Below, one piece after another: positions 1 to 64,000 of a DNA stretch of 64,000 bases. The DNA is taken from the NCBI GenBank assembly GCA_018902385.1, contig JABSSW010000033.1, forward strand, positions 1 to 64,000, read 5' to 3'. Source of the stretch: Physcia stellaris (lineage: Eukaryota > Ascomycota > Lecanoromycetes > Caliciales > Physciaceae). The notes below the pieces were generated by a model that worked only from the letters and a program-made list of their open reading frames with translations, did not search any database and had not been told where the DNA came from. Numbering within the stretch: position 1 is the first letter of the stretch; each line of letters starts with the position of its first letter. A program made the position numbers and the translations under genes.

Positions 1-999
1 AACAAATTTTACAACGAATTCGATTTTTACTATTTGATAAAATGAAAAAATTATGAAAACGCGATTTGAAAATTTCGTCGTTTGTGAAGCATTTTCGAAA
101 TTTTTGCGACAATTTCGACGAAAATTCAAAAAAACTTGATGTCGATAAAAAAACAAATCGTCGAAAATCACGAAAAATGAATTGAAATATTTATTGCATG
201 TTAAACGCATTTCGTTTTCAAAAATTTTGTGTGTTATTTATTGTTTAAAACTTACGCGCATGAAAAACTGAATTGTGTCCGCGTTTTTAGAAATTGTTGT
301 TCGATCTGATCGAACGATAAATCGTTGAATAAAAAAATGTGAAATGAAATAAAAAAAAAAATTTCGAAAATTTGAATATTAACGCGATCGGGTGATTAAT
401 GAACATTTATCGCGTTACACACTTTTTCATAATATCGATGTTGATATTCGAAATAAAAAAAAAAAGAAGAAAAAATGAAAAAATGTTCGAATTCAGAATT
501 TTCTGTCAACAAATCAATTTGTCAATTACTGATATCGAAAATTGTAAATGATACGAAATTAAACATTCGATCATGAAAAGCAACAAACAATTGAATCAAA
601 TTATGCTTTTTTTGAATCATTGAAAATGTTTTCAAATTTTAACGCAGATTGACTTTGAATTCGAGCAGAAATATTTCGAAATGCGAAAAGACGATCGTAA
701 TAAATCTTAAAATCAAATCAATGCAAAATCAAAACAAACAAAACACGTCAAGACAAACAGAATACGTCAGAATTTCTGTTAGCATGTTGATTTCAAGAAA
801 TTTCGATGTTTAAAAAAAACGTATGTAAGAAATAAAAATTCAGAATTTTCGAAAATGCGACTCGCATTTCGTCAAGCAATTCGATTATCGAAATTCGAAT
901 GATTTCGAAAAAATCAATTTCAATCATTTTACAACTCGATCAACGATAAACGAAAACAAGTTTATCGTTTTCAGTCGAAATCGTTCGAATTCGTACGAT

Positions 1000-3171
1000 T
1001 GAATAAATAGAATGTGAATGCAAATCGTTGCAAAACGTAGTCTGTTCTATAACGATTAATAAATCAATATATTACATTTCAAGCTATACATTTCTGATGT
1101 CAATAATTCATTAAACTATACTATTTCTAATACGAGTTTTACAGACAGACTGAAAAAATAAAATTTCTGAAAAGATTAAGATGTATTCTTTGAAAACTAA
1201 AAATCGTGCTTTTGTCGATAAAATTTTCGACGAATTACACGATTTAAATCGACTATTCTGAATCGAATTAATTTCATTCAGTTATTAGTGTTTTGTGTTT
1301 GGAAAAACGTTAATGAAAAGCGTAAAAATCGCGTTGTTGTAAATATTCGGAAATTTAATGTAATAAATTCAATCGAATGTTTATTTTGTCGTTTCAAATG
1401 AAAATCATTTCAATCGTCAAGAATTATTTCTATATTACTGTCGTGAATCGTTTCGTTTTTTTATCAATGACGAATACATTCAAATGATCGACACAAATTC
1501 ATTGTAATAAATCATCGAAATCAGAAATATTTGACGTTGTCGTAATGAAATATAAAAAATTCGTCTGTTTACGTGCAACGACAAATTGATCGATTATTTC
1601 GTGTTTATCGAAAATTTGTCAAACATACGTTGATGATATCGTCATTTTCTCACGGAATTTGACAAGAATACGTTAATCATTTGTGTCAGATATTTATCAA
1701 ACTGATTAACGTCAATATATTAAATCAAATTTATTAAAAATTAAATTGATTAAAATCAATGCAATTATTGAGTCAAAAAGTCGACTCGCTTGATTTATTC
1801 ACTAGTGAGAAAAAACTGAAAATCATTGTTAAACTTCAGTTTTCTCGTATTTTTCGTCAGTTGGAAACTTATCTTGATTTTATTGACTGAATGAGAAAAT
1901 ACGTTTCATTTTACGTCGACGTATCAAAATTTTTACAAGAAAAAAATATTATCTTGTTAAAATCTGTTCTCAAGAAAAAAAACGCTAAAAAGATTTTCGT
2001 TAATCGAATTAGAATCGACAATACAACGTCAAAAAAACGAATTTCATACGAAATACTTCAATTTTTATTTTCGGAATTTTTCTATTTCATTCATCATGAT
2101 TCGAAACGTCAAATTTATGTGAATTTGAATGTCAACAAAAAATTCGACATCGACGTTATAATTTATTATGTCAAGAAAGATTTTATCAAGTCAAACGAAT
2201 ATTCAGTCAAATCGTTTATTCAATCAATAATGTTCTTGTTCAAATTACTGAATTCGATCGAAATTCGTTATTGATCGATTGAAATGAAAGTCGCTGACAT
2301 AATGTGAATATTGCGAAAAATTCGTCATCTTATCGAATCATTCATTTCGTTTATCGTTATATACATTGATCATGACGTTGCGTTAAACATAATCAAACAA
2401 ATTATTTTTTCGTTTTCGTCGACAGATAAATTGAATTTTCGATTAGTTCGTGTCAACGATTATATTCAACGTTTCGATTTGAATATTCGTCATAAATCAA
2501 GCAAATTTCATTTTGTGTCGAATGTCTTGTTTAGATTAACTAGTTTCAACGACTTACAAACATCATCGAAAAAAAAACTCGATACGTTTTTCATTTTTGT
2601 CGATGTTGACACAAATCGTTCAAATGTTGACGTATACTTTACTTATTCGCTAATGAAAATGAACGATGTTTTTCGACAAAAAATTCTAAATGATTACAAA
2701 ATCGATTTTAACTGAAATCGAATTTTGAATGTTTTAGACATCGAAAACGACGTCAATTTTTTTTTGAAAAAAAAAATCAAAAATTTATTTTTCGCGTTGA
2801 TAATTTTACTGACGATCACGTTTTCATTTTTCGTCGATTTTGTATATCAGATGCTGTCGTCAAAAATGTGTTAGAAATCGTTCACGACGATTCAAATGAT
2901 CATTCAAAATACGCAAAATGTTACGAGCAAATTGTTTCGACATGATATATTCGTGATTTGATTTGTCAATTACGCGATTATCTGAAATATTGTTCAAAAT
3001 GTCAAATTAATCGAATCAAACGTCATCAGTCGCACGATTCGTTACAATTTATTTTGTCGTCAATTATTTTTTTTCACACATTTAATCTAAATTTCATTTT
3101 TGCGTTGTCAATATTACGCGTCGAACAATTCAACGTCGCTATGTCGATTATATGCAAATTCACGAAACGAA
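1000..3171 (+). mobile_element. Chromodomain Ty3/Gypsy fossil, left part (RT, RNase H, start of integrase)
   Basis: This is a plus-strand Ty3/Gypsy copy, broken in many places. A YVDD-type reverse transcriptase active-site region lies near 1,630. The RT-RNase H connection and RNase H match the family around 1,780-2,560 (for example the RHLIES and TDKLNFRLVR-like stretches). The HHCC-like zinc region and first part of integrase lie at about 2,950-3,170. The copy is interrupted at 3,171 by a second element and resumes at 9,901. Upstream gag and protease are either unrecognisable in 1-1,000 or outside the window, and no LTR of this copy was found. Confidence 0.8.
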
Positions 3172-3176
3172 TTATT

Positions 3177-3400
3177 TATCATGAGTCGTGCTTGAATAAA
3201 CGTATTATTGATCAATTAAACGAAAACAATAAGTCTGCAAAAACAAGTAAATACAAAATGTTGAAATTGCAAACAATGTGCGACGTCAAATTTCAAATCA
3301 CGTTAATTTCAACGTAGAATTAAGACATAATTCGTTGTTCGATCATATATCATATCAACTATTTATTTGTCAGATTTATTTGTTAAACATGTTCGTAACA
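3177..3400 (-). repeat. 3' LTR of the nested element
   Basis: This 224-bp copy matches 9,672-9,895 as a direct repeat without any length change. The outer neighbour is TTATT (3,172-3,176) and the inner neighbour is a purine-rich tract on the minus strand, which identifies it as the 3' LTR. It has been hit by C-to-T changes more heavily than its partner. Confidence 0.9.
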
Positions 3401-4119
3401 TTATTTTTTTCTTTTCGCGAACGTCGTTTCGACGATTCGTTGTTATTTCGAAATTGAAAAATTTTGTTGAGAATTTTGTTGATTGATTTGAATGTTTGCA
3501 AAATTCAAAAGTTTCACGATCATCATTTTTCATTTTCAAATGTTTCGTTATTGTTTCAAAGTTCGATAAAATTTGATAACAATTTTTGAAAATGTTTTTG
3601 ACACGATTGATTCTTCATGCGACGTAAATTTTGACTGTAAATAACATCGAAACGATAACGAAAACTAAAAATTGTGAAAACGTTGCGAAAATGAAATCGA
3701 AATGAATGTATTGAATTCGAGTTTTTCAAATTTTAATCGAATGTAATCTCGATTAATGTCAACATGACGATTTTTTTTCGAAAACGACGACGATTCGCTG
3801 AAAAATCTAATTCGTCGACGACGTTTTGAAATATTGAAATCAACGTTTTGAACGATTTTGAACTTGCAATCGTGAAATGAATGCGATGAAAATCGTTCAT
3901 CACGTTGCGAACATTATCAAATTTTTCGTTGTCGACATAATATCATGTTCGATCATGCGATCAGCTCGATCAATTGACACGATACTGAAAACGATTGTAA
4001 TGATATCGAAATTTCAAAATATCGTTCATTTTTCATTCGGAATTTTCGTTGATTATGACAAAATCAAAAAATTCATTGATTTGATTTTCGAATGAATCAC
4101 GAAAATCTTTGCGCAAAAG

Positions 4120-5862
4120 TCAACAATGAAACACATCGTAAATATACATGATTTCAAACAATTCGAGTCGATATGAGTTGTTCATACGTTGTAATATTTT
4201 GTAAAAATCTAATTTTTTGTCATCGAATTTGTCAAACGATTTGATCGTTTTGATGTTTCGTCGATCGAAAAAAACGAAATTTTTTTCGACGTATTTTACG
4301 ATTTTTCGATGTTTGTTGATTTGAATTGTCATACGTTTCTGAATCATCTTTGCATGATTTCGTACGTAATTGAAAATATTTTGCATAATGTCGATGATAT
4401 TTTTTGTTTTGACGATCAAAAGTCGTTTTCTCGTTGTAACATACGAAATAAAATCTGATGAAAAACTCATACGAAAATGAAAATTTTTATTGATAAAAAA
4501 TGAAAATAATTTTGTTGTTGCAAATATTGCGTTGTTGTTTGCAAATTCGATCATGAACAATCAAACGTTTTAATCGTTTTGCATGTAATTGCAATACTGT
4601 CGCAATTGTCTTTCGATATTTTGATTGATTTTCTCGATTTGTTCATCGATTTCTGAATGAAAAACGATGAAAAATTTACATTTGATGTCGAAAATTCGAC
4701 AAAATGTCTGTCAAACGAGCGATATGAACTGAAAGTTTCGATCAAACGTTATCGAGAAAAATAATTCATGTGTACGAAATACGTAATTGATGAGTATTTT
4801 GATCATGATTTCAATATTGATATTTTCGTCGTCGACGATACAAAACACGTAATAACGTTTTTTGTTAAATTTGTCAATTATCGTGCATATGACATTATGA
4901 TCGTGAACGTCGAACAATTCGATGATGAAATTCATTGATATGTCGATTCAACGTTGCAAAAATATAATCAAAAAAATAAATAAATCGTTTTTGCGATTTT
5001 TGAAAATTTTCGTGCGTTGACATTCATGACAATTACGTACGTATCGACGAATCGTTTTGCGCATGTTGAATCAATAATAATCGCGACGTATAAAATTTTT
5101 CATGCGATTAAAATATAAATGTTTCGAAACAGAAAATTCATGAATTTCTTTGAAAAAATCAACGAGTAAAAGAACATCGACAAACATTCAAAATCGATCT
5201 TTTCGATACAAAACGTCGTTTTTTTCAATGCAATTTCGTAAATCAATTTCATTCATTGAAGTGAAATTTTGCTCGATGATTTCACGATAAATCGTGCAAT
5301 CATCGTCAACTTTGTTAACAACAAAAATTCGTTCATAAATAAATTCGTCGATTTTCATCGCGTGAATCTCGAATCGTTTCGAAATAAACAATATTTGTTT
5401 TCGATATTGATGTCGTTCGTCAATATCGTTTTTTGATCGTGAGTCAAACATACGAATCAAGACATTTGCTTTAACGTTTCGAATTTCGAACTGAAATTGA
5501 ATGACAATATTGAATTTCGAGAAAATTTCTGCTCAACGAATTTGACGAAAAATTAATTTCTTTGACGTCATGAAAATTTTCAAATTTTTGTGATCGATGA
5601 AAATCTTGATCGATTTTTCAATGTTTTCAAACTCAGAACGTCAATGTTTTAAACAACGAATAATGATCAACAACTTCTTGTCATAAATTTCGTAATTGCA
5701 TTCGATCGAAATCATGTTGCGATTATAAAAAACAACGAAATGCAAAACTTCTTCGTCGTCGTATTGAAATAATATTTTCGCATTGACGTAATCAAAAAAA
5801 TCAATTTTCAGAATGATCTGTTTGATTCGATCGTAATGTCGTAATATGAAAATTTCGATCAT
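4120..5862 (-). pseudogene. RNase H and integrase region of the nested element (fossil)
   Basis: RNase H is recognisable at 5,641-5,862 (the ECNYEIYDKKLLIIIR stretch). The integrase core is at about 4,711-4,935 (DVHDHNVICTIIDKF, then HELFFSITFDRNFQF), and a C-terminal integrase segment runs to 4,120. The order RT-RNase H-integrase supports Ty3/Gypsy. Broken in several places. Confidence 0.8.
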
Positions 5863-6302
5863 CGTTTTTTTGAAAAAATTGAAAATTTTTTCGATTTCAA
5901 CAATTCATTCGAAATTCACGAATTTTTTGATCATTCGAATGAGAACTCGAATTTTCTTCGAGAAATCACGAATGAATCGTCTGTAGAAATTGACGAAATT
6001 CACGAAAATTTGCATTTTCTTCAAATTTGTAAAGCGTTTTCAATTGACAATAATTTTTATCTTTTTCGAATTCATGCGAAAATCATTCATCGATAATATG
6101 ACGTTCAAAAATGTCATTTTTTTCTTGAAAAACTCGCATTTTTCAATATTTATTTGTAATTCGATTTTCTTGAATTTTTTCAACATTTTACGAACGTGAA
6201 CGATGTGTTTTTTTTGAATTTGCTGTAAATGAGAATATCATCTAAATAGATTTGACAGAAATCGTTCAAAAAACTGAACAACAAATCGTTTATGTAATGT
6301 TG

Positions 6303-7055
6303 TCAATTCGCGAACTCGTTGATCAATTCGAAAAATAATACTCGATATTTGTACGATTTCATGAAAATAACGAATGTAATGAATTTTTCATTTTTTTCAC
6401 TCATTCGAAGTTTGTTGAAAATCGATATGATATTCAGCTTGATCAAATATTTGCAATTTTGCATTCTAATTAGAATTTTTTCAATCAAAAAAATGAAATA
6501 TCGATTACGTTTCGTGATGTAATTAAATCGTCGATAATTTACACACAAACGTAATTGATCATTTGATTTGATTGCAAATAAAACGAACGAAACGTATGTT
6601 GTTTGATTGAATACGATGAAATTTTTTTGAAAATTATTTTTCAAATATTTTTTGAATTTTTGAAATTTGAATTCGAACAAAAAATATATTCGATTTCGAA
6701 ACAATGTATTGCTATCGTTTAAAAATTCGATTTTGTGATCGTAAATTCGATGCGACGACAATTCAATTGTTTTTTGAAAATCGAATACTTTTGACAAATG
6801 TTTGAAATATTTCGATATTTTTTTCATTATACGTTCAAGAATCGATTTGATTTGTTCGTGTTTCAAAATTTTTTTGATCATGACGACAATTTTCAACGAT
6901 TCAAAATTTGTTCGCAATGTTTTGAGTGCGAAATCGATTTGATTGATCGTAATGAAAAAACATTGCATTTTTTGTTTTCGATTTTTGAAATCGACAAATA
7001 AACAAAAAAAAATCGCATCAATCATCGCGATATTCATCGAATCGTTTGAGTTCAA
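6303..7055 (-). pseudogene. Reverse transcriptase region of the nested element (fossil)
   Basis: The minus-strand frame contains the conserved RT block LRLCVNYRRFNYITKRNRY and the following LIEKIL...CKYLIKLNI segment, unmistakable for Ty3/Gypsy RT fingers and palm. The gene is broken. Confidence 0.85.
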
Positions 7056-7544
7056 TTTCGAAAATGAAAAAATTTCGAATTGTTGTTTTTTAATTTTTCA
7101 ACGTTTGTTGCGTTGTTTTTTTAAATTTCTTTTTTTGACGAATGTCGTTTTCGTAATCGCTGTGATATCAATTTCTGAGTGATTTGATTTAGCGACGAAC
7201 GATTTGTCATCTTGATCGATTTTCGAATGAATAAAACATTCGAAACATTTTGAATCGAATACGTTTGACTCGTTCTGTACATAAAACGTTGAAAAGTTAG
7301 ATTGCGAACGAAATAAAATCGTATATCGAAATTTTATTGCAACAATATGTTTCGCGTTATTTGTTTTCGATAAAAAGACATCGCGACGTCAATTAAATAC
7401 GTTTTATCGACGATTTGAATCAAAAGTTTTCAAACGTCGAATTTGCATTGTTTTGATGAATATATTGTCATGATGATTACATCGAAACGATTTGAAAATC
7501 AATTTATCGTAAATTATATTCAGAATAATTTCATGTTTGTTCAT

Positions 7545-7943
7545 TCACGATTTTTTTAAAATTATCGAATGATTGTTCAAATCGATGATGAACAAAGAAA
7601 TTGTCAATTCGAAATGCAAATCAATTGTCAATTTGAAATAAATGACATGAATTATTGAAAAAATCTGACGATCGTCGAATTCGATAATGAGTTTCGATTT
7701 TAATAAAAATACGAAATTCATGTTCAACATGTTGCATACAAATTGCGCAATTTTTCTATCAATGAAAACATAATCAATTGCATCAATGTCTATTAAAGTT
7801 TTTAATTTATGTTTATTATCGTTGAATGACAACGTACAATTGATGACTAAAAGTCGTTTGACAAAAAAATCAAACAATTCGTCATGATGAATAAAAAAAA
7901 TTTTTAAATATTCATCAATCGCGTCTTTGATGTGAATTATCAA
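7545..7943 (-). pseudogene. Retropepsin-like protease region of the nested element (fossil)
   Basis: A minus-strand frame shows the retropepsin neighbourhood: the region equivalent to the LIDSGA active site is recognisable (TLIDIDAIDYVFID), followed by the usual beta-strand pattern. It lies between gag and RT, as expected for Ty3/Gypsy. Broken. Confidence 0.65.
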
Positions 7944-8047
7944 TTTTTCGAGTCAAATTCGTTCGATTCGTTGATCATGTTCATGTAAAACATTTGCATT
8001 TTGTGTCAATGACGTTTTTGATGTTTGTGAACGTTCGAATACATTTT

Positions 8048-9454
8048 TCATACGTGATCGATTTCATCGCATGTGAAACATTTGTTCGTGACGATCAATT
8101 TGTTTGTCATCGAGTTATGAATTTTGATTTCAACGTTGAAATGAAAATGAACGACAAACTTCACGAAAAAAATCGAAATAACAAATTTCGTAAAAAGCAT
8201 CGAAATCGAAACGACAAAAGTTGATTTGAATTGAGACAATTCAAAACGTTGTTGACGTGTCGCGATTTTTTTTTTTCGAAAATTCGATTGTCGATTGTAT
8301 ATTTGTTGCAAAATGATTCGAATTTCATCGAACGTGATGAATTCACGTGATTATACATTCATCGTTTTTTTCAAATTTCAAAAAATTTTGTTCATCAATT
8401 TTTCGATTTTGATGATTTCGCTATAGTCGATTGAATTGTTAAAACGAAAAAAAATGAAATAAAAGAATTGAAAGTTTTGAATATTCATGATCAATGTTCG
8501 AAATTGAATACGCATATTGCGTTTGAAATCAGAATTTTCGAAAATGAAATTCAGAAATTTCAACATCATATGTCAATTTTTGAAATGATTCATGTCGATA
8601 TCACGTATCGATTGTATGTGATCATCGACATCATTTTCAATTTAATCAATCACAATAGTGATTGCGATCATGTTCGTGTCGTAATGATCGACGTTGATCG
8701 TCATTTTATCATGCATTTTTGTTTTTCAAACACGTCAAATAAATTTCATTTCGTCGATGAATTTAAAAAAATCTGAATAAACTTTTGAGCGTCGTTTGTT
8801 TTTATTGAAAAAACTAATTACGTTGATTTCGTCGTCGTTGTTTTCATCGTCGTCATCAAAATTTCGTGTACGATCGCGAATCGTGACTAACAAAGCGTCA
8901 TGATCTTTTTTGAGAAAAATGTAATCGTGTTGCTTGACTAAAAGTCGATCACGCGTTTGCTCGTAATTAATTTTCAATGTATTCATTTTTTTGCGAATTT
9001 CATCGAGTTCAACGTTTGTATTGATCAATTCGTCACGATCGACGTTGACGATATTGTACAAATTTTGATATTGAATCAAAACGTTCAAATAATTGTCACG
9101 ATCAATGCGTAATCGATCAAATTTTTTCAAAAAATCGATAATTTTTTGATTGACTCATCATTTCAATTGATCGATGATGACGATGTTCAAAAAATGAATG
9201 ATTTCGTTATTTTTCATTTTTATGAATTCGATCGTTGAAACGAATCGACAACGTTTGAATTGTTCGACGAAATTTTCGTCGAAAAAGTTGTCATTGATTT
9301 TTTGTAACATACGATTCACATTGAAACGTAACGTTTTGAGACGTTGTTTCATCGAAATAAAAAATTCGAAAAAAGTTGTTTCGTGAGAATTTCGAATCAT
9401 AACTAAAAATGAAAAATTGAAAAATGATAAAAGAAAAAAAATTAATCGAATCAA
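8048..9454 (-). pseudogene. gag-like region of the nested element (fossil)
   Basis: Minus-strand frames hold a charged, coiled-coil-like stretch (8,735-9,130) typical of fungal Ty3 gag, followed by a zinc-knuckle remnant (CFTCDEIDHV) near 8,050-8,080. It sits directly inside the 5' LTR. Broken in several places. Confidence 0.7.
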
Positions 9455-9671
9455 TTTTTTTTTATCGTCGAAAATATCGTCGTTTGCGTGAAAATTCGAT
9501 TTGTTATTTCACGATTTTCGTCAAGTGTTTCGTCAAGAAAACTTTTGATCGTTTGTTTAATCAGCAAAACTTTTCGTCGTTTGTTTCGTCAAAAGAATTT
9601 GATCGATTTGAAATTTTATTTTTGAACGTTCGCGTATCACGACGAGCGATAAAATTAAAAATTTATTGTAA

Positions 9672-9895
9672 TATCATGAATCGTGCTTGAATAGACGTAT
9701 TATTGATTAACTAAACGAAAACAATAAATTTGCAAAAACAAGTAAATACAAAATGTTGAAATTGCAAACAATGTGCAACGTCAAGTTTCAAATCACGCTA
9801 ATTTCAACGTAAAATTAAAACATAGTTCGTTGTTCGATCACATATCATATCAATTATCTATTTGTCAAATCTATCTGTCAGGCATGCTCGTAACA
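9672..9895 (-). repeat. 5' LTR of the nested element
   Basis: This 224-bp direct repeat partner of 3,177-3,400 differs at about 22 positions, every one a transition. It is followed by TTATT at 9,896-9,900, the same five bases that precede the other LTR, so this is the target-site duplication. On the minus strand it opens with TGTTACGAGCATGCC, a common type of start for fungal Ty3 LTRs. Confidence 0.9.
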
Positions 9896-9900
9896 TTATT

Positions 9901-11150
9901 ATCGTGTTAAACAAGAATATCTGAACAATCGTTCAGTGAAATCGAGTTTTACTGAATCAACTTGATTTCGACGATTGAAAATTATTTAAAATGTTAATAT
10001 CTGATCGCGATCGAAAGTTCATGAAAAATTTCTGACGAGAAATTTTCACACGTCTTGATGTGAAATTATTGTACAATACAATTTATCATTCACAAATCGA
10101 TGAACAATCGAAAAAAACTAATCAAACAATCGAAATTGTTTTTCGATTTCTCATTAATGTGCTGAATAATTTTGCAAATTGAATTGAAATCATATTTGAT
10201 ATTCAACGAAATATTAACAATTCGATAATCATCGTTATTGACAAAACGCTTAACGAGATTTCATATGAATTTATTTTCACGCAGATTTTCGACTTGTTGA
10301 AATTTTTTGAAAAATCGTCGTTGTCGTTATCGCAAATGACTCGACAAGAAATTGTCGATGTTTTGATTTTTGCGCAAATGAATTTCAAGTTTTATTACGA
10401 TCGCAAACATCAATCGATTAATCTCGTCGTCGACGATTGAACACAAATTCGTTTTCACAAAAATTACGATATTTTTTCGATCGCAATGCTGAATAACAAA
10501 TTTAATCAACAATATATTGTTTTTTTTCGTGTTATCGAAAAAATCGATAAACTAGTTTATCGATTGAATATTCTCAAAAAATGAATTATTCATTCGATTT
10601 TTTTTATCGTTCAGTTGAAATCATGTTTTGATTCAGCTAAAGATTTTTTTCGACGTCATCGTTTTACTCAATCGAATTTTGTTTTCGTCGAAAAAAACAC
10701 TGATTTGATCAAGTTTTTTGAATTGAAACGTATCATCAACAAACGAATGATTGCTCGACGCGAAATCGAATATCTAATTAAATGAAAAAATTATGATTCA
10801 GAATATGATGTCTGGAAAAATTTATCGAAACTGAACGACGTCATGAATTTGATGCAAAAGTATGAAAATTCAATTCGTCACATGATCGATTTATTTGATC
10901 GTCATCGTTTGTCGAAATCAATTATGTTGAAAAAGTTTTTCGCAAGTCAAAACAACAAGTTTATTTTCGTTGACAACAAGTTTATTTTCGCTGACAACAA
11001 AATTATTACTTCGCAATCGATTTTCGCTTTTCGATTTTTAGTCGTCGTGTCACGGAAATTTTTTTCAATCTCGTCAACGTCAACGTCGCTGATTTTTTCA
11101 TTCGAAACGTTGATTTTACGTCGCTCTAATCGATTAACTAAAAATTGAAA
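9901..11150 (+). mobile_element. Chromodomain Ty3/Gypsy fossil, right part (integrase core and chromodomain)
   Basis: Immediately after the nested element's target duplication, plus-strand frames resume the interrupted integrase: an SDRDRKFM segment near 10,000 and a TNQTIEI segment near 10,110-10,130. A chromodomain-like region follows at about 10,740-10,880 (EYLIKW then YDSEYDVW), which identifies the host copy as a chromovirus. Broken in many places. The 3' LTR was not found. Confidence 0.78.
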
Positions 11151-12025
11151 AATATTGAAAAAAAGTTGTTGTTAGAAGAAACGTATGACTAGAAACTTAT
11201 CATGATCGACACTGAAACAAAATTAGAAACTTATTGAGACATGACTAGAATAATTAAAAACTACGAAAACGTAATTGATTTTTCTTTATTGAAACAGACT
11301 GTTACAAATCGACTTTTGTCTGATTTGAAAAACTTGTTTCTGTTTGATTTCATTGATTTGATTAGTCGACTTGACATTGACATTTATTCGAATTTTCAAT
11401 ATTTAACATTTTATCATCTTTTTACTATTTCATCAATGAATCAATGTCTTTACAAAATTGTGTTTTTTTCAATTTTTTCAACGTTTTCGACGTCATTCGA
11501 TTTCATTTTTTCGTTTTTTTTATTTTATATCGAAATTCAAAAATGCGAATTTTACAACATTTTTTTGTTTTGATCGTTTTTTTTCAACGTTTTTCAATTA
11601 TCAACGTCATGATATTTATTGTTTTCAAATTCGTTCAAATTTTTGAAACGCAAAAACGATTGAAAAATTCAATATAATTATCGTTATAATGAAAACAATT
11701 GAAACAAATCGTCAATCAATTGAAAAAAATCGTGAAAAAAAAAATGAAAAAATCAATTGTTTTTTGTTTTTGCGATTTTGAAATTTCAAATCGACGCGTA
11801 TTCAAAATCAAAAATAAAATGACGCAATCGTCAATAAAACGTACGATTATTGCAAAATTCGTGATATATTAAATTTCGATGATTGAATTTTTCATGTTGT
11901 TATTGTTTCATGAAATCGATTTTTTACAAATCGAAAATAACGAACGATTTTTAATTCTGTTATACGCGATTTTTTCATTGATTAAAATTTTTGTCGAAAC
12001 TCGTTTTAATCAGAATTTGTTGCAA

Positions 12026-12839
12026 CGTTAGATGGCCGCTAATCACCCGCTGTGAAAGGGGACTGTACGAGAGAGCTACTAGGTCGGAGAACCCTGAAGC
12101 CAAGATAAACAGAGAGTAAAAACCTGAAAGAGGTCTGATACTCCGTTTTATCTGCCACCTTCATCTTCAAGCGCGAACGGAAAGTATTTACGGTCGCGGA
12201 GTCCATATGCCTCCTATGATCGAACTGTGTACGTTCTTGATCATTTCTGCTACTGAGCAGGCACAAAGCCTTCTTGACTGATATTGTAGAATACGTAGTG
12301 AAAGCGGCATTCCTCTCTCGTTTCTATGAACACATGCTTTGATTGTAGGCCGGACCCTGACTGCAAAGATCGACTCTCTCACTCTAATATGGAAGTAGAA
12401 CTTCCAAGTGAAATAATGAGATTTGTGGGATCTAAAAGAAGAGAAGAAGCGAGGAAGGTTCTTCACTTCGACGAGAATGCCGCTTTTGCGCTTGAGTCCG
12501 TATTGATGTGGCCGACAGTGGGCACTGTGAGTTTTGTGCTTCGCCAGGCTCAAATGAGAACTGTGAAGTGCAAGAAGCAAAAGAGCGAGGCTGATCCTGT
12601 AGATCCTAGGCGAAGCAGATCTGCTTCAAGACCTTGGCTTTACAGAGTAGATTCAGTTTGCTGAGCTTCTGGCTTTGGGTTTTGACCTCTGGGCTCGGAC
12701 GTTCGGACGAAACCGAGTGATGTGCAGTAGCAGCAGCTCGGATGAAGCTGTAATTGGTCGGAAACACTGGCGTGAATGCGTGATGTTGCCAAGGGTGGAA
12801 TCATTAGACGAGTGCAGATTCATTCACGCGAGCTCGGAG
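12026..12839. other. No convincing gene
   Basis: Composition is normal. Short overlapping open frames occur on both strands (for example 12,326-12,664 plus and 12,188-12,580 minus), but none shows a recognisable domain or coding texture. This is the buffer between the transposon block and the first gene. Confidence 0.5.
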
Positions 12840-13200
12840 CTAGCCCCTGGTTTGTTGAGTTGGCGGTCTCCATCCAGATCCATCACATGGAAATGCCACT
12901 TGAACGATGATGTACTCATCTTTCTCTTGTTGAGAGGTCATGATGTAAACACCTTGATCTCCATCGAAGAGAGCAACACCATTCTCCCTCCCACAAGTTG
13001 CTCGATCGTGCAATCTCGTCGTCTGTTCCCGATAAGGAGTGTTTCATCTCTCTGGTGTAGCGCCACGGAGGTACCCCAACAACCACTTCAGCCAACGCTG
13101 CCTCGCTCTTTGGTGTCAAAAGGCTCAGCTCGTCTGGGGCCATATCTCCTACCATATCCCACTGCGAACCTGGCCCGTGTAGCGCAGGGGTTTCCGACAT
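12840..13200 (-). CDS. Hypothetical protein, probably two exons
   Basis: I do not recognise this gene. From an ATG at 13,200 the first part reads as plausible protein (start MSETPALHGPGSQWD, then PDELSLLTPKSEAALAE and VVVGVPPWRYTREMKHSL). A second stretch in another frame (ALFDGDQGVYIMTSQQ, then KDEYIIVQVAFPCDGSGW) ends at a TAG at 12,840-12,842. Joining them needs an intron or a frame change between about 12,980 and 13,060 that I could not place. The start is divergent from the next gene, leaving only about 76 bases between the two ATGs. No signal peptide or membrane segment is visible. Confidence 0.4.
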
Positions 13201-13276
13201 TGCGACGACAATGACTTTGTTGTGATCAAGCCTTTCCGTCCCATCCGGTTGAGGCCGCCAGAGCTAAGCTCTCAAC

Positions 13277-14734
13277 ATGGCACGACCATTCGACGACCAG
13301 TACTCATCGCAATATGCAAGCAGTGCGATGTCGTCGCAAACATCGCTTCCTGCCAACCGGGCATGGGCGGCGACGGCAGATCAGCAGTATCCCGCTTCAA
13401 GCATCTACGATGAGAAAGGCAACATATGGAAATCCAAGACCTCGGCGCGATCAGGCAAGAGCGTATCCAAACTTGCCAAAATCCGGTCTTCACCCAGTCA
13501 CGGAGCGTTGGCTGCGGCCCGCGCCTCAACAAGCCATGAGAAAACTCAAGTCCACAAAAGAGGGAAATCGGCTTCGGTCTCGGAAAGTCCAGCATCTTCG
13601 ACCTTTGATATCAACCCTGATCCATATGACCTAAGGACCCCGCCCACCGCTTACTCGGACCACTACACAATATCATCCCCAACGTTGAGGGGAAAGAGTA
13701 AGGTGAAAATAAAACCTTTGCTTCGGAAGCTTTCCTCCAACGACGAACATGCCATAGACGACTCCGATGTAGCTGCGGGAAACGAAGGATTAGGTATCTA
13801 CAGGCCTGCAGACTTCGGGTCTGAAGGCAAGACAAGCATGGAAAGTTCGGTACCGAGAAGAGGATATCATCACCGCAGCAACTCTCAAATCTCCACTACC
13901 ACCACGTCAAGTACTCACCGATACGGCACACAGTACGTGCATCCTATGAGACAGACTCCTCGACCCTATACCCCGCCAGTCGTCACCTCGTTCCAACCTT
14001 CACTCGACACGGACGATTCACCGTCCGTTGGAGTCCCTACAACACTCGACACCCCTCACTCTGACTCCTACCCTCATCGACCTTCATTCGCTGGCTCTAG
14101 CTCTTACGGCCCACTCCCTTCAGCTCGCCGTCAGCCTCCACCATTACACGTCCACACACACTCATCCTCTCGACTCACAAGCTCATCGCAAACAAATCTC
14201 CCTGGCACGCCCGCGTCACTGAGACAGCCCAGCGATCACAAAATAACAACCGACAACATGTTTGCAAGCAGGGGGTCATCACTCGACACCTTCCGGCAGC
14301 GCAGTCGCGCAAACACTGCCAATACCACAAACAATCCGGCGGAAACGGCTGCAACAGTGGCCGACCTCCGCCGGAAGTTCAACGAAAAGCAAGAGGCAAA
14401 AGAAGCAAAATACCACGAAGCGGCGGTCCGTCAAGAAGCCAAAGAATACGCGAAAAGGCAGAAGAGAGAGGAGAGTGAGCGTAGGAAATCCGAGGGCAAA
14501 GAAAGGAAGCGGGCTAGGAGCAATGCTGCAAGTGAGAAGACCGTCACCATGGGCGAACATGACAACGCTCCTACTCTTTCCTTCGTCCCGGGCTCCCCCA
14601 ATCAACAAGGTCGGAGGCGTCGTGGAGGCACTGGGGCTTCGGCGGGTAAGGCAGTACACAGCCAGTGGCAGCTTTTCTGGTTTAAGCTCAAGACGGCATG
14701 GATAAGATTCAAACGCAGGATGTCGGGAAAGTGA
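13277..14734 (+). CDS. Hypothetical basic, mostly disordered protein, 485 aa
   Basis: Single-exon frame from an ATG at 13,277 to TGA at 14,734. Most of the protein is Ser/Pro/Thr-rich and looks disordered. A charged segment rich in Glu, Lys and Arg at about residues 365-415 (EAKEYAKRQKREESERR) should form a helix or coiled coil. The C-terminus (residues 460-485) is aromatic and basic (WQLFWFKLKTAWIRFKRRM), which could be an amphipathic membrane- or partner-binding helix. I know of no function. It faces the divergent minus-strand gene upstream, so the two may share a promoter. Confidence 0.8.
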   Translation: MARPFDDQYSSQYASSAMSSQTSLPANRAWAATADQQYPASSIYDEKGNIWKSKTSARSGKSVSKLAKIRSSPSHGALAAARASTSHEKTQVHKRGKSASVSESPASSTFDINPDPYDLRTPPTAYSDHYTISSPTLRGKSKVKIKPLLRKLSSNDEHAIDDSDVAAGNEGLGIYRPADFGSEGKTSMESSVPRRGYHHRSNSQISTTTTSSTHRYGTQYVHPMRQTPRPYTPPVVTSFQPSLDTDDSPSVGVPTTLDTPHSDSYPHRPSFAGSSSYGPLPSARRQPPPLHVHTHSSSRLTSSSQTNLPGTPASLRQPSDHKITTDNMFASRGSSLDTFRQRSRANTANTTNNPAETAATVADLRRKFNEKQEAKEAKYHEAAVRQEAKEYAKRQKREESERRKSEGKERKRARSNAASEKTVTMGEHDNAPTLSFVPGSPNQQGRRRRGGTGASAGKAVHSQWQLFWFKLKTAWIRFKRRMSGK

Positions 14735-15516
14735 GGTTGAACGTCGGTTCAGTGTTTGGGCTTCTGGAAGGAATGCTTAGCTGCAAGGGGCAGCCGATTT
14801 CCACTGGCATATGGAGGGCATGTTTCCCACGATTCTTACGGCACGCACATGCATCATGGGCTCATCTAGCGAAGGTGTTGGGGCTTGCTCTGGGTTTGAT
14901 TGATATACCACGGTGGAGTTCTTTGGGTTTACGGGTGCTCAGCTGGCTCAGGAAAATGCAGGCATGCAGGGTAGCTCATCTCCGTCTCAATGATAGACTC
15001 ATCCATGGTGTCCTCGAGCATTTACTTTGCCCATCACATCATGACTTACTCGAGAAAACGATATTGTGATCGACTTGGTGTTATGTAGTTTGGGGTACTG
15101 GTAAAAGTAGTGAAATCCTGGTGTGGATGTTTGGCAGAATCTGACTCCCGGATTCTAGAACGCTCATTATTCACTACCGCCTGTACATCATCAAACACTA
15201 CCTACACATTTTACTATGAATACCTGACAATCAAGGTCATGATTTGTATGATACCCAAATGATCCCTCGGTCTCTCCCATCGCTCGGGTCGGCGAAACCT
15301 TCATCCGTCTTAGCTCTCATCATCTACGGCTGACTTTTGAGACTCCTCCTGCTCCAGCACGCCGTACACTCGCCAAAGGAAACCCTAAGTCACGAGATCG
15401 CCAAAGGCTTTCGGGAGAACAGGGGATTCCAAAGGGTGCTCAATCCGATATCGCTACAAGATCGACTTGGCTGTCCACTCTGGAGACCCACCGTCATCCA
15501 CGTCAGTTGCTTCAAC
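14735..15516. other. Intergenic, no gene seen
   Basis: Open frames here (14,698-15,069) overlap the previous gene's end and lack coding texture. The last part, from about 15,330, is open in frame with the following gene but is more likely its 5' leader. Confidence 0.5.
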
Positions 15517-17708
15517 ATGGTGTATGACTGGACGGGCGAGAAACGCGAGATATGCCTTCAGAAGTATATTGTCGAGCGACAATCCTTGGAGGACATAATG
15601 AAATACTTTAAGGATGTCCATAGTTTTGTACCAAGGTGGGCCTTAATCTCGCACTGTTCAGGCTAAGAAGCCAGAAACGAACTTTCAACATCCTATACAT
15701 AGTACAAAGCCAACGAGTCCCTTACTCCTTGTTGCCTCAAGTGACGATACCCGCTACAAGGAGAATTTCTACCTTTATCTCTCCGAATCACAGCATAGTA
15801 TAAGCCGCGTTCCCCGATAGTGTTTACTACTGCAAAATCAAAGCAACAAGGACAGTATTTCTTGTAAGGAAAGTAAATTGGACACTGCTGTCACTTAATA
15901 TCTCTCGACCTAGGCGTGGACAAATGTCTCAGAGCTAACATTTCGTCAGTAAACGAGCTTTTCAAACCCAGTTCAAGCGCTGGAAATTTCCCAGTAAGCA
16001 GAGTCCAGCTCACAAAAATGAAAACCTCGCAATACGTGTCCGGCAACTATGGGAGCAAAACTTCACACAGGCCCAGATGCTTGAGATTCTTCAAAATGAC
16101 GGCTACGACATCAAGGAGCGAGAATTATCACGTCTACGTAAGAAGAAAGGTTTGCAGATGCGAGCAGCCAATACTGGCCAGGCTGTCGTTGCGTCAGCGA
16201 AGAGATCTCGGTCTCAAATGGAGGCTCTTGATGAGGATATTGATCCTCCTACTGTTCAAGTAGATGACAATGAAAACGACAAAGCGAGCGACCCTGCCAT
16301 AGAGGAGGCTCCTTCCCTGCCTCCTGAAGTCATAGAAAAGCGGCGAAAGCATCTCGAAAGATTACAGAATGAGAGTGAAAAGCGTCTCCGTAATCACACC
16401 AGACGTCGTCGCACACGGCCATGGGCTGGACTCCCAGCTGATCCTCCAGCGCCACCTCGCTTTCCTTCCGAAACGACTATTGATGAAGCCAAGCGCATCC
16501 TCACCATTGATCAGAAAGCATATATTAAAGTACGGGAGCAATTCCAGGCTATCTGCGAACAAGCAAACATCCGTAAGAAAACCGAGGCTGGCGGCGATCA
16601 ATGGCAACAAGCAAAAGATCGCCTAGTAATGGAGAACGAGTCTCTACACCCAGTATTCTTTTCCGATGAGCCTGTTGACCATACCCAGCATAATCTGGCC
16701 CTCGATGTGATATGCAGCGACGTCACAAAACGAATGAGGACCCTGCACAATAGACTTACTATACAGGAATGCAAAAATATCCTCAATACTAATCCCGAAG
16801 AAGCGCGACGGCTGAGGAAAGCCTTCGAAGACATCCTGCGCGCTGATCATTTCACGAGCAAACTAGAAGCAGGACCTGAGCACTGGAACGACCTGAAAGC
16901 GCAGTGGCTGGATCGGTCAAGCCACCTGCAAGAACTCCTGAAGGAAGGATACGCAGATCCGCAGTATGGCAGAAGGATCAAAGCTATGGAACTGCTGTGC
17001 CGGGACGTGATGAAACGCCTCCGAGACGAGCAGACAAGGAAAGATCCGAAAAGGAAGCAAAACAGTCCAACCACTTCAAAGACAAATTCTAAACATCCGG
17101 AAGCTCAAAGTAAAGGTGTTGCGCTTGCTACTCAGGCTCTGGCTGCGACTCGGCTACCCCCATCACCTCCTGAAATGTCGTCGCAAGGGGAATCCGAACC
17201 CAGCCAACCGGCGCCGGCTTCAAATGTACCATTGGCAGGCACAACCGACTATACCGACCTACAGATAGATCCCAAACTCCTCCACACCGTCAATGATCCT
17301 TCCCTCGGTCTCACCTCGACGATGCCAAATGGCCACTATACGCTACCCTCTCAACTGTCGCCCCAAATGCAGCATCAAGAGTCCGTGTCTTATTCGCAGG
17401 CCCAACCGATCTACTTCCGTCTTTCCCCTCTTTCGCCGATTCAGCAGGAGCCGAAGGTATGGCTGGCTACTTTGGCAGGCGTGCGGTCAGTCGATAACCT
17501 ACGCTCTCTGGCTCTCACCTCACATGGTCACTTTCCCATGCACAACAGTGTATCGGTGATCAAGGTGGAGGGGCTGGCCTTGTCCTCTGTGGATGGGATG
17601 GGGCCAGGAGCAGAGATGCGCTATCCGATCGACGAAGACGATGAGTTGCAGGCATATTTGCAGCATGTGAAAGGTGGAAAGGCTACTTTTAGGGTGCAAT
17701 TTGTGTAG
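15517..17708 (+). CDS. Clr5-domain DNA-binding protein, 625 aa
   Basis: Two exons, 15,517-15,635 and 15,950-17,708, give an exact 626-codon frame. The 314-base intron lies inside the N-terminal Clr5 domain, and the joined junction (HSFVP then SKRAFQTQFKRWKFPSKQ) reads as the standard Clr5 motif, starting MVYDWTGEKREI. Clr5 is a fungus-specific HTH-like domain named after a heterochromatin-linked factor in fission yeast. A second helix-rich segment (about residues 35-70) resembles the follow-on region of the family. Residues about 220-310 and 309-400 look like a degenerate tandem duplication with shared EHW/DQW and DVxKRM/DVMKRL positions. The C-terminus is Pro/Ser-rich. The ATG at 15,517 was chosen because family members start two or three residues before the YDW motif. 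Confidence 0.8.
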
Positions 17709-18104
17709 CAGACAGCTTTGGCGTCGCATTCGCCATGTACCGACTGTTAACACCTAGTGATTAGAAATTTTGACCGTAAATACGGAGTTCGTTATGTTGC
17801 TTTTCATATTGTAGTGAAGTGGCTGTGATGAAAGCCTGATTTTCCCCCGAGTGTCAAAGCGGGTTTTTGTTTCCCTGCTCGCGTGTCCTGCACGGATGAC
17901 GTTGCTTCCTCAACGCTTCCTTCGCCCAATTCTTCACTGACAGACGCGCAATCATTATTCTTCATCTCACCCAGTTTGGTCATCAATTCAATTGACCCCA
18001 ACAAACACGAGAGTCAGAGAGACCTCAAAGGTGGTTGAATCTCAAGGCGACCTTCTGACTGCCAGGCTACATCTTACCTCTTCCGCATCCGAAAAACCGC
18101 CAGC
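17709..18104. other. Intergenic between the Clr5 gene and the BAP31 gene
   Basis: A 66-codon minus-strand frame (17,804-18,004) exists but shows no support. This stretch probably carries the 3' end of the Clr5 gene and the promoter of the next one. Confidence 0.5.
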
Positions 18105-19019
18105 ATGACGCTCTACTACAGCCTCGTAAGTCTCTTCACTTTGAACATCTTCCATGCCGGTCTTTGATGTCTTCTTCCTCTTTGCTACATAACATCAGCA
18201 TTTCAAAGATACTATGCCGTCTCTCATCTTCGCTCCGGTCTCTACTCCACACCCCACTTCTGCCTCCAGCTCGAACACATGCTAACCCTCCCTTGCTTTT
18301 AGGTGTTTGTCCTCTTGGTGGTGGAGATGACCATCTTCATGTTGCTTATCGTCCCTCTACCCTTTACATGGAAGCGCAAACTCTTTACCTTCATATCTGA
18401 AAATCCCTTGATAGCCAAATTCCAATATGGCATGAAGGTTGGAATAATCCCCAGCAACAATCAAAGATTATAAACTGAGCGATGTAGATTACCTTCATCT
18501 TTATTCTGATACTGTTCATCGACAGTGTCAATAGGGTCTACCGCGTTCAGGTTGAGTTGGCAGCGTCCAAGAGCAACGGCCAAGGGTGGGTACTTTCATG
18601 AAATCACAGACACAGGAGCTAACATTGAAAGCAGGGCGGGCGTAATGGAAGGCTCTGCACGCATGGAAGTCCAAGCCCGTAAATTCTACTCACAACGCAA
18701 CATGTACCTTTGCGGCTTCACCTTGTTCCTCTCTCTGATCCTCAACCGCACCTACACCATGATCCTCGAAACCCTCCAGCTCGAAGAGAAAGTCAAGCGC
18801 TACGAAGGTGATCCCAAGGCCAAAGGCAAAGAGTCCGAGAAGCTTTCTCAGGCTGGTGGTGCCGGCGAGATTGCTAGCTTGAAGAACAAGCTCGCTCAGA
18901 AGGACCGTGATTTGGAGAATCTTAAGAAGCAGAGCGAGGGCTTGAACCGCGAATACGGCAAGCTGGGTGATCAGTTTGGCGCGCAGAACGCTGACGGAAC
19001 CCCAAAGAAAGATCGCTAG
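18105..19019 (+). CDS. BAP31-family ER membrane protein, 212 aa
   Basis: Four exons (18,105-18,125; 18,303-18,437; 18,488-18,585; 18,635-19,019) join to exactly 213 codons with GT-AG borders. The protein starts MTLYYSL and has three hydrophobic segments near residues 5-25, 45-65 and 105-125 (the last FTLFLSLILNRTYTMIL). A long charged coiled coil follows to the end (KNKLAQKDRDLENLKKQSEG). It ends in KKDR, a canonical dilysine COPI retrieval signal. BAP31/Yet-type proteins sit in the ER membrane and help sort or chaperone membrane proteins. The tiny 21-base first exon is easy for gene finders to miss. Confidence 0.93.
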
Positions 19020-20220
19020 AGTACGGTCTTGAGTAGAGCTCCCGTCAGGCAATATTCAGCTCTGAAGAGCAGCAATGATGGGACGATTTCCCCCTGCTGT
19101 CGTTCCTGGTCGCCAACGACATGAGCAGAAATTCCGAGACCACGTGGACTCGAAGCGTGGAGAAAGCGTTTTGGTTTCGACTTCCACCAAACAAGTCAAA
19201 ATGTAGCAGTAGATGATATTCATAGACAGTATTGAACCATTCGAGCGTTTACAGCGCTCCACATTATTGTACAAGATGCCTCTTGACTACGTGTCTGAAC
19301 AGTCACCATCATGCTCCAATCACCAGCATCCCCTCTACAGTTCATCCCGTCCGTTTCACCTTACCCACGCGATCGCTACCACGTCCATGGTGTCGGTATC
19401 CCAAGTCCACCACCCATTCACACCCGGCCCCTCTAGAATTCCCTTCGGTGACCTCGCAGCACCACTCGCCGCCCATGCTCCCTCGCCAACACAATGGCAT
19501 CCTTCCCCATTGGTAAGCCCTCGAATAGAACAGTCATAGCTCTGAGCCCATCACACCCGGCTTTGGTGGCCTTAGATCCGGTATTGGTAGACTTCCCGAG
19601 ATGGGCGCTTAGACGCTTTGGGAGCCTATCAGATGGGGTTGGAGAGGAGCGCCGCGGGCAGGGAGGGTGGGCGAGGGAGCGAATAGGAAAAGGACGCGGG
19701 CAGGTGGTGTTAGGCAACGGGACATGGTTGTTGTCCGCTGTGTGGGAGAACAGCGAAAATTTGTCAGTCAAGCTTCAGGAGGATATTTTGGGCGGAAGTC
19801 GGTATGGCAGTTGGTGGAAGGCGAGAATCGGCTCATGCAGCCTGGGGGAATGTGTGCATGGCGAGCAAGGATGCGCGTTGGGCCAATTGAGCAAACTGAT
19901 CCTGAATCCGCGGCACAGCAAACGTCTCCTCTTTCAAAGGCTGCATATTTGGAACCTCCGCTAGAAGGTGTAGCGTCGAGGATAGTTGCTATCGAGCTAT
20001 CAGAGGGAATTATTATTGACCTGCAGCTCTTGGTGCCTTGGTCATTCGAACACCGAGCTGGTCTGCTGCATCCTTCGATGCATCATGCCCCGCAGCTGTA
20101 CAAAGATACATTCATCACCTTCCTGCCTCTGCGCGCGACTCTTTCAAGCAAGATCTCTTGGATATGAGATGAGAGCGAAGGCATCTTAAACCCTTGACGT
20201 GTTTCTCACTCGACGGGAGG
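19020..20220. other. Unresolved interval with overlapping open frames
   Basis: About 1.2 kb. Plus-strand frames 19,494-19,964 and 19,667-20,167 overlap each other and a minus-strand frame at 19,433-19,771. None has a recognisable domain and the reading frame is not consistent. A rapidly evolving gene here is possible but cannot be supported by eye. Confidence 0.4.
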
Positions 20221-22697
20221 ATGGCAGCGTCGGTAATGCCTTCACCCAATCAACCGCTGATGTCAGCTTTCTCGCCTTACACCGATTCGCCTACATCGCC
20301 TCAGCCTTTCAGATCCCCACTCAACTCTCAAAGGTATGCAAGCAAATGCCCAATCTGTTGAACAGTACCTGACAAAACAGAAATTCCGACGGCTCTCAAT
20401 ACCTTCATCCTCCGAACCAAACCTCTCCAGTCGCGTCAAGCCCAAGCGATGTTCCCGATCCTTCGCCCATTGCCCCTTCATCCAACGGCACGGATACCAC
20501 AGATATCGATGATACAGGCATCGAACCCGATGATGCAGACGCGACGCCCTCCTTGAAGCCTACTGAGCCAGAGCTGAAGGTACTCGGAGTCCAGATGGAA
20601 ACACAGACTCGAGCTAATCCGACCATGTAGCTGGAGACCGAGAAAGCGGGCAACGATGCACGGCAGCCGCATTCCGACGAAGATGAACAACCCAAGTCTG
20701 TCATCCATGCTCCACAAGGATTCGAATCTTTTGTAATATGAACACTCCTCCACGAATAGAAACTCCACTGACATGCTTTGACAGGCTCGACGGTCCCCGC
20801 CCTCAATACGTCGCTCTACTCCCACCCCTTCTCAATTATCCGAAATCACTATCATCTCGCCTGGTCTGCGCGAGGAGCACCAGACGGAAAGAGGAGAAAT
20901 CGCACAAAGTTCTGCCCCCGCTAGAAGTCCCGTTTCGCCTCCACCTATCACAACCAATGTACCACCAGTGAGAGACTGGTCTGCCACGCCTCGAGCCCAG
21001 ACGCGACCTGAAGCAGAAGCTGCGATAGATCAACCAAGAAGTACAAGTCAGCAGAGACCCAGCAGCCTGGAAGGTACGTTTGCGACTTAAGAATAAGCGG
21101 GACTTTCGCTAAGCATTCGTATTCAGATATTCCGGAGGCACATGATATCGAGCAATTGGATGTTCAAACTCCTGGCCACCATGGGACCCTGTTTGACGAA
21201 ACGGTTGAGCGCTTTCAAGAGACGGCAGATGAAGTCGCTGCACTCAAGATAGCTCTTAGCGAATGTTGGACGCTCTGCAATACCTTAGCCGGGCTTAGCT
21301 ACGTTCATAGAGAAAGGATTTTCAACTTTGCCGGGAAGGGTGATGCCCAACAACAAGCGTGGAAGTCGTGCTGGAAACTATGCCAGAAGTTGTACGAGAC
21401 TCGGGACGAGGATTTTGAGTCCCAGGTGCGGCCAACACTGGACTTATGCCGAGAGTTCTGCCAATCGCTCTTCGAGGTTCGACAACGGGAGAACGAGGTG
21501 GCTGACTCGGTGCTTCGGGTTAGCTTTGAGCTGAATAACCACCTGTACAATACACATGATAGGACGCTGCCAGAGGCTTTTCGCGAACGAACACTGGACT
21601 TCTACATAACTCTCTGCCACCGATTGATGAAGCAGCGAACGCGATTGGCCGAAGAAACAGATTCACTTCTGCGAGCATGTTGGTCGCTTGCAGAAATGTT
21701 GTTCAGCCTACGACAAAACAAACGGGATGGAAAACCTGCAGACGAGGAGCTTCTCGGCTCAGCAGTTCAGGCATGCTGGGAGCTCTGCGACATTTTCCGC
21801 GAGGGCTGGACGCAAGTCCGACCTGACCGTGGCACTCCTCGACCCAGCCAAACCACCTTCACACAAGCTTTCCAACAAGCCAAGCAAACATCCTTAATGA
21901 TGACTCCTAAGCAGAGTTTTTCCTACGACTCCGAAGACGATGATTTCGTCTTTGGTCGCCTCAACCCCGAAACACCCACCACTGTCTTCGAGGACACCCA
22001 ACAAGTTTCTCCGGATGATGCACCTGTTCCGAACATTCTTATTCTAGGCCCCGATCAAACCACACGCAATACCCGTCAGCCTCACCAGCAAACACACCAC
22101 CATAACCACGGCAGACCACCTCAACCTCAGTGGAACCCTAGCAGCTCCACCTCCACCAATACCTCTTCCCTCTCAGGCTACTCCCACTCTCCACCGTCCG
22201 AACGCACAACTTCCTCCACCTCAACCATCATAAACCCTTCTCATCCAGTCCCAGCCGAAGACCCGCACCTGACTTGCCTCAAACTCCTCATCGTCAAAGC
22301 AGCCCTCATCTCGGGGTACCAGCGGCCTCCATCCTCCCCTCGGTCCCATCCCCATTCCCGCTCGTCGTCCCAGCAACAACCTCAAAAATCGCCACCTCAT
22401 TCCCCTTCCCTTTCATCCTTTATCAAAAGTCTCCCTTCGGACAGCTTTGGCAATGCGCCGTGGCAGATCTATCTCCTGGAACAGTATAAGAAACTGGTCG
22501 CCAGCGATCCGGGCTTCCGGCATGCGGGCCCGTTGAGGAGGGCGAGTGCTCGGGATGTGGCGAGGAGTGTGAGGTGGATGGTTAGTACGGGGCAGTACAT
22601 CTGGTTGAAAGATCTGTTCCGATGGGTGGTGGGGTGGTATGTGGAGGAAGGGGAAGACGGGGAGGGTGGAAGGGGGGACGTTGTACTTATGGGATGA
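20221..22697 (+). CDS. Conserved fungal protein with Cys/Leu-rich helical domain, 757 aa
   Basis: Five exons (20,221-20,333; 20,381-20,579; 20,631-20,732; 20,785-21,073; 21,127-22,697) join to 758 codons; introns are 47-53 bases with clear GT-AG ends. The N-terminal third is Ser/Pro-rich and disordered. The middle (about residues 240-460) is a helical domain with repeated CW-LC-like units (SECWTLCNTL, SCWKLCQKLY, ACWSLAEMLF, ACWELCDIF), which suggests a helical repeat. A Pro/His/Ser-rich linker follows, then a short conserved C-terminal helix region (about 690-750). I recognise this as a conserved filamentous-fungal family of unknown function (possibly the one named DUF7624; not verified). 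Confidence 0.85.
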
Positions 22698-23638
22698 GTC
22701 ACGGGATTGGTACAGGTCGGTTCATCACGTACAGAATCGGACGGATACCAGATCTTGTACTCTGCCGGTTACCCGAACAGGGAAGAGGGCTGTATGGTAT
22801 GGTTGGTGGCTATTTGTTTCTTGCTGGACAGGTGGGGGTGAAGCATTGGATACCCCTTTTGTTTTGCGTTGTGTACATACGATGTCTTGGATGATTTAAC
22901 GAGGGTAACATATATAGGTAACGGTCACGACATAAAAAGGGACCCTGGTATTGAGTCCATCATAAGGTGGAAAGATATCACACCAACCTGATGTCATGTT
23001 CTTTTGATATCGTCTGAAGCTTACCGCGAAGAGTTCTATTACGAGTCTAACGATGTGATGCCATTGAACTCTATCTCGCTGATTGTAAGTACTCGTACGG
23101 AGTAGTACTGGTCTATCTGATAATTCCCGGCCGGGAATTAAATGATTTGCATCGGATAGCGGCTATTGACGGGTGGTCGAATAAGCTTTTGGCCATGCTG
23201 CCTCGGCTTTTAAATCTGCATCAACGTTTAACCCACATCGTCGCCCACGCAATTGCAAGCAAACCGGCATTCACGGCGTGGAAACTTGTGGCTTTAGTCC
23301 GATTCAGAGGTCATTGCTGCCTCATCTCTCAAGCAGACTCTTGCGTAAGCAGTAACCTGCCGGACATGGCGGAAACCCATCTGGGACCGTGAAGTCCTTT
23401 TCTTCACCGCTTACCTTCTCGCCTGTCCCCAATCATTGTTCAGTGTTAAAAGCTTTCCCCTCCTGCGCAAATGCAAGAGGATGCAATCTTTTCATTAATA
23501 TCGTCGATTCGGAAGACATGTCAGAGCGCAGTATGAGAGAGACCAGGAAAAAGCCAAGGCGCAAGCCTTGAATGGCAACGAAACCTCAACATCTGTCTCG
23601 CCATCATCCTCCGCCCAGATACCTACAATGACACCTCA
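22698..23638. other. Intergenic, no gene seen
   Basis: Short frames only. A TACGGAGTA-type palindromic motif, common between genes in this kind of fungus, occurs near 23,095-23,105. The region likely holds the 3' end of the preceding gene and the promoter of the MFS gene. Confidence 0.5.
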
Positions 23639-25367
23639 ATGGATGTGCGCGACCCGGAGAAGGCTGAGCATGTGACGGATGGAAGTGCAGCGCCATTGCA
23701 AAAAGAGCTTTCTGCTGAGGAGTCCCTACCCGCTGAAGAAGCATTTGATCATGCCCAAGAGGGCCAAGATCCATTGAGCAGCGTCACGACGACACGATCA
23801 AAGCAGAGCATGGGAACAGCACTGGGGACTGCATTGACTGGTATTGAAGTCAGAAAACGAAGTACGAAAGAGGGCGGAGAGGGCAATGTCTTCGTGGTGG
23901 GATATGAAGGAGAGAGAGACATCATGAATCCGCACAATTGGAGCAGAGCCACCAGAATAGGCGCGACGTAAGCGGAGATCTTCAAATCTCGAGCGAGATT
24001 AATGGATTGTAGAATCAATATTGCCTCCATCGGATGGATCGTTGGTTTCGCCTCGAGCGTCGATTCGGCGGCCTTGATGCAAGCATCCGAGGACTTTGGG
24101 GTCAGCCAGGTCACCGAGTCTCTCGCGACAGGCATATTTCTCATCGGATTTGGCGTTGGTCAGTCCATCATGATCTCTCCTCGTCCGGTAGCTCATATTT
24201 CACAGGTGCCCTCTTCGCCGGTCCCATCTCCGAGACCATCGGACGCAACCCCGTCTACATCGCCACTCTTTCGCTCTACATGATTTTTATCATGGCCTCG
24301 GCCCTCGCGCCCAATATCCGCGCCCAGCTCGCCTTCCGTTTTATAGCGGGCTGCTTTGCCTCTACTCCCCTCACCTGTGCCGGAGGCTCAATCTCTGATC
24401 TGTGGTCTCCTATGGAGCGTGTCTACGCTTTTCCTGTCTTTGCGAATGCCGCCTTCATGGGTCCCATATTCGGGCCCGTTGTCGGCGGCTTCATTGGAGA
24501 ATCATCGCTCGTATCCTGGCGCTGGACTGAATGGATAACACTCATCATCTCTGGGCTAATCCTTATCCTCGTCATCCTTTTCCAACCCGAGACCTACGCG
24601 CCCATCCTCCTGAAGTGGAAAGCAGCTCACCTCCGCGCTCTTACAAACGACGAGCGCTACAAAGGCCAAGTCGAGATCATCGCGGAGACCAGCTCGGCCA
24701 CGCTCTATACCGCCCCTTCCTACTCACCTTCCGCGAACCGATCATCATGCTCATCGCCCTCTATCTGACCGTCATCTACATCATCCTCTTCACCTTCCTG
24801 AACGGCTACACCTTCATCTTCACCGAAACCCACCACTTCAGCGAAGGTCTCACCGGCCTCTCCTTCCTGGGCATCGGCATCGGGCTCTGCCTCGCCTCCA
24901 GCCTCGTGCCCCTGATCCACATCTGGGCCAAGCGCGACCTAGCCACCATCCAACGCAACGGCGGCACCCGCCTCCCGCCCGAATTCCGCCTCTGGTTCGC
25001 CATGCTCGGCGCCCCAGCCATCCCGCTCTCCCTCCTCTGGATGGCCTGGACCAGCTCCCCGTCCATATCGCCCTGGTCCCCGCTCGCGGCCAGCGTCCTC
25101 TTCCTCTGCGTCTTCATCTCCTGCTACCAGTACATCATCGATAGCTACGAGTCCTACAGCGCCAGCGCGCTCGCCAGCGTCACGCTCATCAGGTATGTGG
25201 CTGCGGGGGGGATGGTGGAGGTTGCGATTCCGTTTTATGAGCGGTTGGGCGTGCGCTGGACGGTTACGATATTGGCGGGGTTGAGTGCGCTGCTGGTGCC
25301 GGTGCCGTATGCGTTTTTTAGGTGGGGGCCGGGGATTAGAGGCCGGAGTCGGTATGCGGTTGTTTGA
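23639..25367 (+). CDS. MFS transporter, DHA1-like (drug/polyamine type), with a frame change
   Basis: Exons 23,639-23,967, 24,013-24,158 and 24,206-25,367. A hydrophilic N-terminus leads to the family signature DIMNPHNWS, then about 12 membrane segments. The G-ETIGRNPVY segment after TM2 is the MFS cytoplasmic loop, and GYTFIFTETHHF lies after TM7. These features place it in the DHA1 group of proton-coupled exporters for drugs or polyamines; the substrate is unknown. In the central loop near 24,680-24,700 the frame shifts (EIIAET continues as LGHALYRPFLL one frame over). The shift equals one missing base beside ACCAGC. A 23-base GT...AG here is far too short to be an intron. Either an assembly error or a recently lost gene. 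Confidence 0.88.
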
Positions 25368-25373
25368 GAACAG

Positions 25374-25866
25374 CGTGTGATCTCGTAGTGCGGATGAGAA
25401 ATAAATCAATTTACTCTTATTTCGAGATCGCTTTTGACATGCAAGCAAAATCGCGACGCTGAAAGAATGTTCTTTTCGCTTTTTCTTTCGCTCAATCTTT
25501 AAAAATCTCTCAGTTCGTCTTTTGCTATTTCTCAAATTCTTCTTTGGATGTGAATATGCGATTGTGTGAATAGCGACATGATAGTAGAAGAATGATAGAT
25601 CTTTCGCGCAAATTAATAATATATCAGATGAATCTTGATCCATATGCGTTTATGAGTAAGCTGATCCTGGCGCTGAAAGAGGATTCATTCCTCATCCTTC
25701 CTTCACTGTCAATCGGTCTCAAGAAACCTCCCAGCCCCTCGTCTGCTATTTCCCAAATTCTTTTGCGCGTGTCGATATGCGATTGTGTGATCTCGTAGTG
25801 CGAATGAGAATTAAATTCGATTCATGCTATTTTTGAGATGCAAGTAAAACCGTGGCGATGGAAAAA
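25374..25866. repeat. Diverged non-coding duplication
   Basis: The block beginning TGTGATCTCGTAGTGCGGAT near 25,376 returns near 25,788 with the same downstream features (ATGCAAG.AAAAC). A second block, TTTGCTATTTCTCAAATTC...ATATGCGATTGTGTGA at about 25,520-25,570, returns at about 25,744-25,790. Together they read as two diverged copies of a unit of about 200 bases behind the MFS gene. Confidence 0.6.
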
Positions 25867-25970
25867 TCCCCATCACCCGGTTCTCTTCCTTCCGCCCTGT
25901 CTCTTTCTTCTTCACTTTCCTAATCTTCCTTCTTCTCTATCTCCTCTCCTCATCCCCCCCCGCATCACCT

Positions 25971-26031
25971 AATCCCATCCCATCCCATCCCATCCCCCTC
26001 CTCATCCCATCCCATCCCATCCCCCTCGCAT
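25971..26031. repeat. CCATC pentanucleotide microsatellite
   Basis: Repeated CCATC units in two runs separated by CCCTCCT. The surrounding 25,900-26,060 is pyrimidine-rich low-complexity sequence. Confidence 0.85.
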
Positions 26032-26059
26032 CACCTAATCCAACCCCCATCCGCGCCCC

Positions 26060-27569
26060 GCAAAATCAAAACCTATATCGATCATCAAAGACAGTAGACA
26101 GTAACAGCTCATCCTCTCCTCTCCAAAGCTCCAAAGCATAGGAAAAGATGAACCCCAAGCTAACAAATCCCATTTCTCGCTCTCTCCCCCTCCCCCTCCT
26201 CCAACCCACCCCCAAGTCCTCCTCTTTCACTTCTTTTTCTCCACTCCTTCCAATCCGCGACACCATACACCCCTCATCTTCTCCATACTCTCTCTGCACC
26301 CCGACGGCGCTCTCAGAAATGCGAGGAACCAGAAAAAAAGGAGAGAGGTTCATTATAGAGGGGGCGTGGGGATATGGAATTCTCTCAGAACTACCCAACC
26401 AGACACGGGGAAGTCGATTTTTGTGGGAAAGGAGAGAAGGGGGCCGGGGGAATGCTGTTGTTGCTGGCATGAAGATAGGGGAGGGGGGAAGGGCGGGGGA
26501 GACTACTTACCTTAGTGTGGTTGTCCTTAGCTCTCTCTCAAGCACTGACTATGCACGAGATTACTCGGAGGAGAAAACAAGCCAGGAAGATCAAGTCGTG
26601 AATATCGTCAGGGATGATGAATCGGATTTTTTGTTCTTCCTTTTTGGGCGAGAGGGGGGAATATTAAGAAAAGGAAAGCGAAGAAAGGCCCTCGAAGTTC
26701 AGGACCTAATTGATCTGTCGCCGACGTAGTAAGAAACCCGAATGGCACAAAAGAGGTTGTGAGGGGGCATCGGCTATTACTACTTCCTCATCCTCACCAT
26801 CCCCCCAACGTCCCTCTATCCCATCCCATGTATACGCACTGGAGTGGCACCTAGCGGCGAGTGAGTGCATGGGATGATGGTTCTATGATTTCCGTTCTTT
26901 TCTTGCCCGCTCCTCGCATCCATCCCATCAGCTCACATCTCCCCAGACCTCTCAAAACTCCACAACGCTTCTCACCACCACGACCCTCTTCTCTCCCCTC
27001 CCCCCCTTCGCCTCCTCCCACATCCGCCCCAAAGCCCGCATCACATCACCATTATCCCTCCTCCCCGCCTCCGTCATCCACGCCCTATTCCGCTCCCACC
27101 CGATGCCGCGCTGGAAATCGCCTCCGCTGCGTTGCTGCTCAGATGGGGCACGCCGTTGGGTGTAGCTGAGAATTCTTGTTCGCGCCTGAGGTTGATGTCC
27201 GGTGGGTTGTGGGTGCCGAAGCGGGCGGTGGAGTAGGTTAGGAATGCGCCTGGTGGTGGTGGCGTGGTTTTGGGTTGGGGGATGGATTGAGTGCAGTGGT
27301 GATTGGCTGTCGGGGGTGGGGAGTTAGCAGCGAGGATGAGCGTGGGAGAGGGCTTGATGTACGTGTGAACGAAAAGGAGAGAGACAAAGGGGGGAGGTGA
27401 GGAAAGGAGGATTCGGTGCTTCTTTTTCTTCTTGGTAGGAAGGTTTTTGTGGGCATATGTTGGAGGAAGGGGGAGGGGTTTCTGGGTACGGGACGGTGAC
27501 TTATGTCTCGGTCCTGAGAAGGACGACGTGTCCGAGCCTTTCAGTCCCAAGGCCACGATGTAGGTGACT
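26060..27569. other. Low-complexity interval; possible minus-strand coding piece at 26,952-27,240
   Basis: Most of this stretch is purine- or pyrimidine-rich. On the minus strand, one frame ending with TGA at 26,952-26,954 has protein-like texture (IGWERNRAWMTEAGRR, DVMRALGRMWEEAK), and an overlapping frame upstream also looks coding-like (FSATPNGVPHLSSNAAEA). I could not build a consistent gene, and the product is unknown. Confidence 0.3.
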
Positions 27570-28256
27570 CTAGGGGCTAGAATTCCCACTCAAATGAAGA
27601 GGATATGCAACCGAGGCTGTAGATAGGTTGACAATAGAATGGACCGGAAACAAAGAAAACAACGCACCGTCCTCCTCTACATCCAGATCATCCTCATCTT
27701 CCACATCTCCTTCTTCCCTAACCCAGGAACTTACGTACTCAGCTTGCAAGTCAATCGGTAGTACCAGGCTATCCATCAACAGGAACGCTGCGGCAGCACA
27801 AGACTTCAACCGCTCATCGTGACTTTGGCTGTCCCAGATCTGGCAGTCGCGCTATCCATTCCACACATATCAGCATCATTGCATCTCTAGACCTGTAATT
27901 AAAATGTTAAGGTAGAGCGAGTGTAACATTCCGCTCGGATGGAGCGCTCGAACCTCCTTTAGGATAACACTTTAGAGCCAAAGAAACAGAGCCTAGTCTT
28001 AAACGGAAATAGAGAAGCTTACCTCACTCCACTCCTGCCCGACGTAATGCTTGCCCAATATCACCGGTCCAAGCGACAACGCCCGCCGTCCAGCTTCATT
28101 TAAAGCAAGGCAGACTGTGTGGCGATAGGGGGGGTAGCGATCGAATCGGTAGTGAAGATTTTCAGGGAACTGAGTCCACCCCGTAACTGGATCAACCCCG
28201 ATGTCAAAATCTGGGACTGGGAGGGTAATACGATTAGGACGTATTATTAGACCCAT
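27570..28256 (-). CDS. Small hypothetical protein, two exons, 171 aa
   Basis: Exon 1 is 28,023-28,256 (78 codons, start MGLIIRPNRITLPVPDF) and exon 2 is 27,570-27,851. The intron has GTAAGC and TAG borders in phase 0. The joined protein runs YVGQEWSE then RDCQIWDSQSHDERLK, followed by an acidic segment rich in Glu and Asp at about 130-145. No known domain was recognised, but the coding texture and clean splice support a real gene. Confidence 0.62.
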
Positions 28257-28975
28257 TGTATATCTTTCGAGAATGGGCGCTTTTTTGAGAGCTTGTGCCT
28301 TGCGTATTCTTCTTAGGTGGGATCCTGTTGTCTAGCGTTCGTGGGAGAGATGGGCTGGTTTATGGTCTGGATCACACTCCTGCGATTTTGGGTTCCGATG
28401 CTCGTGTGGTTGTTGGGATGCGGTGATTTTAGTGCTTGAAGGGAGCTTGTTGACAAAGATCAGCGATGATGAGCTGAGACAAGAGAGAGTGCTTGGAGAC
28501 CTGGAAGCTAAGCTGTAGGCGAATCTCGCAAGTCAATACAATCCCAGATATCGATGCAAGTTTAATTAGGTTATCTGGGTGGTCAGACAGCCTTGTGACA
28601 AGTGTTGACAACCATTTCTTCGAGGAGAAGCTATCGTTTCTATGTCAACAACGTGTGGTGAAAATACCTCAAACTAATTTCGCTTCCTCGATTTCTTCTT
28701 GTTACTTTCATTAAGCGCTTGAAACTTGACCATGACTCAAGTCGTCCTTTTGTTGGTATGAATGCCTTCGTCCGTGGCTTTGAATTTGGGTAATCTGGAG
28801 GCGAATCTATAAATCCAACTCTGAAGGATTCCGTTCTCCCCATGTAAGCCTTCTTTGACATTTGCACTGCTGTGTCAGGACTTGCTTTGCCTCTACTCTG
28901 ACCCTCCGTCTTCTGCTTCGGCATCGGAGGCTTGGTCCCAGGAGCTGAATAAGAACCACGGCTCCAGTACAGTGC
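28257..28975. other. Intergenic, no supported gene
   Basis: A 94-codon minus frame at 28,640-28,924 lies just behind mdm12, but I see no domain or splice link to it. Confidence 0.45.
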
Positions 28976-30190
28976 TCAAACCAGGAATGTCCACCAGCTC
29001 GGCCACACAAACTCCTCTTCAAATATCCTTCTCACTTGTTCAACGACAAACTTCTCGACCTTGCCCACATTTTTGAGACTTTGCTTCCCACATTCTCTCT
29101 TCCCAATCTCGCTCTCGACCCGTATTTCTCGTATCAACCCGCCTAGCTTGTTTTTGCCTCCTCTTGCCCCGCCACCTTCGCGAGCTCTCTCCAAACCAGC
29201 CTCGGCACCAATCAGAACCTGTGCGTCTTCGGCTCCAAGGAAGCAGAAGTGCGCTCTCTTGCGAAGGTAGGCGAGCAGAGCAACGCCATCGAAGCTAAGA
29301 CCTGTGATGGAGAGTTTGAGAGGTATTGAGGCGAAGGAGGACATAGGATAGTCGAGAAGGAGGGCGGCAGTGATGGATAATGAGACTGAACCTGTGTAGG
29401 TGATGTGGAGGGTGATCTGAGTATCAGTGGGCGATGGAGGGGCGGGTGATGGTGATGTATCTTTCGAGGCAGGGTCAGCTTCCAGCGGATTAGACGTAGC
29501 CAGCGGTGCCTGACTGTACGAATCCGATGTCCCAGGGCGGGAAGAAGGATCAGCATAGGATGGCCATTGCCGTTGCGGAGAATGATTCCGCGAATATGAT
29601 GAAGTCGTTGAAGTATGCTGTTGATCAAGCCGTATTGAAAGGGGTGTCCCTCCCGCTACAGCAGCCAGAGGTGTCTGTGAGCCAGATAGACCATTGCTAA
29701 GTGGAAGATGGAAGTAGCTGAGGTTCGAGGTCCCACCTGGTATGCCAGGAGTATTAGATCGTGAGAGAAATGGTGTCGTTATCTGGTCTGCTAGTATAAA
29801 AGGCGATCTTTGGGTAGGTAGACGCGTTTCTATGAAGCTGGGCCGTTTGAACGCTTCTAACGAACTCGCAATATTACTGCTGTGAGGCGTGTCGCCATCC
29901 CTAGGTGGAGGCGCCTCAGGAGGAAAGCCTATGTCGTGGTTTGTGTCATCTCCACCGTCCTGGCTATCCTCATCATTTTCGTAGAATTCAGCAAGCGGGT
30001 CGCTTATGTCCTTCAATTCCACGACGGGGCATTCCTTGCCAAAATCGAAAGAATGGACGTGTACCGACCGAATGAAGCCGGGGAGCTGTACCTGCTGGAA
30101 CTTGTCGTGGATGAAGTCTCTGATTGACTCTGCAAGCGCTAAACCTTCGGGCCCGGTAGTCAGAGTCTCCCAGTCTATGTCGATTGACAT
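28976..30190 (-). CDS. mdm12: Mitochondrial distribution and morphology protein 12 (ERMES subunit)
   Basis: Single-exon, 404-residue frame. The start MSIDIDWETL and the following helix (ESIRDFIHDKFQQVQLPGF) are the diagnostic N-terminus of Mdm12. The SMP lipid-transfer domain is split, as usual in filamentous fungi, by a long disordered Ser/Pro insert (about residues 75-260). It resumes with TQITLHITYTGSVSLSI and SITGLSFDGVALLAYLRKR. Mdm12 is the soluble bridge between Mmm1 in the ER and Mdm10/Mdm34 in the mitochondrial outer membrane and carries phospholipid between the two. The protein looks complete. The gene is divergent from 30,426. Confidence 0.97.
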   Translation of the reverse strand: MSIDIDWETLTTGPEGLALAESIRDFIHDKFQQVQLPGFIRSVHVHSFDFGKECPVVELKDISDPLAEFYENDEDSQDGGDDTNHDIGFPPEAPPPRDGDTPHSSNIASSLEAFKRPSFIETRLPTQRSPFILADQITTPFLSRSNTPGIPGGTSNLSYFHLPLSNGLSGSQTPLAAVAGGTPLSIRLDQQHTSTTSSYSRNHSPQRQWPSYADPSSRPGTSDSYSQAPLATSNPLEADPASKDTSPSPAPPSPTDTQITLHITYTGSVSLSITAALLLDYPMSSFASIPLKLSITGLSFDGVALLAYLRKRAHFCFLGAEDAQVLIGAEAGLERAREGGGARGGKNKLGGLIREIRVESEIGKRECGKQSLKNVGKVEKFVVEQVRRIFEEEFVWPSWWTFLV

Positions 30191-30425
30191 TACATTCTGT
30201 ATCTCAAGAATTATTGCATTCCACTTCAGCGGTCGGCGACTTGTTATTTACAACCCTAATAACAACGTAGGGTTGTACATATCAAGGAGTCACGTGGTCG
30301 GACGACGCAGTCCGTGGACACGGGCAATGGTTGCGGTGATCAGTCAAGACAATCAAAAGAACAAAAGACTACCTGAAAATGTAGATAGATATCTTCGCCA
30401 AGATGATATCAAGGTATAGCACTCA

Positions 30426-30909
30426 TGGAACGAGAAGACCATTGCTTCTCTCAAGCCCCTAAACAACAAAAACCCAAGATCTTACAACCTATCGTCCTCA
30501 CACTCACAGCATCTGGCAGCATCTCCCTTCTCACTTTATCTCCTCCCCTACACAATCATCCACAGCACCATCTCCATCATTACCATCACTCCCCCACCAC
30601 GTTCCCTTCCCACGAAAAGACTCCCTTCATCCGTTCTCACCCCGTACGACCCAACCATCCCATTCAGGCAACTCTTTCCCGACGCCTCACCGCTCCAAGG
30701 TCACAAGCCTCAAAGAGCCGCTTCCCGGATCTCCAGCGCACATCTCATCTCACGAAAACCGCTGGTTCACCACGGCACCAGCCGAGACCCGCTGCAGCCA
30801 ACCGTCCCGACTTCGGGTAGCGATCAAGGAAGGAGGCGCTCGAATCGTCGTTGACCTCATTCCGATGCTTGAACGAAAGTTGCGGGAGAGGAATGTGTGG
30901 GCAAGGTAG
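30426..30909 (+). CDS. Possible small gene, frame not consistent
   Basis: An ATG at 30,426 opens a His/Pro-rich frame. A different frame ending at TAG 30,907-30,909 has much better coding texture (SSHENRWFTTAPAETRC, then LRVAIKEGGARIVVDLIPML, then ERKLRERNVWAR). The two cannot be joined by an obvious intron. No family recognised. This may be a short conserved fungal protein with an unplaced first exon. Confidence 0.35.
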
Positions 30910-31779
30910 GGTGGCGACCCGTTACCGTCGGGGACGCTGGGGCCCGGGATCAGGATCGGAAAGGCAGGTCAGAAAAAGGGCAAAGAAAGGTGCTGGAGTG
31001 TTGAAAAATCGCTGAGATGACAGGTAAAGCCAGGTTTTTCGAATAGATTAATCAATCTCGTTAAGGATTGCGACTCAGACTCGGGCTCCCGTTTGCAGTA
31101 CCAAGTACGCGACGCTAAGGAGATGTGGATGTGCGATCAGAGCAGACTCGGCGAGGCTTACGCAGTCGTGCATATGCAAGCTGCAGCTGGATCTGGTGTG
31201 ACGCTGACATAGAGGCCGATTGCCGAGGGCGGGTGCAACAGAAGCCATGGAAGCGCAAATCCTTCGGAAACCCTTGCTGCGTGCCTGACGATCATTGGAA
31301 GTGATATGAGGACCTTGTTATTGATCTGTAGCTCGATCAGATGCGTGATACCTGAAAAGCGCAATTTGAGGAAATATCAAGGGCGGGATAGGGAACATCG
31401 CGCTCGACTTGCAAAAAGATGGGTTCTTGGTTAAAATGGAAGCAAGACTTGTGGAAATTGTATTATAGTGGGTTTCTCATTCTCACTATTATCATTTATC
31501 CAAGCTCCTGCGCGTGCTCCCGGCTAGCCATGCGAATTGATGGGTATCTTGTGTCCAGCGCCAAGAATGCGGCTCAAGCAATCATCTATCTCGAAATTAA
31601 CACCGACTGAGCATATGCAAACAGCAAAGTCTATCTTGCCCGTAACTCCATTGTCCATACCATCAAAAGGCGAAAAAGCGAAAGGAAGGACTCCATGCGC
31701 ACGGGCTGCGTCTGTGATCGAGTAGATCGTAGATTGGTGTCTACACAGAGGTATGAATGATGGGTCATCTGTCATAGAT
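30910..31779. other. No gene seen
   Basis: Short frames on both strands without domains. Plus-strand 31,419-31,610 contains a short hydrophobic stretch but no support. Confidence 0.45.
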
Positions 31780-31938
31780 CTAGGGAACATACCAGCCGCC
31801 GTGACTGGGGCATTTCTCGGCATGGACGACGGCCTTGGTGGAAACCCCCTTACATCCGGCCGCTTTGCAATTCGCACATGGTGCCCGTTGAACTTTGGTG
31901 CAACCACAGCTGTACTTGTGTTGTACATCGACACACAT
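31780..31938 (-). CDS. Small Cys-rich protein, about 50 aa, multi-exon neighbourhood
   Basis: From an ATG at 31,938 the frame reads MCVDVQHKYSCGCTKVQR, then APCANCKAAGCKGV, then VHAEKCPSHGG. This Cys/His spacing (CxC, CxxC, C, C) is that of a widespread fungal family of small proteins starting MC-V-Y-CG. Without splicing it ends at TAG 31,780. A good GTATGT donor lies three codons before, with a TGTGTAG acceptor, and splicing there also gives an immediate stop. An upstream minus-strand exon pair (32,286 downward, hydrophobic start MLITASILAIFLLSGF, donor GTAGGT; mini-exon near 32,065) may belong to a longer transcript. Function unknown; zinc binding is likely from the Cys pattern. Confidence 0.5.
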   Translation of the reverse strand: MCVDVQHKYSCGCTKVQRAPCANCKAAGCKGVSTKAVVHAEKCPSHGGWYVP

Positions 31939-31989
31939 CTTGCGACAATAGAAGGTGTTCCTCGATTAAGACGAGAGAGCTGATGGATA

Positions 31990-34189
31990 TTCCGAGAAAG
32001 CTTAAGGAAATGCTTAGCATCCGAGGGTTACATTTGGGCTGACAGAAGCTTACCTTCTGATACTGTCGGGGTACGATTATGGCAAGATGAATTTCACAAT
32101 TGGCGGTCTGGTGGAAAGCCGAGATGGGGGAATCAATGAAGATATATAGAAAGACGGTACCGAGACACTGGCACGATGCCCCTCGGCCGAGTTGCCCTGT
32201 TTTGAAGGAGACCTACAGGCATAGATGATGAAAATGCAAAAGCCCGATAGCAAGAAAATTGCGAGAATGGAAGCGGTAATGAGCATGTGTGATGAACCAC
32301 AGGTCCTGTCTCACAGTGGATATCCTACTTCTTGTAGCTCGCAAAACGTTGCACAAACGAAGCAAAAGGACGACAGAGAGCACGATATTACAACCGTTTT
32401 ACGCCGAGAAGCGAGATCGAGGGCTAGGGAGTTAGTAGAGAGAATACAGAGATAGATTACTTTACCGGATGCATTCGAGATCTTATATAGGTCGTAATAT
32501 AAAGAGCAAGGGCAGAGCGACAAATCGGAGTAGGTAGATGATGTGAAGCTTACCACTAGTCGTTGCTCGACGTAGTGCTTTGTTTGTACATATCTATCCC
32601 TGCATCAAGCTTGACTCGACTGACTCTCGCTTGAGGGATTAGCGTGTTCGGGTACATCCTTCAATGGCAGGGATTCCATGTGAGCATTGCGCTGTTGAGC
32701 TGTCATACTGCTTCACCAACAGCAGTCGTCCGTCCTGGCTCCGGGTGAAGAGTAGAGAATTTTGCGACCTGACGGCAACTGCGCCGTGCAACTGATCTCG
32801 AAAGACATATGGTGCAATGAGGTCTCGTCTTCTGCAACCAGCTTGTTCACCCGAGCGGTTGTAGCGCTACACCTGTTGTACGACCTTGTAAGGAATACCT
32901 TCACGCTTGCTACTTTCGGGCATGGAAGCCATCAAGACGTTGTCTTCGTGTACGATGGGGCCAAGGGATCCTCGGCCGAGGATTCAACGATGAGCAGTCG
33001 TTGCATCGGCACTAGCAGCTGACGGCGGCTGCTCTTAGCAAATAGAAGTGAAGATGTGGCTGGCGTATGCATCGTCTTGATGTCGACGAATCTTGACCGT
33101 TGAAAATGATCGATCTTGGCTAGGAAGTCTCGTAGCGATGTGGACTGACTTGCAAGACATTTGGAACTAAGAGCAAGCTGCGTTCAGCATGCAGCGGGGG
33201 GAAGAGGACAGCAACATCCGCCAAGCTGGCTTCAAGACCAGTCCTGTAGCGTCAACAGTCTCTTAGCCCCTAGATGGACCGTACTAACAGATCACACGCA
33301 TAAGGTAGCCGCTCAATTGACCACTGACAAGCCTGACGTCGTTCGCCGTGCCGAGCCAGACGACTGTCGCATTTGGGCACAACGGGATTTTCGGGTCTCG
33401 ACGGAGCGGAAAGCAGAGATCGATGGATGCTCGATCTGATGGCAATCGAGCCAATGCACATGTTGTACAACATAAGAAGAGGTAGGAATCGGTGGCTTGC
33501 TTTTGAGTGCTACGTGGCCGAACCTTTAACTCAACGAAAAGGGCCGAATATTCCACCGCGACGTCATTTCTCTCACACAAGCAGTCGCAGACTCACACTC
33601 ATTCAGGTCATCGCCTCATCAGGAGGACAGGCTGTATATATATTAGATGATAAGGAGGAGGATGCGAGGAACTTGAAGAGTGGAAAAGTTGTTGAGAAGG
33701 AATTGCTGCGGTCGTGTTGTGGTTGGGGTTAGCAGGAATTTCAGGGGGGACGCGAATGTTGGCGGATTCGCGTCTCAGACGGACACATAGCATGAATGCT
33801 ATTGCAACTGTCTTGAGGGAGTAGTCAAACATAGATATAAGCAGCGATGGATTGGTTGAGCATGTTTGTTCATGTTTCCGCTCCTCCACTTTCTGGTTGG
33901 CCCTACAGTCACGGGCAACTGTTGAAGGCCACAGCCACTACCAGTCTCGGACCAACAGAAAGGAAAGTGTTTTTGGCCAGATAAGCTATCCTCACTCCTG
34001 TCCATGTTTTAAAGACGAGACGCCGGCCAACAATCAGTTGGGTCATCTTCCACTTTCTCTACACAATCGAATAGTCCGTCGCACTTACAGGCTCTGGCAG
34101 CCATCGATAACCACAACTTCTAATCTTAATCCTTAATACCTGATACGAAACCTCCTCCCAGGACCTCAACCTCCTCTTCAAACTTCAGA
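31990..34189. other. Mostly unannotatable; possible single-span membrane exon at 32,220-32,286 (minus)
   Basis: The minus-strand frame at 32,286 begins with about 22 hydrophobic residues (MLITASILAIFLLSGFCIF) and ends at a GTAGGT donor. The rest, 32,300-34,189, has many short competing frames on both strands and no recognisable product. Confidence 0.35.
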
Positions 34190-34456
34190 ATGTCTTCCCC
34201 AATGCAGTCTCCTTCACGATTCATCGAATTCCTACCCGCCAAGGCCTACGTCAGGCCCGAAAATCGAGTGACCACCGATTGGTCCCATGTTGAGTCCCAG
34301 CTTCCAACGCGCGAGGAGATCCAAAGATTCGCACTGAAACGAAGATCCAGCAGTATAAGCACCTCATCCTCCATAGCTAGTATGAACGAAGGCGACCGTC
34401 GGCAGTTCAATCCTTTGTCCCAGGTACCACAGGTGGAGGAGTCTGACGAATCGTGA
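34190..34456 (+). CDS. Small conserved fungal protein, 88 aa
   Basis: Single exon. The start MSSPMQSPSRFIEFLPAKAY and the segment TTDWSHVESQLPTREEIQRF read as a conserved short fungal protein, followed by a Ser-rich tail (KRRSSSISTSSSIAS). No membrane segment or domain of known function. It converges with gwt1 downstream, with stop codons about 230 bases apart. Confidence 0.65.
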   Translation: MSSPMQSPSRFIEFLPAKAYVRPENRVTTDWSHVESQLPTREEIQRFALKRRSSSISTSSSIASMNEGDRRQFNPLSQVPQVEESDES

Positions 34457-34690
34457 TGCGACATGGATCCATGCTTGAGAGCTACGGAGTTTCACGATTG
34501 GTGATGGTTGCGCTGAGTGCGTGGAGATTTTCTTCTGGGCAGGTTTCTTCCATTCGTTTGGGTTCCCATAGCTGGCGGAGTTGGCAGGCGTTGTACAGTC
34601 GATCTGTTGTTATTGCCTTAAGGCTGGAGGGTTCGCGTACAACAAGAGCGATGTAGAATATTCCTCTACGATGTATGATATACCATGACC

Positions 34691-36238
34691 TTACAGCTTG
34701 ATGGAAACGTCCAAGTAATCCAATCCTAATGCAATTAAACTGACGAAGGCGGCGTAAGTGAGAAGTATGCAAATTGCTTGGTTTTGCGTCATGCTTAGCG
34801 TGTCGACATATAAATTAATTAGCCCAGTAAGAAGGTTAGCAGCAAGAAACACTGCTAACCCATTCCTATTGAAAGCCCTTAGAATACGAGGAGTAGCACG
34901 CACGCTTTCCTTCCTCTCCATACTCCCACTTGTTGCACGACCTAATCCAGGGAAGCAACAGGTCTCGATCAGACAGAAGAGTGCCAACTGAGTACAGTTA
35001 AAGGTACCCACCCAGAGGATATAGGGGAGATTCGCTAGCCGACGTGAGACCTTCAGGTTGAACCCATACTGGTACGAGGTCGTAAGGAAGTACAATCCAC
35101 CCCAAAGTAGCGTCCAAATCAGTAGTATGATAAAGAGTCGTGCTCGGTAGGCGAAATTTTCGGATGGGCTTGAGCCTCTTGAAGCATGGCGCGACAGTAT
35201 GTGGAGGCCTAAGGCTTGTCCAGCCAAAAAAATCGCTAGATAACCCGAAAACGAGAAAACGCCTTCGCGGTTTTGGCTCAGTAAGTCTGTACGAGGGGCA
35301 GTGAGGATGTAGGCCTTGAGGTCAGTGAACTCGAGCAGCAACTGGTAAGCGCTGCCAAGTAGAAAGGAGAAGGAAGCCACCAGAGTGGGTGATGTGGGTG
35401 ACAGAGAATTGAAAAGCAAGACGAAGGGCGGCAGGAGTCCAATTGTGAAGAAAAAATTCCAGTGTACTCCATATTCCGTTACATGCTCCGCATAATTGAG
35501 GCCCTTGACACTGTACGTCCTGATGAAACCGAGGACTAATAAAGGCAGCGAGTGTCTTGTGGAAATTGCTAGCTTTTTCCATATACTCGTCGCATCTTTT
35601 GCTACATTAGCCTTCAGTATAGGCCTCGCGGACACCAAACCAGCTGCAAAGACGAAGGACCCAACTCCCACATCCATCAATGACGTTCCCCAATTCTCAA
35701 CCTTAGCAAACCTCCGAGGAAAGACCTTGAAGTCTACGGCCAGTATTGCAAGACATGTGATGATCATCATGCCACCTCTCCAAACCGTAACAAAAGGCCT
35801 GTTTGGTAGGGCAGGAGGCGGGTCCTTGGCAACTGGAATGGGGGACCTTTGGGGGTCGGCTTCAGAGCCTTCTTCTGTGATGCTAAGGCTTGAGGTAGGA
35901 GAAAGATTCCAAAGGCAGGCGCCACGAGAAGCAGATCTAGAATGAGAGGAACGGAAGAATATAGGGTGATTGCTAGGAGCAGACAGACAACATGGAGGAG
36001 GAAATCTGTAAGAGCTGTCGCTGGGCTCTCATTCAGGAAGAACCCTTGGCGTGTTTGAAGAGCCGACCATAGCAGATATGCGGCCTTTGGCATGGAGGTC
36101 AGTAGAGGGTCCAAACATAAGTTGAGACAGGAAGGCACTGACCGGAGCCACTGCTGTGACGGTGTTGATTTCGCCAATGGTTCCGCCCGAGAGGTTCGAC
36201 ACGAAATCTTCCTTGAGAGACTTGTAGCTCTGGGCCAT
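34691..36238 (-). CDS. gwt1: GPI-anchored wall transfer protein 1 (inositol acyltransferase)
   Basis: Exon 1 is 36,143-36,238 (32 codons, [19 protein letters not shown]) and exon 2 starts at 36,084 ([10 protein letters not shown]); the 58-base intron has GT-AG ends. About 13 membrane segments follow, with hallmark stretches [44 protein letters not shown] and the C-terminal [16 protein letters not shown]. Gwt1/PIG-W acylates the inositol of GlcN-PI in the ER during GPI-anchor synthesis. Between [12 protein letters not shown] and PNRPFVTV, near 35,840-35,850, the frame changes by one base next to runs of five C. The gene is essential in studied yeasts, so a consensus error is the simplest reading. 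Confidence 0.94.
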
Positions 36239-36530
36239 TGCACCGCGGGTCACTCGATCAACAATTGCTTATACGCAGTTGGATGCTGGGCCAATGCGAC
36301 ATGAAGCGGATGAATCGAGGCCTGGCTGAAGGTTGCTTAGAGAGTAGAAGCTCCCGTCGCCGCCAGAAGCGCGTTCCGCACACTTCGCTTGAGCACGTGA
36401 TTCCGACGTCACTTCCAATCTTCGGATTACTTCACTTCAACCCATAACCACGAGCAGAAATGACTTCACATTTCTTCAGTCTTCGGTGACAACCCAACCC
36501 GATTGCGAGTGTATGTCGTGATCTTACATC
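36239..36530. promoter_or_regulatory. Shared divergent promoter region, gwt1 and GFA-like gene
   Basis: Only 292 bases separate the two start codons, so both promoters must lie here. No TATA box stands out. A TGACGTCA-like element was looked for; GACGTCAC is present near 36,407-36,414. Confidence 0.5.
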
Positions 36531-37281
36531 ATGGACCCGGATACCCTATTGGAAGGCGCCTGTTCCTGCGGGCGAAACCACTACATCATTCACACTCCGC
36601 CGCCAGTGAGCCGTCACCTGCAGGTTGTTGTAGATGACAGCGCTGGAAACGGTAAGTTAACGAGCTGACTGTTCGAAGTATACGATAGCTCACGAGTCCG
36701 CAGGTTACCCTCTATCTATTCGAATACCTCTATCCCACTTACAAAGCACCACCTACGCCCTCTACCCCAACGAAACCCACAATACCATTCGTCGCGTCTT
36801 TACACCATACCATGCACCGCATACAAAGAAACACTTCTGTGGATTCTGTGGTACGGCTCTCTCATCCTGGAGCGAGGAGACACCAGAGGATGCCGAATGG
36901 ATCGTGGTCAACCTAAGTAGCCTACGAAATGAGAGTCTCGAGCGTCTACAGGATGCAGGACTGTTATCCGCCCCGGAAGAAGCCAGTAACGAGGCTGTTT
37001 CAGATCAAGAAGCCCCTCGAAATCGCACAGCCGTCACGCGTCGAAGCAGTGATCGAGAAGTGCGGGGCGTTCCTTGGTTTGAGGAAATGGTTGAGGGTAG
37101 TGATCTGGGGAGAATCAAGAGACGGCGAGGCGGAAAGACTAGCACGGATGGTCGTACTAAGTATGAGTGGGAAGTCGTGGAAATAGGTGGTGATGAGGCT
37201 GAAAGCACAGCAACTAGCACTGCTAAGCGGAAACTTGGTGTGATGGGAGCTGAGGATGACGTTGAGATGAGGAGTGGCTAA
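36531..37281 (+). CDS. GFA/CENP-V-fold zinc protein, 232 aa
   Basis: Exons 36,531-36,651 and 36,704-37,281 (intron 52 bases) give 233 codons. The start MDPDTLLEGACSCGRNHY carries the CxCG zinc motif and HFCGFCGTALSSW the second CxxC pair, the pattern of the glutathione-dependent formaldehyde-activating (GFA)/CENP-V or Mss4-like fold. Between them the usual strands are present (FTPYHAPHTKKHFCGFCG). The C-terminal half is charged (IKRRRGGKTSTDGRTKYEW). Members bind zinc; most fungal ones have no proven reaction, so I do not assign an enzyme activity. Confidence 0.85.
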
Positions 37282-37808
37282 CACGTAGACACCGACGCAT
37301 GGTGTCTGGCAGTCACGAGCATTTTCACAATGGTGGAACTTGCGTCTAGCAGAGAGCAACAGGAGCTGAAAAGCGAGACTAATTGGGCTCTACATTGGGG
37401 ACCTCAGTATCACAGGCCTAGGTTATCACTATCTCTTTAACGCATTTATCCATTGAAGAGGAGCCATCTGTGCTCGCTTCGTTTCCCAGTTCTGCTGTAC
37501 TGCCTCTGCTCCTGACCAATGTGTTAAATTGGTGGATGCATGGAATAAGAACGCATCACCTGGATTCAAGAGCTTCAGGAAGACTATTACTCCGAGCTAT
37601 CGGTTTGGAGACATTGCAATCTCTGATAATCTCCCATAATGCGGGGCGCCTGATGCAGGAAGCTTCCAGCCGTGTCAAGTGTCAAACAATCAACGCGTCT
37701 TCCGCCACTATTTATTTTTCGCCTTCCCCTCATAACTCCGTGACTAATGAAACTATCCGCAAGCCAGCGAGCCAAACCAGAGAAAGCCGTGGCTTTCTGC
37801 AATTGAGT

Positions 37809-40800
37809 ATGGGGAAGCTGTCTGATATCACGATGAATGCGAGCAATACCGGCAAACGTTTATCGACTGCCTCCACAGGATATCAAACCCTCGGTGACAC
37901 GCCTCCAATCGAGGATTTGCTTGGCACCAAAACACCGCGCTTCATGTCCCCAACGGTCTCGTCCACAAAACAAGTCAACCCCAGAACTTCCAACTCCAGA
38001 AGCGCTTCCTCAACGCCATTGTCTTCCTCTGCCAAGGCACGAGCAAGCGGTAATTGGATGTCGTCTGCTGCCAAACGAGTGGGTTTCAATCGTTCCAGCG
38101 ACGGAACACCTCGTTCCAGGAAAGAAGCCTTCTCCAAACAACCCAAGGCACTTAGCTTTCCGGACAAGGTATGTCTATCATCCATTGTACTTCGAGGCCT
38201 ACCTGCTAGAGGCCCAAGTGGATTGGCTCACTTGGACTGTGGAGAACCACGTTGAAGAGTAGGCTGTACTACGAAGTCGCTCAGGCATTGTTCCCATCTC
38301 ATACCCTCGTGCCTGCTCATTGAACGCTCCCATTCACATGGAAAGTCTAGAAATGTTGCTAAGTCGCCTGATAGTTCGCCGCCCCTTCGCACGTCAGCAT
38401 ACCCGACTCCTCGACTTCTCCGTCCACGTCGCCACCGAAACTGGATAAGGCTGCCTTGGACGCAAAACCACTTCCTAGCCCACCAGTGGCAGAAGTGATG
38501 GACTCTAGTCCTCTCCGACAAAACCGAAGCCTGATTGATGCAAGCGAGAAACCCCTTCGCCGCTCGCCTCCGGGAAAGCCACAGGAGGAAGAAGAATGGC
38601 CAGTGCTGTATCCCGCTCGACCTACAACTCCTGGTACTCTCATGCGGATGACTTCTGAACGTGATGGTGTCCTCGCTACATCTGACAAACCATACCACCA
38701 AGCTGAACGCTATCCTCGCCTGCCCAGCCAAGGTAGCTATGAGCCGACAAGTGGCGTTGAGAAGAAACAGGACCCAAAGGTGGCCTCAAATCACCAAATT
38801 CAGCGCAAGAAACTTTCCTCGCCTAATCTCCGTACAAACTCTCCGGCTACGAAGCATGTTGAGCAGACAAACAAAGAGAATAACCGTCCCGGTACCACGC
38901 TTCACCACAGTGCTATTGCTCCAAACATCAAGCCCAGCAGTCCCGTTCGCGTAGGAAAACAAACAAGCTCCTCGATGTCATCAACCTATACATCTGACAG
39001 CGCTGTTCAGGGTGAGCGGCTGGCTCCCGCGTCTAAGCCTGCTATGGAGCCTCGTCAGACGAGAACATCATCACTCCGCGCTCGACTTTCCGCTGGAGCA
39101 GTCAAAGATAGTTCTAGCGGCAACAACCAAGCGCTTGGTCATACTGATATCTCCACCACAGCTGAGCCCCCGGCTACAGAGAAGGATTCCAAGCATCGCT
39201 CAACTCCTAAACCACCTGGTGCCTACCCTCTTGCTCCCAAGCCTTCTAAGGACTCCTTACGGGGCAAAAAGCCAGCTCAATTCGTTGCAGGTAGCCGTCG
39301 AGCAACAAGTCGTGGTAGTCTTCGGAGCGAGTCTCGTGCCTCTGCCATATCTACTCAGGCTCAACCACTGGAGAAGGTTACACATGACCATGTAATGCCG
39401 TCGGTGTCACCGCTCGTCGAACCCTCCTTGGATACCGCTAGCAACACAGACAGCATGGCGCCTGAGAATGCCCGTAGAAAAGCTCAATTCCCGTCTTTCG
39501 TCACACCGTCTCAGACATTGTTACACAAGCGGACCAAAAGTTAACCTCCGAGGAGACGAAGTCGTCAGAACTTACGAGCAATGCCAGTTCATCCCATGAC
39601 CAGTTTCTCATCTTTGAAGATAGTAAAGAGAGCCAACCCTTCGCCTCACTTGATGCCATCGAAGAATCTCCGCGTCAAGGATATCACGTTCGACGGCTAT
39701 CTGTGATGTCCCCAGAGCATGGTCCTACGCTCAAGATATCGCCTTCCGCTGACCGTATAATCATGGGTACAGGATCTGACAAAGAGAATGACGAGCCCAA
39801 GAAGAAATCGAAGAGTAATCGGCGTGCCCTCACTCCCCTCGAAATAGGGTCATCTAGTAAGGACAAGCAGTCAACAACAGCAAAAAGCAACCGCCCTCTG
39901 CAAGGACGTCCATCCTCTAGCCATGGTCTTCTCCAATCCACTTCTCGGCGTGGCACGGTTGATAGCGAAAGTCGCGCCAAAAAAGCTCGAAGTGCAGAGA
40001 TTGAATCCTCGCCAACTCTGGCCCGTTTCTCGCAATTGAGTACCACGACTCAAAAGCCCAGCCGAAAGAACACAGATACATCTATTGATGATCCATTCTA
40101 CGATGCTCAGTCGTCAATTGAGAAGCGCAGCTCCCGTCTGAGTGCACCTGACCACCGGATTGCTCAACACGAGGGCACAGCGGCAGTCGAAGAGCCCGAA
40201 TGGGTGGCTCCGGTCCAAAAGCACCTCGGTCTGACTGCAGATAGCGATGCTATGCTCAACCCTTCAGATGTCCAATCTATGATGACTCACGATGAGAACG
40301 CTATTGACTCTGTTACGGCAGACATCCTCTCAATGATTAGTCATGATGACCGGCAAGACGCTAGCCTCGAAGCCACGCAGCCTGGTGTTACAAAGGCGAA
40401 TCACGCTGCTGTTGAGCTTCAAGCTGATGAAACCATTGCTAAGAACATCTCGACGAGGTTTTCGGCGCCTTCGCCAGCCACTCCAGAACAATCAGGTACC
40501 GCTGCGGGCAGCTCGCGTTCCGGTAGTCTACCTCCGCGAAGCTCTTCCCGTACTACTCATCCAGACTTCATAAGCAATAAGCATACTCCCACATCACCTC
40601 TTGGTAATAAAGAGAATGTACCCGAGGCGTTCACCGAACGCCAAAACCGCCTTGGTAGTCTCCGCGGCCATGGAACCTCTCAGATTGACTATGCAGATCC
40701 AGTCAATCGTAACTCGACTCGCAGCTCTGTGGCTCGCGAGTCCAACAAGTCACAAGGCTCTGTCTCAAAAGGTATGCTGTCAAACATCAAGGGCCTATTT

Positions 40801-41316
40801 CACAAGCGTTCAGCCGACGAGCCGATCCCAGGTTCACACAGAAATGGCAAAAAGCACAAGCAGCATAAAGCCTCTGTCACAGCCAATGGTAGCCCATTCC
40901 CGCCTATTTCCGAGATACACCCTGTGCATAGGCCGACTCTCTCCTCTGCCCGCCGTTCCAATGCCAGAGGTCCAAAGTCCTCGCTACCGGAGATTGGTAC
41001 GCATGCCCCACCCACTCCGGCCTTCAACTCCCCCGCTCCGTCCGAGCTCGCCACTACCACGACAATGGCAATGCAGATCCTCGAATCCGCACGCAGGGAG
41101 AGTTCCAGTCCTAAGAAAGAGCGACTATTGGAGGTAGGCAAGATCTTAGTCGATGCAATCACCCAAGCACGTGACGCTGAGAAAGCGTTCGAGGAAGCGA
41201 AGCATGCTGCCCGTAAAGCTGAAATCAGCTACGAGCTATGTAAGAGGAGTGTTAGTGATGTCAAAAAAGTTGTTGAGCAGTGGAGGGATGAGATTGGCCG
41301 GGGTTCCTCTGGCTGA
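37809..41316 (+). CDS. Large disordered protein with three KEN boxes and a C-terminal coiled coil
   Basis: Exon 1 is 37,809-38,168 (MGKLSDITMNASNTG); exon 2 starts at 38,375 after an intron of about 206 bases and runs to 41,316. About 1,100 residues, almost entirely Ser/Thr/Pro-rich. KEN triplets are encoded at 38,873-38,881 (NKENNRP), 39,781-39,789 (DKENDEP) and 40,609-40,617 (NKENVPE). The last 80 residues are a helical segment (RLLEVGKILVDAITQARDAE, then KKVVEQWRDEIGR). At about 39,535 the frame changes: the first frame stops at 39,544, while coding texture continues one frame over (ADQKLTSEETKSSELTSN) with no possible intron. A single missing base next to AAGCGG would explain it. Family unknown to me. 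Confidence 0.78.
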
Positions 41317-42834
41317 CAGGGATAAGAAGAGGCGTACGTCTGGGACGCACGAGCATTGGAGATTGGAAGAGCTATGGTGGGCAAACAAAAGAATGACTGA
41401 CGATCTGCTAATATGCAACTCGCTTTAGCTACGGCTTCGCGACTGGAGAGGTTTACGGATTCCTTAAACCGACTGATGCTTGCTTGCTAGATTCTTTTCT
41501 ATTGTCAACGATTGCTGCACTGTTCTTGTTGGGGCTGGGTTATTCATCACAGCATGTTTGACCGAAAGTAGCTCTGTTGGCCACTAATTTGTTACCCACT
41601 TGCTCCGAGGCAAAAATCTTGCTAGCTAATGCTGCTGGTATAATGAGGGACGAGCGATGGACATGAGCGTTCGCTAGATTTCTTTAGATGTCGCGCAGTT
41701 GCATAAATGTACTAACGGAAGTCACACATCAATGTACGTTTCACACATGAATTCTCCTGGTTGGGTGAAATCTGCTGCTGTTAATTCAACAAATTGTGTC
41801 TGTGGACTCCCACTGAGGAAAACAGTGTGAAATAAAACGAACAATCAATGAGATCGAGATTCCTACTGTTCATTACATTGAAAGATATGTGATACAGTCG
41901 ATGCTTCAGAAAAGAACCGCCTATCGAGATGATCTCTACACCTAGACTGATCCAGAGCGGAATTCTTCTCCTTTGATTCAATATTCCAGAATCATCATTC
42001 AAGAGAAAACGTCAAACTTTTCATCGTTGCATCCCATCTTCTGCCACCTTCTACCCCTTCAAACTCCCTGCTTATTCTCCTCCTCATCATTCCATCTGCT
42101 TATCCATATTCCAATCAATATTATCTCTCCTCTGTGACCGCCACTTTCTATATCCTTAGAGAAACCGAGCGGGGCGCAGTCGGCATCAGTAAGAATTCTT
42201 CCTTTTTAGATAATGTCTTTCCAATCTTGTTACATGATAATGGACATGTTCAAAGAAAGATGATACTTCAACAATTAACATCAACCTTGTTGTAGTTGGA
42301 AAAGAGACGATTTCAGTATCTCACGGTAAGAGTAGACGATCAAAAACCAGCAACATCACGGCGTTCCCTAGATCCGTCCTCTCGTTTACTCCCCTCCGAA
42401 AGTCGGCTATAACTTAATTATCCTAATCGTTCGTTCCTGGACGCTATACATAAACAGCTGATTCGGAATGAGATGTTAATGTGGCAGAGCATGACGGGAG
42501 CTGGCGAGAGTTGACACCGGCGAGCAAGAACAATATAGATAGGTCCAGTGCACAGGCTTGAAGCTGAGATATTACAACCAGACACGACTCTCCTAGTAGA
42601 GATTGATAGAGAGCAGCCTTCGTGCTTATGGTTAGTCTATGGCGATTGTCTGATTGAGTCGAAGATGAAAGCTTACTGTGCCTAATACACTGATTGGCTA
42701 GCGGTTGAGAGACGCTGACGTAATCGATGTGCGGCTATGTTCCGCTATTCATCGAACGAAGATCCATTATGAGCTAAGCAAGCTCGAGCTCACCCAGACA
42801 TTCAGATCCACATATTCTCCTCCTAATCCACATC
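41317..42834. other. Intergenic, about 1.5 kb, no gene seen
   Basis: AT content rises mildly and only short frames occur. This is one of the longer gene-free gaps and probably carries the mcr1 promoter; I see no RNA gene. Confidence 0.5.
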
Positions 42835-44178
42835 ATGTTCGCTCGAAGTACCTTCAGGGCAGCCCAGCCTCTGAAGCTTGTAAGTTCTTTCCTAACCGCG
42901 TCTTGTCCATTTGGCACTCAGTGGCCTTATATATCCCAGATCTCTTACTAATAAACATCATCCACAGCACGCGCGGCGATACGCCACCGAAGGAGCTTCA
43001 GCCGGCAGCTCTAGTAGTATACTATATCTGGGCCTCGGTGCGGTCGCGTTGGGTGGTGGATATTATTACTACGCAGCCACAGACCCTGCCAAAGGCAAAA
43101 AGCTACCACCGCCAGGAGAACACAAGGACGACTCGGATGCACAAAATAAGGGCAAGAGTCCGAATTCGGTGTTCAAGGGGGGAGATCAGGGGTTTGTGGA
43201 TCTGAAGCTGGAGAGTGTGGAGGAGATCAATCATAATACGAAAAAACTCCGTTTCGCGCTGCCGGAGAAGGACGATGTCTCTGGGCTGCATATCGCTTGT
43301 ACGTGGCATCTATTGAAAATGGTGGTGCCAGGGTAGGATGGGATGGCTGATATAACATATAGCGGCGCTTCTCACCAAGTACAAAGGACCTGAGATGGAG
43401 AAGGTGAGTCACTATTAGTCCCATGATCATTCGGGCGAAGCTGATCGAAGAATAGCCAGTGCTGCGACCCTACACACCTACAAGCGACGAAGGTTAGAAT
43501 AACCTTAAAGCGTATCGGTTCACCGCATCGCTGACTCTGTGCAGACGCCAAGGGGCACATCGACTTCGTGATCAAGAAATACCCGGACGGACCAATGTCA
43601 AGTCACATGCACAACATGAACCCGGGTCAAAGATTAGACTTCAAAGGACCTCTACCCAAATATCCTTGGGAAGCCAACAAACACGACCACATCGCCCTGA
43701 TAGCCGGAGGAACGGGCATCACACCGTAAGCCCCCCCTCTTCCCTCCTTTCCACACCGAAACTTACCGCCTCCCCCTTTCCTGTGTACAGGATGTACCAG
43801 CTCTGCCGCGCAATCTTCAAAAACCCCGACGACAAAACCAAAGTCACCCTCGTCTTCGGCAACATCGCCGAAGAAGACATCCTCCTGAAACGCGAGTTCG
43901 AGGCCCTGGAGAACGAATACCCGCAGCGCTTCCGCGCCTTCTACGTCCTCGACCAGCCGACCGAGAACTGGATGCAGGGAAAAGGCAGGATCACGAAGGA
44001 GCTGCTCAAGACCGTGCTGCCGGAGCCGAAGGAGAAGAATATTAAGCTTTTTGTGTGTGGCCCGCCGGGGCTGTATAAAGCCATCAGCGGGGTCAAGCCG
44101 AAGCCGGCGGATCAGGGGGAGTTGGAGGGGTATTTGAAGGAGATGGGGTATGCGAAGGAACAGGTTTATAAATTTTGA
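42835..44178 (+). CDS. mcr1: Mitochondrial NADH-cytochrome b5 reductase (Mcr1), 340 aa
   Basis: Six exons (42,835-42,879; 42,968-43,298; 43,363-43,403; 43,456-43,492; 43,545-43,725; 43,791-44,178) join to 341 codons. A basic N-terminus ([20 protein letters not shown]) and one membrane segment ([19 protein letters not shown]) target the mitochondrial outer membrane/intermembrane space. The FAD-binding motif RPYTPTS falls at residues 143-149, the NADH-binding GGTGITP at about 206-212 and CGPPG near 300. The enzyme passes electrons from NADH via FAD to cytochrome b5 or to sterol and antioxidant pathways. The protein looks complete and ends in the classic VYKF-type tail. Confidence 0.97.
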
Positions 44179-44487
44179 GGTATGGGTGGAGTCTGAGGGT
44201 GGATGATTTGATGTACCAAAATGCATTGCGAGTAGACCGGTCTTTAGAACTCTTTTCTCGTTCTCGACTTTTGTCTCTTGTGTCGTCGAACAGGCAGCCG
44301 AGGGACTCCACCTCAACGGATAAGGTACACGCACTTGACCCCGACGAACAACCACAGCCTGAGAACGGCAATACCTGGTCCAAAATGCCAATTGTCCTTT
44401 CTGCCGCCTATCTTCCCTCCCTACAATCTACCTCTCCGATCTGACACCCCACACCTTCCCCCATTCTACGCACCTCCCCTCCCCCTT

Positions 44488-45528
44488 TTATCTCCCCCAC
44501 CCCCAAACCCCCACCAACACCTCACCTCCCCCTCCCATCCCCCTCCCATCGCCCTCATCGTCCCCGCCACTTCTCCCACCCCAACCAACCCCGCCCCCGC
44601 CCCCACCCCCACCCCCACCACCCCAATCCTCCCACCCAACCTCCTCCCCCTGCTCCAACAGCTCCAGCCCGCCCTCCCTTAATCTATCTCTTAGCTCATG
44701 CACCTGTGGGAGATACGCAGTACGAAGCGGGAGTTCAATCACGACGATCGGTGGCTGTGCTTGTGGATGAGGTGGCGCTAAATGGCTCAAGATCGTGCGC
44801 ACGAGCCACGCCGGGTGCGAGGGGGAGTAGAGCGGGTCGGAGGACAGGATGAGATCGTATTTCCCACCCTTCTCTGCGATTGGGGAGTTGGGGCTATCAT
44901 CCTGGGGCAGGGGAATACTATTCTCTTCTCCACCTCCTTCTTGCGTATTACCGCCGTCTCCGTTCGAGTGGCTATGAGCGGGAGGAGCGGACCAATCCAA
45001 TTCCCGCACCTCTGGCATATTGTGGTCCGGGGGGAAGTTGTTGAGGCGGACGTTTTTGGTCAGGTTGGCGAGGATGGGGGGGAGGTCTGTGAGGTGCACT
45101 TTCGCGCGGGGGAGCAGGAAGGCGGCGGTGAGGCCTAGGAGGCCTGTGCCGGAGCCGAGTTCGAGGATGCGGAGGGGTGGGGAGTGTGGGGGAGGGAGGA
45201 GATAGGAATTGAGGAGGGTGGGCAGTCGGCGCGCGAGGAGGTAGGACGAGAGCCAGGTTTTGTGGCCTAGGTTGTCGGCTGTGAGGGTTGGTTCGTGGAG
45301 GGTTATGTGGAGGGGATTGGGAGGTGAGGTGTTGAGAGGGTTGGGGGTGGTGGGGGAAGAGGGATGGTGAAGGTGCGGGTTTGGGTTGGGCGGGCTGTTG
45401 GGTAGGGGGAGGTTAGCTGGTTGGAAGAATATGGAGGGGGGAAAGTGGTAGATGTGACGGTAAGATTTTGAAATTAAAAGGGACTGAGGTGAAGATGAAA
45501 CTTTTGTGAGATGGTATGGAGTGGCCAA
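44488..45528 (-). CDS. Family-16 (METTL21/FAM86-type) S-adenosylmethionine methyltransferase, 346 aa
   Basis: Single exon, start MATPYHLTKVSSSPQSLLI. The segment TADNLGHKTWLSSYLLA is the conserved pre-motif of fungal family-16 protein methyltransferases. Motif I is RILELGSGTGLLGLTAA, an acidic loop follows (HLTDLPPIL), and SSDPLYSP replaces the usual DxxY. Members of the group methylate lysine on translation factors or other proteins (yeast Efm2-like is possible); the substrate cannot be read here. A run of about eleven Gly with further Gly-rich sequence (EDWGGGGGG...) precedes the last conserved strand (GEVLVGVWGWGR). It looks like a recent low-complexity expansion. Confidence 0.85.
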   Translation of the reverse strand: MATPYHLTKVSSSPQSLLISKSYRHIYHFPPSIFFQPANLPLPNSPPNPNPHLHHPSSPTTPNPLNTSPPNPLHITLHEPTLTADNLGHKTWLSSYLLARRLPTLLNSYLLPPPHSPPLRILELGSGTGLLGLTAAFLLPRAKVHLTDLPPILANLTKNVRLNNFPPDHNMPEVRELDWSAPPAHSHSNGDGGNTQEGGGEENSIPLPQDDSPNSPIAEKGGKYDLILSSDPLYSPSHPAWLVRTILSHLAPPHPQAQPPIVVIELPLRTAYLPQVHELRDRLREGGLELLEQGEEVGWEDWGGGGGGGGGGGVGWGGRSGGDDEGDGRGMGGGGEVLVGVWGWGR

Positions 45529-45844
45529 ATATGGCTGAGCAAAGAAACGGGATGTTTATTGTGTAGGCATGAAAAGAAGATATTCATAGGAGTAAGCATA
45601 GTATAGTTGAGATAAGTCTACAGCATAATCGTGGTTCAGGATCATCACTAAAACTCGTTAAGGGAGGCCTGGCCTTGTAATGGGCTTTCTGACCCACGAT
45701 TAAACTGAGATATGTCTAATGTACTCCTCTCGAATCGCTTTTGAATCGTTACTGAATGAGCAAAAGCAAGCTTCTCACCTTACTTTGCATTGCATTAAGT
45801 AAAGAAGGTGTGACAATGTATGAAAATTGTGCGAGGAGAAGACT

Positions 45845-46234
45845 TCAGTCCAGCTCACCAGTACGCCCCGACCTCTCGCTCAGTCGAGCACTAGCCATCT
45901 CCCACACCTGCTCGCGCACATGCTCGTCTTCAATCCAGCGAAGCTGACTCGCTATGATAGAAGTGAGATACTGAGGTATACCATCTTCATCGATAGCGAC
46001 TGTGCTATCCGGGCCTTTGCTGCATTTTTCGGACTCTGAGCTCCATGCTGTGGCTTTGATTGTTAGTTTGGTCAGAGTGTCGAAAAGGATGGGCGCTGAT
46101 GGCCGTGTGTATAATTGTGGGAGGTCGAGGACTAGCACTGTTGCTCAGTGCTCGTCGTTCTTTCAACAGTTGGTAAGATAGTTCGTACCATGGATCGGTG
46201 CATCATACGAGAAGACAGGACAATCGTCAGTCAT
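45845..46234 (-). CDS. Small conserved fungal protein, two exons, 112 aa
   Basis: Exon 1 is 46,189-46,234 (MTDDCPVFSYDAPIH) and exon 2 is 45,845-46,137 (LVLDLPQLYTRPSAPILFD and IPQYLTSIIASQLRWIED, then VREQVWEMASARLSERSGR). Splice signals are GTACGA and CAG. A GTGAGC donor in the last codons hints that a further 3' exon may exist. I know of no function. The first ATG lies about 90 bases from the MITE. Confidence 0.65.
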
Positions 46235-46323
46235 ATTGAAAGAGCCAGGCCTGGAATGATATCGAAGATAGGTGGCTTCGTGTGTGGATCAAAGACTTCG
46301 AGGGTTGTACGTTCAAATCAATA

Positions 46324-46770
46324 GGGGTCGTCAGAGTAACTTTTTCGACCTCGCAGACCTCGCAGACCTCGCAAGCAGTAGTTCCCGCACCTTAGCGTGT
46401 CTGCAGAATAATTTCATCGGATCAGAGCCGACGCTAAAATCAGAGTTAACAAGCCTTACGAGTACTCGTAATGCTCGTTAGCTAATCGGTCTCTCGAGAC
46501 CGATTAGAGCTCGTTAACTTCGCAAATGTCGCATTCAACAACACATTTCATCGCACAACAATACACGTATTCGATTGCTTTATGAACATCATTGTATATG
46601 TTATTTGAAATGTATCTTGTCATTAATATTTATTCACAATGTTACATGTATGTGTCGTCATGTTATTCAGAGAATTTTGATGTTCTTTGGATAAACTGTG
46701 GCATGCCTTTAGCGCCTCCGCACAAAATTGAACCGGAGCGAGAACGAAAAAAAGTTACTCTGACGACCCA
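46324..46770. mobile_element. MITE-like TIR element, 447 bp, TA target duplication
   Basis: The left end GGGGTCGTCAGAGTAACTTT (46,324 on) reappears inverted at the right end (46,748-46,770). About 23 bases match, with one mismatch at the outermost base and a small T-run length difference. TA flanks both ends (46,322-46,323 and 46,771-46,772), as for Tc1/mariner-Fot1-pogo superfamily elements. There is no transposase frame, so it is non-autonomous. Inside lie three tandem TCGCAGACC units (46,347-46,372) and two hairpin-prone palindromes. The near-perfect ends suggest recent activity, and it does not carry the C-to-T signature of the LTR block. Confidence 0.85.
46456..46507. repeat. Two adjacent palindromes inside the MITE
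   Basis: TTACGAGTACTCGTAA at 46,456-46,471 is a perfect 16-base palindrome. CTAATCGGTCTC (46,482-46,493) is followed after two bases by its exact reverse complement (46,496-46,507). GTTAAC sites lie on both sides. Either could extrude as a hairpin. Confidence 0.85.
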
Positions 46771-46972
46771 TAATTAGGCGAATCCGCCTCGGCGCATTTG
46801 AAGACCCCTGAATATGTAGCCAAGAACACCCCGCTTTGGCGTGAAGGCCAGAATACATCATCGTTCGACTCAGTACCATCCACGATGGAGCAGTCAAGCA
46901 CTCTTCTTGGTGAGAGAAGACCTTTTCACAAATTGCGCTTCATGATTCTCCGACAGTTGGAGGGTAGCAACA

Positions 46973-47836
46973 ATGGTCCTCGGTCTTTTAGCCATCACAG
47001 CGCTCCCCACGACCGTCGCTGTGGCTGAGGGTATCTCATCGAGAAACAAGGAGCAAAATGCCGAAGATGACGAGGAGCTCATGCGGAAGTTCACGCTAGA
47101 TTGCTTCTGCGACGCCCAGAGCACAAAACGAGGGGAAGTCCATGGCGGGAGGATAGTGCTTAGAGACGGAAAGGTGAGACAGCACGTGGCAAAGTGGAAC
47201 AGCTGACGAGGCTGTATAAATATGAAAACGTACTGACATGTATCGCAGCTATACATCTCTACAAAGGGAAGCTCTCTATCAGGCTTTCCCTTCACCGGCT
47301 TCTACGTCCAATACCCAGATCCCACACGAACCCCACCACAACTCGGACTCGTGTCATTTATATCCGATAACCCTCCAGCGCTCAATTGGATTTACGTCGA
47401 CAAAGCCACACGGGAGCTTAAATACGGTAATAGGACACAAAGTATAGACCATGAAGTCGGCCCATGGCGCTGGGAAGCCGGTGAAGAAGGAGGACCAGGA
47501 GGAATCACATTTGACGGCGCCGAGGGTGCTGTAGCGGTGGAGACCAACCAAGGCTGGGAGCTCAGATGGGAAGACAGAGACGGGAAAGTGGGCGATATCA
47601 AAGGTCGACGAGTCTTGAATGTCAGTCTTGAAAGAAGGTTTATTGAGGAGCCGGTGAAGGTCGAAGAGCCGGGTGATAAAGGGGCAGAGAAGAAGGCAGC
47701 CGGGAAGACGGATGGGAAGTTTGAGGTCACCTCGACGACGGTGCAGAAGGATAAAGATAGCGATAAGCCGGCTACGAAGACTGAGAGGAAGCTGGAGCTT
47801 ACGAGGAGCAGTAAGACGACTGAGGTAGGTACATAG
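46973..47836 (+). CDS. Conserved fungal protein with N-terminal signal or anchor, 262 aa
   Basis: Exons 46,973-47,173 and 47,249-47,836 give 263 codons. The N-terminus (MVLGLLAITALPTTVAVAEG) is hydrophobic and could be a signal peptide. The central part (LDCFCDAQSTKRGEVHGGR, FPFTGFYVQYPDPTRTPPQ, PALNWIYVDKATRELKYGNR, GPWRWE) is conserved among filamentous fungi as far as I recall. The C-terminus is charged and low-complexity (GDKGAEKKAAGKTDGK). A GTAGGT site at the stop codon might allow a further exon. Function unknown. Confidence 0.75.
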
Positions 47837-47929
47837 GAAAATATCATTCTGACCAGGCCAGGTAATGTTTGCGAGAGACAAAACATTTGGCTGCCGGTTG
47901 CCATGTTGCCATAATTCTACGACCCAGGG

Positions 47930-48180
47930 TCAGGAACAAGTTGGGATTGAAGCCCTATTCGCCGGCTAGTAGCCAACAAACCTTACTTCAAGATCATCGC
48001 GAAGATTGACAAAGGCATCATGACCTGAAAAACCCAAACCTGTGTCTGGGGCTGCATTGACATTGTTGATAGCCTCGATAACAGGGACGTAGGTCATGGA
48101 CACGAGTAGAATACCAGTCGGTCGACTTGTCTGCAAACGTGGTAACTTTTCCTATAAGAATATCAGCAGAATCGCTAGAA
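47930..48180 (-). pseudogene. Coding-like fragment, possibly a gene remnant
   Basis: One minus frame reads TGILLVSMTYVPVIEAINN then APDTGLGFSGHDAFVNLRDD, ending near a GTAAGG donor at about 47,985, with an AG acceptor near 48,150. It looks like an internal exon, but no matching neighbours were found. Either a remnant or part of an unresolved gene. Confidence 0.3.
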
Positions 48181-48240
48181 TAGACATATCTGAAGGGTTG
48201 TCAGACACGACGCGGAAAATTAATTCGCCACTATGAATAT

Positions 48241-48672
48241 ATGACTCAATCTGTTACTCGATACGACGTCGAATACGATTCTTCAAGTCCTACTTACAAG
48301 CGAATAGATCCCCCTTCTTCGATGCCTCTTCATATAATCATACTACACAAAAGCCCTCCTTGCCCTCTCGAGGAATTAACCCCCTCTAACCTTCGAAAAT
48401 CTATCAACCCATCGAATTATTTCAGAACACTAAGAGAAATCCTCACTGCCGAGATCATCAACTACAAACTACGAGATCCCGCCACACAAGACACAATACC
48501 ACCAACCAAAACAAGAGGTACATCCAATCCAAACTCTCACTCCCCGGCAGAAGAAATATGCTATGGAAAGCCGTCGTCGTCTGCTGTACCTGCGGGACGG
48601 CCTTTGAAGACCACTCTCACGAGTGGTCCCGTTGTGGGCATTATGTGGCGAGTTGCCAAACTTTCTGTGTGA
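48241..48672 (+). CDS. Small protein, possible C-terminal zinc-ribbon in a shifted frame
   Basis: The open frame from ATG 48,241 (MTQSVTRYDVEYDSSS) runs to a stop at 48,672. In the overlapping frame from about 48,560, Cys/His residues are arranged as in a small zinc ribbon (VVCCTCGTAF, HEWSRCGHYVASCQTFC). The real product probably joins the first frame to this one by a frame change near 48,550. Family unknown. Confidence 0.4.
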   Translation: MTQSVTRYDVEYDSSSPTYKRIDPPSSMPLHIIILHKSPPCPLEELTPSNLRKSINPSNYFRTLREILTAEIINYKLRDPATQDTIPPTKTRGTSNPNSHSPAEEICYGKPSSSAVPAGRPLKTTLTSGPVVGIMWRVAKLSV

Positions 48673-49727
48673 GGCAATCAGCCTGATTGAGCAAGGCGTC
48701 AGGGTCGGTGTTGGGGAGGGAGTGAGTGAGGAATTGGGGCAGGGATTGATATGCTGAGTTTGTCTACTGGGAGTTTGCGTGCTGGCTTTTTGGGGGGTTA
48801 GCTTTGAGAAAAATTGTGAAGGGAAGTGTGTGCAAAATGGTGAGGTTGAAGACATGGCTGTCGAATGAAAAGAACATGATCTGTCGGGAAAAAAAGGACG
48901 CTCGGCCTGTCTTTCTGTTGGGTCTTGAATCGATTTGAACAATTCGCTGGGCATTCACGACAGTAGTCTATACTATCATCAGCCATACTAGTCACGTAGT
49001 ACCTATACCCTCTTACAGTTCTAATTCTGTCAAACCAACAACTTCTCTGAACCTTTTAGAGCTACAGCTTCCTTTGAAAAGTTACTCGTCGTCAGGATCA
49101 TGAATGGGTCCAGGGGGCGCGCAATGACGTTGCCATGAGTTGCGAGACTTCAGACAATGCAAGGTCGTCTGTAATTAGTGACCTTACCCAATCTCAATAG
49201 ATTTATTCGAACATCAACAATAGTAGTACTACATACTCCACCTCCAAACAGACGATCTGGTCACAGTTTCCTAGACCACAAGATACAGCCCATCGAATCA
49301 TCCCCAAGCGCTCAATAATAACTTTATGAGAACGGCGGGTATTCCTGAGATGTAGAGAACAGTGGAGTTTCTTGAGGGAGATGAGCAGAGTGATTCAAAG
49401 TTTGACTTCGAAACCACATTGCTGACTCATTTCTCTCTCTCTCTCTGTCGACTCTGACTGTAGGAAAAGGGGATAGCAAGTGTGTCTGCACCAAAGAGTC
49501 ACCAACACCATGATGACTTCCCATCACGCCTATATCTGGGCAGTTCTATACCCCTTCACTTATCAATACCGAAAACCCCTCCACTTCTCTTATAGATCAA
49601 CATCTCTCTCAGCAAACAAATCTCCAAAAACAGCTCCCAGTATAACCAACACACCTCAACCTCAACCTTAAAACCAAAATCACTTCATCTCCAAAAGCAA
49701 AAACCAAAAAAACCAAAAAAAAAAGGA

Positions 49728-49933
49728 ATGGCAATAAAATGCTGCCGCTGCGCCTGGACGCACGCCGGCAACGCGGAAAGCAACCCTACTGCGCGAACCC
49801 AAACTGTCACCATAAGATCCTGTGGTGCCTATATTGGGGCGGGAGTTGTGAGCCGTGCGATCTGGGGGGTTTGGGTTCTTGTAGGGATTTGGGGTGCGGG
49901 TGGGAGGGGGAGGTGGAAGGAAGGGAAGGATAG
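49728..49933 (+). CDS. Small Cys-rich (zinc-ribbon-like) ORF with a frame change
   Basis: ATG at 49,728 gives MAIKCCRCAWTHAGN. The neighbouring frame continues with KQPYCANPNCHHKILWC and SCEPCDLGGLGSC. Together the CCxC, CxxxxCHH and CxxC spacing resembles fungal zinc-ribbon mini-proteins. A one-base frame change near 49,770 separates the halves. Low support. Confidence 0.4.
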
Positions 49934-49939
49934 GGGGTG

Positions 49940-52006
49940 AAGGGGGTAGAGGTCGTTGTGAAGAGAGCGAGGGCGGTGAGGGTTTGGTTGAGAGAGGGGG
50001 AGGGATGGTGTTATGGGCGTGAGAGCTTATATAAGCAGATTGCTGTGGGAAGAGGGGGTAGGTTGCACTTTTGGTACATTATGCGACTTTTGGATGGAGG
50101 AGGTAAGATTAGGAAACTAGGCATTATTTTGTCTCGGGCCGTGTAGCCGAAGCGTCGCAGGGCTCGGGCTTCTTCTCTACACTTTTGGCTAGCCAGGGGT
50201 CTGAGTAGCTGAGACAAGCATTATTCGAGAGATATCTTCTGTGAATCTCGATATATCTCCCTCTGACAGCACTCTGGCCTTGATTCCGTGATATCAACCT
50301 GCCTGGTGCTGTAGATTTTGTTCTGAGAAGCTCTTTACTTAATCTGAGAGGACCTTCTTTAGGGAAAAAATCTTGAAAGAAATCCGAGCAAAAATTCACC
50401 AATGACATGTGTATCTTTCATGGAAGATAGCACAACTCTAAACAATCTTTGTGGATGCTACTAAAAGACAAGCAATAAGCAGTGAATGGCCATACATTTC
50501 CCATAAGCTTAAAGCTTCAAGGGCGAGATGACGGCACAGACGTGGAGGGACCCGTCAACGAGTGAAGACATACATACGATATTGATTGAAGCCTCGCACA
50601 GGTATTGGGTTGTTCTCTGCCCTTCTTTTCTTTCGAAGATCCTTAACATATCCCTCGATCATGTGTGTTGCAATTAGATTCTTCGAATGCAGATAGCATG
50701 AGGTGACGAGAAAGTTATAGGTACGCAAGCAACGATCTGGGAAAGTAGAAACCTCGGCAGAGGTCTCTTACTCGTTTTGTCCAGAACTGATCCTTAAAGA
50801 TAGTGGTGCTATGGCTGGTGCGATAATTACTCGACTGGCATGTTGGTGGCTACGAGTTGTGGATGGTGCGATCAGTAGACGAATACACAGGGATCAGCCC
50901 CTATTCATTCCAAGAGTTGTGAGTCGACATCGTAAGGTACTGTAGGTATACTTCCACCTTCAAAGCTTCCCACGATCTTCATGGTGTGTAGACGGGATGG
51001 ATCTCAAAGTGAAACAGGCACCGATCTCCCCTTCATCTCATCTAGCTCCCAATTAGCTGCATCTCGGCACTCGATAGACGCCACTAAACCCCCCTAAAAG
51101 AGCCAAGCTTCACAACCTCCACTCATTTCCCCGCCCAGCCCTCCTTAATCCTCCGGGCTACAGGGGCACCCACATGGCCCCACGTTTAGGGGCAGAGGTT
51201 GGTCTGAGCTGCCGGCGTCTGGCAGGGTGCCTGCATGAGATCCTGCCCCAGTGCCCACTAAGAGTCACTAGCCTAGCTCAAAAATCTCAACCACCTTCCT
51301 TTCACTAAGTGATACCAGGATCTTACCCCTCTTTCGCTGCAGGTCCAAGGCTTATCTTCTGCTCCTGGCCGTACTGGAAGTGGTTGCAATATATGCACCG
51401 TGAGCTGTCGTGCAGAGAGCTCGGACTGGAAGCTGTTAGAAGGCGTGTTGCCTGCAGTAGTCCACCGTTGAAGAGGTCAAAACGTTGCATGTGCGTCCAC
51501 GCCGTTGACCAGCTGATATTCCAGATTCCCAACGAACGATTGTGGCATCGGGCTGTAACCGAGATGCAAGGAAGCGCTATCGTCCACCTTGGCGGGGTCT
51601 TGGGGATCTAGATGGCTGTCTGGCCGTTTCTGATAGACATTCTCCCCACTAGTCCATCGACTCCCCACCATGGTTCTCTAACCGAGATGGTAACATGGTT
51701 CAACGACCAGGGAAAAATGCAATTTGGCTGCATGTACTTATGTCGATGCCCTTGCATTTTCTTCTTCTCTTTCTCTCTTCATCGTCTCTAGCAGCACGCT
51801 TGCTTCGCTGTATCTTCTTTCTGTCAGGTATCTGACCGTCGTTCGTTACCTTTGCATAAAGACTCCCAGTCGAGTCGTTCCTCTCTTTGACAAAGCCATT
51901 CTTTTGAAGAAGCATTCGAAGGTCCGAGACCTGACAGAATAACCTCCATTCACTTCTTCCATAAATATTTGACATCCAGTCGCCATTTGTATATAAAATA
52001 GTCACC
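49940..52006. other. Intergenic, about 2 kb, no gene seen
   Basis: Several frames of 60-100 codons exist (for example 51,309-51,611), none with domain or splice support. The end of this stretch, with TATAAAATA at about 51,990-52,000, is the GH45 promoter/leader. Confidence 0.5.
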
Positions 52007-53218
52007 ATGCCTTCCTTCTTTCAGTCCAAGGCTCTCGCAGCCCTTCTTGCTCTCTCAGCGACTCTCGCCACCGCACAGTCCGGCAGTGGTACCACTACTC
52101 GCTACTGGTACGTTGCTCTTACCTCATGCCCAAGAATCTACTCACCATCCCCAGGGACTGCTGTAAACCCAGCTGCGCCTGGAGCGACAAGCCTGGCATC
52201 GCCTCCCCTGTCAAAACCTGCGACATCCACGACAAACCCCTGAGCGACCAAAACGCCCAGTCTGGCTGCGCTGGCGGCTCAGCCTACATGTGCAGCGACC
52301 AGTCCCCCTGGGCCGTCAGCGATGATCTCGCGTACGGCTTTGCAGCTGTCAACAGCGCTAGCCCGGCTTGCTGCGCTTGCTATCAGCTCACTTTCACTAG
52401 TGGGGCTGTCAAGGGCAAGAAGATGATCGTGCAGGCTACGAACACCGGGTCTGATGTTGGGAACACGCAGTTTGATCTTGCTGTAAGCTCTTCTCCGTTT
52501 TACTATGCATCGCGAAGATGAATGAGGCTGATGAGTTGTTCAGATGCCAGGAGGCGGCTTCGGCATGTTCGACGGCTGCTCCAAGGAGTGGGGCGCCACT
52601 TCTGCTGTTTGGGGCGCTCAGTATGGTGGTCCTTCGACCAATACTTGCTCTTCTTTTCCTCAGGCGCTGCAGCCGGGCTGCGGTTTCCGCTGGGGGTGGA
52701 TGAAGGGCGCTGATAACCCAACGTTAGTACTTTATTCTCCACTAGCATACCCCTTTGCTTCTCTTCTCGGGTGATTGCTGATGTTATGTTGCAGTGTCAA
52801 CTTCGAGGTAGTAACCTGCCCCGCCGCCATCGTCGCCAAATCTGGCTGCTCAGTTTCGGGCTATAATGCCCCCACCTCGCCCCAACCTGTGCCTGTCTCA
52901 TCTAAAAAGACAACCTCGACTCAAGCCACCACCAAGACTACCTCCTCTTCATCCAAGAGACCAACGCGCAAGCCAACGCCCGCGAAAGTGCAAGTCAAGC
53001 AGACGTCCACTATCAAAAAGCTGCTCGTAGCCACGACCCCAACCACATTGGCCAAGCATACGACTACCTCCAGCAGCTCGAGCACCACCAGTGTAAAGGC
53101 TGTCCCGACGCAGAAGCCGGTGTCGAGGAAGGGGCACCACCACCGCGCGCCGCAGCAGGAGCAGAAGGAGGTTGAGCCTGTGGCGCAGGAGCAGGAGGAC
53201 GATAGCTGTGAGGTCTGA
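52007..53218 (+). CDS. Secreted GH45 endoglucanase, 343 aa
   Basis: Four exons (52,007-52,107; 52,155-52,482; 52,544-52,722; 52,795-53,218) join to 344 codons. A signal peptide of about 23 residues (MPSFFQSKALAALLALSATL) precedes the GH45 catalytic module. TTRYWDCCKPSCAW carries the catalytic base Asp and QFDLAMPGGGFGMFDGC the proton-donor Asp. ACCACYQLTF and NFEVVTCPA are further family blocks, with many paired Cys. The enzyme cuts cellulose internally with inversion. After the module comes a Ser/Thr/Lys-rich linker and a tail with a His-rich then acidic end (KGHHHRAPQQEQ, EQEDDSCEV). No CBM1 cellulose-binding module is present. Confidence 0.95.
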
Positions 53219-54049
53219 AAGCTGTTCGCTTGAAGAGTAGGTCATTCATTTCTTTCGCAAATCTCAACCACCCTTGAGAAAAAAGCTCCGATTGTCGATT
53301 GTGGGGTTTGAAGAGTAAAAGGGAGTGTGGTGCTGTGCATAGTGTAAATAGCTCTTGAGGGGTGTGAGACTTTCTTATTCTTCTGTATATACTTTGCTTT
53401 ACTCAGAAATATTATTATCAAGAGCACAGACTCCTGCCAGAATCGAAATCTCCATCTATGGGAACATGTAAATAGTGCCGATGTCCGACGTTTCTAAATG
53501 GATCAAGTCCTCTATATAGCCGGCGTATCATTCTTCCGCGTAGTTCTTCCTGGATTTGCAATTTGGCAGTTGATTTTGGACATTGATTTCAGCGGTTATG
53601 GCTAGTGCTTTCAATCGTAGCATTTTGATCAGTTGAAATGTGTCTATAACACACTTCTATTGAATTATTATGTTGCGGATGGGAAATTTCCTTCCAACAG
53701 CGATGCATTTTTGTTCGAAGGCGAATCGAGACCCCAGCCATTCATAATTTTCTAATTTGTGGATCATGGTCTTTCTGTCAGAACCCTTCTGACGAGAGGA
53801 TTGGCTGAGGTATTTACTCAGACCAAAGATTTGGTTTTTTACTATTGAAGTAAGGTCTCGAAATTTCGTTGTATAATCATTCTTTAACAACTTTATCTCT
53901 TATTCTTGGTCTGACAATGTTATTCACTGGAGGTCGGCCAATGGTATCCCATGCACCGCTGGAAGGTAGCGCTAGAAATTCGCCTCCTATAAGGCCGCCT
54001 AGAAACTAGTACCCGAGGGACTCCAACAAAATCAGACGAACTCTGGGCT
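53219..54049. other. Intergenic, no gene seen
   Basis: Only short frames. Contains the 3' ends of the convergent GH45 and NLR genes. Confidence 0.5.
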
Positions 54050-57000
54050 CTAAAATCTGGGGGCCTCAGTACCCATACCGTGGGATTTGAGACCTGGAAG
54101 CGCCATTGCTGGGGGTGAATATCGCTGGGGCATGAAGTCAAGTTCCTCTTCAGAACACGACTCGCCTCTGAGACCATAACGAATCAGTCGCCAGGACTGT
54201 GGTCGACGAACTGATGAACTCAGGTCAGATAAGTTTGTGGAGTCGAGAGGGATTATCTCGCTATGTCCACTATTGCGCTGTCGTTTGTTGTTGAGCTGCT
54301 CGAACTCCGCCGACGTCGCTATGGAGCCTTCTTCAGCTTGATCGGATCGCTTGGATCGCTTTTGCGGTGTCATTGGATGAATGGGCCTCAAGGAAGGCTT
54401 CGGTAGGGCTTCTTGATGGGCCTTCCCCATAACCATTGCTTTCTCCACTGGACCTCCTCATCGTATGGGCGTGGATAACAGTCATCACAATCATTTGGAT
54501 AAATGAACTCTTCGCCATTGAAAACAAAAGAATAGCATGGCCGATGGTGCAGAGTTTTACAGGAGCAGCATAACACCTTCTTTCCGTTGTCATTTTCAGA
54601 TCCACACAAACACTTAATAGGGTAGTCTTCGTCTTCTTCCAGCGAAGCAGTCGAGATCATGGACTGATCAGATCTTTGTGTCAAAGATGCATTGGTATTG
54701 AGAACTGGCGCTGTGTCAGTGTCCGGAGAGAGGGGGTACAGCTGAGCATCATCGAGGACGCGAAGAATCTCGTTTGGCAAAATGATTTTTGATACATGTG
54801 CGTCTTTGGGTGGTTGGTGTTGGGCAAGTGCATGGGTAGTCGCTTCGGCTTTGGCTTGAGCCTCTGTATGCTATTAGGAAAGCATATGTGACCAGAAGGA
54901 GAGACCTAACGCATGTCTTTATGATTTATTGGGTTTTCCGCAACTTGGTCGTGCCTTAATCCGTGGTCCTCCCTAAACGGATCTTTGCCGCGAGGAACAC
55001 CGAGCAGCGGATTTTGGGTTGATGATACCATCTCAGTCCCACCAGTCGTCGCCTGCTTAGGCGGTCGCCTACGTGGGTATCGTGCTGCCATATTTTCCTT
55101 GGGGTTTTTGGATTCTTCACGGGCCATGAGATCTCGCTTCTTACGCTGCTGCTCGAGGAGCATCACTTGCATCTCGTAGTCCTGTATCACCTCATGAGCC
55201 TCTTCACTTTCTCCTTGAAAAGGTTTGGTGATGGCCCCATGCTTACCTGCAGGGCCTTGTTACGAAAACCCTGCCCTGGTGTGGAACCTCGCCCAGAAGA
55301 GAGAGATTGTCCTACTACGCTGGATCGCTAGGTGTCTATTAGCACAGTAGAGCTGCTTTCAATTCCTCAGGTAGCTTACTAAGGATTGCGGTATATCAAA
55401 GTCTTGAGGCTTCATGTGGTATGATTCTCGATGCTGACGCAGAGCGCTGGAAGATTTGAAGCCTCCTGGTACTGAGTTACAGTCAGTGCATCTGAAACTT
55501 CGGGTGTGCGACTTTTCATGTTGCTGCCTCTCCTGATCCGTTCCATAAAGCTTGTTGGTATTTCTACATCGTGACGAACGACACCTGAAACCGAGCCATC
55601 CATACAGCCGTTTGAAGCGCTGGAATCTCTCTACGTCAAGATGTGCTGGCAGCTGATCAGCAGGGGCAGCGAGCAACTTCTGAGTGGCATTGGAAACCCG
55701 AGTTTCAATGAAGGTAAGGCAAGTGGGGTCGTTTTCTTTTCGCCAAGCAAAATGTGCTGAGCCCGTGTCAGCGTTATGAGCAGCATGAAGGATCTAAATC
55801 ATACAATCTTGAGTATCAAATAGTTCCTCCTGATTTATTGACTTTTTGCGAAAAGCGAGAACTTGGCAAATCAGCTCAAGTGCAGCCGGGTGCGATTGGA
55901 ACGAGGCGAAATTTTCAATGGCTGGGTGATCCCTGCCTTGTGATAGGCATGGTCTGTCTCGCCGCCAGGTCGAAGATATTTCGTCTAATACTTCAATCAT
56001 CGTTGTCACTTGTGCACCATCAGTAGTACATCTCAGGAAGGCGATGACGTGGTCGATCCAAAATCGATTAGCATATCCATCAAGGCCATTAAAGTTGTCC
56101 AAAATAAGGGATTCGACATCGTACGTGGTCCGTTCTAAGTTGTTATCGTAGATGACGTCAAATCTGGTCCGCAGAAAGAATATGCAAGAAAGGGCGAGAT
56201 TCCGTTGAGCTACAGCGTGATCGATGAAAGGTCCACTATGTTGATGGAGGAGATACCTGCTCTCAATTTAGTTGAAGTGGATAGATGGAAGATCAACACA
56301 AACTCTTTAGCGGAAAAGTGGACTGTGTCAACAGTCCCATCGGGTAACTCCTCAATCAGAGGCCCACAGATGTCGAAAATGCTTCTGCAGATCCGATTCT
56401 GCATGCTAGGCTTGGCACAATCTAGCCGAAAGGCTATTCCATCTTCGATCTCTCGAGCTCGTAGGGGCCGCATTGCACAGCAGATCCAATTCAAGACCTC
56501 TAACGCCTGACGACGTTCGGAAGCGCTCAGATCAGAGCGTATGCGGCCTAATATTCGCTCGTACCTAGACACGGGATTAGTGGGTTTTTGCAGCGATGAG
56601 AGGTTTTGTGCAAAGGGGCAATCACGCTTCTTCTAGACCTGATGGTAGTCGCTCAAGAGCTTCGGCTATCTCTTGAGCCGTAGTCTGATTGATTTTCGAG
56701 TTCGTTGAAAACAAGCCGCACCCACAGGAACATCCCTAGTCAAGTATTTCAGCAGAAGTTTTGTTGCGCGGGACTTGTAAATTATACCTTGAGCCTTTGC
56801 GCAGATTCGTTGCCGGACTCTGCTAAGCAGCTCACCGCTAAGGTCTTCGAACGAATGAGATAACTCATCGACTTTGTGTTTGACATACAGGATGATAGCA
56901 TCATCAGTCTGACCCTTCAATTGGATTACCGTCTTTCTCGCAAGTAAGCGTTTGATGTGGCTTTCATTTCTGCTTGAGAAGAGCACTTTGCAAGATTCCG

Positions 57001-58428
57001 AGGCACTATCTTGGAGAGAAAGGAAGGTTGAAATAATCTCCTTCTGCTGTTCGACGCTACATTCATCGATGCCATCGAGGACTATACGGCAAGTTCCTAG
57101 GCTAGAAAGAATCTCGCGTAGCAGATCCTTCATTCGTTTTGTAGAGGTATTCTTCACAAAATCAACGTAAGATCGATAAATGTATGCCACCAACTCCGGC
57201 TGGGACTGTATCAGCTGAGCTGCAACGGTTCGTAGTATTTTTGTACACGTATCAGTGGAATTAAGACTGTAGCTGCAGAAGTAGAACGCAGATTGCATGT
57301 TTTGTTGCTTCTGGATATGGTCAATTAGTTGCGAACATGCCACACTCTTGCCTGACATTCTAATTAGCTCTCAGATTGAGAGGAAAAGCCTCTACCACGT
57401 ACCAGACCCTGGATTACCTGACATCCATATACTGGGTCTATTGCGACTCTCGTGCAACCATGAGGAGATGCTGTCATTCCGAAAAATCCATTCGCAAGAT
57501 CCGGTTTGGCAGCGTTTCAATAGTCTTTCAAGCCGGACCTCCTGTTCATCATCCACAGCAAGCCACTGCTGCACCTCCTTCCGCTCCATTCTTTTTCTCT
57601 GCATTTCGCTATCTTCTATTTGCCTCTGAGATTCTAGTGCAGCTTCCTTGGCGGCCGCAAAATGGATGGAAGCTGCTTCTCGGTCCAAAAGATCGGAATG
57701 GCGCCTCAGATTAGCGAGGATGGAACCAAAGCGTTGTTCAAAGTTTTTCCAGGTGCACTCGAACACTAAATGCCATGCTGGGGATCTATCTCTCGATTAG
57801 TAAGAGGCACTAACAAGTGAATATCAATTGGAGGCATTTTTTACCTCTCCTGCGAAAGAATTTGTACGCCCGCCCGTGGAAGTCAACTACATCTGCGTAG
57901 ATAAGACCTAAGGCTTTTTGAAAACCCTCGTCTTTCCCAAAAGTTTGGCGTAGTCTGTCAATACTTGGTAGCTCCTCCGCAATTTGTCTATAAGCCTCCA
58001 GTAATTTTTCGAAAACATTGGTGTACTGGCTTGCTAGCTGATATATGTCATCGGACTGGCTGGTAGAGTGCAATACGATTCAGTGCTAATACATACCTGT
58101 AGCATAAGTTTAAGTGGCCCCTATCAATGCCTACAGTCAGCCGCTGAGTACAATGTGCCGGAACCAAGACGGTCTATACCCAAACCCAGGCCATCGGCGA
58201 AAACCCTTGACATCCAGCCTCAATAACCCTGGCGTAGTTTTCCATGAATTTGAGAAATGGATCCACCCTTCGCATATTCTGGATCGATTGTCGTTCTGCT
58301 TGTTGCTGCTCGATTCTTCGTATAGCGGAGCGTACATCTTGTAGTGTCGTAGAGTGAAAATCGCGAGCATCATCACGTGAGATAGAGGTGCCCAATCTTT
58401 CAAAAGCATCTTTCACATCTGCTGTCAT
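54050..58428 (-). CDS. STAND/NLR protein: DUF7708-like, NACHT, C2H2 and PHD-like zinc modules
   Basis: Multi-exon gene from ATG 58,428. Clear exons are 58,180-58,428, 58,097-58,120 (GPLKLMLQ), 57,845-58,055, 57,403-57,777, 56,788-57,351, 56,626-56,735 and 56,304-56,564; further ones begin at 56,256. The N-terminal helical region (FLKFMENYARVIEAGCQGF, SPMAWVW, GPLKLMLQ) resembles the DUF7708 domain of fungal NLRs. NACHT follows, with Walker A GNPGSGKS across an intron and Walker B CRIVLDGIDEC, then a winged-helix-like segment (LEVLNWICCAMRPLRAREIE). Two C2H2 units lie at about 55,430-55,590, then DYEMQVMLLEQQRKKRDLMA and a PHD-like CLCG-CCSC-HHRPC-CDDC cluster (54,480-54,620). One-base frame changes near 56,685 and 54,430 and an in-frame TAG near 55,794 are either splice details, assembly error or decay. 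Confidence 0.85.
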
Positions 58429-58744
58429 CTTTCAAAGCGCTTACATATAGCCTGGAGATAGGGACGGCAACTACTACGTCTTCGGGCTTTCTCTTCCCAT
58501 CGATCGTTTTTGAACACTTGACAGACTGGATGGAAAAAAGATAAAACATGGGGAAGGATCGGGCCATTTCGAAGAAATGTACTCCGTAAGTGAATGAAAG
58601 CCTTGCAAATCAGCCCCACAACGTAAGCGCCTGGGAATTGGGGCGCGAGGGGCGGTGCTGCCTACTCCAGGAAATGAACCCTAACCCTGGAAACATACAG
58701 CGAAACGATTGGTAGCGACATGTTTGCTATCATTGACTCAGGAA
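58429..58744. promoter_or_regulatory. Shared divergent promoter region, NLR and SNF2 helicase
   Basis: Start codons of the two head-to-head genes are about 316 bases apart, so transcription of both must start here. No obvious TATA box. The SNF2 start is not certain, so the interval may be slightly different. Confidence 0.5.
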
Positions 58745-61700
58745 ATGCGAGCAAAACTTCACCAATCCCTCCGAGAAGTTCCCCAATTAGGAGACCATTG
58801 TGAAAACGCGATGCAAAGTGCGTCGCAGCTCTCCCAAGCCGAGCCGGCAGATGCACATTTGACCGATAGCAGTGGGATACTGGTCGACGGTACGTATGGT
58901 GAAGCTCTACGCAAGTGAATCCTTTTTCGGCGGCACTAGTCCATCTCTTGCTTACGTCCCCTAACGATATAGACTATGTCCAGTTTCTGGGAAACAGGCC
59001 ATTGAAACACGCATGTCCGACTCCAGACCTTCGTCCACACAATAAAAAGCAATGCATACAGCAAGTAGGGTCACTGGTCTCATCGCATGAGCAGACTGCA
59101 TCACATTGGGAGATCCAAGAGGTGAACGAATTCGAGTACGGGACTTGCATGCTGTCGGCGGTCGGCAATGCTTCGCCAGATGAGCGGCCTGCCCTGGTCA
59201 AGGATGTCTGCTATGGCATGGTAAGCTCGTCATATCTTTTGCACACGAAGATATGCTTACATAATTCAAGCTTATATTCGACTTTCCCACAACGTCTCAG
59301 ACACAGTTCAGCAGTCGAGGCGACTCAAACCCCACTCCAATGACAATAACGAATGACGTCAGCGCGGTAGCCACAGCAAGCAACGAGGATGAGATTACAT
59401 ACCTGGATACGAGGACTAGAAAGATCCTGAAAGCTCTGAAAGCCGAGGCTGCGGTTCATGTTCAAGCCCTCGCCGTCCCCACCAATGTTATACACGCCCA
59501 AAAAAGTAAACAACAGAGAGAGGTCATGACCAAAGGGCATGCGCTATGGATCAACATATATGGGCCGCCAGAGCTGTTCGAAACCATCGGGACATTTGCC
59601 TCACATTGTAAAATGTTCCTACAAGATCCAAAATATTGTGACAGGAATGTGGAGTACTGCAATCCCCACCGCATGCCTTTTGATGAGGTTTGTTACACAC
59701 AATCTCTGCCAAAACCGGACCCAGCATTGCCGCCATCGGAGATTGTGATTCGACAACCTCGGGATCTGTTCTGTGACTTTGAATTAGATGAAAATTTAGC
59801 TGAAACCAGTCCTCCTGCAGATGTTCTAAAGACAACATTACAATCGTAAGTCTGAACAGTTGGGTATGGGCAGTGTTCCATCAAGACTTACAATACCTGG
59901 AATGACTATAGGCTGACAAGTGATACAGACATCAAAAGAAGGCATTGACCTTTATGCTTCGACGGGAACGTGGCTGGTGTTTTGATGGAAACGGGCAAGA
60001 AATGTGGAGCCGCTCTACGAATGAGGCTGGACAACGCATGTGAGTTCACCCAAAACCCTGTAGGAATGCGGCTAATTGACAGATACCTCAATCTCGTGAC
60101 TGGAGAGACTTCTGAGCTGCCACCACCCGATTTCCGTGGAGGTATTTTGGCAGATGCCATGGGCTTAGGTAAAACATTGACTGTACTGGCTCTACTGGCA
60201 TTTACTAGGCAAGCACCTCATCCATCCCGCAGTTGGGGAGATCATGGCTCTTCACCTGAATGTACATCACATTCCTCCCGAACCACACTGGTCATTGTTC
60301 CTCTATCTCGTACGTCTCTTGGAGTCCCTGAGCAGGACGTAATGAGCTGATGCGCTAGACAGTTATCGAAGTCTGGACGAGCCAATTGCAATGGCGAGTA
60401 TATCAAGTGGCACCTCATTGGATCAGTCGCTAATAATCAACAGTCATGTCCATGCTCATGCGATGAAGTGGACTGTATTTCATGGAAGTAATCGGACACG
60501 GCTTGCTAAAAGCTTTGATTGCTATGACATAGTCGTTTCTACATACCATACGGTACTCGCAGAATGGAAAAGATCAACGTCAGAGAGATCAGATGCTGGT
60601 CAGTCCATGCACGCCTTTCCGTGGCATCGTATCATCCTCGACGAAGGTATGGATAGGTCAACCCTTGTCAAGCTATAATTCTGATGGCTGTAGCGCACGT
60701 CATACGCCAGGCTTCTACGATGCTCGCTCGTGCTATATTTGCTTTGAATGCTTGTTGCCGCTGGGCTGTGACTGGTACGCCAATCCAAAATCGGCTTACA
60801 GACCTAGCAAGTTTGTTCAAATTTCTTCGAGTCCACCCTTTCGATGATCTAGAGAGTTTCCGACATCACGTGTTGAGAAGTTGGAAACATCGACTCGACC
60901 CACAAGCTATCACTAAACTCAAGTTACTCATTAAGTCGATTACAATTCGCCGACCCAAAAGAGAAGTATCTTTACCAGCCCGTACAGACACGATCCATAA
61001 GATTCAAATGCGTTTGGATGAGCGTAGACATTACGATACTATCAGGGATAATACTTTGCACGAAATAGACGCTGTCATGAATAGCAACCAGTGTAAAGGC
61101 TCTCTCAATGCGCTTCAGCTCATCACAAGACTTCGACTAATTTGCAATCATGGTGTAAATGAGATGACACAAGAATCCGCAAATATCAAGACTAGCCTGT
61201 CATGGGGTGCACAGCTGGCCCAAGATACTTTTGAGAGTCTTCGTGATACTGGGCAGGCGTACTGCCTGAACTGTCGACAAGATTTGTCTTTCGTCATGAC
61301 TGATACATTTGACTGCGGAGACACGACCACATTACAACCTCAAGTCTCTAAGGATCTTCAAGTCCTGTGCGCTTCTTGTTTTGAGCAACGACCACAACAT
61401 GGCCAAGCATTCTTGCCTGTGTGTAATCATTTACCAAGATGCTCATTTGCTCAGACATTCGGCATTCGTACACCCACTTCATCGTGCGAGAGCCATAGCT
61501 CTTTAAGCTGTGAGCTTCCAGAGACCGTTTCGACGAAGATAGAGGCTCTCATTACAAGCCTTTCCGCGGATTCTCAGGCCGAGAAAAGGCTAGTACTCCA
61601 AGACCCTAATTCATTGATGACTGACTGACTTGGATTAGTGTCGTCTTCTCCTACTGGACTCAAACTCTGGACTTGATCGAAACACAGCTGAAAGCACTTT

Positions 61701-62261
61701 CGATACCTTACAACCGCCTCGATGGGCGACTCTCAGCCACGAAGCGGAATCGTGTGTTGGAGGACTTTCGATCTCGCTCTGCAGCTGCGGTGCTCCTGAT
61801 ATCCATCACTTGTGGCGCAGTGGGGTACTCAATATCCCCAGTTCATATTCGATGGTAATGGCCATTCTAAATTCTGCTATAGATTAGACCTTACCGCTGC
61901 TTCAAGAGCCTATATCATGGAGCCTCAATGGAATCCCATGGCTGAAGAACAAGCGTTGGACCGCATACACCGCATTGGACAAACGAAGCCAGTAACAACG
62001 ATAAGATATATAGTGAGGGATACTTGGGAAGAGGTAATATATGTGATGATTTGCGACCACTTGACTGACATATTCTAGAACGTGGCGAGATTGCAAGAAA
62101 AGAAGAGAGACTTAGCCGAATTAATTCTTTCCAAGGAAGCTGTCAAGCCTGGAAATGCCAGCCAGTCTCGACTGATGGTGGGCTCACTACTCAAATTTAT
62201 TCACAGTGTGCTGGCTAACCGTCGTGAACAACTACAGTACCTCCGCTCTCTCATTGAATAA
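58745..62261 (+). CDS. SNF2/Rad5-like helicase family protein, about 970 aa
   Basis: About 12 exons. Well supported ones are 58,745-58,889, 58,973-59,220, 59,271-59,845, 59,929-60,039, 60,083-60,309, 60,694-61,588, 61,639-61,824, 61,883-62,033, 62,079-62,177 and 62,238-62,261. Motif I is GILADAMGLGKTLTVLALLA. The DEAH box is split by an intron (RIILDE, then AHVIRQ). TGTPIQNR is motif III, and EPQWNPMAEEQALDRIHRIG is motif VI. A Cys-rich insert (YCLNCRQDL ... LCASCFEQ) sits where Rad5/Rad16 relatives carry a RING. The join between 60,309 and 60,646 is not clean (frame differs by one). One intron (61,589-61,638) has a GC donor. Such proteins remodel chromatin or act in replication-coupled repair. 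The chosen start is the first ATG in frame. Confidence 0.9.
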
Positions 62262-64000
62262 GCCCAACGTCTTTCTAGCTCCTCGGAGAAGTCTTGGACG
62301 CATTCCCGTCGGACATTCACTCCACTACTAGGTCAACATATCAGATCAGTTTCCTCCCTGCACGTAAGGTGAGCAATATTTGATCCCGGCGTCTGTTCTT
62401 CATCTCACGGTAAGACTTTCACTTAAATTCATGGACTACGCACTGACTCGACCGCGTTAGGCCCGCATGAGTGTAAAGCATCCACCTAAGGAGAGGCTTC
62501 ACACACCTTCGAAGAGCTCAGTACTTGTGAGGCTCTATCCGGTCTGTGAACGGTTGTTTGGAGCACCTCGCAAAGAACCAATCAACATTTCAACCAGCGA
62601 AGAATCACTATCTTCATGCTTTTTGCAATTTTGGATCAGCCATAGTGGGTCAGGCCACTGGTGACCACAAAGAGGTACAGGGGCAACCGCACTTTGGTCT
62701 TAATCTACTGCCTAGCAAAATGGCATACAGAACAAGGATACTAATGCAGAGACCACAGATCCGGGGTGGTTGGACTCGACAAAACTTTTTGTTAAAGCTT
62801 CGTCCCACCCTTTCCACCTTCGCCGGTTCATCTAACTTTTGCGCCACCCATACTGTTCCGGTCCCCCGGATTTGGGATACTGATTGACTTCAAGAACTGT
62901 TCTCCTGGCGTTTTAGACCCTCCTTAGATCATCGACAAGGAGCAGTAAAGCCCTTTTCACATGATAATAAAGGAAAAGCGGTGGCACTAGTTGCACACTC
63001 ACCGTAGCTTTTACAATAAGAAGGGGTTCGGTCATGTTTGGCTGTTGCTCTGGCGGCTTAGGGACTACCGTTCATCTGTTTGAGCAGAAAGCTGTCTGCT
63101 GGAAGACTGACAAGCGAAAATAATACCATGGAATTGGGGAGGTGGGGAGGTTATGGCGGGTGTGGGTTTCCGAGTCTGGTTATTCTGGGATTGGCTTTTC
63201 GGGACTGGAGATGAAGGGGGTCAGGCAAGAATGAAGAATCGACCCCATCCACCTCCAAGAGCGGATGCGATGGGAAAAGGGATGTCAAATCAGCCAACGA
63301 CTTACTCGTAGCAACGGCGATCCGCTAAAAGGGTCCAAGACAACCATGGGACATTCCCACGAATGATACAATTCCGGTATCTCATACGTGTTACAACATC
63401 TGATAATGAAAGCATGCTACGTATCACCATCCTCCCTACCTGCCGAACCTAGAACCACGAACCAAAAGCCCTCAACGGGAATGAATAAAACTATGATCTC
63501 CAGACCCGGGCACTCATCTTTCAAATCTAGCCATGTGGCAGGCTTTTTGATATATGATAAATGTTCAGTCACCCACCCAAACCGACATCTGCGTGGTCCT
63601 GTCTACTACTCGCAACCAGATCTCAAGCTGTATGGATACTCTCGACTGTCAAATAGAGGGCCTATCTCAACATCTCTTTCGAAGACTTTTCTGAATCTCA
63701 GACCACGAGAGTGTGTCTGTCTAATCAGAGGCCGAACAGCTCCCCTGAATTAACTCGAAAATCCCATAGTTATCTCCACGGGTTCCACGAGAAGATCTCC
63801 ATCAGCCCAAACCCTTTTTAACTCCGACTCTACAACCTCGCGTTTTCGAGTTTGATTACTGTGTGAATGTGGTTGTTTGTTCGGAAGGGATGTCTGGGTA
63901 TGTCACCAGCGAGAGAGGTATATACGACGTGAGTGAGGCAGTGCCAGTTTGATATCTTTGTTATCCGGTGAGGATGACAGGGCGATCCTACGGAATTTAC
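62262..64000. other. No gene seen to the window end
   Basis: Frames of up to about 120 codons (62,546-62,887; 63,388-63,753) lack domains and splice links. No tRNA-like cloverleaf was noticed. Confidence 0.45.

Follow-up and report, generated by a model that had tools for sequence, protein, structure and literature searches.

Repeats mutated from C to T before pyrimidines, with CpC foremost, in Physcia stellaris: a probable form of RIP that spares CpA

The mutated block at the start of the window

RIP takes place in the sexual phase, before meiosis, and it needs RID, or DIM-2 in the case of older repeats. Its preference for CpA is usual but not universal (CpG equals CpA in Trichoderma reesei). 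The window analysed here, a stretch of 64,000 nucleotides of Physcia stellaris, raises the question of whether a RIP-like activity can follow another neighbour rule, as was suggested in the original prediction, which named CpT/CpC as the target. The window and its parts are:

1 to 12,030: CpY-mutated block (CpC nearly gone, CpT scarce, CpA and CpG retained), GC 28%, recognised by composition and segmentation
1 to 3,176: left flank of the nested element, mutated to an equal degree; repeated, with pieces matching four fetched loci (L017, L018, L021 and L023)
3,177 to 9,900, minus strand (where the coding frame of the relative L034 falls): nested LTR retrotransposon, recognised by its LTR pair and of Ty3/gypsy type through its unmutated relative L034
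3,177 to 3,400: LTR 1, with 41 genome matches overall and 40 near-full-length scored ones including itself
9,672 to 9,895: LTR 2, unlike LTR 1 at 22 sites, transitions only
9,901 to 12,030: right flank of the nested element, mutated to an equal degree; one weak match (L022, 64%) among the fetched loci
12,031 to 64,000: DNA free of the mutation, CpC and CpT being at normal levels; an internal control of about 52 kb with frames matching GWT1, SNF2, MFS, MMM1 and a methyltransferase

In the block (1 to 12,025), the C/(C+T) share was.006 before C and.087 before T, and.535 before A and.508 before G, versus.456,.513,.617 and.436, respectively, in the flank (12,101 to 64,000). A two-state segmentation placed the boundary at 12,030, and the sum of CpC and CpT per 300-bp window was at least 33 in all 516 flank windows and at most 25 in all 117 block windows. 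Thus, the comparison of dinucleotides that had been proposed as a check showed no CpC/CpT depletion in the adjoining unique DNA. For 4,201 to 4,500 (both strands), we recovered the predicted CpC of 0, CpT of 7 and CpG of 40, and a TpA/ApT of 0.43 where about 0.4 had been given, while CpA was 33 on recount instead of 34.

The two LTRs differ at 22 of 224 sites without any transversion, and the base 3' of the C was T in 17 cases, A in 3, G in 1 and C in 1, exactly as previously counted by hand. When the C sites of both copies were pooled, 18 of 22 CpY sites differed and only 4 of 106 CpR sites (Fisher p = 1.2e-14). Mutated copies of the nested element were found in 18 of the 20 fetched loci (at least 88% identity over at least 600 columns), and in these alignments T was fixed at 12,944 of 12,964 CpC columns. 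The LTRs therefore differ mostly at CpT because CpC is saturated. CpT-dominated differences between copies do not by themselves prove a CpT preference, since alignments have also revealed CpT changes where TpA/ApT indicates CpA-type RIP (excerpts of PMC6180176); CpT is likewise mentioned in excerpts of PMC7882544 and PMC2621366.

Target context against unmutated relatives

The relative L034, in which Pfam detected RVT_1, RNase H and an integrase zinc-binding domain, is 74% identical to positions 4,595 to 8,037 of the window and served as an unmutated reference. Against 16 mutated copies, the changed share was.977 at CpC,.931 at CpT,.114 at CpA and.041 at CpG, with 13,953 C-to-T changes, 307 T-to-C changes and 358 transversions. 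A second unmutated reference, L035, gave.978,.933,.115 and.040 with 16 copies. For both counts, 16 loci were chosen and each contributed its best match of 1,000 columns or more; L019, L021, L031 and the short LTR loci matched too but were left out. For L033, an unmutated member of another family, all 5 long matches were included, and the shares were.975,.857,.086 and.046. The order was preserved in lightly mutated DNA, with CpC ahead of CpT. Ancestral base composition was rejected as the cause, both by these polarised counts and by the GC of the unmutated relatives (about.48 to.57 per 500 bp).

The changes are thus C to T, and the C is selected by a pyrimidine as its 3' neighbour in the order CpC > CpT >> CpA > CpG. 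CpA-dominated transitions were not seen in the tabulation of aligned genomic copies by 3' neighbour. Since CpA is spared and unmutated references are available, the C-pyrimidine rule is demonstrated. The predicted activity with another neighbour preference is borne out in both of its contexts, with the refinement that CpC is the primary one. Changed CpA sites were common to several copies more often than expected (1,907 versus 608 by chance), and part of the CpA and CpG change probably reflects common descent or a reference that has diverged. Of the marks of RIP, near-exclusive C:G to T:A transitions and mutation of both strands were found, while the usual CpA preference was not (.114 versus.977 for CpC and.931 for CpT; 3 of 54 CpA columns in rDNA). 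We interpret the data as RIP, or an equivalent of RIP, with a C-pyrimidine 3'-neighbour rule that is strongest at CpC, with a probability of roughly 85%.

A slow passive decay, in which vegetative methylation of repeats at CpC/CpT (e.g., DIM-2-like) is followed by deamination of 5-methylcytosine and no dedicated mutator is involved, was also considered. Passive deamination is expected to exceed transversions tens of times, not hundreds of times, whereas the CpC change was about 600 times the transversion rate at C in the same alignments; the copies are near saturation and transversions are few. Therefore, passive deamination was rejected as the main cause on the rate ratio, and we regard this explanation as quite unlikely, even though the genome holds a DIM-2-like gene and DIM-2 is credited with a preference for CpT methylation in a 2026 review (excerpts of PMC13297926). 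To that extent our case resembles methylation of repeats by DIM-2; methylation is, however, not the same as mutation, and CpC is not reported as favoured by DIM-2 in those excerpts.

Strands, neighbouring bases and rDNA

Both strands are equally mutated and adjoining single-copy DNA is spared. Against L034, CpC was changed at.977 on the top and.984 on the bottom strand, and CpT at.918 and.951. The effect of the 5' base was small (ranges of.964 to.993 for CpC and.89 to.935 for CpT), and the +2 base had little influence on either context. In a mutated rDNA unit compared with conserved Rfam columns, changes were found in 35 of 43 CC, 26 of 49 CU, 3 of 54 CA and 3 of 54 CG columns, and in 3 of 239 A/U columns; in the SSU part, 3 of 15 CpA had changed. 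Only upper-case consensus columns entered this count; they came from 6 of 8 printed LSU blocks, the two 5.8S blocks and the final 4 SSU blocks, of which the very last was counted in part. The sole 5.8S match, among the 39 of 2,644 candidates that were scored, was itself mutated.

Transposon tryptophan codons were turned into TGA stops. Stops were carried by 140 of 150 scored reverse-transcriptase matches (TGA 250, TAA 33, TAG 3). TGG had become TGA in 176 of 197 cases, and CGA had become TGA in 4 of 324.

A cytosine deaminase that is independent of methyltransferases, either APOBEC-like or acting on retrotransposon cDNA, might edit repeats and would fit a heavy load of exclusively C-to-T changes affecting retrotransposons. 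However, APOBEC-type enzymes select a C by the base on its 5' side and show strand bias, while here the 5' base is nearly irrelevant and the strands are alike, and APOBEC-type hypermutation was rejected on these grounds. Editing of cDNA fails as an explanation because the rDNA unit and the flanks of the nested element are mutated too. A search for APOBEC_N gave 0 matches, but it is uninformative since the control genomes gave none either. Altogether, we consider a deaminase to be even less probable than passive decay.

Slightly less credible again is a sequencing or assembly artefact in which methylated C is read as T in long reads. Methylated repeats are the place where such miscalls are expected, and retained CpT sites recur among copies above chance (663 versus 184). 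Nevertheless, a miscall should affect the reads of one strand only, and yet at least 97% of CpC sites are T. Moreover, the degree of mutation varies per copy (changed CpT share from.74 to.99), and the LTRs of a single element differ at 17 CpT.

Classic RIP indices

When 352 AT-rich windows of 500 bp from 20 loci were pooled, TpA/ApT was 0.42, (CpA+TpG)/(ApC+GpT) was 1.36 and the composite index was -0.94. The pooling used 377 of 380 windows, with 3 dropped whose GC lay between.34 and.42. Therefore, the classic indices score the mutated DNA as not affected by RIP, which had been anticipated for the block. The ratio (CpC+GpG)/(TpC+GpA), defined earlier in RIPCAL (excerpts of PMC2621366), detects the mutation immediately, being 0.006 in mutated versus 0.837 in unmutated DNA. 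The weakest alternative, CpA-type RIP masked by exhaustion of CpA so that copies differ at CpT, would fit published CpT reports such as that on C. truncatum families, whose TpA/ApT is close to 1.6 (excerpts of PMC6180176), but it is refuted by CpA retained at 88 to 91% relative to the unmutated references and in 51 of 54 conserved rDNA columns, by the TpA/ApT of 0.42 and by stops that are TGA and not TAA/TAG.

Cytosine methyltransferase genes and a possible mechanism

The suggested search for RID/DIM-2-type genes showed that the genome encodes one DIM-2-like methyltransferase and two probable RID/Masc1-like ones, and all three genes are unmutated. The DIM-2-like product (L010) matches PDB 9bap with an E value of 4e-180 in two stretches covering the catalytic and N-terminal parts; this entry is deposited only under the name 'DNA (cytosine-5-)-methyltransferase', and from its length we presume that it is DIM-2. 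L009 and L011 are probably RID/Masc1-like; EQT/EET in place of ENV is taken to be a mark of these enzymes. L009 matches PF00145 from position 2 to 323 in a single read-through stretch, and L011 matches it at 2-160 in one frame and at 254-322 in another. A C5-methylase domain with PF00145 partly missing is described as a feature of RID/Masc1 (excerpts of PMC4352252).

One of these C5-cytosine methyltransferases, a RID/Masc1-like or the DIM-2-like one, may perform or guide the mutation, with its reading of the +1 base switched from A to C/T. By analogy with RIP elsewhere, it would act in the sexual phase, and its purpose would be the silencing of transposons. We find it likely, though less so than the interpretation as RIP or its equivalent, that the RIP target was flipped to C-pyrimidine, CpC first, through such an altered +1 reading by one enzyme, either a RID/Masc1-like paralog or DIM-2.

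Comparison with known systems

The mutation in P. stellaris resembles RIP of Neurospora crassa and T. reesei in its C:G to T:A changes on both strands of repeats and in the presence of DIM-2-type and, probably, RID-type genes. However, the reported order for N. crassa is CpA>CpT>CpG>CpC, and T. reesei likewise has CpC in last place (excerpts of PMC5496416), whereas here CpC>CpT>>CpA>CpG. The CpT component of RIP has been tied to a motif in RID (Amselem et al. 2015; excerpts of PMC4352252). As in Magnaporthe oryzae, Botrytis cinerea and Sclerotinia sclerotiorum, CpT is among the C-to-T sites of transposons, but those species show a CpT plus CpA signature, with CpC unreported in the excerpts, whereas here CpC is the foremost target and CpA escapes. 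The rDNA unit is damaged by C-to-T changes like the RIP-mutated rRNA pseudogenes of filamentous ascomycetes, in which CpA/TpG changed most (excerpts of PMC5555474), unlike the CpC, and next CpT, of our unit. Microbotryum and truffles share a repeat-linked C-to-T bias in a non-CpA context (excerpts of PMC4352252); theirs is of CpG type, whereas in P. stellaris no context changes less than CpG.

A 2025 kingdom-wide survey concluded that a preference for CpA is common to RIP-like defences (excerpts of PMC12543289). Repeats with CpC and CpT nearly exhausted and CpA standing are an exception both to this shared rule and to CpC being the weakest context, and they show that standard TpA/CpA indices can overlook heavy mutation. 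No description of a CpC-first, CpA-sparing RIP was found in the freely accessible literature searched. If the proposed reading is true, RIP specificity would be a trait of a single enzyme that can evolve, and index-based surveys would have recorded species following such rules as RIP-negative. The enzyme set of this genome suits a direct swap test of what sets the dinucleotide choice of RIP.

Relation to repeats and extent in the genome

Within the fetched sample, 73% of 221,914 mutated bases are duplicated, versus 1.1% of 67,825 unmutated flank bases (a total that omits L033-L036). This figure is biased towards repeats, since resemblance to the window LTR or to reverse transcriptases was the basis on which loci were selected. 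L034 and L035 are 95% identical across 3.4 kb and, like L033, unmutated though repeated, and therefore some repeats escape, for which recent arrival or rare sex would have to be assumed. By segmentation, the edges of mutated DNA were sharp, and two DNA segments (L037 and L038) showed patchy mutation. Two k-mer estimates, calibrated on repeat-rich loci, put the mutated share at about 8.1 and 4.8 of the 44 Mb of the genome.

Mutation in the window and its direction

The two LTRs of the nested Ty3/gypsy-type element in the window (3,177-3,400 and 9,672-9,895) had been predicted to record RIP-like mutation (RIP, repeat-induced point mutation) in a CpT/CpC rather than CpA context. The counts behind this were reproduced: the LTRs differ at 22 of 224 sites by transitions only (CpT 17, CpA 3, CpG 1, CpC 1), and the interval 4,201-4,500 contains CpC 0, CpT 7, CpA 33 (34 in the original prediction) and CpG 40, with a TpA/ApT of 0.43. 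When the C sites of both LTRs were considered, 18 of 22 CpY sites (C before C or T) differed versus 4 of 106 CpR sites (C before A or G; Fisher p = 1.2e-14). In 1-12,025, C/(C+T) before A, C, G and T was.535,.006,.508 and.087, versus.617,.456,.436 and.513, respectively, in the flank. Segmentation placed the edge of the block at about 12,030, and 0 of 516 flank windows (300 bp) approached its values. ATTAT is present at both ends of the nested element (3,171-3,175 and 9,895-9,899), and might be a 5-bp target-site duplication, a weak reading because the surrounding DNA is AT-rich.

Unmutated references were obtained by a reverse-transcriptase search (150 scored of 527 candidates). Loci L034 and L035 are relatives of the window's element, and L033 is a relative of another family (L039-L043). 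With all three, changes were concentrated at CpC and CpT, as predicted.

Sites changed relative to unmutated transposon relatives
Comparison; CpC; CpT; CpA; CpG
L034, 16 mutated copies; 97.7%; 93.1%; 11.4%; 4.1%
L035; 97.8%; 93.3%; 11.5%; 4.0%
L033, 5 copies; 97.5%; 85.7%; 8.6%; 4.6%
L034, window's own copy; 448/465; 355/433; 29/448; 16/443

The L034 comparison comprised 13,953 C-to-T changes, 307 T-to-C changes and 358 transversions. Both strands were changed alike, and the 5' base and the second downstream base had little influence on CpC and CpT change. Changed CpA sites common to copies numbered 1,907 versus 608 expected by chance, and retained CpT sites 663 versus 184; therefore, independence among sites or copies is incomplete, and some of the CpA and CpG change probably reflects a diverged reference or common descent. 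Residual CpA-to-TpA change was two to three times commoner with a pyrimidine after the A (.17 for CAC and.15 for CAT versus.06 and.07 with a purine, in copies aligned to L034 and L033), an effect to which reference divergence may contribute.

CpC is changed first

In L015, the lightest of the 16 copies, 94% of CpC versus 74% of CpT sites were changed, and CpC likewise preceded CpT in the lightly hit loci L037, L038 and L040. In alignments of the window's element with 18 other copies, 12,944 of the 12,964 columns that precede C are fixed for T. Thus, the predicted targeting of CpY and sparing of CpA stand, but the CpT lead in the LTRs is not the rule: with CpC exhausted, their differences resemble a CpT rule. 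L037 (G000:C26:2,711-3,181) and L038 (G000:C30:441,242-441,712), with their flanks, are repeats that show light, patchy mutation with unmutated stretches inside, and are perhaps recent or partial hits.

CpC comes first here, whereas it comes last in the Neurospora crassa order (CpA>CpT>CpG>CpC) and likewise in Trichoderma reesei (PMC5496416). In other work, CpT occurs alongside CpA in three species, tied to a RID motif (Amselem et al., PMC4352252), and in Anisogramma (PMC10998396); CpT differences are noted in Neurospora Tad1 (RIPCAL, PMC2621366); alignments of fungi capable of RIP show CpT-to-TpT as a dominant form (Van Wyk et al., PMC7882544); in CpT-biased families of C. truncatum, TpA/ApT is near 1.6 (PMC6180176); Monilinia combines classical RIP with some CpC-to-TpT double changes (PMC8959702); and a shared CpA preference was concluded by Badet and Croll (PMC12543289). 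No CpC-first, CpA-sparing RIP was found in the literature searched, which was that outside subscription.

Extent in the genome

The window's LTR has at least 40 near-full-length matches in the genome, its own copy included (40 scored of 351 first-look candidates). In 20 LTR-copy loci (198 kb), C/(C+T) before A, C, G and T was.5095,.0029,.5091 and.0351 in 352 AT-rich 500-bp windows, and.599,.462,.445 and.494 in 25 GC-rich ones. Across the 44-Mb genome, two k-mers characteristic of mutated DNA were counted 4,436 and 2,557 times, versus 71 and 79 for reversed controls. With 214,942 mutated and 85,037 unmutated bases as calibration, they suggest a mutated share of about 8.1 Mb (18%) and 4.8 Mb (11%), to an order of magnitude since the calibration loci were picked for repeats. 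CpY mutation is confirmed, and widespread in the genome.

It also affects L045 (G000:C41; 5.8S at 45,899-46,052), an rDNA unit that includes LSU, 5.8S and SSU parts, holds the assembly's one 5.8S match (39 of 2,644 candidates scored) and provides an independent ancestor, with no transposon reference required. At conserved Rfam columns, 35/43 CC, 26/49 CU, 3/54 CA and 3/54 CG were changed, versus 3/239 conserved A/U columns; all three CA changes lie in the SSU part (3/15 there). No normal unit was found among the 5.8S candidates scored, and the assembly therefore probably lacks the working array.

Under the genetic code, C-to-T change at CpC turns TGG into TGA, and CpA-type RIP makes TAA and TAG. 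Stops were found in 140 of the 150 scored reverse-transcriptase matches (527 candidates): 250 TGA, 33 TAA and 3 TAG. In the L034 frame, 176 of 197 TGG codons became TGA and 20 more TAA; other stops were CGA to TGA (4/324), CAA to TAA (17/298) and CAG to TAA (9/231).

Not all repeats are mutated, since L034 (G000:C5:1,166,521-1,166,997) and L035 (G000:C12:60,312-60,788) are repeated yet unmutated, beside many heavily mutated copies. They are 95% identical, with no CpY bias seen among their differences; recent arrival or escape is possible. The reverse-transcriptase gene L036 (G000:C39:289,506-290,279) is also unmutated. Its open frame spans 833 aa, the fetched sample contains no second copy of it, and it may be a host gene, for instance telomerase.

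Mechanism and candidate enzymes

The CpY mutation is best explained by RIP, or by an equivalent of RIP, whose neighbour rule has changed. Passive decay of repeats fits less well than RIP, because both strands are acted on, target sites are nearly saturated, CpC changes at about 600 times the rate of transversions at C, and mutation is associated with repeats: in a fetched sample picked by repeat similarity, 73% of mutated versus 1.1% of unmutated flank bases had a second copy.

For RIP, cytosine methyltransferase genes probably of the types named in the original prediction are present in the genome. In Neurospora, RID is needed on new repeats, and RID and DIM-2 on older ones (PMC11969663). Since the methylation preference of DIM-2 is given as CpT in a review (PMC13297926), a DIM-2-like enzyme would be as much suspect as a RID-like pair. 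The candidates for the pair, probably RID/Masc1-like, are:

G000:C6:791,557, class-I methyltransferase gene (L009)
G000:C5:498,855-499,792, class-I methyltransferase gene (L011)

They are diverged, sharing 39% identity over the catalytic part, and an in-frame stop in L009 was taken as part of a short intron. EET and EQT replace the usual ENV motif in L009 and L011, and the two might divide labour. The third locus, L010, matches PDB 9bap (E 4e-180), from which we take it to be the DIM-2-type candidate. All three loci are themselves unmutated, with long predicted frames.
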